This document shows, one piece after another, positions 1 through 52,016 of a stretch of DNA of 52,016 nt (the first letter of the stretch is position 1; every line of letters begins with the position of its first letter). The notes beneath the pieces are model-generated. The model was not told the origin of the DNA. It did not search any database and was given only the letters and a program-made list of their open reading frames with translations. The DNA comes from Gammaproteobacteria bacterium (GTDB lineage Bacteria; Gemmatimonadota; Gemmatimonadetes; Longimicrobiales; Gaopeijiaceae): positions 12,830 to 64,845 of the forward strand of contig VXNP01000126.1 of the NCBI GenBank assembly GCA_009840525.1, read 5' to 3'. Made by a program: the position numbers and the translations under genes.

Positions 1-115
1 CTGCGGCCCAGCCGCTGCTGGCCCCCCCCCGCCCGGCCACGCCACCCCCCCCCGCCCGAGCCCCCCCCCGGGCGCGCCCGCGGCCCGCCGCGTGCCCGGG
101 CCCGCCGCGGGGGGG
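1..115. other. C/G-rich low-complexity window edge
   Basis: Runs of 9 to 10 C and short G/C stretches dominate this segment and no coding signal or promoter is visible. Together with the 36-base C run at the other end it suggests that the window is bounded by contig edges or poorly resolved sequence. The upstream part of the first gene's regulatory region is therefore not readable. Confidence 0.5.
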
Positions 116-1039
116 ATGCTGGACCGCCGCCGCTTCCTGGGGGTGCTCCCCGGGGCGGCCGTGGTGGCCGGCGGGCTGCCGGGGCTGGGCCGGGTGTGGG
201 CTCGGGCGGAGGGATGGCCCGTTGGGAACTTCCGGCATCCCGGCTCGGATGACGGCGGGCCCGCGTTCCAGGTGCCTTCTGCCATCGGGGTGCAGCTCTA
301 CACGGTGCGCTCGGTGATGACGGGCGACCCGGACGGCACCCTCGCCGCGATCGCCGCGATCGGCTACGAGGAGGTCGAGCTGGCGGGCCTGTACGGGATG
401 TCCGCGCGGGAGATGAAGGCCCGGCTGGACGCGGTGGGGCTGGCGGCCACGTCGAGCCACCACTCTGTGGAGGAGGTGCGGGGCAACTGGGAGGCGATCC
501 TGGACGCCGCCGTTGCGCTCGGCCAGAGCCTGGTGGTGGTGCCGGCCCTCCCGGTCGCCGAGCGCGACGGGGAGGCGCTGCGGCGGGTCGCGGACGACTT
601 CAACCGGGCCGGTGAGGCCGCCCGCGCCGCCGGCCTCCGCTTCGGCTACCACAACCACGACTGGGAGATGCACCCGGACGTGGACGGGGTGCGCCCGATC
701 GACCTGCTGCTCGACCGCACCGACCCGGAGCTGGTCGACTGGCAGATGGACATCTTCTGGGTCGTGCACGCCGGCGCCGACCCCATGGCCGAACTGGACG
801 CGCGCGCGGGCCGGGTGACCAGCTTCCACGTGAAGGACCGGACCGCCGCGGGCGAGATGGCCGACGTGGGCGCGGGGGTGATCGACTTCCGCCCCGTGCT
901 GGCGCGCGCCGGCGAACTGGGGCTGCTGCACCAGTACGTGGAGCACGATCAGCCCCGCGACCCGATCGAGAGCGTGCGCGCCAGCTACCGGGCGCTCCGG
1001 GAAATCGTGCCCTCCGGCCCGGAGGATCGGTCCGCGTGA
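116..1039 (+). CDS. Tat-exported sugar phosphate isomerase/epimerase-like TIM-barrel protein
   Basis: About 307 residues. The start is placed at the ATG at 116 because it opens directly on a twin-arginine signal (LDRRRFLGVLPGAAVVAGG); a GTG at 92 would add eight residues from low-complexity DNA. The mature part begins the AP-endonuclease-2/xylose-isomerase-like fold with GVQLYTVRSVM near residue 60, followed by GYEEVELAG, YHNHDWEM, a WQMDIFWVVHAG strand and FHVKDR, which carry the His, Glu and Asp positions that usually bind a divalent metal in this family. Members isomerise or epimerise sugars and keto-sugars; the substrate here is not known. Its stop overlaps the GMC oxidoreductase start (GTGA), so the two are translationally coupled. 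A periplasmic keto-sugar processing role fits the context but is inferred. Confidence 0.85.
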   Translation: MLDRRRFLGVLPGAAVVAGGLPGLGRVWARAEGWPVGNFRHPGSDDGGPAFQVPSAIGVQLYTVRSVMTGDPDGTLAAIAAIGYEEVELAGLYGMSAREMKARLDAVGLAATSSHHSVEEVRGNWEAILDAAVALGQSLVVVPALPVAERDGEALRRVADDFNRAGEAARAAGLRFGYHNHDWEMHPDVDGVRPIDLLLDRTDPELVDWQMDIFWVVHAGADPMAELDARAGRVTSFHVKDRTAAGEMADVGAGVIDFRPVLARAGELGLLHQYVEHDQPRDPIESVRASYRALREIVPSGPEDRSA

Positions 1040-2817
1040 GTTCACGCACCCAGGACGGCTACGACGCCATCGTGGTGGGCTCGGGCGCCGGGGGCGGCAT
1101 GACCGCCTATGTGCTCGCCTGCTCGGGGCTCAGGGTGCTGATGCTCGAGGCGGGCCGGCACTACGACCCGGTCGCCGAGACCCCCATGTTCCACCTTCCG
1201 CGCGATGCGCCCCTGCGCGGCGGCGGCACCCGCCACAAGCCCTTCGGCTTCTACGACGCGACTGTCAACGGGGGTTGGGAGGTGCCGGGCGAGCCCTACT
1301 CGAGCGCCGAGGGAACCGATTTCCGCTGGTGGCGCGCGCGCATGCTGGGCGGGCGCACCAACCACTGGGGCCGCATCTCGCTGCGCATGGGCGAATACGA
1401 CTTCAAGCCGTATTCCCGCGACGGGCTGGGCTTCGACTGGCCGCTTTCCTACGATGATCTCGCGCCCTGGTACGACAAGACCGAGGCCCTGATCGGCGTC
1501 TACGGCTCCAACGAGGGACTGGAGAACACCCCGAACTCCTCCCCGGGCGTGCTGCTCCCGCCCCCGGCGCCCCGAGCCGAGGAGCTGCTGACCCGGCACC
1601 ACTGCGGTGACCTTGGCATCCCCGTCATCCCCGCGCACCTCGCGATCCTCACCCGGCGGCTCGACGCCGCCCGCATCGCGGGCACGCTCTGGCCCGGAAA
1701 CGCGCTGGCGCAGCGGGTCACCGAGGAGTCCATGGCGGCGCGGGCGGCGTGCTTCTACGCGACCCCGTGCGGCCGCGGCTGCTCCATCAAGGCCAACTTC
1801 CAGACGCCGACCGTGCTGCTGCCCCCCGCCCTGGCTACCGGCAACCTGGACATCATCACCGACGCCATGGTGCGCGAGGTCACCATCGACGCGCGCGGGC
1901 AGGCGACCGGGGTGCACTATATCGACAGGAACACGCGCCTGGACGAGCATGCCGGCGCCCGCGTCATTGTGCTGGCCGCCAGCGCCTGCGAGTCGGCGCG
2001 CATCCTCCTCAACTCGAAGAGCTCGCTCCATCCGGACGGGCTGGGCAACGGCAGCGGCCTGGTCGGCAAGTACATCATGGACACCGTCGGCGCGGGGGTC
2101 GGCGGCCAGATTCCCGCCCTCGAGAAAATGCCCCCGCACAACGCGGACGGCGCCTCGGCGATGCACCTGTACATGCCCTGGTGGCTCTATCAGGAACAGG
2201 CAGGCGGGCAGCTCGACTTCGCGCGCGGCTACCATATCGAGTTCGGCGGGGGCCGGCGCATGCCCGGCTTCGGCTTCATGGGCGGGCTAGCCGAGCTCAC
2301 CGGGGGCAGCTACGGACAGCGGCTGAAGGACGAGTGCCGCCGCTACTACGGCTCTTTCCTCTGGTTCGACGGGCGCGGCGAGATGATCCCCAACGAGGAT
2401 TCCTTCTGCGAGATCGATCCCGAAGGGGTGGACCGCTGGGGCATCCCGACCCTCAGGTTCAACTGGAAGTGGTCCTCACACGAGCTGAACCAGGCCCGGC
2501 ACATGCAGCATACCTTCGCCGACGTCATCCAGGCGATGGGCGGCCGGGTGACCAGCGACGTCCACGACGACGGAGCGCGGGCGATCGCCGCCCCCGGCGT
2601 CATCATCCACGAAGTGGGCGGGGTGATGATGGGCGACGACCCGCGCACCTCGGTGCTCAACCAGTTCTGCCAGTCGTGGGAGGTCGACAACCTGTTCGTG
2701 ACCGATGGGGGCTGCTTCGTGTCGAACGCGGACAAGAACCCGACCCTGTCGATTCTGGCGCTGGCCTGGCGCGCGTCGGACTACATCGTGGAACAGTTGC
2801 GCACTCGGAGCCTGTGA
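1036..2817 (+). CDS. GMC family FAD-dependent oxidoreductase
   Basis: 593 residues, GTG start within a GTGA overlap. The N-terminus has the Rossmann FAD motif VVGSGAGGG at about residues 14-22 and an E-A-G-R second strand (MLEAGRHYDP). The C-terminus has the GMC catalytic pair: His526 in HEVGGVMMG and Asn568 in NPTLSIL. No signal peptide is present. Paired with the subunit-3-like protein that follows, it resembles the catalytic subunit of gluconate 2-dehydrogenase or glucoside 3-dehydrogenase complexes, where the flavin subunit travels through the Tat pathway with its signal-bearing partner. The likely reaction is oxidation of a sugar or polyol hydroxyl to a ketone, with electrons passed to a cytochrome; no cytochrome gene is in the window. 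Substrate is unassigned. Confidence 0.9.
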   Translation: MSSRTQDGYDAIVVGSGAGGGMTAYVLACSGLRVLMLEAGRHYDPVAETPMFHLPRDAPLRGGGTRHKPFGFYDATVNGGWEVPGEPYSSAEGTDFRWWRARMLGGRTNHWGRISLRMGEYDFKPYSRDGLGFDWPLSYDDLAPWYDKTEALIGVYGSNEGLENTPNSSPGVLLPPPAPRAEELLTRHHCGDLGIPVIPAHLAILTRRLDAARIAGTLWPGNALAQRVTEESMAARAACFYATPCGRGCSIKANFQTPTVLLPPALATGNLDIITDAMVREVTIDARGQATGVHYIDRNTRLDEHAGARVIVLAASACESARILLNSKSSLHPDGLGNGSGLVGKYIMDTVGAGVGGQIPALEKMPPHNADGASAMHLYMPWWLYQEQAGGQLDFARGYHIEFGGGRRMPGFGFMGGLAELTGGSYGQRLKDECRRYYGSFLWFDGRGEMIPNEDSFCEIDPEGVDRWGIPTLRFNWKWSSHELNQARHMQHTFADVIQAMGGRVTSDVHDDGARAIAAPGVIIHEVGGVMMGDDPRTSVLNQFCQSWEVDNLFVTDGGCFVSNADKNPTLSILALAWRASDYIVEQLRTRSL

Positions 2818-3662
2818 TGAGCGAAGAGCGCACGGGGGCCGGGGATCGCCGCGAACGGGCGCTGCCGATAGCGGGGACGGCACACTCTGCCGAGCCCGCT
2901 TCGCCTGCGGCGCCACCGAAGCAGGGCCAGGACGGCCCCGTGGCCACCGGCACCCCCGCCATGGACCGCCGCCATGCCCTCAAGGTGATGGCGCTGGCCG
3001 CCGCCGCGCCCGGTCTTGCATCGTGCGGTCCCGGAACTGGTGACGAGGACGGGGCCGCCGGCACATCCGCGGGAGCTGCGGGCATCCCCGCCGGTGCGAC
3101 TCCCGGCCAAATCACCAACCCCAACGCGCGAGGCGACCTCTGGGATCCCGATCTCCTCTCCCCCATGGTGCCGTGGGAGCGGACGCTGGAGTCCGACGAG
3201 CTCGAGTCGCTGGCCGCGCTCTGCGACGTGATCCTGCCCGCCGACGACCGCTCTCCCTCCGCCAGCGAGGTGGGCGCCCACGACTTCATCGACGAGTGGG
3301 TGAGCGCGCCCTACGAGGCTCTCCAGGAAGGCGGCGTGCTGATCCGGGGCGGGCTGGTGTGGCTCGACCGCGAAGCCCACACGCGCTTCGGCAACGGCGC
3401 CGCGTCCGCCAGCGGGCGCTTCCGCGACCTGACCAGCGCTCAACAGCACGCCATTTGCGACGACATCTGCGACCCGGAGCAGGCGGAAGGCGGGCCGTTT
3501 GAAGCCCCGTCCCTCTTTTTCGACCGGGTGCGCTACCTGACGCTGACGGCCTTCTGGACCACGGCGGAAGGCATGGACGACCTCCAGTACATCGGCAACA
3601 CCCCCCTCGCCCGATGGGATCCGCCGCCGCCCGAGGTGCTCCGCCACATCGGGCTCGCCTGA
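2817..3662 (+). CDS. gluconate 2-dehydrogenase subunit 3-like Tat lipoprotein
   Basis: 281 residues from an ATG in an ATGA overlap with the GMC gene. A second candidate start is the ATG at 2961, which opens directly on DRRHALKVMALAAAAPGLASC, a twin-arginine signal ending in a lipobox-like LASC. If the first start is used, about 48 disordered Pro/Ala-rich residues precede the signal. The family hallmark LCDVILPADDRSPSASEVG follows near residue 135, with conserved DFIDEWVS and later FWTTAEGMDDLQYIG. In known complexes this small subunit carries the flavin subunit across the membrane and is needed for its activity. Tight coupling to the GMC gene supports a membrane-attached periplasmic sugar dehydrogenase. 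Confidence 0.87.
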   Translation: MSEERTGAGDRRERALPIAGTAHSAEPASPAAPPKQGQDGPVATGTPAMDRRHALKVMALAAAAPGLASCGPGTGDEDGAAGTSAGAAGIPAGATPGQITNPNARGDLWDPDLLSPMVPWERTLESDELESLAALCDVILPADDRSPSASEVGAHDFIDEWVSAPYEALQEGGVLIRGGLVWLDREAHTRFGNGAASASGRFRDLTSAQQHAICDDICDPEQAEGGPFEAPSLFFDRVRYLTLTAFWTTAEGMDDLQYIGNTPLARWDPPPPEVLRHIGLA

Positions 3663-3687
3663 CTGGCCCTTCAACCAGAACCACGCC

Positions 3688-5178
3688 ATGGTCCCATCCG
3701 ACGACCAACCATCCGCCAACGCCAGGCGCCTCTTCCGGGGCAGTTGCGTCGCCCTCATCGCGACATCGGTTGCGTTCGCGACCGTGGGCGCCGTCATGCT
3801 CGACCTCAAGAACGAATTCGTGCTCACCAACGAGCAGGTGGGCTGGATCGGAGGCGCCGCGCTGTGGGGGTTCGCGCTCTCCCAGGTGGTCTTCGCGCCG
3901 CTGGCCGACACCCTGGGCTTCCGCACCCTGCTGCGAACGGCGTTCGCTGCCCACCTCATCGGCACGATCACGCTGATGCTCGGCGGGAGCTTCGCGTACC
4001 TCTTCACCGGCGCGCTGATCATCTCCATGGGAAACGGGCTGGTGGAAGCCGCGTGCAATCCCCTGGTGGCGGCGCTCTACCCCGGCGACAAGACCGTCAA
4101 GCTGAACAACTTCCACGTCTGGTTCCCCGGCGGGATCGTGCTGGGCGGACTGGCCGCGTACGGGCTCGATCAGCTGGCGGCTTCTTCGGCGGGACTGGAG
4201 GCCCTTGGGGAGTGGCGGGTAAAGATCGCGCTGATCGTCATCCCGACCCTCGTCTACGGCCACATGCTGCTGCGGGAGCGGTTCCCGCCCACGGAAGGGG
4301 TGCAGGCGGGCGTGTCCGTGGGGGAGATGTTCCGCGCCGCGCTCACCACGCCGTTCATGCTGCTCATGCTGTTCGCGATGACGATGACCGCATCCATCGA
4401 GATCGGGCCCACCCGCTGGGTTCCGGCCGTGCTGGAGGCGGGCGGCATTCCGGGCATCCTGGTGCTGGTTTGGATCAACGGGCTGATGGCGGTGCTGCGC
4501 CACCGGGCCGGGACGGTCGTGCACCGCCTCTCGCCGCCGGGCGTGCTGCTGGTGTCGGCGGCCCTCTCCGGCGTCGGGTTGCTCGCCTTCAGCTACGCGT
4601 CCGGGACGGCGACGGTGTTCCTCACCGCGACGGTCTTCGCCGTCGGCATCTGCTACATCTGGCCCACCATGCTGGGCGTGGTCTCGGAGCGGGTGCCGAG
4701 GAGCGGCGCGCTGGGCCTCGGACTGATGGGCGCGGTGGGAATGGCGACGACCGGGCTGGTGACCGCGCCCCAGATGGGCCGCGTCGCGGACGTATACGCC
4801 CACGACCAGCTTCCGGTGGCGGAGGTGGTGGCGCTGTTCGAACGCGCCGACGGCGAGCTGGCAACCGTGCCGGGACCGGACGCGAGCGCCGCGCGCGCAG
4901 CCGCTGTCGAGGTGGTGGACGAATACCAGGCGGCAGGCGCCCTGCCCTCGCCCGCCACCGCCAACGCGCTCCGGCAGATCATCGACTCCGGGGCGGGTGA
5001 AGGGCTCACCGGAGAGGCGCAGGCGATCCTTGGTCCGGCGGACAACTTCGGGGGACGCATCTCCTTCCGCTATCTGGTGCCGCTGTGCGCCGTCCTGATG
5101 GTGATCTTCGGCGTGTTGCAGGCGCGGGCCCGAAGGGAAGGCGGATACCGTGCGCGGCGGATCGTCGAGGCGGGATGA
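3688..5178 (+). CDS. MFS transporter
   Basis: 496 residues with about 12 hydrophobic segments. The first (CVALIATSVAFATVGAVML) is at about residues 18-36 and the last (YLVPLCAVLMVIFGVLQA) ends near residue 485. Loop motifs such as PLADTLGFRTLLR after the second segment match the MFS A-loop region. A roughly 80-residue hydrophilic insertion (DVYAHDQLPVAEVVALFERADG onward) sits between the last two membrane segments, longer than usual. No clear Shine-Dalgarno precedes the ATG. It lies 25 bases after the dehydrogenase subunit and overlaps the next gene by up to 29 bases, so it probably moves the sugar or keto-sugar handled by this cluster. Direction and substrate cannot be read from the sequence. 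Confidence 0.88.
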   Translation: MVPSDDQPSANARRLFRGSCVALIATSVAFATVGAVMLDLKNEFVLTNEQVGWIGGAALWGFALSQVVFAPLADTLGFRTLLRTAFAAHLIGTITLMLGGSFAYLFTGALIISMGNGLVEAACNPLVAALYPGDKTVKLNNFHVWFPGGIVLGGLAAYGLDQLAASSAGLEALGEWRVKIALIVIPTLVYGHMLLRERFPPTEGVQAGVSVGEMFRAALTTPFMLLMLFAMTMTASIEIGPTRWVPAVLEAGGIPGILVLVWINGLMAVLRHRAGTVVHRLSPPGVLLVSAALSGVGLLAFSYASGTATVFLTATVFAVGICYIWPTMLGVVSERVPRSGALGLGLMGAVGMATTGLVTAPQMGRVADVYAHDQLPVAEVVALFERADGELATVPGPDASAARAAAVEVVDEYQAAGALPSPATANALRQIIDSGAGEGLTGEAQAILGPADNFGGRISFRYLVPLCAVLMVIFGVLQARARREGGYRARRIVEAG

Positions 5179-6373
5179 GGCAGCCTTGACCCTCCGTTAC
5201 GGCATGGTCGGAGGCGGACCGGGCGCCTTCATCGGTCCGGTACACCGCATGGCGGCCGCTCTCGACGGCGAGTGGCGACTCTGCGCGGGTGCGTTTTCGG
5301 CGGACGCGGCGAAGTCGCGGCAAGCCGGCGCACAACTGGGGCTTCGGCCGGACCGCGCATACGGGTCCTGGCGGGAGATGGTGGAGGCGGAGACGACCCT
5401 CCCGCCCGATGAGCGCATCCACGCGGTGGTAATCGTCACCCCGAACCACCTGCACCATCCGGTGGCGCGCGCTTTCATGGAGCGGGGCATTCATGTCGTC
5501 TGCGACAAGCCGCTGGCGGTGACCGTGGAGGAGGCCGACGACCTGTGCCGCCTGACCGCGTCGACCGGCCTCGTCTTCGCTGTGACCTACAACTACTGCG
5601 GCTACCCGCTGGTTAAGGAGGCGCGCGCGCGGGTGCGAGGCGGCGCCATCGGCCACGTGCGCAAGGTCGTGGTGGAGTATTCGCAGGGGTGGCTGGCGGA
5701 GCTGCTCGAGGCGGAGGGACACAAGCAGGCGGAGTGGCGGGCCGATCCCGGACGCGGGGGGCCGTCCGCCGTCCTGGGGGACATCGGGTCTCACGCGCAC
5801 CACATCATGCGCTACGTGACCGGCCTGGAGGTGCAAGGCCTTTTCGCCGACCTGGGCACCGTGGTGGCAGGTCGCGCCGCCCACGACGACGCAGTGGTGC
5901 TGCTCGAGCTGGACGGCGGGGTCCGGGGCGTGCTGATGGCTTCCCAGATCGCCACCGGCGAACGCAACCACCTGCGCCTGCGGGTCTACGGCAGCGAGGG
6001 CGGGCTCGACTGGAATCAGGAGGAACCGAATCGCCTTCGCCTCCTGCGGCCGGACGGCTCGGTGGAGGTGGTGCACCGCGCCGCCGGCACCCGCGCGCCC
6101 ATGGCCGCGGCCGCCACCCGCCTGCCCGGCGGCCACCCGGAGGGCTTCCTGGAGGCGTTCGCGAACCTCTATAGTGAAGTGGCGAGGGCGGTGCGGAGGC
6201 GGGACTGCGAGGGCGGTCCCACGGTCCACGATCCGGCGACGGGAGGCGACAAGGCCCACGAGCCCGACTTCCCCACCGTCCGCGACGGCGCCCGCGGCAT
6301 ACACTTCATCGACGCCGCGATCCGGAGCCAGGACGCGGACGCCTGGATCGAGGCAGGCTACGCCCTCCCGTGA
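5150..6373 (+). CDS. Gfo/Idh/MocA family oxidoreductase
   Basis: Up to 407 residues. Two non-ATG starts are possible: GTG at 5150, overlapping the transporter gene by 29 bases, or TTG at 5186, which opens directly on the first Rossmann strand (LTLRYGMVGGGPGAFIG). The second gives a more typical N-terminus. Family features are the GGGPGA dinucleotide loop, VVCDKPLAVTVEEA (the E/D-K-P motif that contacts the nicotinamide) and DIGSHAHHIMRYVTG with the catalytic-helix His. These enzymes are NAD(P)-dependent and often oxidise or reduce the 3-position of glycosides or inositols. Its place between the sugar transporter and a TIM-barrel epimerase supports a role in cytoplasmic keto-sugar metabolism. 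Confidence 0.9.
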   Translation: MRGGSSRRDEAALTLRYGMVGGGPGAFIGPVHRMAAALDGEWRLCAGAFSADAAKSRQAGAQLGLRPDRAYGSWREMVEAETTLPPDERIHAVVIVTPNHLHHPVARAFMERGIHVVCDKPLAVTVEEADDLCRLTASTGLVFAVTYNYCGYPLVKEARARVRGGAIGHVRKVVVEYSQGWLAELLEAEGHKQAEWRADPGRGGPSAVLGDIGSHAHHIMRYVTGLEVQGLFADLGTVVAGRAAHDDAVVLLELDGGVRGVLMASQIATGERNHLRLRVYGSEGGLDWNQEEPNRLRLLRPDGSVEVVHRAAGTRAPMAAAATRLPGGHPEGFLEAFANLYSEVARAVRRRDCEGGPTVHDPATGGDKAHEPDFPTVRDGARGIHFIDAAIRSQDADAWIEAGYALP

Positions 6374-6440
6374 TCCCGCGATTTCGCCGCGCCCAAACAG
6401 GGCCATCACGTTCGAGGCCGGTTCGGAGTCGACCCCGATT

Positions 6441-7898
6441 ATGACATCAAGCAGCCAACAATCTCACTCCGACGCGACTGCGAGCACGTCCGGCGATCTC
6501 CAGATGGAGCCGAACGAGATGCTCGCCCTGGCCCGCGAGACCGCCGAGGTCCTGGTGGAGCGGATCGCGAATCTGCCTTCCGAAGGCGCCTGGGACGGCG
6601 AATTCAAGCAGGGACTCGACCACCTGATGGTGGAGCCACCCGAACATGGCTCTCCGGCAGCGGATGTGCTCCGGCGAGCCACGCGCGACATCCTTCCGCT
6701 GACGTTGCGCCTCGACCACCCCCGCTGCTTCGGGTTTGTGCCGTCGTCAGCCACCTGGCCCGGCGTGCTCGCCGATTTCCTCGCCGCGGGCTACAACCCC
6801 AACACCATCAGCTGGCTGGTCGCGAGCGGTCCCAGCCAGATCGAACTGGTCGTAGTCGACTGGATGCGCCGGTGGCTGGGATATCCCGGGAGCGCCGGAG
6901 GGCTCATGACGAGCGGTGGCTCGGCAGCCGCGCTCGACGCCTTCGTCGCCGCCCGCGAAGCGGCAGGAAACCCGGAGCGCGCCGCCGTATACATGAGCGA
7001 CCAGAGCCACAGCGCACAGATCCGCGCGGCCAGGATCGTCGGCGTTCGGCCGGAGTGCGTGCGGCGGGTGACGAGCGACGCCCACTTTCGACTTGACATG
7101 GAGGCGCTGGCGGACGCCGTGGCCGGCGACCGCGCCGCCGGACTCCATCCCATCGCCGTGTGCGCGAATGCCGGCGCCGGCAGCACGGGTGCCATCGACC
7201 CCCTCGAACCGATGGCGGACTACTGCGAGGCCGAGAACGTCTGGTTGCACGTCGATGCCGCGTACGGCGGATTCGCGGCCATTACCGAGAAGGGCAGGAA
7301 GCTGCTGCAGGGGATCGAGCGGGCTGATTCGATCGGACTCGATGCGCACAAGTGGTTCTTCCAGCCGTACGAGGCAGGCTGCCTCCTGGTAAAGAACGCG
7401 GAGACCCTCGAACATGCGTTCCGCGTTCCGCATGACATGCTGCAGGACTCGGTGTGGGGCGCGAACCACCCGAACTTCTCGGACCGTGGTCTGCAACACA
7501 GCCGCCTGTTTCGCGCTCTCAAGATCTGGATGTCGGTCCAGACCTTCGGGATGGCTGCGTTCCGGCGTGCGGTTTCGCTGGGGATGGAGCTGGCGAGCCG
7601 GGCGGAGGATTACATCGACGCGAGCCCGGTCCTGGAGGGGATGACGCGCGCTTCGCTGGGCATCGTGTGCTTCCGGGTCAACCCCGCAGGCGGCGGCCTC
7701 GATCAGGCATCCCTGGACGTGGTCAACCGCACAGTACTCTCCCGGGTCTTCTGGGAAGATCGCGCGTTCATGTCGTCGACGCTTGTCGCCGGGCGCTTCG
7801 CGCTTCGCATGTGCATCCTGAATCACACGACCACCTGGGACGACGTGCGAGAAACCCTCGAGGCCGCCGAGCGGTTCGGGACCGAGGCGCTGGCTTGA
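6441..7898 (+). CDS. PLP-dependent group II decarboxylase (aromatic-L-amino-acid decarboxylase-like)
   Basis: 485 residues from the ATG at 6441. Fold-type I PLP signature elements appear in order: [13 protein letters not shown] (phosphate-binding region), [10 protein letters not shown] (Asp that contacts the pyridine nitrogen) and [14 protein letters not shown] with Lys304 as the Schiff-base lysine. The N-terminal [15 protein letters not shown] region matches the substrate-proximal part of aromatic amino acid, tyrosine and glutamate-type decarboxylases. Substrate cannot be fixed by eye; aromatic amino acid or diaminobutyrate are both possible. It sits between two sugar-related genes and overlaps the next start by four bases, so it is co-translated with the cluster although its chemistry differs. 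Confidence 0.88.
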
Positions 7899-8896
7899 AC
7901 CGGCCCGTCACCCTCTTCACCGGCCAGTGGGCCGACATGCCGCTGGCCGAGCTGGCCGCGAAGGCGAGCGCCTGGGGCTACGACGGCCTCGAACTCGCCT
8001 GTTGGGGCGACCACTTCGACGTCGCGCGCGCCGCCGCCGACCGGGGCTACTGCGCCGACCGCCGCGAGCTGCTGGATGCCCACAGCCTCGGGGTGTGGGC
8101 CATCAGCAACCACCTGGTCGGCCAAGCCGTGTGCGATCCCATCGACGAACGCCACCGTGCTATCCTTCCCCCGCACGTGTGGGGGGACGGCGACCCGGAA
8201 GGCGTCCGCACCCGCGCCGCCGGAGAGATGAAGACCACCGCGCGCGCCGCCGCCAACCTGGGTGTCGAGGTCGTGAACAGCTTCACCGGCAGCTCCATCT
8301 GGCACCTGCTGTATCCGTTCCCGCCGGTCCCGGACGCAACCATCGACGCGGGCTTCGCCGACTTCGCCTCTCGCTGGCACCCCATCCTCGACGCCTTCGA
8401 CGAAGCGGGCGTCCGTTTCGCGCTCGAGGTGCACCCCACCGAGATCGCGTTCGACATCGCGAGCACCGAGCGAGCACTGGAAGCCATCGGAGGGCGCGAG
8501 GCCTTCGGCTTCAACTACGACCCCAGCCACCTCGCCTACCAGGGCATCGACGCGGTTGAGTTCATCCACCGCTTTTCCGACCGCATCTACCACGTGCATG
8601 TGAAGGACGTGTGGTGGGCGGATCGTCCGATGCCCTCCGGGGTCTTCGGCGGACACCTGCCCTTCGGCCACCGGGATCGGGCGTGGGATTTCCGCTCCCC
8701 CGGACGCGGGAAGGTGCCCTTCGAGGACATCGTGCGCGCCCTCGCCCGCATCGGCTACGCCGGACCGCTCTCCGTCGAATGGGAAGACATGGACATGGAC
8801 CGCGAGCACGGCGCCCGGGAGGCCTGCGCCTTCGTGCGTTCCCTTGACTTCCCGCCTTCGAGCGCCGCCTTCGATGCCGCCTTCGAGCGCGCCTGA
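7895..8896 (+). CDS. sugar phosphate isomerase/epimerase (AP endonuclease 2 fold)
   Basis: 333 residues. The start is the TTG at 7895 in a TTGA overlap with the decarboxylase stop; the next Met, at 7937, would delete the first beta strand ([16 protein letters not shown]). The TIM-barrel family pattern is clear: [43 protein letters not shown] with the metal-binding Glu, [14 protein letters not shown] with Asp and His, [10 protein letters not shown], and [15 protein letters not shown] with the last metal Glu. No signal peptide, so it acts in the cytoplasm, unlike the Tat-exported relative at 116. Together with the Gfo/Idh/MocA enzyme it resembles pairs that process 3-keto-glycosides or inositol-type keto-sugars; that substrate assignment is inference. 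Confidence 0.9.
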
Positions 8897-8933
8897 GGGC
8901 GGCGAGGGCTGATCGCGCTCCAAACATTCACGG

Positions 8934-8959
8934 ACCCTTCCGCCGGAACCCTTCCGCCG
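8934..8959 (+). repeat. 12-base direct repeat ACCCTTCCGCCG x2 before the HmuY-like gene
   Basis: ACCCTTCCGCCG occurs at 8934-8945 and again at 8948-8959, two bases apart, immediately upstream of the ATG at 8966. The segment is pyrimidine-rich and leaves no purine Shine-Dalgarno. It may be a binding site or chance; nothing else supports a function. Confidence 0.4.
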
Positions 8960-8965
8960 ATACCC

Positions 8966-10057
8966 ATGGACCTGTCTTCTCCGATCCGGGCACCGTCCCG
9001 TGAGACGCCGCATACCCGCCTGCTACCGCTGCTTGCGATCCTTGTCGCTCCCCTCGCCGCGTGCGAATCCGAGATCGCGGCACCCGGGGAGGAAGTGTTC
9101 GAGGAGGGCGAGCTCTCCTTCGATGCCTCTTCCCCTACGGACTTCGTCTACCTCAACCTCGCGGGCGGGACGAGGGTGAGCCCTTCCGACCCCGCGGCCT
9201 CCACCGAATGGCACATGGCGTTCCGCCGCTTCTCGGTACGCCTCAACAGCGGCGTTTCGGGCCCGGGATCCGTGTCGGGGTACAATCTCGGCAACAACGC
9301 TTCCTCGTCGGCGGACCAGATCATCGCACTTACGCCCGAGGATGGAGAGGCAGCGTTCCAGGCCTTTACCGAGGCTGATATCCCGGGTTCGTCCGCCTTT
9401 GTCGAGGATGGCCTCGCCCCGGATCCGGGTTCTTCCTGGTTCCGCTTCGACCCCCAGGCGGGGACTCTGGTGGCAGATCCGCGGGTGGCATGGAAGGTGC
9501 GGGAGAGTTCGGGACGAGGTCACGCGCTCTTTCGCGTCGTGGAGTTGCGCATGGAGGGACAGCGGCCGCTGGGGCTGAACATCGAATACCGGCGCCAGGA
9601 TCCGGGCGGCACCCTGGGCGAGCCAGGCATCGCAGGCGTCGACCTTACGCGCGGCCCCGCGTACGTGGGGTTTGCGGGTGCCGAGCGGCCGCAGGCGGAG
9701 AGCTGCGACTGGGACATTGGTGTCTCGCCCGAGTTCGGCGTCCTGGTGAACGGCAACTGCGGCGCGGGGACTTTCCCCCTCGACGCCGCGCAGGATTTCA
9801 CCACGCAGACGCGCGCGGACGACGCCCCCGAGTACGCGGACTTCCTGGCCGTGATCGCGGGCGCCTTTCCGGCCAGCGTCACCGACGCCGGCGGCATCTT
9901 CTGGTACGGCATCCAGAACAACAACCGCCTGTGGCCGACCTACAACGTCTTCCTGGTGAGGGTGGACCAGGATGTCTACAAGGTGCAGGTCCACGACTAC
10001 TACAGCGCCACTGGAGCGTCGGGGTTCCCGTCCGTGAGGTTCCAGCGACTTCGATGA
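8966..10057 (+). CDS. HmuY family lipoprotein (putative heme-binding)
   Basis: 363 residues with a lipoprotein signal ending LAAC at about residue 33. Two HmuY-like halves can be seen. The first has DFVYLNLAGGTRV and STEWHMAFRRFSVRLNSG, the typical strand order and W-x-x-A-F-R-R-F motif of the family. The second has SCDWDIGVSPEFGVLVNG and YKVQVHDYYSATG followed by FPSVRFQRLR. HmuY proteins capture heme at the cell surface for a TonB-dependent receptor, and a TonB receptor follows with an ATGA overlap. The classical HmuY is shorter (about 200-220 residues), so this is an extended form. Heme-ligating residues cannot be assigned by eye, and the ligand could be another metal complex. Confidence 0.8.
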   Translation: MDLSSPIRAPSRETPHTRLLPLLAILVAPLAACESEIAAPGEEVFEEGELSFDASSPTDFVYLNLAGGTRVSPSDPAASTEWHMAFRRFSVRLNSGVSGPGSVSGYNLGNNASSSADQIIALTPEDGEAAFQAFTEADIPGSSAFVEDGLAPDPGSSWFRFDPQAGTLVADPRVAWKVRESSGRGHALFRVVELRMEGQRPLGLNIEYRRQDPGGTLGEPGIAGVDLTRGPAYVGFAGAERPQAESCDWDIGVSPEFGVLVNGNCGAGTFPLDAAQDFTTQTRADDAPEYADFLAVIAGAFPASVTDAGGIFWYGIQNNNRLWPTYNVFLVRVDQDVYKVQVHDYYSATGASGFPSVRFQRLR

Positions 10058-12267
10058 ACGGGGCCGCGCGCGCGGGATCGACCGCGGCCTTCGTACTCGC
10101 AGCCCTCGTGGCGGCTTCGAGCCTGCACGCTCTGGCGCCATCCGGCCTTCGGGCGTTTCCGCCGGCGTCGCAGGAGTCGCCCCCGGGACAGGTTGTCGAC
10201 CAGGCGTCGGGCGCGGGCATCGCCGGGGCGGGCCTGACGTGGATGCCGCCCGGTGCGGCGCGGGGGCCCCGCGACGGCGATGACAGCCTGCTTCCCTTGA
10301 CCACCAACTCGCTCGGAGCCTTTGCGCTGCCCGAATCCTGGGGTCCCGGGGGCACGATCGAGGTGGCGGCTCTCGGATTCGTCGCCCGCACGCTCACGTG
10401 GGCGGAGGCCGCGGCGGCGGAATGGCGCCTTGAACTCGCGCGTGATCCGCTGGCGCTGGACGAAGTGGTGGTCACGGCCAGCGTACGCGCGCGGCGCCGG
10501 TCGGAGATCGCCGTCCCGGTGGAGACCATCGAGGCGGCGGAGATCGCCTCGGCCGGGGCGGCATCCGCGGACCGCCTTCTGGAGGAGCTGCCCGGCGTGC
10601 AGGTCACCGGGAATGCGCCGACCGGGTCGAACCTGCTGATCCGCGGCATCGGCGGCGCGCGCGTGCTGGTGCTCCTGGACGGGCAGCCGGTCACCGGAAC
10701 CCTCATCGAGAACCGCGACCTGAGCCGCCTGTCGCTGGCCGGGAGCGAGCGGGTCGAGATCGTGAAGGGCCCGCTCTCGTCCCTCTACGGTTCGGACGCC
10801 CTGGGAGGCGTGGTGAACGTCATCACCCGGCTGCCCGCGACCGGCTTCCGCGTCGACGCACGCGCGCTTTCGGGAGGGGCGGGCCGGCAGGAGGCGGAGG
10901 CGACCGCAAGCGGAGGAGGCCGCGTCCGGTACAGCATCACCGGGGGATGGCGCCAGGAGAACCAGGTTCCGGGACTCGTCAGCGGCGGCCAGGACGCCTT
11001 CGCGCGCGTGTGGGACGGCCGTTCCCGCCTGCGCTTCGCCGTGACCGACGACTGGGAGCTGCGCGCCGGCCTCACCTTCCTGCGCGAGCGCCAGCGATGG
11101 CCGGTCGGGGGCGGGTTCTCGGGGTTCAACGACAACCGCGGCGTCTCGGGCTGGCTGGAAACCAGGCGCCGGGCCGGCCCCGGGGAATGGAGCGCGACCG
11201 TTTTCGCGCAGGACTACGAACATCTCTACCGGAGCGCGCGCGGCGACGCCCCCATCGCCGGCGACCGCTCAGGCGCCCAGTGGGAGAGGCTGGCCAAGGG
11301 CACCGCCGGCTACTCGGGCAGCCGGGGCGACCACGACTTCGACGTTGGCATCGAGGCCGCGGCGCGTTCCATCCAGTCGCCCGACAAGCTGGTGGAGGAG
11401 CGGGCCTCGGACGACCAGATCGCCTTCTTCGTGCAGGACGCCTGGCGGCTGGGCGCCACGGTGGTGAGCGGCGGCGCGCGCCTCACCCGCAACAGCCGCT
11501 GGGGGTCGAACCTGGCGCCCTCGCTTGGGCTGACACGCGCCTTCGGGGAGAGCCTGCGCATGCGCGCCGCCATCGCCCAGGGTTTCCGCGCGCCGTCCTT
11601 CAAGGAGCTCGGCTGGAGGTACGTCAACCTGGCCGCGGGCGTCACCGTCCAGGGCTATCCCGACCTTCAGCCCGAGCGCTCCTGGAACGTATCGGCCGGC
11701 GCGGAGTGGCGGGCGGGCGAGCGGCTGCTGGTCGACGCGGAGGTCTACACCAACCGCATCCGGAACCTCGTCGAACTCGGGTTCATCGGCAACGCGCCGA
11801 GCGGTCTGCTCGTCTACTCCCCGCGCAACCTGGCCGACGCCGTCACCCAGGGCTTCGAGCTATCGCTGCACGTGCTCGCGGGAGACGGCGAGTTCTCCGC
11901 CGGCTACGCGTATCTTGACGCGCACACGGGGTCCGGCGGACGGCTCGACCGGCGCGCCAGACACTCCGCGCGAGCCCGCGCAAGCTGGACCGCGGAGCAG
12001 TTCTCGGGCCTCCGCCTCGATGCGACCGCCCACTTCACCGGAAGCGCGCCCATCATCCTGACCCGGCCCGACGGGACCTCCGTTCCCCTGGGGACCCAGG
12101 AGCGGTTCACGGCCGTGGACCTGCAGGCGACCCTTCCCATCGCCGGCAATCTCGAACTGCTCGCGGGCGTCGACAACCTGTTCGACGCCCGTCCCGAGGG
12201 ATGGCAGGGCATCGTCGAACGCCGGTTCCGGATGAGTGTCGGGCTCCGGGAGCTGTTCGCGCGATAG
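10054..12267 (+). CDS. TonB-dependent outer membrane receptor (heme-receptor-like)
   Basis: 737 residues from the ATG at 10054, which overlaps the HmuY-like stop. Order of parts: signal peptide (to about residue 40), a carboxypeptidase-regulatory-like domain (about 45-130), a plug domain with LDEVVVTASVRARRRSEIAV, LLIRGIGGARVLVLLDGQPV and VEIVKGPLSSLYGSDALGG (about 140-255), then a beta barrel. Late in the barrel there is FRAPSFKELGWRY followed by YPDLQPERSWN, corresponding to the FRAP and NPDL boxes of heme receptors; no His lies between them, unlike classical heme receptors. The protein ends in LRELFAR rather than a terminal Phe. Pairing with a HmuY-like lipoprotein argues for heme or related uptake. 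Confidence 0.88.
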   Translation: MNGAARAGSTAAFVLAALVAASSLHALAPSGLRAFPPASQESPPGQVVDQASGAGIAGAGLTWMPPGAARGPRDGDDSLLPLTTNSLGAFALPESWGPGGTIEVAALGFVARTLTWAEAAAAEWRLELARDPLALDEVVVTASVRARRRSEIAVPVETIEAAEIASAGAASADRLLEELPGVQVTGNAPTGSNLLIRGIGGARVLVLLDGQPVTGTLIENRDLSRLSLAGSERVEIVKGPLSSLYGSDALGGVVNVITRLPATGFRVDARALSGGAGRQEAEATASGGGRVRYSITGGWRQENQVPGLVSGGQDAFARVWDGRSRLRFAVTDDWELRAGLTFLRERQRWPVGGGFSGFNDNRGVSGWLETRRRAGPGEWSATVFAQDYEHLYRSARGDAPIAGDRSGAQWERLAKGTAGYSGSRGDHDFDVGIEAAARSIQSPDKLVEERASDDQIAFFVQDAWRLGATVVSGGARLTRNSRWGSNLAPSLGLTRAFGESLRMRAAIAQGFRAPSFKELGWRYVNLAAGVTVQGYPDLQPERSWNVSAGAEWRAGERLLVDAEVYTNRIRNLVELGFIGNAPSGLLVYSPRNLADAVTQGFELSLHVLAGDGEFSAGYAYLDAHTGSGGRLDRRARHSARARASWTAEQFSGLRLDATAHFTGSAPIILTRPDGTSVPLGTQERFTAVDLQATLPIAGNLELLAGVDNLFDARPEGWQGIVERRFRMSVGLRELFAR

Positions 12268-12425
12268 ACCCGCTCGCCCCAAGCCGGCGCCCAACTGATT
12301 CCACCCGGCCAGGGACAGGTCGATCCGGCTTCGCCAGGCGTCATCGCGCCACCTTTCGGACTCGGGTCGGCCGCGCTTATGTTGCGGGGTCTCTCGTCTT
12401 CCCGTCTCCCTCTCGCGGTGCGTCA

Positions 12426-14051
12426 ATGGTCAAACGAACGATCACGGCGATGCTGGTCGCCCTGGTAATCACCCCCACCCTCCTGGCGGCCGCGCAGGGC
12501 CTCTCGGACGACCAACTCGAGCCTCTCGTGGCCCGTGTGGAAGAGGGCGTACTCGAGCGCGCCAAACTGGCCCAGGTCATGGTGGACAAGATCTTCTCCT
12601 TCTCCGAGCTGGGGCAGCAGGAGATCGAGACCTCGGCCTACGTTACGGGGATCCTCGAGGAGAACGGCTTTACCATCGAGCGCGCACCCTCCGGCATTCC
12701 GACCGGCTGGTTCGCGCGCTGGGGCAGCGGCAGGCCGGTCATTTCCTTCGGGTCCGACATCGACGGCATCCCCAAGGCCAACCAGAAGCCCGGCGTTGCC
12801 TATCACGACCCGCTGATTCCCGGTGCCCCCGGCCACGGCGAGGGCCACAACTCGGGACAGGCCGTGAACGTGGTGGCGGCGCTCGCGCTGAAGGACGTGA
12901 TGGAGGCCGAGGGCATCGAGGGCACGCTGGTGCTCTGGCCGGGCGTCGCCGAGGAGCAGTTGGCGTCCAAGGCGTGGTACGTGCGCGACGGCTACATGGA
13001 GGACATCGACATCACGATCTTCACCCATGTCAGCAGCAACCTGTCGGTGAGCTGGGGCCAGGGCGGCGGGACGGGACTCGTCTCAGTGGAGTTCACCTTC
13101 GCGGGCGAGGCAGCGCACGGCGCCGGCGCGCCCTGGCGGGGCCGTAGCGCCCTCGACGCGGTCGAGCTGATGAACGTCGCCTGGAACTTCCGGCGCGAGC
13201 ACCTGCGGCCCGACCAGCGCTCACACTACGTGATCAGCGATGGCGGCGATCAGCCGAACGTTGTGCCGCCGAGCGCCTCGGTGTGGTATTTCATCCGCGA
13301 GATGGACTACGAGGACATCAAGCGCAACTTCGACACCGCCATCCGCATCGCCGAAGGCGCGGCGCTCATGACCGACACCGAGATGTCGTACCGGATCATC
13401 GGAGCCGCCTGGCCGCGGCACTTCAACAGGGTGGTCGCCGAAACGATGCACGAACACATCGAAGAGGTCGGGCTTCCGGAGTGGACCGACGACGACCATG
13501 ACTTCGCGAGCGCGGTGCAGGAATCGGTGGGAAGCGTCCCGTCGGGGATGCCTGTCGCCCTTTCGCCCCTGGGCACGCCCGGGCCGCGCCGGAGCGGTGG
13601 CTCCGACGACATCGGCGATATCTCGTGGAACGTGCCCACGGTGACCCTGCGATTCCCGTCCAACGTGCCGGGGCTGCCGGGCCATCACTGGTCGAGCGCC
13701 ATGGCGATGGCCACACCGATCGCGCACAAGGGCGCGGTCGCCGGCGCGCGCGTGATGGCCCGCACCGCGCTCCAGCTCTTCGCCCAGCCGGAACTGGTCG
13801 ACGAGGCGTGGACCTACTTCCGGGAGGAACAGACCGCCGCCGTGGAGTATATTCCCTTCATCGGCCCCGACGACCCGCCGCCCATCGATCTCAACAAGGA
13901 GATCATGGACACCTATCGCCCGCTCCTCGAGCAGTTCTACTATGACGAGACCCGCTTCGAGACGTATCTTGAGCAGTTGGGGATCAGGTATCCCACGCTC
14001 TCGCGGCCGGTTTCCGAGGAGGACCGGGAGGACACCCCGGGATCGAACTGA
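12426..14051 (+). CDS. exported M20 family amidohydrolase (AbgB-like)
   Basis: 541 residues from the ATG at 12426, with a signal peptide (MLVALVITPTLLAAAQG). M20D features in order: SELGQQEIETSAYV, SFGSDIDGIPKANQKPG, GHGEGHNSGQAVNVVAA (metal His), WPGVAEEQLASKAWYVRDG (Glu-Glu), the lid-domain start EAAHGAGAPWRGRSALDAVELM, and GLPGHHWSSAMAMATPIAHKG (last metal His). This matches the p-aminobenzoyl-glutamate hydrolase subunit B/amidohydrolase group. The G-C-G-H-N motif of the family reads G-E-G-H-N here, so the usual Cys metal ligand is replaced by Glu. Export suggests periplasmic amide hydrolysis; substrate unknown. It is followed 25 bases later by the DUF3299 gene. Confidence 0.85.
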   Translation: MVKRTITAMLVALVITPTLLAAAQGLSDDQLEPLVARVEEGVLERAKLAQVMVDKIFSFSELGQQEIETSAYVTGILEENGFTIERAPSGIPTGWFARWGSGRPVISFGSDIDGIPKANQKPGVAYHDPLIPGAPGHGEGHNSGQAVNVVAALALKDVMEAEGIEGTLVLWPGVAEEQLASKAWYVRDGYMEDIDITIFTHVSSNLSVSWGQGGGTGLVSVEFTFAGEAAHGAGAPWRGRSALDAVELMNVAWNFRREHLRPDQRSHYVISDGGDQPNVVPPSASVWYFIREMDYEDIKRNFDTAIRIAEGAALMTDTEMSYRIIGAAWPRHFNRVVAETMHEHIEEVGLPEWTDDDHDFASAVQESVGSVPSGMPVALSPLGTPGPRRSGGSDDIGDISWNVPTVTLRFPSNVPGLPGHHWSSAMAMATPIAHKGAVAGARVMARTALQLFAQPELVDEAWTYFREEQTAAVEYIPFIGPDDPPPIDLNKEIMDTYRPLLEQFYYDETRFETYLEQLGIRYPTLSRPVSEEDREDTPGSN

Positions 14052-14076
14052 CGACTTTCACAACCGGAGTTTTCCG

Positions 14077-14580
14077 ATGATCGACGCCAGCCGCAGACTT
14101 CTCTCCGCCGTCGCCGCCATGTTGGTGGTGGTGACCCTCACTGGCGCGGGCGGCCTCCCGGAGGCCGTCACGGAACCCCCGGTCGACGCACCGCCGGTCG
14201 CATCGGCCGACGATCCCACCGAGGTGGGCTGGCGCCTCCTTGCCAGCCTCAACTACCGCACCGGCGAGGCGGGCGAGGAGCTGGCCGCTCTCGCGGGCAA
14301 GCTCGTCAAGATCCCCGGGTTCACCGTGCCGCTCGAGGACTGGGCGTCTTCGGCGACGGAATTCCTGCTCGTGCCCTACGTCGGCGCCTGCATCCACACG
14401 CCGCCTCCGCCGCCCAACCAGCTCGTCTACATCCAGATGGATCCAGGAAAGCGGGCGACGATGGACGGGTGGAACCCGGTGTGGGTCGAGGGCGTCCTCG
14501 AGATCGAGATGACCCAGAGCATTTACGGCTACGTCGGCTTCACCATCACCGGCCAGCGCGTCTATCCGTACGGTTCCTGA
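14077..14580 (+). CDS. DUF3299 exported protein
   Basis: 167 residues, ATG at 14077 preceded by a GGAG-type ribosome binding site. An N-terminal signal peptide (LLSAVAAMLVVVTLTGAGG) precedes the DUF3299 hallmarks: VKIPGFTVPLEDWAS near residue 83 and FLLVPYVGACIHTPPPPPNQ near residue 105, then GVLEIEMTQSIYGYVGF at the C-terminus. The family has no firmly known activity. Here, as in many bacteria, it stands next to an ABC ATPase and an FtsX-type permease, which suggests a periplasmic helper of that transporter. A strong terminator lies between this gene and the ATPase, so most transcripts may end here unless the terminator is read through. Confidence 0.85.
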   Translation: MIDASRRLLSAVAAMLVVVTLTGAGGLPEAVTEPPVDAPPVASADDPTEVGWRLLASLNYRTGEAGEELAALAGKLVKIPGFTVPLEDWASSATEFLLVPYVGACIHTPPPPPNQLVYIQMDPGKRATMDGWNPVWVEGVLEIEMTQSIYGYVGFTITGQRVYPYGS

Positions 14581-14610
14581 TTCCGCGATGCAGCCAACTG
14601 CTTGCATCGA

Positions 14611-14645
14611 ACGCGCCCTCGCCTGAGTCGAGGGCGCGTTTTTTT
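14611..14645 (+). terminator. intrinsic terminator after the DUF3299 gene
   Basis: A perfect 11-base-pair stem, ACGCGCCCTCG (14611-14621) with CGAGGGCGCGT (14629-14639), closes a 7-base loop and runs into seven T residues (14639-14645). This is a textbook rho-independent terminator on the plus strand. It ends 34 bases before the ABC ATPase start, so the ATPase gene either has its own promoter in those 34 bases or depends on partial read-through. Confidence 0.93.
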
Positions 14646-14679
14646 GGGTGAGGCGACGTTCGCAGGGAGACCCCAATAG

Positions 14680-15363
14680 ATGAGCCTCGCGATCGACATC
14701 CGGCGTCTGCGCTTCCGCTACGGTGGAGGTCCCTGGGTGCTGGATATCCCCGAGCTGACGCTCGAACGCGGCGAGCGCGCGTTCCTGTTCGGCCCCAGCG
14801 GCAGCGGCAAGACCACGCTGCTCGGGGTGCTGGCTGGGGTCCTGGAAGCGAACGAGGGCGAGGTCACGGTGCTGGGCGAGGCACTCACCTCACTCTCGAG
14901 CGCACAGCGCGACGCCTTCCGGGCGCAGCACATCGGCTACGTCTTCCAGATGTTCAACCTCATCCCCTACCTGTCGGTGCTCGACAACATCGCGCTCCCC
15001 GCGCGTATGGACCCTGCACGCCGGGCCCGGCTGGACGGCGCGGGGGTGAAGGAGACCGCCGCGCTGCTGGCCGATCATCTCCAGATCGGCGATCTGCTGA
15101 AGAAACCGGTGACGGAGCTATCGGTGGGTCAGCAGCAGCGCGTGGCCGCCTGCCGGGCGCTGATCGGCGCTCCGGAGCTCATCGTCGCCGACGAACCCAC
15201 CTCCTCCCTGGATTTCGACCGCCGTGAGGCCTTCCTCGAGCTGCTCTTCCAGGAGTGCGAGCGCGCCGGCGCCACGCTGGTGTTCGTGAGCCACGACCGC
15301 ACCCTGGAGGGCATGTTCTCCCGCAGGATCTCGCTCCCCGACGTCAACAAGGCGGTGCTCTGA
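14680..15363 (+). CDS. ABC transporter ATP-binding protein (LolD/MacB type)
   Basis: 227 residues. Walker A GPSGSGKTT at residues 38-46, Q-loop VFQMFNLIPYLSVLDN, signature LSVGQQQRVAACRAL, Walker B ELIVADEPTSSLD and the switch His in FVSHDR are all present. The Q-loop and length place it in the LolD/MacB/FtsE-like class that works with FtsX-type permeases. The partner permease follows with an ATGA overlap. With the DUF3299 protein upstream the set recalls zinc-responsive DUF3299/ABC clusters of gammaproteobacteria; no zinc-binding ZrgA-like protein is visible here, so metal transport is only a suggestion. Confidence 0.93.
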   Translation: MSLAIDIRRLRFRYGGGPWVLDIPELTLERGERAFLFGPSGSGKTTLLGVLAGVLEANEGEVTVLGEALTSLSSAQRDAFRAQHIGYVFQMFNLIPYLSVLDNIALPARMDPARRARLDGAGVKETAALLADHLQIGDLLKKPVTELSVGQQQRVAACRALIGAPELIVADEPTSSLDFDRREAFLELLFQECERAGATLVFVSHDRTLEGMFSRRISLPDVNKAVL

Positions 15364-16628
15364 TGCTGGTTTTCGACCTCGCGCTCAAGTCGCTCCGCAA
15401 CCGCGCGTTCAGCACCTCGCTCACGGTGGGCTCCATTGCGCTCAGCGTCGCCCTCCTGATCGGCGTCGAGAACGTGCGCGTGGGAATGCGGGAGAGCTTC
15501 TCCAACACCATCTCCCAGACCGACCTGATCGTGGGCGCAAAGGGAGGCACCATCCAGCTCCTGCTGTACTCGGTCTTCGGCATGGGGTCGCCGACCAACA
15601 ACGTCACCTGGGACACCTACCGCGAGTGGGACGAGCATCCCGCCGTCGAGTGGACCATCCCCTACGGCCTGGGCGACAGCCACAGGGGATTCCGCGTCAT
15701 CGGCACCAACGAGGACTTCTACCGGCACTACCGGTATCGAGGGGGGCAGGCCATCGCGCTGGCCGAAGGCCGGCCCGGCTCGGGGGTTTTCGACGTAACC
15801 CTGGGCGCGGATGTGGCGAGCGAACTGGGCTACGGGCTCGGCGACGAGGTCGCGGTGACCCACGGGATCGGCGAGGTGGGCTTCCTGAACCACGACCAGA
15901 TGCCGTTCACGGTAGTCGGCATCCTCGACAAGACCTTCACCCCGGTCGACCGCGCGGTCTACGTCACCCTCGAGGGCATCGAGGCCATCCACTTCGGATG
16001 GGAGGACGGCGGGCCACCCATGCCGGGCGAGGAGCGCACGCGCGAGGACGTGCTTGCGATGGATGAGATCGAGATCACCCAGGTGACGTCGTTCTTCGTG
16101 GGGACGACGAACCGGAGGGACGTGCTCCGGCTGCAGCGCGACATCACCGACTACGAGGGCGAGCCCTTGATGGCGGTCATCCCCGGGGTGGCGCTGAACG
16201 AGATGTGGCAGGGGATCGGTTACGCCGAGACCGGGCTCCGGGTGGTGACGATCTTCGTCGTGCTTGTGGGACTGCTGGGCATGCTGGTGTCGCTCTACAC
16301 ATCGCTCAACGAGCGCCGCCGGGAGATGGCGATCCTGCGCGCCGTCGGAGCCGGGCCCAACCGGATCGTCTCGCTGCTGGTGCTCGAGTCGGTGTGTCTG
16401 GCCGCGGCGGGGGCGATCGGCGGACTGGTGCTGGTGTACGTGCTGCTCTCGGCGGGGCAGCCCATCGTCGAGGCGCAGGTGGGACTCTTCATCCCGATCC
16501 GGCCCCCCGGATCCGTCGAACTGCTCTTCCTGGGCGCCGTGGTGACAGCCGGATTCCTGATGGGCTTCGTGCCCGCGCTCAAGGCCTACCGCACCGCCCT
16601 CCACGACGGGCTCGCGGTGCGGGTGTAG
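15363..16628 (+). CDS. ABC transporter permease, FtsX/MacB family
   Basis: 421 residues. One membrane segment near the N-terminus (about 18-38, SLTVGSIALSVALLIGVE) is followed by a periplasmic domain of about 230 residues and three C-terminal segments (about 278-300, 335-360 and 390-410). The FtsX-domain loop SLNERRREMAILRAVGA is intact. Such permeases transmit ATPase movement to the periplasmic side (mechanotransmission), extracting lipoproteins or driving export, rather than forming a classic channel. It is coupled to the ATPase by a four-base overlap and ends seven bases before a convergent gene. Confidence 0.92.
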   Translation: MLVFDLALKSLRNRAFSTSLTVGSIALSVALLIGVENVRVGMRESFSNTISQTDLIVGAKGGTIQLLLYSVFGMGSPTNNVTWDTYREWDEHPAVEWTIPYGLGDSHRGFRVIGTNEDFYRHYRYRGGQAIALAEGRPGSGVFDVTLGADVASELGYGLGDEVAVTHGIGEVGFLNHDQMPFTVVGILDKTFTPVDRAVYVTLEGIEAIHFGWEDGGPPMPGEERTREDVLAMDEIEITQVTSFFVGTTNRRDVLRLQRDITDYEGEPLMAVIPGVALNEMWQGIGYAETGLRVVTIFVVLVGLLGMLVSLYTSLNERRREMAILRAVGAGPNRIVSLLVLESVCLAAAGAIGGLVLVYVLLSAGQPIVEAQVGLFIPIRPPGSVELLFLGAVVTAGFLMGFVPALKAYRTALHDGLAVRV

Positions 16629-16635
16629 GGGGCTC

Positions 16636-17514
16636 TCAGCTCGAAGCCAGCCAGCGATAGACCGCGCCCACGTTGAGCGGGAACCACTCCTCGTACTGGC
16701 CCCAGTGGGCGTAGTCGTCCAGGCGCACCTGGGCCATGGCCTCCTCTTCGGACAAGCCGTCGTCCAGCGCGGCCTGGACGGCGTCCCGCAGGTCCGCGTA
16801 GTAGGCGAGCTGGCGCTCGACTGTGCCGCGGTCTCCCACGTCTCCGTGCCCGAAGACCACGGTCTCGAAGGGGATATCCATCATCAGGTCCAGCGCCACG
16901 TAGAACTCGTCGAAATACCAGCCGGGAAGGTCACGGAACCCCACCCGGTCGTTGCTGAGGAAGTCCACCGCGAAGGCGATGCGCTCCTCGGGGAGAAACG
17001 TCACGATCAGGTTGTCGGTGTGGCTCGGCCCCAGGTAGTGGAGTTCGATGGCGCGGCCACCGAAACGGAGCGTCATCTCGTCGGAGAAGGTCAGATCCGG
17101 AGGCGGCAGGTCGGGGTCGCCGCGCTCCAGGATGATGGGCAGCGCCTTCTCCTGGGCGATGATCGGCACGTCCTCGCCGAACTCGGCCAATAGCGCGGGC
17201 GCGCCGGTGGCGTGGTCGGCGTCGCTGTGGCTGTAGACGATGGCCGCGAGCGGCTTGTCCGGGACCGCGCCGCGGATGGCGCCCGCGAGGCCGGCCGCCG
17301 CTTCCATCGAGATGGGGTCGACGGCCACCACGCCGTCGTCGGTGTCCACGAAGAAGGCGTTGTGCGTGCCCGCATTGTACCAGAAGACGCCATCGGCGAC
17401 TTCGCTGGTCGCGGGATCCATGTCGGGGGCCTGTTCGGCTGTGTCGGCACATGCGCCGAGGGTCAGGACGATAGTGGCCGCAATCGGAATGGGGGTACGA
17501 ATGGGACGGGTCAT
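16636..17514 (-). CDS. exported MBL-fold metallo-hydrolase
   Basis: 292 residues from the ATG at 17514, preceded by a strong GGAGGAGG ribosome binding site. A lipoprotein-type signal (AATIVLTLGAC) precedes the MBL core: FWYNAGTHNAFFVDTDDGVVAVDP, then IVYSHSDADHATG, LHYLGPSHTDNLIVTF, RIAFAVDFLSNDR and ETVVFGHGDVGDRGT. The zinc motif H-x-H-x-D-H reads H-S-D-A-D-H, so the second His is Asp, while the later His (GPSHTDN), Asp (VDF) and His (GHGD) are kept. It could be a metallo-beta-lactamase relative or another hydrolase; substrate is not predictable. It is divergent from the BNR-repeat gene across a region holding an 11-base tandem repeat. Confidence 0.85.
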   Translation of the reverse strand: MTRPIRTPIPIAATIVLTLGACADTAEQAPDMDPATSEVADGVFWYNAGTHNAFFVDTDDGVVAVDPISMEAAAGLAGAIRGAVPDKPLAAIVYSHSDADHATGAPALLAEFGEDVPIIAQEKALPIILERGDPDLPPPDLTFSDEMTLRFGGRAIELHYLGPSHTDNLIVTFLPEERIAFAVDFLSNDRVGFRDLPGWYFDEFYVALDLMMDIPFETVVFGHGDVGDRGTVERQLAYYADLRDAVQAALDDGLSEEEAMAQVRLDDYAHWGQYEEWFPLNVGAVYRWLASS

Positions 17515-17576
17515 GTGGTCATCCTCCTCCGGGGGCGGGATGGGTATCGTGCAGGCCGCCCTCTCGGCAAACACGT

Positions 17577-17598
17577 TGTAATACTCCTGTAATACTCC
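17577..17598. repeat. perfect tandem repeat of TGTAATACTCC
   Basis: TGTAATACTCC occurs twice with no gap (17577-17587 and 17588-17598), an 11-base period close to one helical turn, in the divergent region between the MBL hydrolase (start 17514) and the BNR-repeat lipoprotein (start 17763). It is an AT-rich island in GC-rich DNA. Each unit holds GTA-A-TAC, a short dyad. A direct-repeat operator is plausible. Confidence 0.6.
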
Positions 17599-17762
17599 GC
17601 AGCTCATGTCCCGTGCAACAGGCCGGAGACTCCGCAGCCGCGCGTCGCAGGGCTCGATGCGCGGCTGGATGTGGAATCCCTTTCGGCATCCGGTTGCTCG
17701 CGGCATTTTGGCAAGGAGGTGTTCACGCGACGACCTGCAACGCGGAGTCGATATTGTACCAG

Positions 17763-19031
17763 ATGAGTCCTTCGTTCATCCGGCGCCGAAGGCGGAGCCG
17801 CCCTCGGTTCGCCGGCGTCGTGTGGCTTGTCGTCATAGCCGCCTGCGCAGCGCCTGAGTCCACCGTTACCGAGCTCGCCCTGGAGGAAGTGGCCGTTGAG
17901 GCGGCGCCCGGAGCCCGCTTTCCGTCACTCGAGCGCCACGACGACGCAGTGGTGCTGAGCTGGCTCGAGCCGCACATGTTGGCGGGCGAGGAAGTGTGGG
18001 CGCTGAAGGGGGCTGCGTATCAAGACGGCGCGACGGGCAAGCCCTTCGAGGTGACCCGGTCGGGCGGCGGCGTCTCGTTCTTCGTGAACTGGGCGGACTT
18101 CCCGGTGGTGTGGCCCCTGGGCGACGGGCGGCTGGCTGCGCACTGGCTCCAGCGGGGCGGCTCGTCCACCTACGACTACGGCGTGCGGGTCTCCTTCTCG
18201 GAGAACGGCGGGCACTCCTGGAGCGAGCCGTGGACGCCGCATGAGGACGGCACTCCCTCCGAGCACGGGTTCGTGTCGGTGTTCGGGCTGGGGCATGGGG
18301 AGGCGGGGATGGTCTGGCTGGACGGGCGACGCTTCTTCGAGGCCGATGGCTCGCGGGCGGCCAGTCCCCGCATGACGCTGCGGTTCCGTACGGCCGGCGC
18401 AGACGGGACCAGGACCGCCGAGGTCGAACTGGACGACCGCATCTGCGACTGCTGTCAGACCGACGCGGCGATGACCTCCGGAGGGCCGGTGGTCGTCTAC
18501 CGCGACCGTACAGACGAGGAGGTGCGCGACATTTCCGTGGGCCGCTTCGTGGACGGGAAGTGGACGGGCGGCGTCCCTGTGCACGACGACGGCTGGGTGA
18601 TCCCGGGCTGCCCGGTGAACGGGCCTTCCGTGGCGGCTGCCGGCGATGAGGTCGTGGTGGCGTGGTTCACCGGCGCCGGCAACACGCCCCGGGTGCGGGC
18701 AGCCTTCTCCCGGGACGCGGGCGCGACCTTCGGCCCGCCGATCACAATCGACCTGGGCAACCCGGTGGGGCGCGCCGCAGCCGTGATGCCCGAGCCGGGA
18801 ACGGCGCTGGTCGCCTGGCTGGAAGACGAGCGCCTGTTCGCGCGCACTATCACCGCGGACGGGAACCTGGGACCCGCGCGCCTGGTAGCAGCCTCCTCCA
18901 ACGCACGCGCGAGCGGCTTCCCTGCCATGCTGGTGGACTCTGAGGACCGGGTCGTCTTCGCACAGACGGTGGTGGACGAGGGCATTCGCGTCCTTCGGTC
19001 GCGAGCGCCGTGGACGGCCTGGCAGGATTGA
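17763..19031 (+). CDS. BNR/Asp-box repeat lipoprotein (sialidase-fold)
   Basis: 422 residues from the ATG at 17763. This start gives an Arg-rich n-region, a hydrophobic core (FAGVVWLVVIAAC) and a lipobox Cys; upstream in-frame starts would bury the signal. The body has Asp-box motifs typical of six-bladed sialidase propellers: SENGGHSWSEPW and SRDAGATFGPP. A Cys-rich CDCC cluster sits in DDRICDCCQTDAA near residue 225, and a further Cys in VIPGCPVNGPSVAA. The catalytic Arg triad of true sialidases cannot be confirmed, so a structural or binding propeller is as likely as an exo-glycosidase. It is divergent from the MBL hydrolase and may share its control region. Confidence 0.8.
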   Translation: MSPSFIRRRRRSRPRFAGVVWLVVIAACAAPESTVTELALEEVAVEAAPGARFPSLERHDDAVVLSWLEPHMLAGEEVWALKGAAYQDGATGKPFEVTRSGGGVSFFVNWADFPVVWPLGDGRLAAHWLQRGGSSTYDYGVRVSFSENGGHSWSEPWTPHEDGTPSEHGFVSVFGLGHGEAGMVWLDGRRFFEADGSRAASPRMTLRFRTAGADGTRTAEVELDDRICDCCQTDAAMTSGGPVVVYRDRTDEEVRDISVGRFVDGKWTGGVPVHDDGWVIPGCPVNGPSVAAAGDEVVVAWFTGAGNTPRVRAAFSRDAGATFGPPITIDLGNPVGRAAAVMPEPGTALVAWLEDERLFARTITADGNLGPARLVAASSNARASGFPAMLVDSEDRVVFAQTVVDEGIRVLRSRAPWTAWQD

Positions 19032-19121
19032 GACCGGGCAACAGCGGAGGTTGCGGGCTCAACCCGGTTTTCCCCCGGCTACGCCCGATCCCGCCCTCGC
19101 GCAACCTGACCGGAGACCATT

Positions 19122-19508
19122 ATGACCGACCAGCCGTTCGGTTCGGCAAGCAAGTTCTGGCTGCTGTCCCTCGCGTGGCTGCCCGCGGGGATCGTGGCGG
19201 TGTCGCTCGTCCGCGGAGTGGCCCCTCCGCTCACGCCCGAGACGCTGTTCATGCTCCCCGTGGCGCTGATGTCGCTTGCAGTCACCGCGCCATGCGGACT
19301 GCCGCTCGCGCTGGCCTTCCGGGGAATCTGGCGGACAGGAGCCACCCGCGCGGCCTGGAAGACCTTCGCGATCCTCGGGCCCATCACCTCGTTCGCGGCG
19401 CTATTCGCCGGTCTGCTGGGCCCGATCGCGATCGCGATCTATGCCGTCGTGCTCAGCGCCCCCGCGTGGATCGTATACGCGGTCGTGCGCCGGAACTCAC
19501 CGTCATAG
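19122..19508 (+). CDS. small multi-pass membrane protein, function unknown
   Basis: 128 residues, ATG at 19122 after a CCGGAG ribosome binding site. Four hydrophobic segments are visible: about 12-30 (FWLLSLAWLPAGIVAVSLV), 43-63, 83-103 and 105-120. It begins 90 bases after the BNR gene and may belong to the same transcript. No family recognised. Its last six bases overlap the convergent gene at 19503. Confidence 0.6.
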   Translation: MTDQPFGSASKFWLLSLAWLPAGIVAVSLVRGVAPPLTPETLFMLPVALMSLAVTAPCGLPLALAFRGIWRTGATRAAWKTFAILGPITSFAALFAGLLGPIAIAIYAVVLSAPAWIVYAVVRRNSPS

Positions 19509-19754
19509 CCCGGACGTTCCCGGGGTCGGCGGGGCTTCGTCGCGGGGCGCTTCGATGGTCCCCGAGCAGTAGCTGACGATGACCGGGAGCCCGCGGCACC
19601 GGATCACCTCCGTGCGCTCGCGAGCCTCCCCGGGATCGTAATATACCGTTGTCGTCCGGCTGTAGCCGAAGGCCGCGGGGAAACGGAAGAAGCCGCTCAG
19701 GCCGACAAAGAGGTAGAACAGTACGGCGAGCGCGATCATTCCCTTCTTCTTCAT
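19503..19754 (-). CDS. small single-pass membrane or exported protein, function unknown
   Basis: 83 residues, starting MKKKGMIALAVLFYLFVG: a positively charged end and one hydrophobic helix (about residues 6-24), then about 55 polar residues with two Cys (IRCRGLPVIVSYCSG) that could form a disulfide outside the membrane. It lies 15 bases after thrC in the same direction and is probably the last gene of that operon. Its 3' end overlaps the convergent membrane protein by six bases. No family recognised. Confidence 0.6.
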   Translation of the reverse strand: MKKKGMIALAVLFYLFVGLSGFFRFPAAFGYSRTTTVYYDPGEARERTEVIRCRGLPVIVSYCSGTIEAPRDEAPPTPGTSGL

Positions 19755-19769
19755 CGGCGATGTTCTCCG

Positions 19770-21071
19770 CTACCGACCCGCCCAGTTCATTACAACGCGC
19801 TGCAACTCCCCCAAGCTGGGGGCAATCCGGGTGAAGCGCGAGGGCTTCGTCTCTCCCGCCGCCAGTTGCTCCGGCACGGGCACCGGCCCACCGATGGCCT
19901 CCTCCACGATGTCCCCGAACTTGGCCGGATGAGCCGTGGCCAGCACCACGCCGTGGGCGTCCGTCCTTTCGGCGAGGGCCTGCTCCAACGCCAGCCATCC
20001 CACGGCAGTATGGGGATCCAGGATATAGCCATGCTCGTCGAAGACCCGTCTCATCGCCTCCCGCGTATCGGCGTCGCTCCACGCGGAGCCCGACAGACAC
20101 CGCCGCAGGCGGGCCAGATCGCCATCGAACAGACCGAGGATGCGCGCCAGATTCGACGGCGCCCCGACATCCATCGCGCTCGAAAGCGTGCGCACCGACG
20201 CCCGCGGCTCGTAGCAGCCCGTCCGCAGGTACTCCGGGACGACATCGTTGGCGTTGGTGGCCGTGACGAATCTCGCGACAGGGAGGCCCATTTCGCGGGC
20301 CATGAGGCCGGCCGCCAGGTTGCCGAAGTTGCCCGACGGCACCGAGAAGACCAGCGGCTCGTGCCGGTGCAGCTGCGCCCACGCGTGGAAGTAGTAGAAG
20401 ATCTGCGGCAGCAGGCGTCCGATGTTGATCGAATTCGCGGAGGTCAGCGCGAGAGCCTCCCGCGCATCCGGATCGCGGAACATCGCCTTGACAAGCCGCT
20501 GACAGTCGTCGAACGCGCCCACCACCGCGACCGCGAGCACCTGGTCGCCCAGCGTCGTGAACTGGCGCTGCTGGTGCTCGCTTACCTGCCCCTCCGGGAA
20601 CAGCACCACCACGCGCGTCCGTGGCAGACCCAGGAAGGCCTGCGCGACCGCCCCGCCCGTGTCACCCGAAGTCGCCACCATCACCGTCAGGGGAGGCCCG
20701 GAGCGCCGCAATCTCGACATCAGGCAGCCCATGAAGCGCGCGCCCACATCCTTGAATGCCAGGGTCGGGCCGTGGAACAGCTCCAGCACATGCGTGCGCG
20801 GGCCCAGCGGCACCAGCGGCAACGGAAAGCCGAGCGCCTCGCGCACCGCCGATTCCAGCACTTCATCCTCCAGTTCATCGCCGAGAAGATGACGCGCCAC
20901 GGCGAGCCCGCAGCGGATCGCGCCGGCGCCCCTCAGCCCATCGATCTCGCCCGCGGAGAGGGGCGAGAGCGTCTCCGGCATGAAGAGTCCGCCGTCGGGG
21001 GCAAGTCCCCGGAACAGCGCTTCGCCGAAGGAGACCGGCGCGCCCGGGCTCGACGTGCTGACGAGTTTCAA
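19770..21071 (-). CDS. thrC: threonine synthase
   Basis: 433 residues. The start is the TTG at 21071, which overlaps the thrB stop (TTGA) and has a GGAGGGAGA ribosome binding site just upstream; the sequence then runs KLVSTSSPGAPVSFGEALFRGLAPDGGLFMPE, the usual N-terminus when split at PGAPVS. PLP Lys107 sits in GPTLAFKDVGARFMG, and the phosphate-binding loop is ATSGDTGGAVAQAF. SVPSGNFGNLAAGLMARE and HPAKFGDIVEEA are also typical. The enzyme converts O-phosphohomoserine to threonine. Together with thrB it completes the last two steps of threonine synthesis. Confidence 0.96.
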   Translation of the reverse strand: MKLVSTSSPGAPVSFGEALFRGLAPDGGLFMPETLSPLSAGEIDGLRGAGAIRCGLAVARHLLGDELEDEVLESAVREALGFPLPLVPLGPRTHVLELFHGPTLAFKDVGARFMGCLMSRLRRSGPPLTVMVATSGDTGGAVAQAFLGLPRTRVVVLFPEGQVSEHQQRQFTTLGDQVLAVAVVGAFDDCQRLVKAMFRDPDAREALALTSANSINIGRLLPQIFYYFHAWAQLHRHEPLVFSVPSGNFGNLAAGLMAREMGLPVARFVTATNANDVVPEYLRTGCYEPRASVRTLSSAMDVGAPSNLARILGLFDGDLARLRRCLSGSAWSDADTREAMRRVFDEHGYILDPHTAVGWLALEQALAERTDAHGVVLATAHPAKFGDIVEEAIGGPVPVPEQLAAGETKPSRFTRIAPSLGELQRVVMNWAGR

Positions 21072-22048
21072 TCTCCCTCCGGTTCGACGTCCTCGACGCG
21101 CACCCCATGCCGGTTGACGGGAGAAGCCCAGGCTTCGCAATCGAGCGCTGCCGACTCGCCAAAGGCCCGGCGAATGCCCGCGGCGACGTGTTGCGCCGCC
21201 TCGCCGCCCCGGCACAGCGCGAAGACCGAGGGCCCGGACCCGGACAGGGAGAAGCCCAGGGCGCCGGCAGCCAGCGCCGCTTCCCTGGCCCGGGCGAAAC
21301 CCGGGATGCGCCCGGCGCGCAGCGGCTCCGCCACGACATCCCTGATCGAGCGCGAGATGAGGTCCCAGTCGGAGGCGTAGAGCCCGGCGGTGAAGGCCGC
21401 GGTGTTGGCCCACTGGGTGACTGCGGCCTTGAGCGGGACGTGTTCGCCGAGCACGCGACGGGCATCCTCCGTGCGGGTCTCCAGGTGCGGGCGCACCACT
21501 ACCGCCCAGAGTTCCGCCGGGACGGGAAGCTCCACGACCTGCAGCGACTTGCCGGGGAGAACGAGCACGATTCCACCGTACAGCGCGGGCGCAACGTTGT
21601 CGGCGGCAGGAGACCCCGAACCCGCCAACTCGCCGGCCACCGCACACTGCAGCAGCTGCCTCCGGGAAAGACCCGCCCCGATCACGCGGTCCGCCGCCAC
21701 CGCCCCCACGACGGCACTTGAGGCGCTGCCTCCCATGCCGCCGGCGAGCGGAATGCCCTTGTGAAGCTCAAGCGCCAGCCCCGCCGAACGGGCGCCCGTC
21801 ATCTCAACGACGGCCCGGGCGGCCGCTCCGGCGCTGTTGCGGGCAGAGTCCGCCGGGATGGGCCCCACGTCGCCCCTGATGCGCTCGATGGTCACCCCCG
21901 GCTCGGCCTTCGCGCGCGCGACCACCGCGTCGGACGGCCGCGCGATGGCCAAGCCGAAGACATCGAACCCGCACGCGATGTTGCCGATGGTGGCGGGGGC
22001 AGAGACGCGCACGGCCGCCGCGCCGCCGGGAGAGTGCGTCCCGGTCAT
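21068..22048 (-). CDS. thrB: homoserine kinase
   Basis: 326 residues from the ATG at 22048. GHMP-kinase features are VSAPATIGNIACGFDVFGLA at the N-terminus, the ATP-binding PLAGGMGGSASSAVVGAV near residue 95, and a C-terminal SLSGSGPSVFALC. It phosphorylates homoserine for thrC. The gene starts eight bases after the flavoprotein stop and overlaps thrC by four bases, so it is translated in series with both. Length is slightly above the usual 300-310 residues. Confidence 0.95.
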   Translation of the reverse strand: MTGTHSPGGAAAVRVSAPATIGNIACGFDVFGLAIARPSDAVVARAKAEPGVTIERIRGDVGPIPADSARNSAGAAARAVVEMTGARSAGLALELHKGIPLAGGMGGSASSAVVGAVAADRVIGAGLSRRQLLQCAVAGELAGSGSPAADNVAPALYGGIVLVLPGKSLQVVELPVPAELWAVVVRPHLETRTEDARRVLGEHVPLKAAVTQWANTAAFTAGLYASDWDLISRSIRDVVAEPLRAGRIPGFARAREAALAAGALGFSLSGSGPSVFALCRGGEAAQHVAAGIRRAFGESAALDCEAWASPVNRHGVRVEDVEPEGD

Positions 22049-22056
22049 GTTGGCGT

Positions 22057-23598
22057 TTACTTGAACACGCGGAAGAAGGCCCGGAACACCTTCTGGGCGG
22101 TGGGCGTCAGCTTCTGCTTTCGCCAGGCGTTCGCCGCGCGCGCAAAGACGTCGCTGCGCGTGGGATAGGGGTGGATGGTGCTCCCGAGCTTGCCCAGGCC
22201 GAGCCCCGCCGTCATCGCCAGCGTAACCTCGCCGATCATGTCCCCCGCCTGCGCGCACACGAGCGTTGCGCCGAGGATGCGGTCGCTGCCCTTCTTCAAA
22301 TGGACGCGGAAGAAGCCGTCTTTCTCGCCCTCCAGGATGGCGCGGTCGATGTCGTCGAAGTGGATGGTGATGGTTTCGACGTCGTGGCGCGCCGCGATGG
22401 CCTCGTCCCGATGGAGGCCGACATGGGCGACCTCCGGATCCGTGTAGGTCGCCCACGGGATCACCAGGCGGCTGGCGCGGCCGCGGCCGAAGAAGAGCGC
22501 GTTCTGCACGGCGATGCGGGCCTGGTGGTCGGCGGCATGGGTGAACTGGTGCTTCGACGCCACGTCGCCCACCGCGTAGATGCCCTTCGCGGTCGTGCGA
22601 AGCTGATCGTCGACCTGGATACCGGTGCGGTCGTACGCCACGCCGGCGGCCTTGAGGCCCATCCCGTCGACGTTGGGTGCACGGCCGGCTGCCACCAGCA
22701 CCGCCTCGGCTGCGAGTTCCTCCTGATGTCCGCCGTGCTCCACCTCCAGGACGGTGGCGCCGTTCTCGCGGCGCGCTCCGAGCACGGCCGCAGAGTTCAG
22801 AACGCGCACGCCGTCGGCCTCGATGGCCCGGGTCACGATGGCGGCCGCGTCCCGGTCGTCGCGCGGCAGCGGATGCGGGTCTGCGTGCACCACGGTGACC
22901 TCGCTGCCGAAGCGCGCGAAGGTCTGCGAGAGTTCCACGCCGATGGGACCGGCGCCGATCACGATCACGCGCGGCGGCAGCTCGGTGAGCGAGAAAATGG
23001 TCTCGTTGGTGTAGACGTTCGGGCCCTCGAGCCCCGGCACCGGGAGGAGCGCCGCGCGGGCGCCCGTTGCGATGACCGCCCGGCGGAAGTGCAGTTCGTC
23101 CCCGTTGACGCGCAGCCGGTCCGGCCCCACGAACTCGCCGTGGCCGAGGAAGACGTCCACCCCCAGCCCGGCGAACCGCGACGCCCCGTCGACGGGACTG
23201 ATTCGGGCGCGCAGCCGGCGCATGCGCGCCATGGCCGCTGCGAACTCGCTTTCCGATCCGTTACCCGTCCCCCCGCCAGCCCCCGATCCGGGAAGGCCGT
23301 TGGCGGAGGCCGCGCTCGCCGCGTGCACGCGCCGGGCCGAGCTGATCACCGCCTTGGAGGGAACGCACCCGAAGTTGAGGCAGTCGCCGCCCATGAGGTG
23401 GCGCTCCACCATGGCGACCTTCGCGCCCAGCCCCGCGCCGATGGCGGCGCTCACCAGCCCCCCCGTCCCCGCCCCTACGACCACCAGGTGGTAGCGGTCG
23501 CGGGGTTCGGGGTTGCGCCAGTCGGACGGGTGCACATGGCTAACCAGCTCGCGGTTGTGCACGTCGTCGGGAAGGATCACGACTCTGTCTGCCGACAC
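22057..23598 (-). CDS. mercuric-reductase-like pyridine nucleotide-disulfide oxidoreductase
   Basis: 513 residues from a GTG at 23598. It has an FAD motif VVVGAGTGGLVSAAIGAG (about 39-56), the redox-active Cys73/Cys78 pair in GGDCLNFGCVPSKA, the NAD(P) motif VIVIGAGPIGVELSQTFARFG, and the second FAD strand GIYAVGDVASKHQFTH. The C-terminal dimer domain has TIHPYPTRSD in place of the canonical H-x-H-P-T of glutathione and mercuric reductases. No N-terminal HMA domain is present, so mercury reduction is not indicated. The neighbouring TVP38-like membrane gene is often fused to this enzyme type in other bacteria, supporting a shared membrane-linked redox function. Confidence 0.9.
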   Translation of the reverse strand: MSADRVVILPDDVHNRELVSHVHPSDWRNPEPRDRYHLVVVGAGTGGLVSAAIGAGLGAKVAMVERHLMGGDCLNFGCVPSKAVISSARRVHAASAASANGLPGSGAGGGTGNGSESEFAAAMARMRRLRARISPVDGASRFAGLGVDVFLGHGEFVGPDRLRVNGDELHFRRAVIATGARAALLPVPGLEGPNVYTNETIFSLTELPPRVIVIGAGPIGVELSQTFARFGSEVTVVHADPHPLPRDDRDAAAIVTRAIEADGVRVLNSAAVLGARRENGATVLEVEHGGHQEELAAEAVLVAAGRAPNVDGMGLKAAGVAYDRTGIQVDDQLRTTAKGIYAVGDVASKHQFTHAADHQARIAVQNALFFGRGRASRLVIPWATYTDPEVAHVGLHRDEAIAARHDVETITIHFDDIDRAILEGEKDGFFRVHLKKGSDRILGATLVCAQAGDMIGEVTLAMTAGLGLGKLGSTIHPYPTRSDVFARAANAWRKQKLTPTAQKVFRAFFRVFK

Positions 23599-23630
23599 GG
23601 TCTATCGCTCCGTTTCTGGTCTCATGGTGG

Positions 23631-24353
23631 TCAGTCCCCCGTGATCTCCTTCAGTGCGCGCCGGGCGATGCGCGTGACCAGCGTGGTGACCACGATGGTC
23701 GCCGCCAACCCCACCCCGAGCACCGTGTAGTAGCCCGCGCCCCGCGCCACCTCCACCCCGCTCGCCAGCGCCGCAACGTCGCCGATCACCTGGCCGTAGT
23801 ACACGTACAGGAGCGTCCCGGGAATCATCCCCAGCGACGCGATCAGGTAGTCCACGAACCGCACCCTGGTCAGCCCCAGGGCATAGTTGAGGAGATTGAA
23901 GGGAAAGACCGGCGACAGCCTCAGGAGGAAGACGATCTTGCGCCCCTGTTCGCCGATGGCGCGGTCGATAGCGGCGAAACGCGGATAGTCGGCCACCTTG
24001 CTCTCGATGGCGGACCGGGCGAGGTAGCGCGACACGAGAAAGGCGAGCGCGGCGCCCGTCGTGGCCCCCACGAAGACGATCACGGTTCCGCGGGCGATGC
24101 CGAAGACGGCCCCCGCGGCCAAGGTCAGAATCGAGCCCGGGGCGAAGGCTACCGTGGCAGCCGCGTAGGCGCACACGAAGACCACCGGACCCCACACCCC
24201 CATCTCCTCGATGCGCTCCGCGAGCGCGGGGATGACCCCGGCCAGCTGCCTTCCCGCAAACACCAGCAGCACAACCACCGCCACCGCCACGAGCGCCAGC
24301 AGCCACGGTCGCCGCCGCCGCGACTCCCGGGCCTCCGAATTCGCGTCGGTCAC
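23631..24353 (-). CDS. TVP38/TMEM64 family (DedA-like) membrane protein
   Basis: 240 residues when started at the GTG at 24353, which has an excellent GGGAGGAGG ribosome binding site five to six bases upstream; an ATG at 24371 lacks one. The order is a basic cytoplasmic head, a membrane helix (LLALVAVAVVVLLVFAGRQL), then the SNARE-associated/VTT domain with FAPGSILTLAAGAVFG, LARSAIESKVADYPRF, LRLSPVFPFNLLNYALGLTRV and GMIPGTLLYVYYG, and a final helix. Family members are integral membrane proteins linked to lipid scrambling or transport. It heads the minus-strand operon with the flavoprotein, thrB and thrC, and is divergent from the first cupin. Confidence 0.9.
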   Translation of the reverse strand: MTDANSEARESRRRRPWLLALVAVAVVVLLVFAGRQLAGVIPALAERIEEMGVWGPVVFVCAYAAATVAFAPGSILTLAAGAVFGIARGTVIVFVGATTGAALAFLVSRYLARSAIESKVADYPRFAAIDRAIGEQGRKIVFLLRLSPVFPFNLLNYALGLTRVRFVDYLIASLGMIPGTLLYVYYGQVIGDVAALASGVEVARGAGYYTVLGVGLAATIVVTTLVTRIARRALKEITGD

Positions 24354-24394
24354 TTTGCCTCCTCCCCGCATCGGGGCAGCCGTCTCCGCGTCAC

Positions 24395-24423
24395 TTGCCG
24401 AATGCGGCCGGTTACGGTATTGA
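24395..24423 (+). promoter_or_regulatory. promoter of the first cupin gene
   Basis: TTGCCG (24395-24400), a 17-base spacer and TATTGA (24418-24423), followed by a 54-base leader to the ATG at 24478. The same two boxes and spacing recur at 24914-24942 before the second cupin, with the 3' half of the spacer (CGGTTACGG) also conserved. That conservation is the main support. Confidence 0.65.
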
Positions 24424-24477
24424 GGTGGTTCGTCCGGAGAATCGCCGGCACTGCCCCAGCCATCATCAGGAGAACCA

Positions 24478-24849
24478 ATGAGCCACAAACGGCGCGCCCG
24501 TCATTTCCGCTGGGACGATATGCCAATGGAGGAGGTGAAGGAAGGTCTTGGAAGGCGTGTGGTGACCGGCGAACGCATGATGCTTGCGCACTGGTACATG
24601 GTCAGGGGCACCGTCGTCCCGCTTCACGAGCACGACAACGAGCAGATCGCCCATGTGCTGGATGGCGTGCTCAAGCTCCGGCTCGGCGATGACGAAGGCG
24701 AGGAGGTGATCGTCCGCGCCGGCGAAGTGCTCTACATCCCGTCCGGACTGCCGCACAGTGCGCTCGCGCTCGAGGACACCCTGGTGACGGACGTCTTCTG
24801 CCCGCCCCGCCAGGACTGGCTGGACGGCACCGACAGCTACCTGCGGTGA
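24478..24849 (+). CDS. cupin domain protein, copy 1
   Basis: 123 residues forming a single cupin barrel. Motif 1 is PLHEHDNEQIAHVLDG, giving H-x-H-x-x-x-E metal ligands, and motif 2 is GEVLYIPSGLPHSALALED with the last His. The C-terminal tail CPPRQDWLDGTDSYLR and the N-terminal RHFRWDDMP are shared almost unchanged with the second copy at 25022. Cytoplasmic, no signal. Single-domain cupins of this type are often small-molecule isomerases, dioxygenases or sensor proteins; no specific role is readable. Confidence 0.9.
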   Translation: MSHKRRARHFRWDDMPMEEVKEGLGRRVVTGERMMLAHWYMVRGTVVPLHEHDNEQIAHVLDGVLKLRLGDDEGEEVIVRAGEVLYIPSGLPHSALALEDTLVTDVFCPPRQDWLDGTDSYLR

Positions 24850-24913
24850 GGGCGACGAGGCGCTCCGGGCCGACGGACCATGCGCCACCCTCGGAACCGT
24901 CGACCTCCGCTAC

Positions 24914-24942
24914 TTGCCGAAGTCCTGCGGTTACGGTATTGA
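24914..24942 (+). promoter_or_regulatory. promoter of the second cupin gene (duplicate of 24395-24423)
   Basis: TTGCCG (24914-24919), a 17-base spacer and TATTGA (24937-24942) repeat the layout upstream of the first cupin. Flanking bases ACTTGCCGAA and CGGTTACGGTATTGAG are nearly identical in both. The transcript could also carry the SDR gene at 25417. Confidence 0.65.
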
Positions 24943-25021
24943 GAGGGTTCGCGCGGCCCATCTGCCGGTCCTGATCCGGGTCCGTTATGGCGTTCATTCA
25001 ACCCATTGCCGAGGAAACCCA

Positions 25022-25393
25022 ATGAGCTCCGAACAGAGCGTACGCCACTTCCGCTGGGACGACATGCCGATTGAGAAGGTCAAGGAAGGACTCGGGCGGC
25101 GCCTGGTGACGGGCGAGCGCATGATGCTCGCGCACATCTATCTCGACAAGGGCTCAGTGGTGCCGCTGCACTCGCACGACAACGAGCAGCTCACCTACGT
25201 GCTCGAGGGCGCATTGCACTTCTGGATCGGGGAGGATGAGAGCGAGGAGGTGGTCGTGCGTGCCGGAGAGGTGCTGCACATTCCCTCCTGGGTGCCGCAC
25301 AAGGCGGTCGCGCTCGAGGATACCCTGGACGTGGACGTCTTCTGCCCACCACGGCAGGACTGGCTGGACGGGACCGACGCGTACCTGCGATGA
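25022..25393 (+). CDS. cupin domain protein, copy 2
   Basis: 123 residues, the same length as copy 1 and about 70% identical by eye. The ATG at 25022 matches the start of copy 1; an in-frame upstream extension from 24914 falls on the promoter and is not coding. Metal ligands are kept (PLHSHDNEQLTYVLEG and VPHKAVALED). Differences cluster in the barrel interior (LKLRLG versus LHFWIG, PSGLPHS versus PSWVPHK), which suggests altered ligand choice after duplication. The SDR gene starts 24 bases downstream. Confidence 0.92.
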   Translation: MSSEQSVRHFRWDDMPIEKVKEGLGRRLVTGERMMLAHIYLDKGSVVPLHSHDNEQLTYVLEGALHFWIGEDESEEVVVRAGEVLHIPSWVPHKAVALEDTLDVDVFCPPRQDWLDGTDAYLR

Positions 25394-25416
25394 ATCCTCC
25401 CGTCGCGTGAGGTGAC

Positions 25417-26208
25417 ATGGACCTCGGGCTGACCGGCAAGGTCGCGCTGGTGGCGGCCTCAAGCCGCGGGCTGGGGCGCGCGGTGGCGGAGGAGTTCGCG
25501 CGCGAGGGGGCCCGGCTGGTGATGTGCGCCCGGGGCGAAGACGACCTGAACCGCACGCGCGACCGCATCGCTCGCGACACCGGCTCCCAGCCTGTGGCCG
25601 TGGCCGCCGACCTCACCGACCCGAAAGGCGTGCGGCACGTTGCCGACACGGCCGCCGAGGCCTTCGGACAGGTCGACATCCTGGTCACCAACACCGGCGG
25701 CCCTCCCTCCGGCCGCTTCGAGGCGCACAGTCCCGAGGCGTGGCGCACCGCCGTCGCCCAGAACCTGGAGAGCGTCCTCAACCTGACCCGCGCCGTGCTC
25801 CCAGGCATGCGCGAGCGAGGCTGGGGCCGGATCATCAACGTCACCTCGATCGCGGTGAAACAGCCGGTCGACGGGCTCATCCTCTCCAACAGCGTGCGCG
25901 CCGCGGTGACCGGCTTCGCCCGCACTCTGGCCAACGAGGTGGCGCGCGACGGCGTCACCGTGAACAACGTGATGCCCGGCTACACCCGCACCGCCCGCCT
26001 GGACTGGCTGGCCGGCCAGATCGCCGCGCGCGAAGACATCGACCGGGAAGCCGCGTTCGACCGCTGGGCCAGCGAGATCCCCGCGGGACGCGTGGGCGAT
26101 CCTGCGGAATTTGCCGCGTTGGTTACCTTTCTCGCTTCCGAGCGCGCGAGTTACATCACCGGCACCTCCATCCCGGTTGACGGGGGATGGATTCGCGCCC
26201 TGGTATGA
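25417..26208 (+). CDS. SDR family oxidoreductase lacking the canonical YxxxK pair
   Basis: 263 residues. The NAD(P) loop is AASSRGLGRAVAEEF (usual T-G-x-x-x-G-x-G), with the NTGGPPSGRF strand and Ser144 in NVTSIAVKQPVDG. Where classical SDRs have Tyr-x-x-x-Lys, this protein has Ser157-N-S-V-Arg161 (LILSNSVRAAVTGFA). That replacement is typical of one FabG-annotated SDR subfamily with the VKQP and LSN signatures, whose reaction I cannot name. The C-terminal ITGTSIPVDGGW is normal. It may be co-transcribed with the second cupin. Confidence 0.9.
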   Translation: MDLGLTGKVALVAASSRGLGRAVAEEFAREGARLVMCARGEDDLNRTRDRIARDTGSQPVAVAADLTDPKGVRHVADTAAEAFGQVDILVTNTGGPPSGRFEAHSPEAWRTAVAQNLESVLNLTRAVLPGMRERGWGRIINVTSIAVKQPVDGLILSNSVRAAVTGFARTLANEVARDGVTVNNVMPGYTRTARLDWLAGQIAAREDIDREAAFDRWASEIPAGRVGDPAEFAALVTFLASERASYITGTSIPVDGGWIRALV

Positions 26209-26249
26209 CGACACCGACCCCAACCTGATCCCCGAGACCGAGAATCCCG

Positions 26250-27176
26250 ATGGCCCTTGAGCTAAAGGAAACCGAATTCGTCTGGAAGGACGGAGAGTTC
26301 ATCCGCTGGCAGGACGCCCAGGTGCACCTGCTTTCGCTGGCCGTACAGTTCGGCGTCTCCCTCTTCGAGGGCATCCGCTGCTACGAGTCGGAGGGGCGGC
26401 GGGCCATCTTCCGCCTGGGCGCGCACATCCGCAGGCTCTACAACTCCTGCATCGTCTATCGCATGGCGCCCGAGTACTCGCGGGAGGAGTACGCGCAGGC
26501 GTGCGTCGACGTGGTGGCGAAGAACGGTCTGGGGAGCTGCTACATCCGTCCCATGGTGATTCGCGGCTACGGCGCCGCGGCACTCGACCCCCGCGCGAGC
26601 CCCATCGAGTCGTACGTGGCCTGCTGGCCGCTGGACACCTACCTGGGCGCGGGAGCTCTGGAGAAAGGCGTCGGAGTGAAGGTCTCCTCCTGGCAGCGCG
26701 CCGAACCCAACACCTTCCCGATGCGGGCCAAGGCGGCCGGCCACTACAACGCGGCCATGCTCATGAAGATGGAGGCGCACGCCGACGGCTACGCGGACGC
26801 CATCGCGCTCGGCCCCAACGGGCTGGTGAGCGAGGGAAGCGGACAGAACCTCTTCCTGGTGGTGGACGGCCAGCTCATTACGCCCATTCTCGACGGTACC
26901 TCTCTCCAGGGCATCACCCGCGACACGGTGCTCAAGCTCGCGGCCGAGATGGGGATCCCGGCGAGCGAGCAACTGGTCGCCCGCGAGACCCTCTACACCT
27001 GCGACGAGCTCTTCTTCTCGGGCACCGCGACGGAGGTGACCCCCATCACGAGCGTCGACCGCATCCCGGTCGGGTCCGGCAAGGCGGGCGAGATTACGCT
27101 GCAGATTCAGCGGCGCTTCATGGACATCGTCAAGCAGCGGGCGGAAGATCCCTACGGCTGGCTGACGCCCGTGTAG
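26250..27176 (+). CDS. ilvE: branched-chain amino acid aminotransferase
   Basis: 308 residues, fold-type IV PLP enzyme. FGVSLFEGIRCYESEG near the N-terminus, RPMVIRGYGAAALDP, the PLP Lys161 in MRAKAAGHYNAAMLMK, and EGSGQNLFLVVDGQLITP all match the class IV signature of branched-chain aminotransferases. It catalyses the last step of Val, Leu and Ile synthesis and the first of their breakdown. Cytoplasmic. It lies 41 bases after the SDR gene and 38 bases before an S9 peptidase that could supply amino acids. Confidence 0.93.
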   Translation: MALELKETEFVWKDGEFIRWQDAQVHLLSLAVQFGVSLFEGIRCYESEGRRAIFRLGAHIRRLYNSCIVYRMAPEYSREEYAQACVDVVAKNGLGSCYIRPMVIRGYGAAALDPRASPIESYVACWPLDTYLGAGALEKGVGVKVSSWQRAEPNTFPMRAKAAGHYNAAMLMKMEAHADGYADAIALGPNGLVSEGSGQNLFLVVDGQLITPILDGTSLQGITRDTVLKLAAEMGIPASEQLVARETLYTCDELFFSGTATEVTPITSVDRIPVGSGKAGEITLQIQRRFMDIVKQRAEDPYGWLTPV

Positions 27177-27214
27177 GGCGCCGGGGCGGGAGCAGCCGCA
27201 ACAAGGAGCAGGCC

Positions 27215-29182
27215 ATGACCCGTTATCGGAACCCGGAGGCGGCCCTGCGCCAGCGATCCGCCACGAACCTGACTTCGGTCCTCATCCTCGCCGCCGCGGC
27301 CGCGGGCGTCCCCGCTCAGGCTGACGCCCAGGAAGCCGGTGTCCTCACCATCGATCAACTGCTTTCCATCGAGTCGGTCGTCTCCGGCTCGCCCGCATGG
27401 TCGCCCGACGGCTCGTCGATCCTCTTCCGGTCTTCGCTCTCCGGCGGGCTGGTCACGCTCTCGCCGGACGGCGGATTTCCTACCCGCGTCCCGCTCAACA
27501 TGGGCAGCTCGGGTCACTTCCTTGCCTCGCAGATGCCCGGCTGGTCGCCGCAGGGCAACTGGATCTCCTACGTGTCGGACAAGGGCGGCTCGCCGGAGAT
27601 CTGGATCTGGTCGACCCGCGACGGCAGCGAGGTGCAGCTCACCAACCTGGGCGGGCGCATCAACTCGATGACCTGGTCGCCCGACGAGCGCTCGATCGCC
27701 TTCGCCGGCGACCGCTACGGCAACTACGACATCTGGACGGTCGAGGTCGACACCCGCCGCGTCCGCCGCATCAGCAACGAGAAGAACTACGAGGTCTTCC
27801 CGACCTGGACCCCGGACTCCCGGCGCATCCTCTACGTGCGCCTCGACGACGCCTGGGAGGATCACGACGTGATCGAGGTCGCTCCGGACGGATCGGGCGC
27901 GCGCACCGTGCTTCGGGACCGCGATTTCTTCGACTACGGCGCCGGCAGCACCTTTGCCTACCCCCGCGTCTCGCCGGACGGCGGCCAGGTCCTCTTCCGC
28001 TCTCACCGCAGCGGCTGGATCAACTACTGGCTTGCCCCCATCGAGGGCGGCGAGCCCCGTCCGACCGCCGCGGCCGAGGCCGACCAGAGCAGCGCGGTCT
28101 GGTCGCCCGACGGACGTTCTATCGCCTACATCGAGAACCACAACGGCCGCCACGACCTGCGCGTGGTCTCCTCCGACGGCGGCAAGCCCCGCGTGCTGGC
28201 CTCCCCCGACGGCGGGGTGGCGTCGAGTCCCTCGTGGTCGCCCGACGGCCGCTCGATCGCCTACCTGAAGGCCGATCTGGTCAGCCCGCAGGATCTGCAT
28301 GTGGTGGCCGTGGAGAGCGGCCGGAGCCGCCAGCTCACCTTCTCCATGCCCGCCGGGAACCTCGCCGAACGCCTGGTCCTGCCGGAGAAGGTCCACTACC
28401 CGAGCACGGACGGATACTCGATCCCGGCCTACCTCTACCGGCCGGTGGGAGTCCCGGCCGGCAGCCGCGCACCCGGCATCCTGTGGATTCACGGCGGCCC
28501 CACCTCGCAGTTCAACGACACCTTCCAGCAGCACGTGCAGTTCTTCGCGCAGCGCGGATACGCGGTATTGCTGCCCAACATCCGCGGCAGCTCGGGCTAC
28601 GGGAAGGACTTCGCCGACGCGAACAACGGCTGCTGGGGCCACTGCGACCTCGAGGACGTGCTCGCGGGCGCCGACTTCCTGAAGGCGCAGCCCGGGGTCG
28701 ACCCCGACCGGATCGGCCTGACCGGGACCAGCTACGGCGGAATAATGGGCATGTACGCGGCGGCTTTCGCGCCGGACGCCTTCCGCGCGATCATCCCCGG
28801 CTCGGGCTACTCGGACTGGGTACACTTCTACCGCAGCGAGAACGAGCTGCGCCACGTCAAGCTCCTCGAGCACGAGCTCGGGCTCTTCGAGACGCACCAG
28901 GACGTGTGGCGCAACAGCTCGGCGATCTACCGGATCGACAAGGTGTCCACGCCGATCTTCCTGGTGCATGGCGAGGGCCGCTATCCCGGCTCGGACCAGT
29001 CCGAGATCTTCGCGCGCGCACTCGAGAACCACTACAAGCCGTTCGAATACACGACCTACCCGAACGAGAACTACTACGTGCGCGGCAAGGCCAACCGGCG
29101 CCAGATGCTGTTGGACATGCTGGATTTCTTCGGGCGATTCCTCAAGGACGAGATGGTGGACGCGGGTGAGCGCATGAAGTGA
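27215..29182 (+). CDS. S9 family peptidase with a noncanonical catalytic His site
   Basis: 655 residues from the ATG at 27215, with an AAGGAG site upstream and a signal peptide ending ADAQ near residue 46. A WD40-like/TolB-type propeller follows, with repeated W-S-P-D-G motifs (about 60-385), then an alpha/beta-hydrolase domain (about 395-655). The nucleophile is Ser506 in GLTGTSYGGIMG. The usual G-x-x-D acid segment reads VHGEGRYPGSDQSE. The usual catalytic His segment (E-x-H-G) reads TYPNENYYVRGKANRRQM, with no His. It may use a displaced residue or have altered activity. The predicted role is periplasmic peptide hydrolysis. Confidence 0.88.
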   Translation: MTRYRNPEAALRQRSATNLTSVLILAAAAAGVPAQADAQEAGVLTIDQLLSIESVVSGSPAWSPDGSSILFRSSLSGGLVTLSPDGGFPTRVPLNMGSSGHFLASQMPGWSPQGNWISYVSDKGGSPEIWIWSTRDGSEVQLTNLGGRINSMTWSPDERSIAFAGDRYGNYDIWTVEVDTRRVRRISNEKNYEVFPTWTPDSRRILYVRLDDAWEDHDVIEVAPDGSGARTVLRDRDFFDYGAGSTFAYPRVSPDGGQVLFRSHRSGWINYWLAPIEGGEPRPTAAAEADQSSAVWSPDGRSIAYIENHNGRHDLRVVSSDGGKPRVLASPDGGVASSPSWSPDGRSIAYLKADLVSPQDLHVVAVESGRSRQLTFSMPAGNLAERLVLPEKVHYPSTDGYSIPAYLYRPVGVPAGSRAPGILWIHGGPTSQFNDTFQQHVQFFAQRGYAVLLPNIRGSSGYGKDFADANNGCWGHCDLEDVLAGADFLKAQPGVDPDRIGLTGTSYGGIMGMYAAAFAPDAFRAIIPGSGYSDWVHFYRSENELRHVKLLEHELGLFETHQDVWRNSSAIYRIDKVSTPIFLVHGEGRYPGSDQSEIFARALENHYKPFEYTTYPNENYYVRGKANRRQMLLDMLDFFGRFLKDEMVDAGERMK

Positions 29183-29214
29183 AGGCGCACCTCATCCCTG
29201 GCACCTGAGAGCCG

Positions 29215-29243
29215 TTGACATCCGACGGGTTGTCGCCTACCCT
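29215..29243 (+). promoter_or_regulatory. promoter of the propeller-like lipoprotein, BlaI-operon type
   Basis: TTGACA (29215-29220), a 17-base spacer and TACCCT (29238-29243). The sequence TTGACATCCG and the spacing are shared with the promoter of the BlaI/M56 operon at 41855-41883. The palindromic operator follows five bases after the -10 box, covering the expected transcription start. Confidence 0.75.
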
Positions 29244-29248
29244 TGTCT

Positions 29249-29262
29249 ACGAAGAACTTCGT
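29249..29262 (+). promoter_or_regulatory. putative BlaI-type operator ACGAAG-AA-CTTCGT
   Basis: A 6-base inverted repeat around an AA centre sits over the expected start site of the gene at 29284. It differs at one central base from the perfect palindrome at 41891-41904 upstream of the BlaI gene. Placement there would block transcription initiation. Confidence 0.65.
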
Positions 29263-29283
29263 GGAACGGCAAGGACACCAGGA

Positions 29284-30575
29284 ATGAGTCGAGAGCGATT
29301 GACCTGCCCCGGGAGACGCCCCCACACCGTCGTCGCGTGGTCATGCGGTGTACTGTTACTCCTTGGCGCCTGCGGAGATGGAGGCGAACGCATTCCCTCC
29401 GCGGCCCAATTCGTCGATTCGGCGGGCGTCGCCATCGTAACCAACCCGCCCGGCGAGGCCGTGTTCGCCACCATCGCCGCGGAGCCGGTGCTCTCCATCG
29501 GTGCCATCGACGGCCCCGATGAGGTGCTCTTCGGGCGCATCGCTTCGGTCGCGGTCGATGGCGCGGGCAACCTGATCGTCGCTGACGGGCAGATGGGTGA
29601 GGTCCGTATCTTCGACGCGAGCGGTGTCCACCTCCAAACCATCGGGGGCCCGGGAGAGGGGCGGGCGAGTTCCGCGCACTCGCGGGCGCCTGGCGCGCGG
29701 CGGACGGTGGCATCGTCACGGCGGACAGCCGGCTCCGCCGCATCACCCGCTTCGGCCCGGACGGCGAGCTGCTGGCAACCGCGACCTTCCACAGCTCCGG
29801 CGAACGACCCACCATCCGCGATATCCGCCTCTCGGGAACGGGCACCTTCCTGAGCCGGCTGGATTCCCCCCTGCCCGCGCTAGAGGGCACGTTCAGCTTG
29901 GAAGACGCCCTCGAATCGATTTCGGACCCTCTCGGGAGCAGAGCCGAATACCTGGTCCGGCACGATCTGGAGGGTGCCCTGATCGACACCGTCGCAACGC
30001 TTCGCGGTCGAGCCACCCGGGTTTCCACGCAGGGCAGCGGCACCAACTTTTCAATTCAGATCATGCGGGTGCCCTTCTCACCCGCCCCCGTTGCCACCGC
30101 CTCCCCGGACGGGCGCATGGCCGTGACCACGGGCCGGTCCTACGAATTCTCGGCCTACGACCCCGCAGGCACCCTCGATCGCATAGTGCGCGTCGCCGAG
30201 GAGCCACCCACCCGCACGGAGGCTCACCTCGAAGCCTGGGTTCGCAGCTCCACGGGCGACCGCGAGCCCATGGACGACGCGCAAGTGGAGGCCGCCCTCC
30301 GGTCCTACCGGGAGATTGTCCTGCCCGACCGGCTCCCCGCCTGGAACTCGCTGGTCATCGCCGACGGAGGCGAGGTCTGGGCGCGCCGCTTTGCGATCAG
30401 GGGCGCCGAGACGGTCGTCCGCGATGTGTTCGGGAGCGACGGCAGCTTGCTGGGCCAGGTGGTGGCGCCAGCCGGCCTTCGCATCCAGCACATCGCCGGC
30501 AGCAGGCTGACCGTCATATCCACCGACTACCTGGGTGTCGAGCGCGTAGAGGTGTACGAACTGCAGATGCCCTGA
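29284..30575 (+). pseudogene. propeller-like lipoprotein gene with a single-base frameshift
   Basis: The ATG at 29284 opens a lipoprotein with signal core VAWSCGVLLLLGAC. The frame runs to VHLQTIGGPGEG and then loses sense. Adding one G to the G run at 29657-29660 restores a continuous frame that starts AGEFRALAGAWRAADGGIV and ends at the TGA at 30573-30575, giving about 430 residues. The GEG-x-GEF motif across the break is typical of six-bladed NHL/6-bladed-propeller lipoproteins. The downstream half keeps good coding character with no stop, so the break is recent or a sequencing error in a homopolymer. The gene has a strong promoter sharing an operator with the BlaI/M56 operon. Confidence 0.8.
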
Positions 30576-30644
30576 GGTTAGCTGCAGCCGTCACCACATC
30601 GGAGATACGCGAGCCCGGTCGGGCAGCTTGTCGATTACCGGCCG

Positions 30645-31157
30645 CTACTTGAGCTGCTTGGGTCGTACGTAGTACTCGAGGGTCCCGCTGGTCCCCGGGA
30701 GATCGGCCCACCTGTCGATCCTGAACGAGAGGACGGCCAGCGCGCCGGTGGGATACTTGCGCCGCATGCGCGCCATCTTCTTCTCGTTGCCGAAAACGGA
30801 ATAGCGCCACGCGAATTCGGCGATGCCCGGATTGTGCCCGACCACCGCCACCGTGTTCGCCTCGTCGTCCTGTTTGACCAGTTGCTTCAGGATCGCCTGC
30901 ATCGACGCGTGGTAGAGGGCCCGACGGTGCACGACCGGTACCTCGCCCAGCTCCGGAACCATGCGCTCCCAGGTCTCCGAGGTGCGGCGGGCCGCCGAGC
31001 ACAGCACCCGGTCGGGAACCAGATCGTGGTCACGGATCCAGGCTGCGACGCGGGGCGCGGCCGCGCGCCCGCGTGGCGCGAGCGGCCGGTCGAAATCCGC
31101 AAGAGTGTAGTCCTTCCAGTCGGACTTGGCGTGGCGGAGCAGAAGGATCCTCTTCAA
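30645..31157 (-). CDS. SixA-like histidine phosphatase
   Basis: 170 residues. The phosphatase core LLRHAKSDWKD at residues 5-15 has the R-H-x catalytic motif, CSAARRTSETW holds the next Arg, and VVGHNPGIAEFAW holds the second His. Length and the HAKSDW variant match the SixA branch, whose E. coli member dephosphorylates phosphohistidine on signalling or phosphotransferase proteins. Six bases separate it from the stop of the 55-residue gene upstream. It ends convergent with the propeller-like gene. Confidence 0.9.
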   Translation of the reverse strand: MKRILLLRHAKSDWKDYTLADFDRPLAPRGRAAAPRVAAWIRDHDLVPDRVLCSAARRTSETWERMVPELGEVPVVHRRALYHASMQAILKQLVKQDDEANTVAVVGHNPGIAEFAWRYSVFGNEKKMARMRRKYPTGALAVLSFRIDRWADLPGTSGTLEYYVRPKQLK

Positions 31158-31163
31158 GAGCGC

Positions 31164-31331
31164 TCAGCGGTTCTTCCTTCGTCGCCACTCATACCCCGGC
31201 GGGGCGGGCGGCTTCGGAAGACGGAATGGGTTGTCGGGTTTCTCGGCGGTGGGCGGCTTCGGCTTTTTCGGATGCTGGACGCGCGGCTTGTCGAAGACGC
31301 CTCCCTTCTTCGTGATCAGCTTCCAGATCAT
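31164..31331 (-). CDS. 55-residue basic, proline-rich small protein
   Basis: Reading the minus strand from the ATG at 31331 gives a 55-residue frame starting MIWKLITKKGGVFDKP, containing HPKKPKPPTAEKP and ending GYEWRRRKNR, then TGA at 31164. An AAGGAG ribosome binding site lies seven to eight bases upstream. The product is rich in Lys, Arg and Pro, has no membrane segment, and is probably disordered. Its stop is six bases before the SixA-like start, so the two are likely co-translated. The overlapping frames on the plus strand have no ribosome binding site or family match. Function unknown. Confidence 0.65.
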   Translation of the reverse strand: MIWKLITKKGGVFDKPRVQHPKKPKPPTAEKPDNPFRLPKPPAPPGYEWRRRKNR

Positions 31332-31443
31332 GATGCGGGCTCCTTGGGAATGCGTGGGGATGCTACACGAATACGGCTCGTTACGACAGGGGCCGGCCGG
31401 CCGTTTCGGTCCGCGCCGCTTCGAAGAGCTCGATCCCCCGGCG

Positions 31444-32751
31444 CTAGGACTTCCCCGACGGGAGCTCGCGAAGCGACTCCTCTGCCGGCGCTCCCGCCGC
31501 TCGGTGCAGCACTTGCTGGATGTCGAGGCCGAGCACCGACGCCAGCCCCTCGAGCGTCCCGTAGGCGCCCCGGACGCGCTGGTTCAAGGCGTTGGAGACA
31601 CCCTCGCCCTGGCCCCCGTCCATGACCACGACGCGGTCGATGTCTACTCCTTCCACTGCGCCCACCGCGATCTCCAGCAGCTCCGGCAGTTTTTCGGCCA
31701 TGAACACCGCGAACGCCGCGTCGCCTCCGGTCTGGACCTCCGCGTAGAGCCGCTTGAGCACCTCCACCTGGGCCTTTCCGCGCTCCAGGATCGGGGCCGC
31801 TTCGGCCTGGGCGCGGGCGAAGGCGGCCATCTTCTCGGCCTTGGCGGGCTCCACCACGTCCGCGCGCAGCCGCTGCTCCTCGCGCTCGACGCGCTTCATC
31901 TCAAGGATCTTCTCGGCCTCGACCTCGGCCTCCTGCGCCTTGACGCGCGCGATCTTCTCGGCGGTCTCGCCCTCGCGGTCGAGTTCGGCCTTGCGCACGC
32001 GCAGCTCGTTCTGGGCTTCCGCCACCTTGATGGAGGCCGCCGCCTCGCGCACCTGGGCGCGGCGGCGAGCCTCGGCGCGCGCTTCGCGGGTGTCCGCCTC
32101 GGCCTGCGCCTCCGCGATCTCGGCCGCCCGAATGGCCTCGGCCGACTTCTCGCGTCCGATCGCCTCCAGGTAACCGCGCTCGTCGCTGACGTTCTGGATC
32201 TTGAGGACGTCGAGGTGGAAGCCCAGGGAAGCCAGGTCCTCGCCGGCGTCATCGGCCAGCGCCTTGGCAAACCCGAGCCGGTCCTCGTTGACCGCCTCCG
32301 GAGTGAGCGTCGCGAGCACGCCGCGCAGGTTGCCCGTCAGCGTGTCCTGAGCCAGCTCGCGCACCTCTCCTTCGGTCTTCCCCAGGAGTCGCTCAACCGC
32401 GTTGTTGAAGACCCATTCAGGCTCCGACGCGATCTTCACGTTGGCGATCGCCTCGACGCTCAGCGGGATGTTGCCCTTGGAGAAGGCGTTGTTGACCGAG
32501 ACCTCGATGGGGATGGTTTCGAGGTTCATGTGCTGTACCGTCTCGATAATGGGCACCCGCAGCGTGCGGCCCCCGGAGATGGAACGGTATCCCACCGTCT
32601 GACCGTCCGAGGACGTGCGATTGCGACCGGTGAGCACGGCGGCCTGGTTGGGGGGCACGATCACGATCAGGCTCTTGATGGTGATGACAAACACAATCAC
32701 CGCCACGAGGATCACGATGGCCATCGTCAGGGGTGCGGCGAGAAACTCCAC
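31444..32751 (-). CDS. flotillin-like SPFH/band 7 protein
   Basis: 435 residues from a GTG at 32751 with a GAGGAGG site seven bases upstream. An N-terminal membrane helix (about 10-29, AIVILVAVIVFVITIKSL) leads into the SPFH domain (about 30-200, with VPPNQAAVLTGRN and IEVSVNNAFSKGNIPL). A long Ala/Glu/Arg coiled coil follows (about 200-320) and then a C-terminal flotillin-type region ending near LGLDIQQVLHRAAG. Such proteins form large oligomeric cages in membrane microdomains. It follows an NfeD-like OB-fold gene, the classic partner. An AT-rich repeat block in the 54-base gap may give it separate control. Confidence 0.92.
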   Translation of the reverse strand: MEFLAAPLTMAIVILVAVIVFVITIKSLIVIVPPNQAAVLTGRNRTSSDGQTVGYRSISGGRTLRVPIIETVQHMNLETIPIEVSVNNAFSKGNIPLSVEAIANVKIASEPEWVFNNAVERLLGKTEGEVRELAQDTLTGNLRGVLATLTPEAVNEDRLGFAKALADDAGEDLASLGFHLDVLKIQNVSDERGYLEAIGREKSAEAIRAAEIAEAQAEADTREARAEARRRAQVREAAASIKVAEAQNELRVRKAELDREGETAEKIARVKAQEAEVEAEKILEMKRVEREEQRLRADVVEPAKAEKMAAFARAQAEAAPILERGKAQVEVLKRLYAEVQTGGDAAFAVFMAEKLPELLEIAVGAVEGVDIDRVVVMDGGQGEGVSNALNQRVRGAYGTLEGLASVLGLDIQQVLHRAAGAPAEESLRELPSGKS

Positions 32752-32764
32752 TATGTGCCTCCTC

Positions 32765-32804
32765 TTGTATTATTCTTGTATGACAATCTTGTATTATCCT
32801 GTAT
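32765..32804. repeat. four phased TTGTAT-type repeats upstream of the flotillin-like gene
   Basis: TTGTAT at 32765, 32776 and 32789 and CTGTAT at 32799, with start-to-start distances of 11, 13 and 10 bases; as larger units, CTTGTATTATTCTTGTATG is followed by CTTGTATTATCCTGTATG. This AT-rich island fills the gap between the NfeD-like stop and the flotillin start and stands out in GC-rich DNA. On the minus strand it reads as CATACA/TAATACAAG repeats and could hold both a -10-like TAATAC and operator sites. Confidence 0.6.
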
Positions 32805-32805
32805 G

Positions 32806-33384
32806 TCATTCATCGATCAGCTTCATCTCCACTGGAACGACTGATGCGATTCCTGACTCCATGCCGACCACCACCACGGACTGACCGGGGCTAAGCGTCC
32901 GGTCCGGCGGACAGCTCGAATCGAGGCGGGCGCGGATGCCGTGGCGCCGGTCGCCGCGCAGCACCCGTATCGAGCCGGGGCTCGAAGCCGATATTTCAAG
33001 CGACACCTCCGCGGTCAGCCCCACGAAGGACTGCTCCCCCAGCATGGCTCCCGCGCTTCCGCGCTTGAGGAACCCGAATGCCGCCCCGATCAGCGCGCCG
33101 GTGGCCAACCCGGTAACGCCCGCGACGACGGCGGTCAGTCCGGGACGTCCCCCTCCCCACACCAGGTGAAGAAGGGTGCCGGAGGCGCCGAACCCGAAAA
33201 GCGCGTAGACGATGGCCCGCAGCGAGAAGAGCTTTGCGACGTCGCCGGCATCACCGATGGCGAGATCCGCGTCGGCGTCGAGGTCCACATCAGCATCAGC
33301 CTCCAGGAAGTCGCCGAAGAGCGACAGGAGCAGGAAGCCGCCGCCCACGACCAGGCAGAAGATGTACGCTGCGAGCATGGACAC
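32806..33384 (-). CDS. NfeD-like/YqiJ-like membrane protein with OB fold
   Basis: 192 residues from a GTG at 33384 (an ATG two codons later, at 33378, is equally possible). It has a first helix (MLAAYIFCLVVGGGFLLLSL), a striking Asp/Ala repeat (EADADVDLDADADLAIGDAG, about 28-47), two more helices (about 56-76 and 83-108) and a C-terminal OB-fold stretch with VGLTAEVSLEIS and LSPGQSVVVVGMESG. NfeD-type proteins accompany flotillin/stomatin proteins and help assemble them. It starts seven bases after the S9 peptidase stop. The acidic repeat may bind a divalent cation, which is inference. Confidence 0.85.
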   Translation of the reverse strand: MSMLAAYIFCLVVGGGFLLLSLFGDFLEADADVDLDADADLAIGDAGDVAKLFSLRAIVYALFGFGASGTLLHLVWGGGRPGLTAVVAGVTGLATGALIGAAFGFLKRGSAGAMLGEQSFVGLTAEVSLEISASSPGSIRVLRGDRRHGIRARLDSSCPPDRTLSPGQSVVVVGMESGIASVVPVEMKLIDE

Positions 33385-33391
33385 GTCACCC

Positions 33392-35524
33392 CTACATCGC
33401 CGGCCGCGCCTTCAGCCACTGCTCCCACCAGTCGAGCTGCACCCAGGTGCGATGTACCATCCGCCAGGGGGTCCAGCCGCCGTGGTAGGACTCGGGATAG
33501 CGCACGAACTTGGCCGGAACCCCCTGCTTGTGCAGGGCGACGTACATCTGCTCGGCCTCCTCGATCGGCACTCGATGGTCGATCTCGCCGTGCACGAAGA
33601 GGGTCGGCGTGGTCACCCCGTCTGCGTGGATGATGGGCGACGAGCGCAGCAGGTGCTCCAGACCACGCTCCTCCCAGGGCGGGCCGTAGAACTCGCTCTC
33701 CTTGGTGCGAGGGATGTCGGCGACCGCGTAGTCGCTCACCCAGTTGGAGATGGAGGCCCCGGCGATGGCGGCCGCGAAGCGATCGGTCTGGGTAATGACC
33801 CAGTTGGTCAGGTAGCCGCCGTACGAGTAGCCGGTCACGCCCATGCGGCCGGTGTCGATGCGGTAGCTGTCGATGGCGTGGTCGACACCGGCCATGACAT
33901 CGTCGTAGTCGTTGAAGCCCCATCCACCCCAGGTGCCCCAGCGGAAGTCCTCTCCGTAGCCCGTGGAGGCGCGCGGGTTCGTGTAGAGCACCATGTAGCC
34001 CTGTCCGGCCAGCAACTGGCGGTCGAAGGAGAAGTCGTTGCCGTACATGCCGTGCGGCCCGCCGTGCATTACGAGGATCATGGGGAAGTCGCCGCTCGCC
34101 GCATCGTAGCCGCGCGCAGGCAACATCCAGCCCTCCACCTCGGTGCCGTCCGGGCTGTGGAAGATGAGGTTTTCAGGTTCGAAGAGCTCGAGTTGGGCCG
34201 TGAGCGCCGCGTTCACCTCGCTCAGGCGGGTCTCGGTCGCGGCGGATACGGGCGCCGCGTAGATGTCGCCGGGCTCGGTGGGAGCGGTGGCGCGGTAGGC
34301 CACGCGGGAGAAGTCCGCCGAGAAGGAGAAGCCGGCGAGCCGGCGGTCGCCCTCGGTGACCTGTTCGACCGCGCCGCCGGAGACCGGAACGCGGAACAGG
34401 TGGGTGTTGCCGCGCGTGCCGGCGGAGAAGTAGACGTGCCCGTCGGGTGACGTGATCGGTCCGCCCGGGATCAGGTCCCAGTCGGCGGTGAGGTTGGTCC
34501 TGTCGTCCCCGTCGGGGTTGAACGCAAACAGGTCGTTGGCCGCCCCGCGGTCACGGCCTTCGCGGATGATCACGTCCAGCCCCTCGTTGCCGCGGACCAC
34601 GATGCGGTCGCCGTCTGCCGACCACGCGGGCCCGGAGTAGTTGTATTCGTCGTCGGTGAGGCGGGTGACGGCGCCGTCCAGGTCGACGGTCCACAGGTCC
34701 GCGCGCTCGTAGCTGAGCTCGTCGCGCTGGTGCATGTCGGCCGTGAAGGCGAGGCGGCTGCCATCGGGGCTCCACGCCAGCCCGGAGGCGTCCACGTTGA
34801 GGTCGGTGAGGCGGCGGGGTTCACCTCCGGCGGCCGGGAGCACGTACACCTCGCGCGGCGGAGTGGCGGCGGGGTCGCGGGGATCGGGCAGGTAGCCGCG
34901 GCGGTCGAAGCGGTAGTTCATCCAGTCGTACATGCGCCCGTCGAAGCGCTCCGCCGTGCGGCGCTCGAAGTCCGACGCGTACACCGGCTCGGGAGCCGGC
35001 TCGGGCGGGGTGGGCCGCGTGAACACGATCCATTCGCCGTCCGGGCTGAACACCGGTGATCCGCCCAGTCCGTCGATCTGGAAGGCTTCGCCGGCCGGCT
35101 GGTCCATGCGCAGGAACCAGGTGCTGCCGCCGCTACCGCCATCTCCACCCGGACGGTTCGATGTGAAGACGAGCAGGCGCCCGTCGGGCGACCAGCGGGG
35201 CCCCGAGGCACTGAAGCTCGGGCTGGTGAGCCGCACCGGTTCATCGCCTCCTGCGGCGTCCGCGAGCCAGATCCCGCTGTGGCTCCGGTTCTCCTCCTCG
35301 AGGACCGACGTGATGACGAACGCAACCCGTGACCCGTCCGGCGACATGGCCGGGCTGTTCGCGTTCTTCAGCCGGTAGTAGTCCTCCAGTTCGACGGGCC
35401 TCCGCTCCTGGGCGGCCAGCCCCGTGGCCAGCGGCTGTACGCCCGCGAGACCGAACGAAAGGAGCGACAGCAAGGCCGCGGCGAAGGCGGAGCGGCACAG
35501 GGCGGACGATGGACGCGGTATCAT
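33392..35524 (-). CDS. S9 family peptidase (dipeptidyl/acylaminoacyl peptidase type)
   Basis: 710 residues from the ATG at 35524 with a signal peptide (FAAALLSLLSFGLAG, cleaved near LAAQE). A beta-propeller with SPDGSRVAF, WSPDGRLLVFTSNRPGG and similar blades spans about 50-430, and the hydrolase domain about 440-710. The catalytic triad looks complete: Ser near residue 566 in GVTGYSYGGYLTNW, Asp in VHGEIDHRVPIEE and His in YPESYHGGW. The predicted activity is periplasmic release of dipeptides or acylated residues. It heads the minus-strand run containing the NfeD-like, flotillin-like, 55-residue and SixA-like genes. Confidence 0.93.
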   Translation of the reverse strand: MIPRPSSALCRSAFAAALLSLLSFGLAGVQPLATGLAAQERRPVELEDYYRLKNANSPAMSPDGSRVAFVITSVLEEENRSHSGIWLADAAGGDEPVRLTSPSFSASGPRWSPDGRLLVFTSNRPGGDGGSGGSTWFLRMDQPAGEAFQIDGLGGSPVFSPDGEWIVFTRPTPPEPAPEPVYASDFERRTAERFDGRMYDWMNYRFDRRGYLPDPRDPAATPPREVYVLPAAGGEPRRLTDLNVDASGLAWSPDGSRLAFTADMHQRDELSYERADLWTVDLDGAVTRLTDDEYNYSGPAWSADGDRIVVRGNEGLDVIIREGRDRGAANDLFAFNPDGDDRTNLTADWDLIPGGPITSPDGHVYFSAGTRGNTHLFRVPVSGGAVEQVTEGDRRLAGFSFSADFSRVAYRATAPTEPGDIYAAPVSAATETRLSEVNAALTAQLELFEPENLIFHSPDGTEVEGWMLPARGYDAASGDFPMILVMHGGPHGMYGNDFSFDRQLLAGQGYMVLYTNPRASTGYGEDFRWGTWGGWGFNDYDDVMAGVDHAIDSYRIDTGRMGVTGYSYGGYLTNWVITQTDRFAAAIAGASISNWVSDYAVADIPRTKESEFYGPPWEERGLEHLLRSSPIIHADGVTTPTLFVHGEIDHRVPIEEAEQMYVALHKQGVPAKFVRYPESYHGGWTPWRMVHRTWVQLDWWEQWLKARPAM

Positions 35525-35666
35525 GAGATCCTCCGGATGGGATGGACTTCCGTGCAATGTGAATGGTGAGGGGGCTGGAGTCCAACCGGCGATCAGAGGC
35601 TCCCCCGGGGCGATCCGACCCACGGGCCCATGGCAAGCCCGGGACAGGAGGCAAGGCCGAGCCAAC

Positions 35667-35695
35667 TTGACCGTATCCGGCCGGTCCTGAATGCT
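35667..35695 (+). promoter_or_regulatory. possible promoter of the DUF2891/serine hydrolase operon
   Basis: TTGACC (35667-35672), a 17-base spacer containing the dyad CCGGCCGG, and AATGCT (35690-35695). It lies about 30 bases before the start codon in the divergent region with the S9 peptidase. The -10 box is weak, so this is tentative. Confidence 0.35.
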
Positions 35696-35724
35696 AACGG
35701 CATGCACTGCATCAAAGGATGATG

Positions 35725-36969
35725 ATGGCACCAGCACCCAGGCACATCCGGTTGTCCGCTCTCGCCCCCGTGGCGGTCGTGGTCGCCGCCTCTTGCGCGA
35801 CCGATGCTCCCGACCGGCCCACGGAAAACCCCAATGCCGTCGCCGCGGCATCGCCGCCGGCTGCCACGGCTCTCGATTCCGGTCCGATGCTCGACCTGGA
35901 GACCGCGTTGTCCCTCGCCGCGATGCCCCTCTCCTGTGTGGATCGCCCCCACGCCCTGCGTCCGGACCGGGCCGGCTATCTGGACGACATCAGCTACACC
36001 CGGCGTCGCGACTTCGACCGGAACCGAGCCTTCTACGGCTGCTGGGACTGGCACTCGGCGGTGAACTCGACGTGGGCCATGGTGCGGCTGGTGAAAGAGG
36101 TGCCCGGCCTGCCCGTGGCCCCTCTCATCCGCGAGAAGCTGAGAGACCATCTCTCCGAGGAAGCCCTCGCCGGCGAACTCGAATACCTCTCGGACAACCC
36201 ATCCTTCGAACGGCCCTACGGCTGGGTGTGGCTCCTCCTCCTGCACGGTGAACTGGCATCCTGGGACGATCCCTTCGGCGCCGTCTGGGCCGAGCGTCTC
36301 GAGCCCGTGGTGAGCCACCTGAGCGACCGTCTCATCGACTACCTCGAGGACCTGGAACGACCGGTGCGCACGGGCGTCCACCCCAACACCGCCTTCGCCA
36401 TCGCCACGAGCCTGCAGGCCGAGCAGATGGCGGCGCGCCCCGAGCTGGCTGAGGCCCTGCGCACGTCTGCCGAGCGCTTCTTCGGCGAGGACCGCAACTG
36501 TCCGGTCGCGTACGAGCCCGGCCGCTCCGACTTCCTGTCGCCCTGCCTGGAGGAGGCGGCCCTCATGGGGATGGTGCTGGATCCGGATGCCTACACCATG
36601 TGGCTCGACGGCTTTCTCCCCGCCCTTGACTCAGACGAGTTCGAGCCGCTTCTCGAGACCAATCCGGCGGGCGCGGGGGACGAGGAGCCTCCCGAGGGCG
36701 ATGTGGTAACCAACGACTCGCTGAGGTCCGCCTACGGAACCTACTCCCATCTCATCGGGCTGGCGTTCACCCGCGCGGACGCCATGCTGCGCATCGCGGC
36801 GGCGCTTCCCGAGGGCGATCCCAGGGCTCCCGAGCTGCGCGCATTGGCGACCCGGCACGCCCGCACCGGCTACGACACCATGTTCGACGCCGACTACGCC
36901 GGATCCCACTGGATCGGCTCGTTCGCGCTCAAGTACCTGGTCCTGACGACTGGAGGCTCCCCGCCATGA
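35725..36969 (+). CDS. DUF2891 family lipoprotein
   Basis: Three consecutive ATG codons occur at 35719, 35722 and 35725. The AAAGGA ribosome binding site (35714-35719) fits only the third, which gives 414 residues. A lipoprotein signal (SALAPVAVVVAASC) is followed by DUF2891 landmarks: NRAFYGCWDWHSAVNSTWAM, RPYGWVWLLLLHGEL, HPNTAFAIATSLQ, SDFLSPCLEEAALMG and YAGSHWIGSFALKYL. The fold is expected to be an alpha/alpha barrel, but the family has no established reaction. Its stop overlaps the start of the serine hydrolase gene, so the two are coupled. Confidence 0.9.
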   Translation: MAPAPRHIRLSALAPVAVVVAASCATDAPDRPTENPNAVAAASPPAATALDSGPMLDLETALSLAAMPLSCVDRPHALRPDRAGYLDDISYTRRRDFDRNRAFYGCWDWHSAVNSTWAMVRLVKEVPGLPVAPLIREKLRDHLSEEALAGELEYLSDNPSFERPYGWVWLLLLHGELASWDDPFGAVWAERLEPVVSHLSDRLIDYLEDLERPVRTGVHPNTAFAIATSLQAEQMAARPELAEALRTSAERFFGEDRNCPVAYEPGRSDFLSPCLEEAALMGMVLDPDAYTMWLDGFLPALDSDEFEPLLETNPAGAGDEEPPEGDVVTNDSLRSAYGTYSHLIGLAFTRADAMLRIAAALPEGDPRAPELRALATRHARTGYDTMFDADYAGSHWIGSFALKYLVLTTGGSPP

Positions 36970-38198
36970 CGCGTTTTCCCCCGCATCCGCCACGGCGACC
37001 CTCCGAGGTCCGCCTGACGATAACCCGTCTCCTCGCAGTGCTGGCGCTCATCCCGGTCCTCGCCCCGGCCATCCCCCTCACGGCCCAGGGAACCGTCGTC
37101 ACGCGTGCGGCCCCGGCTGACGCGGGCATGTCCGAGGGCGTTCTCGCCGGGGGCGTCGCGCTCTACGAGGAAGCCATCGAGCGGGGCGACCTCGTGGGGG
37201 CGGTGCTGCTCGTGGCGAAGGATGGCAAGGTTGTCCTGCACGAGGCGCTGGGTTGGCGGGACAAGGCGCGTAGCATCCCCATGGAGCCGGGCACGATGTT
37301 CCGCATGGCCTCCAACACCAAGCCGCCGGTGGCCACCGCCATCGCGACGCTGGTGGAGGACGGGAAGCTGGCCTACGACGATCTCGTGCGCGAACACATG
37401 CCCTCCTGGGACAACTATCGCGCCGGTTTCATCAACATCGGCCATCTGCTGTCGCACGCGAGCGGGCTCCGCATCCCGACACTCTTCCTGCAGCCGTACA
37501 TGGAGCCGTCCGCCGAACATCCCGGCGCTCCCACCCTCCAGTTGGAAGCGGCGCGCTTCGGCGGCGTGGGCGCGGAGGCCATCCCCGGTACCACCTACAG
37601 CTACAACAACCCCGGCTACAACACCCTGGGCGCGCTGGTGGAGATGGCGTCGGGGATACCGCTCGAGGAGTATCTCGACCGGGAGATCTACACGCCGCTC
37701 GGCATGCACGACAGCTACCATCACGAAGTCGCGGAGAAGATGGACGGGAAACTGGACCGGATGGGGGTCGTCTACTACGAGCGCGACGGCGAGGGCGGCT
37801 GGATGCCCGGATGGACCCCCGGCGATCCGCCCCAGGTCCCGTTCGTTCGCGCCTCGGGAGGCATGATCTCGACCGCGGACGACTATGTGATCTTCTGTCA
37901 GATGTTCCTGAACGGCGGCGTCTACAACGGGCAGCGGATCATCTCAGCGGAGACCGTGGAGTTGATGACATCGCCGAAGATCCGGACCAACCCCGGTTCC
38001 GAAGGGCCGGCCCGCCACTACGGATACGGATGGTCGGTGTCGGAGGACGGGGTGTATTCGCACACCGGATCCGACGGGACGGGCGCCTGGGTGGATCCCT
38101 CGACGAACCTGATCGTGCTGGTGTTCACGCAGACGCCGCGGGGCCGCGATCCGGTCGCGCGCTTCCGCGAAATCGTGAACCTGGCGATCGAGGGATGA
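36966..38198 (+). CDS. class C beta-lactamase-like serine hydrolase
   Basis: 410 residues, ATGA overlap with the DUF2891 gene. A signal peptide (about 18-40, ending LTAQG) precedes the penicillin-binding-protein fold. The S-x-x-K motif is Ser116-N-T-Lys119 in FRMASNTKPP, the Y-x-N motif is Tyr213-N-Asn215 in TTYSYNNPGYN, and the third motif is His366-T-G in GVYSHTGSDGTG. These suit the EstB/DD-peptidase-like esterases as well as class C beta-lactamases; drug resistance cannot be inferred. It acts in the periplasm, alongside the preceding lipoprotein. Confidence 0.93.
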   Translation: MTRFPPHPPRRPSEVRLTITRLLAVLALIPVLAPAIPLTAQGTVVTRAAPADAGMSEGVLAGGVALYEEAIERGDLVGAVLLVAKDGKVVLHEALGWRDKARSIPMEPGTMFRMASNTKPPVATAIATLVEDGKLAYDDLVREHMPSWDNYRAGFINIGHLLSHASGLRIPTLFLQPYMEPSAEHPGAPTLQLEAARFGGVGAEAIPGTTYSYNNPGYNTLGALVEMASGIPLEEYLDREIYTPLGMHDSYHHEVAEKMDGKLDRMGVVYYERDGEGGWMPGWTPGDPPQVPFVRASGGMISTADDYVIFCQMFLNGGVYNGQRIISAETVELMTSPKIRTNPGSEGPARHYGYGWSVSEDGVYSHTGSDGTGAWVDPSTNLIVLVFTQTPRGRDPVARFREIVNLAIEG

Positions 38199-38224
38199 AT
38201 TCCGACCAAACGGGAGGAACGCTA

Positions 38225-38440
38225 ATGCATCGTATTGTTGCGCGTGTACCTGACGAGCTTTCTTCGAGGCTGGATGCGGCTGCCGGGACATTGCGGCGTA
38301 GCCGGAGCAGCATCATCCGGGCGGCATTGGAGGATTGGCTGGAGGATGTTGAAGACGCGCGTTTAGCCGCGAGTCGGCTCGGCGATTCGAGTGATCTCGT
38401 GCTAGATTGGGGGGATGTACGCGCGGGTCTGCTCCGCTAA
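38225..38440 (+). CDS. ribbon-helix-helix (CopG/Arc-type) DNA-binding protein
   Basis: 71 residues from the ATG at 38225, chosen because GGAGG lies seven bases upstream; an earlier ATG at 38195 overlaps the previous stop but has no such site. The N-terminus HRIVARVPDELSSRLDAAAG forms the expected strand and first helix, RSRSSIIRAALEDWLEDVED the second. The acidic tail with LVLDWGDVRAGL resembles antitoxins of type II systems. No toxin gene follows; the next gene encodes a DUF411 protein. It may be an orphan antitoxin or a small regulator. Its codons are slightly less GC-rich than its neighbours', hinting at recent acquisition. Confidence 0.75.
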   Translation: MHRIVARVPDELSSRLDAAAGTLRRSRSSIIRAALEDWLEDVEDARLAASRLGDSSDLVLDWGDVRAGLLR

Positions 38441-38475
38441 ATCGATCCGCTCAGCCCTCTGATTCTGAGGATCCC

Positions 38476-39000
38476 ATGACTCAGCTTCGCCCCAGCATCA
38501 TCTTCTCCTTCCTGACCTTCGTTGCCGCCTGTGGCACGGGCGATGCCGACGACGCGGGTGCGGCCGGCGAGGCAGCCACCACCCTGGCGGCTTCGCCCAC
38601 ACGGGCCGTCGCCGATGCGCTCCCCAGGGCGCTCGTCTACAAGACGCCCAGCTGCGGCTGCTGCAACCTGTGGGTCGACCACATGCGGGAAGCCGGCTTC
38701 GAGGTGGATGCACGCAATCTGAACGACCTCATCCCGGTGAAGATCGACGCGGGCGTGCCGCCGCGGATGTCGTCCTGCCACACCGCGCTGATCGACGGCT
38801 ACGTGGTCGAGGGCCATATCCCGGCCGAGCACGTCAAGCGGCTGCTGGAGGAGCGGCCGGACGTCGTCGGCATCGCGGTTCCGGGCATGCCGATCGGCTC
38901 CCCGGGCATGGAAGGAATCGGTGCGCGGCCCTACCAGGTGCTCTCGTGGGATCGCGAAGGCAACGTCGAGGTCTACGCGGAGGTGGACCCGCGCCGGTAA
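38476..39000 (+). CDS. DUF411 metal-binding lipoprotein
   Basis: 174 residues from the ATG at 38476 with a lipoprotein signal (IIFSFLTFVAAC). The DUF411 core begins at LVYKTPSCGCCNLWVDHM with the C-x-C-C cluster, followed by IDAGVPPRMSSCHTALIDGY, EGHIPAEHVKRLL and GIAVPGMPIGSPGMEG, which supply further Cys, His and Met ligands. DUF411 proteins are found near copper-handling genes and probably bind copper. No other copper gene is adjacent. The last residues (VEVYAEVDPRR) are typical of the family. Confidence 0.93.
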   Translation: MTQLRPSIIFSFLTFVAACGTGDADDAGAAGEAATTLAASPTRAVADALPRALVYKTPSCGCCNLWVDHMREAGFEVDARNLNDLIPVKIDAGVPPRMSSCHTALIDGYVVEGHIPAEHVKRLLEERPDVVGIAVPGMPIGSPGMEGIGARPYQVLSWDREGNVEVYAEVDPRR

Positions 39001-39088
39001 GCGGTGGGCAGTCCGTGGGGAGTTCGTCCGCGGACTGCTACTTGAGCCCAAACCTCTCTCCATCGACAAACGCACTTTCCGTGCACCC

Positions 39089-39117
39089 TTGACAGGCCCG
39101 CGGGGGCATCACATTCT
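39089..39117 (+). promoter_or_regulatory. probable promoter of the riboswitch-met operon
   Basis: TTGACA (39089-39094), a 17-base spacer and a weak -10 box CATTCT (39112-39117), ending seven bases before the riboswitch P1 stem. Position and the consensus -35 box are the support; the -10 match is poor. Confidence 0.5.
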
Positions 39118-39123
39118 CACGCA

Positions 39124-39245
39124 ACTCATCGAGACCGGCTGAGGGACTGGCCCTTTGAAGCCGGGGCAACCGGATCGTTTTCTCTGGAGAGCGATCAGCG
39201 GTGCCAACTCCCGCGGATTCCCGTGATGGAATCCGAGAGATGAGT
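39124..39245 (+). promoter_or_regulatory. SAM-I (S-box) riboswitch
   Basis: All core elements are readable in order: P1 5' strand ACTCATC (39124-39130), the GAGGGACTGGCCC segment, TGAAGCC, GGCAACC before P3, then GGTGCCAACTCC and P1 3' strand GATGAGT (39239-39245), fully complementary to the 5' strand. It binds S-adenosylmethionine and turns off methionine genes when SAM is plentiful. A 7-base-pair hairpin, GGTTGGC (39280-39286) with GCCAACC (39292-39298), sits just before the TGGAGAG ribosome binding site of metX and has no T run. The expression platform is therefore probably translational rather than a terminator. Confidence 0.93.
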
Positions 39246-39312
39246 GCCTCGGTCGGCTTGGCCGCCCGGCGCATCCAGGGGTTGGCATCGCGCCAACCTG
39301 TGGAGAGCCAGG

Positions 39313-40422
39313 ATGCGAGCGACGACCTCCCCTCCCCAAGCGTTCCCGCTTCCGTACCCCCCCGCCCGCAACGGGAGCGTGCCTGACCTCAGGCAGTCCC
39401 CGCGCGCCCGCGCACTGCTGCCCGCCCGCCGCGGAGCGGTCTACATGCGCCCCGGGTGGAAGCCGGAGCTGGAACCGGAGCTCAACGCGCGCTTCAGGGT
39501 GCCCTTCGAGGTCGCGGGGCCGGAGGACGCCCCGCTGCTGGTCGCGATGGGTGGGATTTCGGCGAGCCGACACGTGTCGGCCAACGCCGAGGATCGCTCC
39601 GAAGGCTGGTGGCGGAAGATCGTCGGACCGGGGCTCGCCATCGACTTGCGCGAGTGGCGCGTCCTCGGCATCGACTTCATCGGCGCGCCGGGCACCATCG
39701 AGCCCATCGGCAGCGATGCGTCCCGCACGCAGTTCCACATCACGCCGGGCGACCAGGCGGACGCGGTGGCGGCCGTGCTGGACCACCTCGGCGAAAAGAA
39801 GGTCCATCGGGCCGTGGGCGCCTCCTACGGGGGCAACGCCGCACTGGCCCTGGGAATCCGGTATCCGGCGCGTGCGGAAGGCGTGGTCGTCATTGCAGCC
39901 GCCCACCGCCCCCATCCCCTCGGGACCGGGGTGCGCAGCGTACAGCGCGCGATCCTCGAGTTCGCACGCGACCAGGGCCGCGAAGCCGACGGCGTGGCCA
40001 TCGCGAGGGCGCTGGCCTTCACCACCTACAAGACCGACGCGGGGCTGGACGCGCGCTTCCCCTTCGAGGCCGATCTCTCGAGCGGCAAGCCGGTCCACCC
40101 GGTGGACCGCTACCTGTGGAAGCGCGGACGGGCGTTCGCCGGGCGCTTCGATGCGAGAACCTACCTGACATTGTGCGCGTCGATCGATCTGTGCGACCTC
40201 CGGCCCGAGGAACTGACGGTCCCCTCCTGGCTGATCGCCTGGGAGGAGGACAGGTCGGTGCCGCTCTGGCTGGTCGAGGAGATGCACCGGCGGACCGGCG
40301 CCCGTTCGCGCCTTCGGATACTCCATTCGGACGGCGGGCACGACGCCTTTCTCCTTCACGCACCCGAATACCAGACCGCCCTGCGGGAGAGCCTCGAGCT
40401 TTCCGTCGCACAGGAGGCATAG
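39313..40422 (+). CDS. metX: homoserine O-acyltransferase (alpha/beta-hydrolase MetX type)
   Basis: 369 residues from the ATG at 39313, chosen for the TGGAGAG ribosome binding site; earlier in-frame codons fall in the riboswitch. The alpha/beta-hydrolase core has GPGLAIDLREWRVLGIDFIG, then the nucleophile Ser171 in AVGASYGGNAALALG, Asp in AWEEDRSVPLWLVEE and His in SDGGHDAFLLHAPEY. The enzyme acylates homoserine with acetyl-CoA or succinyl-CoA; the acyl donor is not decided here. It follows a SAM-I riboswitch and precedes a trans-sulfurylation enzyme, which fixes the pathway as methionine synthesis. Confidence 0.9.
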   Translation: MRATTSPPQAFPLPYPPARNGSVPDLRQSPRARALLPARRGAVYMRPGWKPELEPELNARFRVPFEVAGPEDAPLLVAMGGISASRHVSANAEDRSEGWWRKIVGPGLAIDLREWRVLGIDFIGAPGTIEPIGSDASRTQFHITPGDQADAVAAVLDHLGEKKVHRAVGASYGGNAALALGIRYPARAEGVVVIAAAHRPHPLGTGVRSVQRAILEFARDQGREADGVAIARALAFTTYKTDAGLDARFPFEADLSSGKPVHPVDRYLWKRGRAFAGRFDARTYLTLCASIDLCDLRPEELTVPSWLIAWEEDRSVPLWLVEEMHRRTGARSRLRILHSDGGHDAFLLHAPEYQTALRESLELSVAQEA

Positions 40423-40425
40423 ACC

Positions 40426-41760
40426 ATGAAAGAGCACTGTACCCGAGATCGCGGATTCGCCGGGAGTGACCTCGGCGCGACGACACCCGGTCCCGATGGC
40501 AGGGGCCGCATCCCCGCGCGGGCGACTGAAGTCGTCCGGGCCGGACTCGCCTCGGACACCGCCTATGGGGCGGTCATGCCCCCGCTCTATCTGTCGAGCA
40601 ACTTCCGCTTCGCCGGGCTCGAGGACCCGCCGCCATACGATTACACCCGCTCCGGCAATCCCACCCGCGAACATCTCACCGGCGCGCTGGCCCAACTGGA
40701 GGGTGGCGCAGACGCGGTGGCGACCTCCTCCGGAATGTCCGCGGTCGGCGTCGTCCTGAACCTGGTGCACGCCGATGACCTCGTGCTGGCACCGCACGAC
40801 TGCTACGGAGGGACGCACCGCCTGCTGGTCGGCCTCGAGCGCCAGGGTCGGCTGCGCGTGCGCTTCGTCGACTTCACGGATCCGGCGTCGCTCGCGGCCG
40901 GGCTGGAGCAGGAGCCCCGCATGATCTGGGTCGAGACGCCCAGCAACCCTCTTCTGCGCATCACCGACCTGGCGGCCGTGGCGCGCGAGGCCCGGCGCGC
41001 CGGAGCGATCGCCGTCGCCGACAACACCTTCCTCTCACCGGCCCTCCAGCAGCCGATCGACTTCGGCTTCGATCTGGTCGTGCACTCCACGACCAAGTTC
41101 ATCAACGGCCATAGCGACCTGGTGGGAGGCGCGGTGATCGCGGCAGGCGACGAACTCTTCGAGGAGATCGCGTGGTGGACCAACGCCACCGGCGCTGCCC
41201 AGAGTCCCTTCGACAGCTACCTGGCGCTGCGCGGCGTCCGCACGCTGTTCGCCCGCACCCGCATCCACGAGGAGAACACCAGCGCGGTCGTCGATCTGCT
41301 CGCGTCGCATCCCGCGGTCGCCCGGGTCTACTACCCGGGGCTCACGACGCACCCCGGCCACGATCTCGCCAGCCGCCAGCAGTGTGGGTACGGCAGCCTG
41401 TTCAGCTTCGAGCTGAAGGGCGGGCGAGCGGCAGCCGATGAGCTCCTCGCCCGGCTTCGCTTGTTCACCCTGGCCGAGTCGCTGGGCGGAGTGGAGAGCC
41501 TCATCTGCCACCCGGCCACGATGACCCACGCGGCCATGGACGAGGCCGCTCAGGCCGTCGCGGGGATCGGCAAGGGCCTGCTCCGCGTCTCCGTCGGCAT
41601 CGAGTCCGCGGACGACCTGGTCGCCGACCTCGGGCAGGCGTTGTCGGCGTGCCGGGCGGCGGTGCCGGAGGGTGGTTCCCATGCTGCCGATGTCGTTCCC
41701 ATCGGTTCGGTCGCGGGGGAGCCCGGTCTCTCGCGGGCGAGCATCGGAGGGCTCGGCTGA
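40426..41760 (+). CDS. metB: cystathionine gamma-synthase or O-acylhomoserine sulfhydrylase
   Basis: 444 residues starting three bases after metX. Cys/Met-metabolism PLP enzyme features: YDYTRSGNPTREHL, SSGMSAVGVVLNL, VETPSNPLLRITDL, VADNTFLSPALQQP, the PLP Lys224 in HSTTKFINGHSDLVGG, and ESLGGVESLICHPATMTH. It condenses an activated homoserine with cysteine or sulfide. Whether it is MetB or MetZ/MetY cannot be told by eye. An N-terminal extension of about 30 residues and a C-terminal tail of about 30 residues are unusual. It is under the same SAM riboswitch. Confidence 0.92.
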   Translation: MKEHCTRDRGFAGSDLGATTPGPDGRGRIPARATEVVRAGLASDTAYGAVMPPLYLSSNFRFAGLEDPPPYDYTRSGNPTREHLTGALAQLEGGADAVATSSGMSAVGVVLNLVHADDLVLAPHDCYGGTHRLLVGLERQGRLRVRFVDFTDPASLAAGLEQEPRMIWVETPSNPLLRITDLAAVAREARRAGAIAVADNTFLSPALQQPIDFGFDLVVHSTTKFINGHSDLVGGAVIAAGDELFEEIAWWTNATGAAQSPFDSYLALRGVRTLFARTRIHEENTSAVVDLLASHPAVARVYYPGLTTHPGHDLASRQQCGYGSLFSFELKGGRAAADELLARLRLFTLAESLGGVESLICHPATMTHAAMDEAAQAVAGIGKGLLRVSVGIESADDLVADLGQALSACRAAVPEGGSHAADVVPIGSVAGEPGLSRASIGGLG

Positions 41761-41841
41761 CAGGCAGGCGGCCGAGGCGCTGAAGGGGAGCGGACCCGGT
41801 CGGAAGCCACCGATTCATCCGGGGGCTTTGCGATCTGTTCT

Positions 41842-41855
41842 ACGAAGACCCTCGT
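41842..41855 (+). promoter_or_regulatory. imperfect upstream operator over the -35 box
   Basis: ACGAAGACCCTCGT matches the perfect palindrome at 41891-41904 at 12 of 14 positions and ends on the first base of TTGACA. With the downstream copy it brackets the promoter, 49 bases centre to centre. Confidence 0.55.
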
Positions 41856-41883
41856 TGACATCCGGGGGACCACCGGCTACACT
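41855..41883 (+). promoter_or_regulatory. promoter of the BlaI/M56 operon
   Basis: Consensus TTGACA (41855-41860), a 17-base spacer and TACACT (41878-41883). The first ten bases TTGACATCCG are identical to those at 29215-29224. The leader to the BlaI start codon is about 120 bases. Confidence 0.8.
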
Positions 41884-41890
41884 TCTGACT

Positions 41891-41904
41891 ACGAAGATCT
41901 TCGT
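41891..41904 (+). promoter_or_regulatory. perfect palindromic operator ACGAAGATCTTCGT
   Basis: A 14-base perfect palindrome starts seven bases after the -10 box, over the expected transcription start of the BlaI-type gene. BlaI/MecI/CopY repressors usually bind dyads placed like this in their own promoters, so autoregulation is the natural reading. The sequence differs from the known TACA-N2-TGTA consensus of that family. Confidence 0.7.
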
Positions 41905-42009
41905 GATCTAGAGGGGCCCGGTGATGGGCTCGAGAGCCGGAGAATCGTTCAAAGCCGACGAGTGAGATGATTCAATCGGGCGACAGCTGGACGGTGCGGG
42001 GAGAGCAAC

Positions 42010-42417
42010 ATGCCGAGTGAATCAGCCGAATCAAGACGGGAACCGAATCGATTCACCCACCGCGAACTGGACATCATGAGCGTCCTCTGGCGCCGGGGCT
42101 CGGGGACGGTGGCGGAGGTCCGGGACGTCCTCGGGGAGGATGTCGGCTATACCACCGTTCTCAAGATGCTGCAGATCCTGGAGGGCAAGAACGCGGTTCG
42201 CCATGAGAAGGAAGGACGGGCCCACCGCTACTACCCGCTGGTCGAATCCGCCGACGCAGGCGGCAGTGCCCTCAAGCGGGTCATGAACAAGATCTTCCAC
42301 GGTTCCGCGGAGCTGCTGCTGGCGACGCTGGTCGAGAACCGGGAATTCAGTGACGAGGAGATCGAGCGCATGCGGTCCATCCTGGATCGTGCCCAGGAGA
42401 AGGAGGACGAAAGATGA
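42010..42417 (+). CDS. BlaI/MecI/CopY family transcriptional repressor
   Basis: 135 residues with the family's winged helix: THRELDIMSVLWRRGSGTVAEV, VGYTTVLKMLQILEGKNAV (recognition helix) and VRHEKEGRAHRYYPLV (wing), about residues 14-80. A C-terminal helical dimerisation part follows (VMNKIFHGSAELLLATLVENREFS). In the classic system a membrane M56 peptidase senses a signal and inactivates this repressor by cleavage. Here the M56 gene follows with an ATGA overlap. The promoter holds two copies of a palindrome also found before the gene at 29284. Confidence 0.95.
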   Translation: MPSESAESRREPNRFTHRELDIMSVLWRRGSGTVAEVRDVLGEDVGYTTVLKMLQILEGKNAVRHEKEGRAHRYYPLVESADAGGSALKRVMNKIFHGSAELLLATLVENREFSDEEIERMRSILDRAQEKEDER

Positions 42418-43820
42418 TCTTCTGGTGGATGGGCTACGCGGCCGGAATCGGTGTCCTGCTGGCGGTCGGCGGCTGGGCCGGCGAGCGACTCTGCGAGACG
42501 ATGGGCTGGCCGCGCCGGTTCGCGTGGATCGCGGCCCTCACGCTGGCGGTGGTGATCCCTCTCGCCGCACAGCCGCCGGCGCCGGTGCTGGACGTGTCGG
42601 CCGCCGCGCCATCGCCCATCACATCGGTGGTGCAGGCAGCGGATCCGGCGGTCCCTGCGATCTCCGGGACGGGTTGGGAGCGGGCGGCGATCGTCGCCTG
42701 GGGCGCCGCCTCGCTGGCCACACTCCTGGTGTTCGGGGCAATCCTGGGCCTCATGAACCACTCGCGCCGCCGCTGGCCCCGGCGGTCGGTGGACGGCGAG
42801 GACGTCTACGTCTCGGAGGGCTTCGGCCCGGCGCTGATCGGCGTGACGCGTCCCTCCGTGGTCATCCCCGACTGGCTCTTGTGCGCGGGTGACCGGGCCG
42901 GCCGCGTGGCGATCCTGCACGAACGCGAGCACGCCCGCGCGGGTGACCACCTGACCCTCCTCTACGGCGCAGTCATCGCTGCGCTTTTCCCCTGGAGTCC
43001 GGCGGTCTGGTGGATGGTCCGCAACCTGCGCGGCGCCGTCGAGATCGACTGCGACCGGCGCGTCATCGCCTCCGGCATCCCGGCGGACGACTACGGGAAG
43101 CTGCTGCTCGCGATCGGCGTGGGACGGCACCGGCGATGGGTGTTGACACCCGCCCTTCTCGAATCCCGACATTCCCTCGAGCGGAGACTGAAGATCATGG
43201 CTGCCAGGAAGATGAAGTGGAGCCCGCTGCGCGCGGTGACGCTGGCCGGTCTGACCGTGGCGGCCCTGGTAGTCGCGTGTGACACCAACGCCCCCACCGC
43301 TCTCGACGACGCGCTCCTCGACGTGCTGGCGAACCCGGAGGCGGAGGTCAGCGCAGACGGATCCCTCACCCCGCAGGCCCGGGCCGAGCAGGTCGAGGCC
43401 GCCCGGCAGGCCGCAGCCGAGCGGCTTGGAAGCTACAACGTTCGACCCCGGCCCCTGATCTTCATCGACGGTATGGAGGTGTCGAATTCGAACCTCTCGC
43501 TTGAGGCCGGCCAATACACAGTCAAGACCGACCCGTACTCGCCACTAACTTCGCTGAACCCCGACGACATCGAACGGATCGAGGTCATCAAGGGATCGGC
43601 TGCAACCGACTTGTTCGGCGACTGGGCCGAGAACGGCGTCATTCAGATCTTCACCAAGGAGGCCGACGCTTCTGACCCCGCAGAACCGTCGGCGAGCAGT
43701 TCACCGCCCGAGGAAGGCGGTGACGTGGACGAAGTCAAGCCGATCGACATCGCCTACTATGTACAGTTGGGGTCTCCCGCCTTCGTCCTCCGCACAAACA
43801 AGCTGTCGCTCGTGCCCTAG
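42414..43820 (+). CDS. M56 (BlaR1-like) metallopeptidase fused to lipobox and TonB-plug-like domain
   Basis: 468 residues. Membrane helices lie at about 4-20, 36-52, 92-113 and 181-198. The zinc motif is His169-E-x-x-His173 in LHEREHARAGD, with Glu210 in AVEIDCDRR as the likely third ligand. A last hydrophobic segment, AVTLAGLTVAALVVAC (about 274-289), ends in a lipobox-like Cys. Beyond it no beta-lactam sensor domain is present. Instead, after a linker, RPLIFIDGMEV and SLNPDDIERIEVIKGSAATD plus NGVIQIFTK (about 347-415) match the plug domain of SusC/TonB receptors. The tail beyond 415 is disordered. It may sense or hand over an envelope signal to the BlaI protein. Confidence 0.88.
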   Translation: MIFWWMGYAAGIGVLLAVGGWAGERLCETMGWPRRFAWIAALTLAVVIPLAAQPPAPVLDVSAAAPSPITSVVQAADPAVPAISGTGWERAAIVAWGAASLATLLVFGAILGLMNHSRRRWPRRSVDGEDVYVSEGFGPALIGVTRPSVVIPDWLLCAGDRAGRVAILHEREHARAGDHLTLLYGAVIAALFPWSPAVWWMVRNLRGAVEIDCDRRVIASGIPADDYGKLLLAIGVGRHRRWVLTPALLESRHSLERRLKIMAARKMKWSPLRAVTLAGLTVAALVVACDTNAPTALDDALLDVLANPEAEVSADGSLTPQARAEQVEAARQAAAERLGSYNVRPRPLIFIDGMEVSNSNLSLEAGQYTVKTDPYSPLTSLNPDDIERIEVIKGSAATDLFGDWAENGVIQIFTKEADASDPAEPSASSSPPEEGGDVDEVKPIDIAYYVQLGSPAFVLRTNKLSLVP

Positions 43821-43865
43821 GCGGCATCGCCTGCGGCGCTGACGAGCACTATTGTGTAGCCGTTC

Positions 43866-43959
43866 GGCTCGCCCACCGGCGGCGGACGGCGCAGGCCGCG
43901 AGTGGTGTCGGACGCCCTCATCGAATCAGGACACGCTCTCGAACCGGAGATTCAAAGTC
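43866..43959 (+). pseudogene. decayed remnant of the M56 C-terminal region
   Basis: This stretch aligns with 43118-43197 of the M56 gene, for example GCCCTCATCGAATCAGG against GCCCTTCTCGAATCCCG. In the M56-equivalent frame it encodes VVSDALIESGHALEP, matching WVLTPALLESRHSLER in the parent with one codon lost. A one-base insertion in CTCGAACCGGAG (parent CTCGAGCGGAG) then breaks the frame before the start of the next gene. It marks the left part of a tandem duplication. Confidence 0.7.
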
Positions 43960-44355
43960 ATGGGCGGAAGGAAGATGAATCGGACCCCGCTTCGCGGGTT
44001 GACCCTCGCCGGCCTGACCCTGACGGCGGTGGTCATGGCCTGCGACACCGGAGCGCCCACCGCCCTCGATGACGCGCTTCTCGACGCGCTGGCGGACCCC
44101 GAGGCAGCGGTCAACGCGGACGGGGCCGACAATCCGGGAGCACTTCAAATCAGGGGCGCACTCGGAGACGGCGCCCCGCTGGTCTTCGTCGACGGCGTCG
44201 AGCTCGAGACGGGCAGTGACGCGCTCAGCTCCCTGAACCCCGACGACATCGAATCCATCGAGGTCATCAAGGGAGAAGCGGCCGCAGACCTCTACGGCGA
44301 TCGCGCCGCGAACGGCGTCATCCGGATCCTGACGATCGAGTCCCCGGGCGGCTGA
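43960..44355 (+). CDS. stand-alone plug-domain lipoprotein derived from the M56 tail
   Basis: 131 residues from the ATG at 43960 (GGAG nine bases upstream), or 126 from the ATG at 43975 behind GGAAGGAAG. The sequence is a close copy of the end of the M56 protein: NRTPLRGLTLAGLTLTAVVMAC works as a proper lipoprotein signal when split at AGL, then DTGAPTALDDALLDALADPE, a shorter linker, APLVFVDGVELETG and LNPDDIESIEVIKGEAAADL with NGVIRILT. The plug core is conserved while the linker has diverged, so the copy appears under selection. A GTG at 43852 would extend it through the decayed remnant and is less likely. Confidence 0.8.
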   Translation: MGGRKMNRTPLRGLTLAGLTLTAVVMACDTGAPTALDDALLDALADPEAAVNADGADNPGALQIRGALGDGAPLVFVDGVELETGSDALSSLNPDDIESIEVIKGEAAADLYGDRAANGVIRILTIESPGG

Positions 44356-44413
44356 ACCCGGGAACCGTCGCTGAGCGAGGCGACGCCGTCAGGCGACGCC
44401 AGCTCTTTCCGCC

Positions 44414-46459
44414 CTAACGGTCCTGCGTCACCGGCGTCTTGTGCGTCCCCCACTTCTCGAACCACTTGCGCAGGTATAGCTGCGTCCGCAGGAAGTTCGA
44501 GGGCCGCGAGCTGGTCCCGTGCCACTCCTCCTGGAACCGGATCATGACCGTCGGCACGCCCACGTACTGCAGCGCCTGGTAGAACTCCTCGGTCTGGCCC
44601 ATGGGGGTGCGCAGGTCCATCTCGCCGGTCAGGAGCATGGTCGGCGTAGTCACGTTGCCGACGTAGAAGATGGATGAGCGGTCGATCCACTCCGCCGGAT
44701 CCTCCCAGAAGGGCTTCTCGAAGGTGCGCGTGTAGCTGATGGCGTCCGAGGTGCCCATCGCGGACATCCAGTTGACGATGGGGCAGTTGGCGGATGCCGC
44801 CGTGAAGCGGTCGGTGTTGCCCACGATGTAGCTGGTCAGGATGCCGCCGCCCGAGCAGCCGTAGACGAAGAGGTTGTTCTCGTCCACGTAGCCGCGCCCG
44901 AGCATCTCGTCGACGCCGGCCATCAGGTCCGGGAAGTCGGCCCCGGGATAGTCGTGGTTGATGGCGTTGGCGAACTCGGTGCCGTAGCCGGTGCTGCCGC
45001 GCGGGTTGGTGTAGAGCACCACGTAGTCGTTGGCGGCGTGTTCCTGGAAGGCGAAGTTGAAGCCGCCGTTGTACATGCTGTGCGGACCGCCATGGATGAC
45101 CAGCATCATGGGGTAGATGCGGGACGGGTCGAAGTCGGGCGGCTTTACGATCCATCCCTGGATGCGGAAGTCGTCCTCCGAGTCGTACCAGATCTCCTCG
45201 ACTTCACCCAGGTCGACGTACGCCAGCACGTCCGCGTTCACGTCGGTGAGGCGCCGGGTTTCGTCCGGGCTGTCGAGGCCGAAGCGGTAAACGTCGCCCG
45301 GCTCGTGCGCGCTGGAAACGACCCCCACGCCGACACCATCATCCGAAAACGACGACAGGCCGAAGAGGTGCTCGCCGGAGGTAAGCTGCGTCACCCCGCC
45401 ATCGACCGACACGAAGTGAAGCTGCGCGTAGCCGTCCCTGCGCACGGTGAAGTAGAGGCCGCTTCCGTCGGGTGCCCACATCATTCCGCCGACCTGCCGG
45501 TCGTAATCCCCGGAGATCACGCGCGAGCCGGAGCCGTCCCGGTTCATCAGGTGGATCCTCTGGTTGCGGTATGTGTCGCGGTGGGCATCGATGCCGGTAT
45601 AGGCGATGAGCGAGCCGTCGGGTGAAGGAACCGGACCCCCGTCGGGGCCACGTCTGTCGGTAAGCTGCCGGATGTCGCCACTCGCCACGGCGACCGCGTA
45701 GATCTCCGACTCCTGCCAATGCTCGGGACGGTCCCAGTCTTCCTCCCTGTATGAGGTGAAGTAGATCTCGCTGCCATCGGGGCTCCACTGGATGCCGGAA
45801 TGGTTCCAGTCGCCGTCGGTCAGTTGGCGCGCGGTGCCGCCCTCGGCCGGGACCACGAAGACATGGGTCCAGCCGGTGTCGACGTAGCCCTGCCGGTCGC
45901 GCTTGTAGCCGGCCCGCTCCACCACCTTGGGTTCGCGCACCCACTGGGCACCCTCCGGGCGGCGCGGAAGCTCGACGCCGGCGAAGTCGGCCCGGTCGGC
46001 CACCCGGCTGGTGAAGGCGATCCACTCTCCGTCGGGCGACCACTGCGGCCCCGAGGGCCCGTTCTCTAGGCGCGTGATCTGGCTGACCGCGCCTTCGTCG
46101 TCCATCCATCGGACGAAGAGCTGGGAGCCGCTGGGCTCGCCCCGCGCGGTGAAGAGAATGCGGGTACCGTCGGGCGACCAGCGGGCGCCGCTGCCGTCGA
46201 GCAGGTGACGGGCGCGGGAGCCGTCGGCGTTCATGATCCACAGCGACGACTCCCGGCGGTCGGCCTGCTTGTCCACCCAGCCCCGCGTGTAGACGATGCG
46301 CTCTCCGTCAGGGGAAATGCGCGGATCGGACACGCTCTCGATGTCCAGGTAGTGCGTGAGCGAGAGCCGCTCCTGGGCTGCCGCGGGCGCGGTGGCGGAC
46401 AGGACGGCGATGGCTGCCAGGGCGACTGCAATCCGGGTGATGGTGCGTGAACGTCTCAT
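44414..46459 (-). CDS. S9 family peptidase (dipeptidyl aminopeptidase type)
   Basis: 681 residues from the ATG at 46459, with GGAGG eight bases upstream; a GTG-type extension at 46474 lies on the ribosome binding site. The signal peptide ends near PAAAQE. The propeller (about 40-410) has many S-P-D-G blades, and the hydrolase domain follows. The nucleophile is Ser near residue 536 in VYGCSGGGILTSY, with Asp in GEMDLRTPMGQ and His in EEWHGTSSRPSN, so the triad is complete. It is predicted to cleave peptides in the periplasm and is convergent with the plug-domain lipoprotein. Confidence 0.93.
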   Translation of the reverse strand: MRRSRTITRIAVALAAIAVLSATAPAAAQERLSLTHYLDIESVSDPRISPDGERIVYTRGWVDKQADRRESSLWIMNADGSRARHLLDGSGARWSPDGTRILFTARGEPSGSQLFVRWMDDEGAVSQITRLENGPSGPQWSPDGEWIAFTSRVADRADFAGVELPRRPEGAQWVREPKVVERAGYKRDRQGYVDTGWTHVFVVPAEGGTARQLTDGDWNHSGIQWSPDGSEIYFTSYREEDWDRPEHWQESEIYAVAVASGDIRQLTDRRGPDGGPVPSPDGSLIAYTGIDAHRDTYRNQRIHLMNRDGSGSRVISGDYDRQVGGMMWAPDGSGLYFTVRRDGYAQLHFVSVDGGVTQLTSGEHLFGLSSFSDDGVGVGVVSSAHEPGDVYRFGLDSPDETRRLTDVNADVLAYVDLGEVEEIWYDSEDDFRIQGWIVKPPDFDPSRIYPMMLVIHGGPHSMYNGGFNFAFQEHAANDYVVLYTNPRGSTGYGTEFANAINHDYPGADFPDLMAGVDEMLGRGYVDENNLFVYGCSGGGILTSYIVGNTDRFTAASANCPIVNWMSAMGTSDAISYTRTFEKPFWEDPAEWIDRSSIFYVGNVTTPTMLLTGEMDLRTPMGQTEEFYQALQYVGVPTVMIRFQEEWHGTSSRPSNFLRTQLYLRKWFEKWGTHKTPVTQDR

Positions 46460-46498
46460 CAGATGCTCCTCCACTTCCGTTTACTCACTTCGTTGCAT

Positions 46499-46535
46499 CG
46501 GAATGCTCATCATGTTTTGACCGATTCGCATTCCG
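46499..46535. promoter_or_regulatory. 8-base inverted repeat upstream of an S9 peptidase gene
   Basis: CGGAATGC (46499-46506) and GCATTCCG (46528-46535) are perfect inverted repeats separated by 21 bases, in the 112-base gap between the MscS stop and the S9 peptidase start (minus strand). It could be a two-site operator or a leader hairpin; no clear -35/-10 pair was found beside it. Confidence 0.4.
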
Positions 46536-46571
46536 GGTAACTCATCTCGTGTTCTTACTCGGTCAGTTACA

Positions 46572-47720
46572 TCACCCCGGCCGGGGCAGCCGCCGAGGTT
46601 TCTGCTCCGACTCCCCGTGGATGATCAGCTCCCGCTTCGGATACGGGATCTCCACCCCCGCGTCGGCAAAGGCGGCAACCGCCTTTCCGGTAATCTCGTC
46701 GGCGATGCGGCGGCGGTTGCGGGCCTCGAGGATCCACACGCGCAACTGGATCTGGACGTCCGAGGGTCCGAAGCCGCGCACGATGACGATGGGCGCGGGG
46801 GACAGCTTCACGCCCTCGACCTTCTTCGCGGCCTCGATCAGCAGCACCTTGGCCCGGTCGATGTCGGACTCGTACGCCACCGAGAAGGGTATGCGCAGGC
46901 GAATGTCCTCGCCGGACATCGTGTAGTTGATGATGTCGCGCACCATGATCTGGCTGTTGGGAACGACGATCACAAGGTTGTCCGGGTTGCGGATCTTGGT
47001 GGCCCGCAGGCCGATCTCGATCACGTCCCCCCAGGTGCCGGTCTCGTTGGGGGCGCTCCAGAGCTCGATGCGGTCCCCGACCTTGAAGGGCCGGTCCATG
47101 ATCAGCAGGACGCCGGCGATCAGGTTCGACAGCGTATCCTTGGCCGCGAGCGAAAGTGCCAGCCCCATGACCCCGGCGCCGGCCAGCAGCGGGGCGATGT
47201 TCAGGCCCAGCAGATCCAGGGCGAGGACGGCTCCGAGCGCCAGGATGATGAAACGGACGGTGCGGTTTATGAGGGGAAACGCCGTCTCGTCGAGTGTCGT
47301 TTCCCCCTTGGCGATGACCCGGCCCTCGACCACGTCGAGGATGTCGCCGATGAAGCGGCTGAGCGGAAGAAACAGGAGTCCGACCCAGATCGCGAGAACC
47401 CAGTCGGCGGCCAGCGGCGCATCGCCGGTCTCGTTGGGGATGGACCAGACATGGATGAGACGCCAGGCGGCCCAGGCGATGATCGAGAACAGCCCGGCGC
47501 TCAGCAGAAACTCGACGAAGTGATCGTCGAGCCGGGTTTCCGTGCGCTTCACCCATCGCTTCTTCGCACGGCCGAGAATCCAGCGGACGATGAAATAGAC
47601 GACGGCTGCCAGCACGATCGTCGCCGCGGTAGGCATCCAGCGTAGCGAAGCGTAGGCGAGCACCGCCCGCCAGAGCGTGCCGATGTCGATGGACCCGAAG
47701 TTGAAACCCAGGAATTCCAA
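46572..47720 (-). CDS. mechanosensitive ion channel, MscS family
   Basis: 382 residues from a TTG at 47720. Four hydrophobic helices lie in the first 180 residues, the last being the pore-lining one. The MscS hallmark follows: GLALSLAAKDTLSNLIAGV, then DRPFKVGDRIELW and TWGDVIEIGLRATKIRNPDN of the beta domain, and a C-terminal alpha/beta domain with ADEITGKAVAAFADAGVEIPYP. It opens under membrane tension to release solutes on osmotic downshock. It lies upstream of the S9 peptidase gene on the same strand with 112 bases between. Confidence 0.95.
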   Translation of the reverse strand: MEFLGFNFGSIDIGTLWRAVLAYASLRWMPTAATIVLAAVVYFIVRWILGRAKKRWVKRTETRLDDHFVEFLLSAGLFSIIAWAAWRLIHVWSIPNETGDAPLAADWVLAIWVGLLFLPLSRFIGDILDVVEGRVIAKGETTLDETAFPLINRTVRFIILALGAVLALDLLGLNIAPLLAGAGVMGLALSLAAKDTLSNLIAGVLLIMDRPFKVGDRIELWSAPNETGTWGDVIEIGLRATKIRNPDNLVIVVPNSQIMVRDIINYTMSGEDIRLRIPFSVAYESDIDRAKVLLIEAAKKVEGVKLSPAPIVIVRGFGPSDVQIQLRVWILEARNRRRIADEITGKAVAAFADAGVEIPYPKRELIIHGESEQKPRRLPRPG

Positions 47721-47922
47721 GCCCGCCTCGCTGAGTGGGGTTGCACAGGATGATCAGACGCCGGAAGGCCTAGCCTAATCGTTTGGTCGCTCGTATATCA
47801 ACCGAATCGCCGGAGCCCGTCCCGGTCGTCCGCGCCGCCTGTAGTTCGAATTCGCGGAAGATAACCGGCAACCCCGGGCGGGACACCGCCGCAATGGGAC
47901 TCCTCCGCCGGAGAGCTCGCCG

Positions 47923-49647
47923 ATGAAGGTGCACGCTGTCGGATCCGGGCCGTCGCTCCACGACATCCGGTCTGTTCCGTGGACTCGCGCGATCCGGGTC
48001 ATTCGCTCGCGCTCCGCCATCCGGTCCGTCTCCCGGATCCCGGCGCTCCGGTTCGTGCCTGTCGTGGCCCTGTCCCTTGCGGCCTGTACGGCGGGCAGGG
48101 AGCCGGCCGACATCCTCATCCTCGGGGGCTCGGTGCTGGACGGTTCGAGGGGCGAGGCGATGACCTCCGACGTGGCGGTGGACGGTGACCGCATCCGCTT
48201 CGTGGGGGATGCCGCGAGCGCGGGGATTGCGGCGCTGGACACGGTCGACGCGAGCGGTCTGGTCGTCGCGCCCGGATTCATCGACATGCATTCGCACGCC
48301 GAGCTCGAAGCCGATCACGGGCGGGACGCGCGCGCCTTCCTCTTCCAGGGCATCACGACCGTCGCGCTCGGGCTGGACGGGGGCGGGTCGGCGCACGTTG
48401 CGGACCGGCTGGCCCGGTGGACCGAGGACGGAATCGGGGTGAACGCCTTTCTCTCGGTGGGCCACAACTGGGTGCGGCGGCAGGTGCTGGGGATGGCGGA
48501 CCGCGCGCCCACCGAAGCCGAGCTGGACGAGATGCGTGCCCTGGTGCGCAAGGGCATGGAGGAAGGGGCTTACGGACTCTCCTCCGGGCTCTTCTACCTG
48601 CCCGGCAACTACGCCGAGACCGAGGAGGTGATCGAGCTGAACCGGGTCGCCGCCGAGTACCCGGGGGCGATCTACGACACCCACGACCGCGATCTCGGCG
48701 CCTCCTATCCGTCCTTCGGCTACCTGAAGTCGATCGAGGAGGGCATCCGCATCGGCGAAGAGGCGGGCACCAAGGTCATTTTCAGCCATTTCAACGCCCA
48801 GGGGGCCCACAACTACGGCCGGGCGCCGGAGGGAGCGGCGCTGATCGAGGCTGCGCGGGCGCGCGGGGTCCAGGTGGCCGGAGCGCATCACTCCTATACC
48901 GCGACCCAGTCCAACCTGCGCTCGTACACGATCCCGAGCTGGTTCGTGGCCGGGGGCGATACGGCGATGCTGCGGCGCTTCGACGACCCTGACACGGTCC
49001 AGGTGATCGACCGCCAGACCCTCGAGATGCTCACCATCCGGGGCGGGGCCGATCGGCTTCTGTTCGCCGACCGGCGGGCGGAACTGAACGGCAGGACGCT
49101 CCAGCAGGTCGCGGACGAACTGAGCATGGAGCCCTCCGCCGCGGCCCGCCACATCCTGCGCGACGGGAACGCCGCCGTGATGAACCTCGGCCTCTACGAC
49201 GTCGAGAACGTGCGCTACCTGGCGCAGCTCGACTGGATGATGACGAGCACGGACGGACGCGACCCGGGACCGACCCGGCCCATCACCCACCCGCGTGCGT
49301 TCGGGTCGTTCTCGAAGAAGCTCCGCGAGCTGGTGCTGGACGAAGGGTTCATCACGCTGCCCTTCGCGGTGCGCTCCATGACCGGGCTGGCGGCCGACTT
49401 TCTCGAATGGCCCGAGCGGGGCTATCTGCGCGAGGGATACTTCGCCGACATCACCGTGCTGCGGTTGGATGCGGTGCGCGACATGGCCACCTACGAGGAC
49501 CCGCACCAATACTCGGAGGGCACCGTGCACGTGCTCGTGAACGGCAGCTTCGCGATCCGGGACGGGGAGGCGACGATGAGGCTGGCGGGAAGGTCGCTGG
49601 TGCGCGGTGGGGCGGCCTTCCAGGCGGAGGCGGCCGATGACCGCTGA
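47923..49647 (+). CDS. N-acyl-D-amino-acid deacylase-like amidohydrolase lipoprotein
   Basis: 574 residues, ATG at 47923 after a CCGGAGAG site. An unusually long Arg-rich n-region of about 45 residues precedes the signal core and lipobox (RFVPVVALSLAAC). Then come ADILILGGSVLDGSRGEAM, VVAPGFIDMHSHAELEADHG with the metal-binding H-x-H, YGLSSGLFYLPGNYAETEEV, KVIFSHFNAQG and VQVAGAHHSYTATQ with later metal His, and REGYFADITVLRLDAVRD, all typical of D-aminoacylases and related urease-superfamily hydrolases. Probably it cleaves N-acyl-D-amino acids or related amides at the cell envelope. It overlaps the enoyl-CoA hydratase gene by 11 bases. Confidence 0.9.
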   Translation: MKVHAVGSGPSLHDIRSVPWTRAIRVIRSRSAIRSVSRIPALRFVPVVALSLAACTAGREPADILILGGSVLDGSRGEAMTSDVAVDGDRIRFVGDAASAGIAALDTVDASGLVVAPGFIDMHSHAELEADHGRDARAFLFQGITTVALGLDGGGSAHVADRLARWTEDGIGVNAFLSVGHNWVRRQVLGMADRAPTEAELDEMRALVRKGMEEGAYGLSSGLFYLPGNYAETEEVIELNRVAAEYPGAIYDTHDRDLGASYPSFGYLKSIEEGIRIGEEAGTKVIFSHFNAQGAHNYGRAPEGAALIEAARARGVQVAGAHHSYTATQSNLRSYTIPSWFVAGGDTAMLRRFDDPDTVQVIDRQTLEMLTIRGGADRLLFADRRAELNGRTLQQVADELSMEPSAAARHILRDGNAAVMNLGLYDVENVRYLAQLDWMMTSTDGRDPGPTRPITHPRAFGSFSKKLRELVLDEGFITLPFAVRSMTGLAADFLEWPERGYLREGYFADITVLRLDAVRDMATYEDPHQYSEGTVHVLVNGSFAIRDGEATMRLAGRSLVRGGAAFQAEAADDR

Positions 49648-50434
49648 GCGGGAGGTGCGCGAAGTCCTCGCGTCGCGGGAGGGCGCGTTGCTGACGCTCA
49701 CACTCAATCGGCCGCAGCGCCTCAACGCGGTGAACCTGCCGCTCTACGAGAAGCTGGTCGCGGACTTGGAAGGTGCGGAGCGGGACGCTGCCGTTCGCTG
49801 CGTTGTTCTCACAGGCACTGGGCGGGCGTTCTGCGCGGGCGCGGACTTGAAGGCGCACGCCGAAACCCCGATGACCGGGGAGCAGCGGGAGCGCTATGTG
49901 CGCACCGCCCAGCGCGCCAACGAGCTGATTCAGACGATGGGCACGCCGGTGGTGGCTGCCGTGAACGGGCACGCCATCGGGGCGGGGCTCGAGCTGGCGT
50001 TGTCCGCGGACTTCGCCATCGTCGCCGAGGACGCGAGGCTGCGGCTGCCCGAGATCGCGCTCGGCACCTTCCTGGGCGGGGGTGTCGTGTACACCCTGGC
50101 CGAGCGGGTCGGGGTGCTGAAGGCGCGCGAACTCGTCTACCTGGGGGATTTCTTCTCGGGAGCGGAGGCGGCCCGGATGGGGGTGGCCAACCGCGCCCTG
50201 CCGGCGCAGGAGGTGCTCCCAGCCGCGCGGACGCTGGCCGGCCGCCTGGCACGCCGCGCTCCGATTCCGCTTGCGGAGGCCAAGCGCCTCATCGGGCCCG
50301 CGGGTAACCTGTCACGTGAGCAGGCGCTGGCGCGGGAGCGAGCCGCGCTGGAGGAGATCTTCCGAACGGATGACTGGGCGGAGGGGGTGGCAGCGTTCCG
50401 GGAAGGGCGGGCTCCGGACTACCGGGGTCGATAG
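49637..50434 (+). CDS. enoyl-CoA hydratase/isomerase family protein
   Basis: 265 residues from the ATG at 49637, inside the end of the deacylase gene. Crotonase features: LLTLTLNRPQRLNAVNLPLY, the oxyanion loop GTGRAFCAGADLKAHAE, AVNGHAIGAGLELALSADFA, and LRLPEIALGTFLGGG with a Glu in the position of a catalytic acid. It acts on acyl-CoA thioesters; hydration, isomerisation or another crotonase reaction is possible. The following gene encodes an acyl-CoA synthetase, which suits a shared acyl-CoA pathway. Confidence 0.92.
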   Translation: MTAEREVREVLASREGALLTLTLNRPQRLNAVNLPLYEKLVADLEGAERDAAVRCVVLTGTGRAFCAGADLKAHAETPMTGEQRERYVRTAQRANELIQTMGTPVVAAVNGHAIGAGLELALSADFAIVAEDARLRLPEIALGTFLGGGVVYTLAERVGVLKARELVYLGDFFSGAEAARMGVANRALPAQEVLPAARTLAGRLARRAPIPLAEAKRLIGPAGNLSREQALARERAALEEIFRTDDWAEGVAAFREGRAPDYRGR

Positions 50435-50482
50435 TCGCCGGCCGGCCAACTGCTTGCGGACCATCCTCCCAGGGATCCTGAA

Positions 50483-52016
<1,534 letters not shown>

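Follow-up and report, generated by a model that had tools for sequence, protein, structure and literature searches.

The spacer between an nfeD-like and a flotillin-like gene raises the question of why a short intergenic segment carries four tandem copies of one heptamer, and whether these copies serve the genes around them. The window, by which is meant the whole stretch of 52,016 nucleotides that was analysed, contains one such spacer. The repeats are real and are conserved within the genus. As far as their sequence can tell, they are probably the docking site of a regulator.

The preliminary description gave four phased copies of TTGTAT. The spacing of 10 to 13 bp stands, with steps of 11, 13 and 10 bp on the plus strand, and the copies at 32765, 32776 and 32789 are exact, but the fourth, at 32799, is CTGTAT and thus one base off. 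Both genes lie on the minus strand, and their coding strand shows the unit to be the heptamer ATACARG, with starts at 32804, 32794, 32781 and 32770 (steps of 10, 13 and 11 bp). One additional ATACARG is found elsewhere in the window, at 45752. The spacer is 54 bases long, between the nfeD stop, which ends at 32806, and the flotillin GTG at 32751. On the coding strand it consists of C, ATACAGG (unit 1, 32798..32804), ATA, ATACAAG (unit 2, 32788..32794), ATTGTC, ATACAAG (unit 3, 32775..32781), AATA, ATACAAG (unit 4, 32764..32770), AGGAGG and CACATA, followed by GTG. The units are accordingly separated by 3, 6 and 4 bp, and unit 4 adjoins the ribosome-binding site AGGAGG (32758..32763), 6 nt upstream of the start codon. 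The block of 40 bp is AT-rich, as had been described, with a G+C content of 25% compared with 68.9% for the window.

The number of TTGTAT copies is ordinary, four in the window compared with a shuffle mean of 1.68, and at least four were obtained in 8 of 100 shuffles. It is the clustering that is unusual, because three copies within 34 bp occurred in none of 150 first-order Markov windows. Hexamer triples at steps of 9-14 bp number 296 on the plus strand of the window, whereas twelve simulated windows had none or one each; 288 of the 296 belong to a poly-C run at the window end, and the remaining two places are the flotillin array and 8852. The poly-C run itself (51959-51999) comprises 41 bases with a 95% match. 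Tandem Repeats Finder did not list the flotillin array at score 30.

The array is situated in a row of five genes on the minus strand. An S9 prolyl-oligopeptidase-like protein of 715 aa (33392..35539; PF00326, E 5.7e-50) is encoded 7 nt upstream of the gene for the NfeD-like protein (32806..33384, 192 aa), and the flotillin-like SPFH/Band 7 protein of 435 aa (31444..32751; PF01145, E 4.8e-23) is followed by a 55-residue protein (31164..31331) and a SixA-like histidine phosphatase of 170 aa (30645..31157; PF00300, E 7.6e-10). The name NfeD rests on position, on the preliminary description and on the known pairing of NfeD with flotillin because the protein has no Pfam match; its gene is next to flotillin in the congeners as well as in almost all checked loci of other genera. 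The 55-residue protein was likewise without a match in the Pfam scan, and it shows 91-98% identity in the 8 congeneric loci that cover it. The order of the row is preserved wherever congeneric loci extend, including the S9 gene in those that reach so far and the phosphatase gene in the 7 that cover it. All five genes are present in L139, L140 and L143-L146, with fewer at the locus ends in L141, L142 and L188. Among 43 loci of other genera only flotillin was matched out of the five, together with nfeD except in L159. The nearest named records are mostly Gemmatimonadota MAGs, presumably largely derived from sponges, going by their isolate names. Three congeneric MAG records (L139, L140 and L188) are labelled Gammaproteobacteria, although their nearest relatives are Gemmatimonadota.

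For the conservation test, loci were picked for their flotillin gene, irrespective of the motif, from 11 congeners, one of them being the window's own genome. All 11 have the array or its remains at this junction. Unit 1 is ATACAGG in 9 of 11 (AGACAGG in G002 and GTACGGC in G001), unit 2 is the same in all 11, unit 3 is ATACARG in 10 and specifically ATACAGG in 6, and unit 4 is unchanged in 8, with one change each in G007 and G008 and two in G001. The ribosome-binding site reads AGGAGG in 10 of the 11 aligned congeners and TGGAGG in G007. The array of G001 is decayed, with two or three changes in three of the four units. Repeats without conservation would have spoken against the preliminary description; in the ten congeners other than G001, however, the 28 unit positions differ pairwise by 4.05% and the 14 bases between units by 22.9%. 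Invariant columns number 24 of 28 in the units and 6 of 14 between them, with a column permutation p of 0.004, and likewise 0.004 with all 11 genomes. The mean difference at four-fold sites of flotillin is about 23%, a value averaged by hand over 36 pairs without G001 and G002, the latter being absent from the pair table because its flotillin is cut by a contig end, but present in the unit test. The steps of 10, 13 and 11 bp are free of gaps in all 11 aligned rows, so that the distances stay constant while the bases in between change. Between nfeD and the array, six congeners (L011-L016) carry roughly 80 additional bases that the other five lack; the array is unaffected.

At the flotillin loci of other genera that were examined the array was not seen. 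At least two ATACARG within 160 bp upstream of the flotillin start were found by script in 18 of 104 flotillin loci, all from ten congeners; some genomes occur in both source sets of these loci, including eight of the ten array-bearing congeners. Both flotillin loci of G001 have one ATACARG within the same distance. Among the 84 loci from other genera there is no case with two, and L163 has one. All 80 named flotillin loci were scanned by script, and 52 of them were also read by eye.

A motif search of the kind proposed in the preliminary description found arrays of the same word at a few further loci of the genus; selected through the motif itself, these are weaker evidence than the flotillin locus. 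When two close units were used as the pattern, 31 matches were obtained over 11 of 11 congeners, compared with 26 for the reversed control, and a second array locus came to light; in 48 other relatives it gave 5 matches compared with 50 for the control. A model built from flotillin and the second locus (R1) had matches in 11 of 11 congeners and one weak match in the 48 others; its E-values for the flotillin and M49 loci are partly circular because it was built from both. A profile of flotillin alone, at a scale of 8 Mb, gave E 0.23-18 for the M49 sites, about 8 for class d, 27 for class e and 23-45 for four class c loci, with three more class c loci absent up to E 100. Because this profile is weak elsewhere, the kinship of the array classes rests on the common word and period. 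Model R2 found three untrained sites (G001:C55, G001:C19 and G005:C296; E 0.013-0.054), and in each case another congener has an array at the corresponding gene junction. In 24 relatives outside the genus R2 had three weak matches (E 0.27-0.57), of which two lack repeats and the third is loosely similar.

A strict pattern of three units with one mismatch allowed was run on 394 genomes of the class, 11 of them congeneric. It matched eight times in 7 of the 11 congeners and in none of the 383 other genomes; the reversed control had 11 matches in 10 of 394 genomes, more genomes than the pattern itself, but none in the genus. Looser patterns remained below their reversed controls in the genus, with 47 matches compared with 69 (of the 47 only some were read in context) and 15 compared with 19. 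Of these 15 matches, 13 fall in the named classes, and G001:C22 and G001:C38 lie outside them. Because the loose patterns are below their controls, the claim rests on clustering, on common places and on the conservation at flotillin and not on word counts. Whether ATACARGA is in excess genome-wide is unclear, the count being 52 compared with 33 for its reverse and near the expectation from base composition by hand arithmetic. A match of the type TACATGGCCC (L121) was discarded as an array type since it looked coding. Among viral contigs, 22 stretches match three units exactly; these have 35-58% G+C and differing spacers and were provisionally taken as unrelated, and a viral origin was set aside as improbable.

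The arrays at other loci were sorted into classes, with family names taken from Pfam on one protein per class and with lipoprotein being a reading of the N-terminus. Class b lies in coding sequence, where it falls in the linker near the N-terminus of an M49-family lipoprotein, in nine genomes (G000-G004, G006 and G008-G010). Class c is found directly upstream of an M24-family lipoprotein gene in seven genomes, the gene being missing in G000. Class d has an S15-family lipoprotein gene on one side and a convergent P450 gene on the other in G001 and, judged by eye, G005; it is also present in G006, where the S15 gene does not adjoin. Class e is within a gene with AlbA_2 and Fic-like domains in G001 only. 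Further arrays are found at the start of an aspartoacylase/AstE gene (M14-type; G000 and G001), of an M20 gene (G006 and G001) and of an AmiA-like lipoprotein gene with DUF1460 (G005 only). At 17577, the further place named in the preliminary description for a motif search, a two-unit array with an 11-bp step (TGTAATACTCC) is present (17577..17598 on the minus strand), exact in 6 of 9 aligned orthologues; its word is the related TTACAGG and not ATACARG. It lies 63-84 bp upstream of the start at 17514 of an MBL-fold lipoprotein-like gene and is possibly a relative of the flotillin array, going by the word and the step. The M20, AmiA-like and MBL cases were first spotted by eye, and the selection of cases was thus not blind.

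Most classes recur at one gene junction in at least two species, the exceptions being class e and the AmiA-like array with one genome each. An apparent tie of the arrays to peptidase genes (M24, M20, M49 and S15) is seen. The class c alignment has an array block common to five loci with partly poorly aligned flanks, and a sixth locus (G006) has other filling bases but the same 11-bp steps. Class b has a fifth unit that lies beyond the R1 model and reads ATACAGG throughout (7 of 7 rows), albeit in coding sequence. The low differences within classes b and c were given no weight and are partly by construction because the rows were extracted by regular expressions fixing all but one of 30 bases (c) or most of units 2-3 (b); the comparison left out G001 and G010 in class b and G006 in class c, and G000 is absent from its four-fold table, its gene being missing. 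Two dyad-like stretches (CCACAAC...GTGG) were seen by eye upstream of the class c array in L102-L106 and are possibly a separate operator. The class d array of G005 (L230, G005:C296) has a long inverted repeat inside, read by eye, and in this it is unlike other arrays.

Some arrays stand beside genes that are no longer intact. The window's own genome (L102 and L255; G000:C19 near 10041-10074) has an intact class c array without the M24 gene; the frame ends after ten codons with no M24 gene beyond, and the array matches that of intact genomes. The frame after the class b array is open for 484-519 codons, to a stop or the locus end, in G004, G006 and G010. It stops within 7-57 codons in six of nine genomes (G000-G003, G008 and G009; loci L004/L256, L089, L078, L098, L074 and L097), where the linker array persists. 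The losses may be recent, or else the array may have a role that is independent of its neighbour.

The architecture of the units was examined in 19 arrays of nine classes, with 68 units placed by eye and some classes counted in two or three genomes. Of 49 steps, 31 are 11 bp, 6 are 10, 6 are 12, 3 are 13 and 3 are 21, and the 11-bp step was not imposed by model R1. Positions 3, 4, 5 and 7 are A, C, A and G in 65, 67, 68 and 66 of the 68 units, which is partly by construction because the arrays were largely found via such words, and position 6 is G in 39, A in 19 and T in 10. Five of the nine classes, namely flotillin, c, M14-type, M20 and AmiA-like, have a last unit that either lies within about 20 nt of the start codon or includes it, with the start codons near the last units placed by the analyst. 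The arrays are sense to the gene that they precede or occupy; class d is sense to the preceding S15 gene and antisense to the convergent P450 gene.

These results are best read as an operator, in which the four ATACARG heptamers would be bound head-to-tail by one regulator that probably serves a few further loci of the genus. The chance of this is put somewhat short of even, on the strength of the conservation test at flotillin and of the arrays at common gene junctions. A putative regulator on direct repeats, as proposed in the preliminary description, gains support from the fixed spacing, the drifting fill and the mostly 11-bp arrays elsewhere in the genus. Several copies of it would occupy the heptamers upstream of flotillin within the five-gene row, and the same putative protein would probably act at a small set of loci, several of them beside secreted or lipoprotein peptidases. 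We infer that a protein binds the array and does so at the DNA level. The seven-plus-four architecture, the ACA core and the two to five units suggest a winged-helix domain of the OmpR/PhoB or SARP type, and the flotillin array does consist of heptameric direct repeats like the operators of these families. With spacers of 3, 6 and 4 bp the flotillin site would be two adjoining pairs, and binding might either activate an internal promoter or block transcription or translation into flotillin. An internal start might in turn give flotillin, the 55-residue protein and the phosphatase the independent control put forward in the preliminary description. Several observations count against an operator. 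One of three flotillin spacers is 4 bp, compared with the strict 4 bp reported for PhoP (PMC4832192), the sigma-70 scan of 30500-36000 gave no promoter-like site, the array adjoins the ribosome-binding site, some arrays lie within coding sequence (b and e) or behind a gene (d), and the flotillin units of G001 are decayed. No recurring regulator gene was found among the neighbours of the arrays, read by eye and with family scans of 5, 9 and 10 proteins. The window also has a penicillinase-repressor-like and M56/BlaR1-like gene pair at 42013-43817, the second gene with a TonB plug domain.

Control could instead be exerted on the RNA, with AUACARG units before the start codon as the target of a small RNA or of an RNA-binding protein that tunes translation of flotillin and the other genes; this is rather unlikely, although not without support. 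The last units at or near start codons and the sense direction of the arrays, including that of class d to the S15 gene, agree with it, and the flotillin and M14-type arrays are probably transcribed because each lies between two genes of the same direction. A consensus scan of 30500-36000, spacer included and covering the sigma-70 type only, gave no sigma-70-like promoter, and since the array also adjoins the ribosome-binding site a post-transcriptional role is possible. On the other hand, the bias towards an 11-nt step fits the DNA helix, no Rfam match up to E 1 was found in 31000-34000, the sense orientation of the two coding classes is expected since the word read in antisense has stop codons, and the M20, AmiA-like and MBL cases were picked by eye. 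CsrA sites have an ACA/GGA motif with GGA in each site, and the ACAGGA-like words at and before the ribosome-binding site resemble CsrA/RsmA sites in mRNA leaders. However, CsrA was found in 0 of 11 congeners, compared with 10 of 48 other relatives and 3 of 14 named control genomes, and its absence from the genus makes it unlikely. Many units moreover lack GG. At flotillin this holds for two or three of the four units, the ending of unit 2 being AAG in all 11 congeners and that of unit 4 AAG in ten and TAG in one, and CsrA was rejected as the binder. Another reading, which is unlikely, is a genus-specific code of tandem heptamers that marks genes for exported peptidases and membrane scaffolds, works in transcribed sequence, either on the mRNA or as a roadblock, and is kept even after loss of the neighbouring gene.

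The arrays in coding linkers (b and e) and behind a gene (d) would be natural for a dispersed mini-repeat that spread in the ancestor of the genus into intergenic and coding sequence with no regulator involved, as would those persisting without an intact neighbour (class c in G000, class b in 6 of 9 genomes and class d in G006). Such a repeat is distinctly unlikely given that there are few loci per genome, that most classes lie at the same junction in at least two species and that the flotillin units are preserved while the bases between them drift. This last point also weighs against an A/T-rich, poorly structured spacer that arose by local duplication of the ribosome site and aids the ribosome in starting, with no specific binder, because the drifting bases are A/T-rich too. 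In favour of such a spacer, ACAGGAGG, which resembles the unit, is the ribosome site of several flotillin genes from other genera, and the predicted unpaired probability of the array in the mRNA is 0.56-0.73 in six genomes. Yet the constant positions are ACA and the final G and not AGG, flotillin in other genera starts without an array, and this origin appears improbable. A peptide repeat was discarded, since an in-frame reading like HTG-x-IQD recurs but the 11-base period crosses all frames, and no open frame of the flotillin array common to the congeners was seen by eye.

A conserved tandem-heptamer operator, if true, would offer a way into a small regulon of bacteria that are represented here by MAG records alone, and it predicts a genus-restricted regulator. 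No described operator motif for this bacterial group was found in a limited survey of open-licence papers, one of them on Palauibacterales.

Comparison with known systems narrows the type of regulator that might be expected. A LytTR site has 9-bp repeats with a spacer of 12-13 bp. Such a site, with which the preliminary description suggested a comparison, is unlikely here because the units are heptamers with mainly 4-bp spacers. BldC and similar MerR-like regulators form head-to-tail oligomers on direct repeats of varying number, as would be the case here, but the BldC word AATTXXXX(C) is unmatched by the ATACARG units. The gene pair of NfeD and flotillin is shared with yuaFGI of Bacillus subtilis, an operon stated to depend on sigma W, whereas the element described here is placed inside the pair. 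The main operator of PimR has three heptamers spaced by 4 nt, and the spacer of its second operator is 3 nt (PMC5930380). These SARP/SARP-LAL operators are like class c in their 4-nt spacing and like flotillin units 1 and 2 in their 3-nt spacing. The PimR word, in contrast, is CGGCAAG and belongs to the promoter of a single Streptomyces gene, compared with several loci of a Gemmatimonadota genus here. The Pho regulon is reviewed as having 11-nucleotide units of seven well and four less conserved bases (PMC4415409). In M. tuberculosis, PhoP binds TCACAGC repeats with 4-bp spacers, and triple and quadruple sites are bound tighter than double ones (PMC4832192). The arrays of this genus differ from OmpR/PhoB operators in the 3, 6 and 4 bp spacers at flotillin and in their location at start codons or inside genes. 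They resemble them in having heptamers in direct repeat, mostly as 11-bp units of seven and four bases, and arrays of two to four, and ACAG occupies positions 3-6 both in the PhoP heptamer of M. tuberculosis and in ATACAGG.

Follow-up and report, generated by a model that had tools for sequence, protein, structure and literature searches.

A small open reading frame with a TonB-plug-like domain lies directly behind a BlaR1-like M56 metalloprotease gene in the genome of a member of the Gemmatimonadota, and this raises the question of where the small gene came from and what the protease gene itself encodes. The analysed stretch of DNA (the window) comprises 52,016 nucleotides of contig VXNP01000126.1 (positions 12,830 to 64,845); its home assembly has 4.0 Mb and is 98% complete, and the nearest named relatives of the source genome are Gemmatimonadetes metagenome genomes. 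Pfam searches across the locus gave Penicillinase_R, then Peptidase_M56 together with Plug, and then Plug alone (Table 1). The start of the M56 gene overlaps the stop of the blaI-like gene (ATGA), and the two genes adjoin in every congener whose contig extends that far. A prolyl-oligopeptidase-like S9 gene (44414-46474, minus strand) is convergent with the small gene, and on the G007 contig the 3' end of this gene also follows the M56 tail, in antisense.

Table 1. Features of the M56 locus, with positions in the window and the basis of each assignment.
Feature	Position	Strand	Basis
blaI-like repressor gene	42010..42417	+	PF03965 (Penicillinase_R), E 6e-29
Parent: BlaR1-like M56 metalloprotease with C-terminal TonB-plug-like sensor domain, 468 aa	42414..43820	+	PF05569, E 1e-16; PF07715, E 6e-7
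Internal Shine-Dalgarno-like GGAG in the parent	43183..43186	+	Codons Arg257-Arg258 (CGG AGA)
Proposed nested in-frame cistron, start Met262, 207 aa, with lipoprotein signal and plug-like sensor	43197..43820	+	In relatives, codon usage, SD and open mRNA point to this Met; translation inferred
Parental lipobox cysteine Cys289 (LVVAC), end of last TM helix	43278..43280	+	Invariant in 35 aligned plug-bearing M56 proteins; predicted helix 271-290
Degenerating non-coding remnant of the M56 sequence (from about codon 216), where the duplicated segment begins	43821..43945	+	Divergence; match to the parent from the first base past the M56 stop
GGAG ahead of the copy as its ribosome-binding site, derived from M56 codons	43946..43949	+	CGGAGA hexamer with zero substitutions in 9 genomes
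Duplicate: free-standing plug-domain lipoprotein (predicted), 131 aa	43960..44355	+	PF07715, E 2e-14; dN/dS 0.39 among 9 congeners
Lipobox cysteine Cys28 of the copy (VVMAC)	44041..44043	+	No variation across an alignment of 36 tails, fused and free
Plug core of the copy	44176..44340	+	Model pLDDT about 75-91 from residue 71; Foldseek plug-domain matches
Residual homology to the parental C-terminal extension, beyond the copy's stop	44356..44376	+	Within the 148-bp blastn match

Positions 43821-44376 repeat the M56 gene, from about codon 216 onward, in head-to-tail orientation. The initial annotation had claimed that the tail of this gene is repeated, and indeed 192 of 257 positions are identical between 43821-44420 and the M56 gene (75%, E 5e-44, blastn), as are 111 of 148 in the plug core (75%, E 7e-23, blastn), while the two protein products share 50% identity (E 2e-42, blastp). 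The left boundary, however, had been placed at 43866 and codon 235, whereas the homology begins at 43821, directly after the M56 stop, and pairs with parental position 43060; the additional stretch 43821-43866 matches parental 43060-43105 at 24 of 46 positions on the same diagonal (shuffle P 0.0003). When the copies were aligned to their own parents, the homology ran from the first base past the parental stop in 10 of 10 cases. A lost codon and a one-base frameshift had been reported for the leftmost part of the copy, instead of which the blastn alignment shows two one-base insertions; this relic is still in frame in the congeners G003, G005, G006 and G009. At the right end, the parental C-terminal extension has been lost from the copy, and weak homology to it is traceable beyond the copy's stop as far as about 44376. 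The signals noticed from 43960 onward were all found again, namely GGAG 10 nt before the ATG, the lipobox VVMAC and the PF07715 plug core, and the N-terminus conforms to the PS51257-type lipoprotein pattern (n-region, hydrophobic stretch and lipobox at 15-35 aa), with the cysteine as the predicted site of lipid attachment. As had been proposed, part of the M56 gene has been duplicated in tandem, and the duplicated tail encodes a separate protein that is predicted to be lipidated.

We then examined the parental protein as a receptor. The HExxH motif and the downstream Glu/Asp motif are present, with H169, E170, H173, E210 and D214 invariant in 35 relatives, and the best Foldseek matches in the PDB are the BlaR1 entries 8ext, 8exs, 8exp and 8exq. 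In the structure model, a helix spans residues 271-290 with Cys289 at its outer end. A domain search after this last helix returned only Plug matches, and a penicillin-binding sensor domain was absent. The tails of both copy and parent scored above the PF07715 gathering cut-off of 23.9 (54.5 and 30.4 bits, respectively), and Foldseek matched the copy's plug core best to the plugs of SusC/RagA transporters (E 1.4e-3 or worse). Neither Pfam nor the structure model gave an outer-membrane beta-barrel in the 131-aa copy, which is thus not a TonB-dependent transporter.

To place the parental tail in its family, M56 genes were gathered from up to 196 related genomes, mostly metagenome assemblies; eight proteins, all containing the Cys, went into the profile used for sampling, in which one column in 308 adds little bias. 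A PS51257-type lipobox was found at the end of the last transmembrane (TM) helix in 100 of 108 proteins of the BlaI-associated subfamily, including 58 of 58 plug-bearing M56 proteins, and 82 have Asp or Glu directly after the lipobox cysteine. At other places in the M56 domain, a lipobox followed by Asp or Glu was seen in only 1 of 108. The Ala-Cys pair is invariant in 35 aligned proteins, down to about 31% identity. Counted from the Met ahead of the helix, all proteins but one have a Met-to-Cys length of 25-32 residues, nearly always 25-29; the n-region mostly has a net charge of +3 or +4, and the Met-to-Cys segment is a predicted lipoprotein signal of textbook form. The parental tail thus looks like a lipoprotein module in its own right, as the initial annotation had suspected. 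Among about 30 M56 proteins from Bacteroidota and related groups, four have a Cys in a setting that resembles a lipobox after the last helix, and no clear Shine-Dalgarno (SD) sequence accompanies it. Such cysteines were seen outside Gemmatimonadota in L317 (Fodinibius), L321, L325 and L326, and the Fodinibius protein also has a plug-like stretch. A search for M56 relatives on plasmids gave no match.

The same subfamily carries signals that suggest translation initiation inside the M56 coding sequence. A conserved LERRxxxM motif lies just upstream of the last helix, and its arginines match Arg293-Arg294 of BlaR1 by spacing, the double mutation of which severely diminishes BlaR1 activity (PMC9834060). 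The two amino acids are therefore under functional constraint, whereas the choice of codons need not be. Arg258 is nevertheless encoded by AGA or AGG (AGR) in 39 of 44 non-redundant representatives (<60% identity), against 3-18% at other conserved Arg columns, and in 15 of 17 representatives below 40% identity (P 1e-11). The codon of the preceding Arg is NGG in 90 of 97, and the resulting GGAG stands 10 nt before the ATG in 65 genes and 7 nt in 19 genes. Glu256 is GAA in 70%, against 12-30% at other Glu columns; in distant M56 genes, this column is GAG in 22 of 23. Hybridisation to the anti-SD sequence reaches -8.1 kcal/mol, compared with -3.4 kcal/mol for synonymous shuffles (z -2.40 ± 0.23), and z is -0.05 at 293 other internal Met codons. 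Native M56 starts served as a poor positive control for SD strength, because their assignment is approximate. Furthermore, the mRNA folds less strongly than its synonymous shuffles around this Met alone, from -6 to +12 codons, with a peak z of +0.93 ± 0.16; within -6 to +6 codons z is +0.75 to +0.93, whereas distant M56 genes give 0.05-0.26 and no such peak. Synonymous divergence among congeners is lowest at codons 251-262 (0.095, against 0.18-0.30 elsewhere). An SD sequence, a start codon and mRNA opened beyond coding needs, the marks of a gene within a gene, thus coincide at the internal site. A Gemmatimonas record (L370) has the same arrangement of GGAG, ATG and Cys as the window's parent, and the conserved internal Met is also where the free-standing tails of G061 and of the window's genus begin.

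The coincidence of SD and lipobox has exceptions, in that about one-tenth of the lipobox members have no SD and, of the eight subfamily members that lack a lipobox, five retain SD and ATG. Conservation of the Met was by itself rejected as evidence for a start, since Bacteroidota M56 proteins often have Met there without a lipobox. Rare-codon pausing was likewise rejected as the sole cause of the AGR codons: CGA is nearly as rare, yet it occurs in 1 of 103 at this position, and the codon before it is NGG in 90 of 97. A distant class of M56 genes, mostly without this Met or the lipobox, has AGR at the same codon in 17 of 27, with a weak SD signal (z -0.71 ± 0.25), so that part of the codon bias must have another cause, and the argument from ribosome binding is weakened to that extent. 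In this class, AGA or AGG at the second Arg of LExR was seen in L163, L189, L341, L343, L366 and others, and ATG, GTG or TTG often stands two codons on without good SD spacing.

We consider it reasonably probable that the M56 gene harbours a nested gene, whose internal start yields a free lipoprotein sensor, and that the duplication copied this ready-made cistron. The cistron would consist of an SD sequence within the obligatory Glu-Arg-Arg codons, the ATG, a basic n-region, the hydrophobic helix, the lipobox and the sensor. It is also conceivable, though we regard this as unlikely, that only full-length M56 is made, that signal peptidase II cuts the last helix at the lipobox, and that the SD-like codons merely pause ribosomes before helix insertion. 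This would be the lipoprotein counterpart of sensor shedding in BlaR1, where SpsB cuts after Gly331, just behind the last TM helix, and releases the sensor (PMC9834060); the lipobox occupies the equivalent place in the structure model, and the AGR preference of the distant class is also in keeping with cleavage alone. However, cleavage alone predicts neither weakly folded mRNA before and after the Met nor an SD spacing suited to initiation, nor a GAA preference confined to the lipobox class, nor free copies that start at exactly that Met with a frozen SD.

The history of the copy also bears on how the signal peptide arose. A copy-type plug is present in 10 of 10 congeners, and in nine of them it is a separate gene directly behind the M56 gene, the same arrangement as in the window. 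G005 has two copies behind M56; there, 4735-5181 of L142 (G005:C303) is a second, more diverged tail behind the first, giving a triplication of the module. In L144 (G007:C74, 2750-3490, minus strand), an M56 gene with the parent-type lipobox segment continues into a copy-type plug; the locus lies at the edge of its contig, and the join may reflect recombination or crossover across the tandem repeats, or an assembly artefact. Phylogeny was inferred with FastTree. The best matches outside the genus are fused M56-plug genes of at most 47% identity. Among nine copies, dN/dS (Nei-Gojobori) is 0.39 overall, 0.41 in the plug and 0.28 in the segment after the cysteine; it is 0.41 among the parents. 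Parent-copy plug identity is 0.648 within genomes and 0.646 between genomes, so that parent and copy have followed separate paths from a time before the genus diversified; these identities gave no sign of gene conversion or concerted evolution. The region upstream of the copy's start has a pairwise p of 0.25 and many indels in nine genomes, near the 0.215 of third codon positions, and the only frozen parts of the relic are the CGGAGA hexamer and the ATG, without substitutions among the nine.

The initial annotation had read the locus as a visible intermediate of gene birth, in which a former membrane segment has become a signal peptide. The broken upstream relic, with states that differ between species, would fit a recent duplicate in transition, but we judge this very improbable: every congener with an intact locus has the copy, which is under purifying selection, and its plug is no more similar to its own parent than to those of other genomes. 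Constraint on the ORF, SD and ATG across the genus instead marks the copy as an established gene that inherited its ribosome-binding site from M56 coding sequence. The supposed conversion of the helix is probably wrong as well, since the ribosome-binding site, ATG, basic n-region and lipobox are already in the parent and predate the duplication; their presence in the parent and in relatives without a copy suggests that the duplication probably moved a functional nested cistron. That the copy is a pseudogene or spurious ORF, as the frameshifts and indels in the left 125 bp might suggest, is scarcely credible and was rejected on selection and conservation, because the damage lies upstream of the start, and nine genomes keep the ORF, its SD and its ATG intact and under constraint.

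Free tails also occur outside the window's genus. Separate tail genes stand beside M56 arrays in G061 and G034, and the free tail of G061 has GGAGG and ATG at the same place. In L150 (G061:C132, 1786-7749) and L225 (G034:C1), tandem M56-plug arrays with extra free tails were observed, several ORFs of these arrays having two plug domains, and L225 includes a frameshifted M56. The counterpart of a free tail in G058 is fused to M56 in its congener G029. Predicted plug lipoproteins that align with these tails are encoded in G031 and G035, where no M56 was found at E 1e-8. Either fusion or fission may account for the free tails outside the genus. On balance, though with somewhat less assurance than for the nested gene itself, we favour the view that BlaR1-like protease genes across Gemmatimonadota encode a receptor and, through a conserved internal start, a free lipoprotein sensor, which would act as a lipid-anchored decoy or partner and would repeatedly have become a separate gene.

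On this proposal, the M56 protein is a BlaI-linked, BlaR1-like receptor composed of a cytoplasmic zinc protease, a last TM helix and a periplasmic TonB-plug-like sensor, and the outside sensor would control the protease, which would cleave BlaI by analogy with BlaR1. Initiation at the internal ATG would yield the sensor alone as a lipoprotein. By the E. coli rule, the Asp or Glu at +2 suggests that the free sensor would stay in the inner membrane, next to the receptor. There it may form pairs with the sensor of the receptor itself, or compete against it, and so tune BlaI cleavage, and the tandem duplication of the 3' part of M56 would have given the genus a detached, diverged version of the sensor with its own gene. 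If this is true, a widespread branch of the well-known BlaR1/MecR1 receptor family also makes its sensor as a detached lipoprotein, a receptor could be tuned by its own sensor, and duplication of a gene part already working as a nested cistron would be a route to new genes. Our literature search found no paper joining BlaR1 with a lipobox or lipoprotein signal peptidase, and none joining M56 with internal translation.

Finally, we compared the locus with known systems. It shares with BlaR1/MecR1 and BlaI/MecI the blaI-M56 gene pair, an identical HExxH-to-ExxxD spacing (41 residues), the Arg-Arg after the autocleavage loop, and a last TM helix followed by an outside sensor. It differs from them in having a TonB-plug-like domain in place of the penicillin-binding sensor, and an internal SD and ATG ahead of the last helix; furthermore, the BlaR1 sensor is released by a signal peptidase (PMC9834060), whereas the release site here reads as a type II lipobox. 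With SusC/RagA-type TonB-dependent transporters it has the plug in common, since both tails are matched by PF07715 and by SusC plug domains of solved structure; however, here there is no beta-barrel or transporter, and the plug belongs to a receptor and to a small predicted lipoprotein. The proposed separate production of a C-terminal domain from the same gene resembles the Rpn toxins, where RpnS binds and inhibits its full-length protein (PMC10327210). Cas11, internally started within cas8 or cas10d and reported for type I-B and I-D systems, is a further parallel to the proposed nested product. Both Rpn/RpnS and Cas11 are cytoplasmic, whereas the internal product proposed here would be an exported, lipid-anchored sensor.
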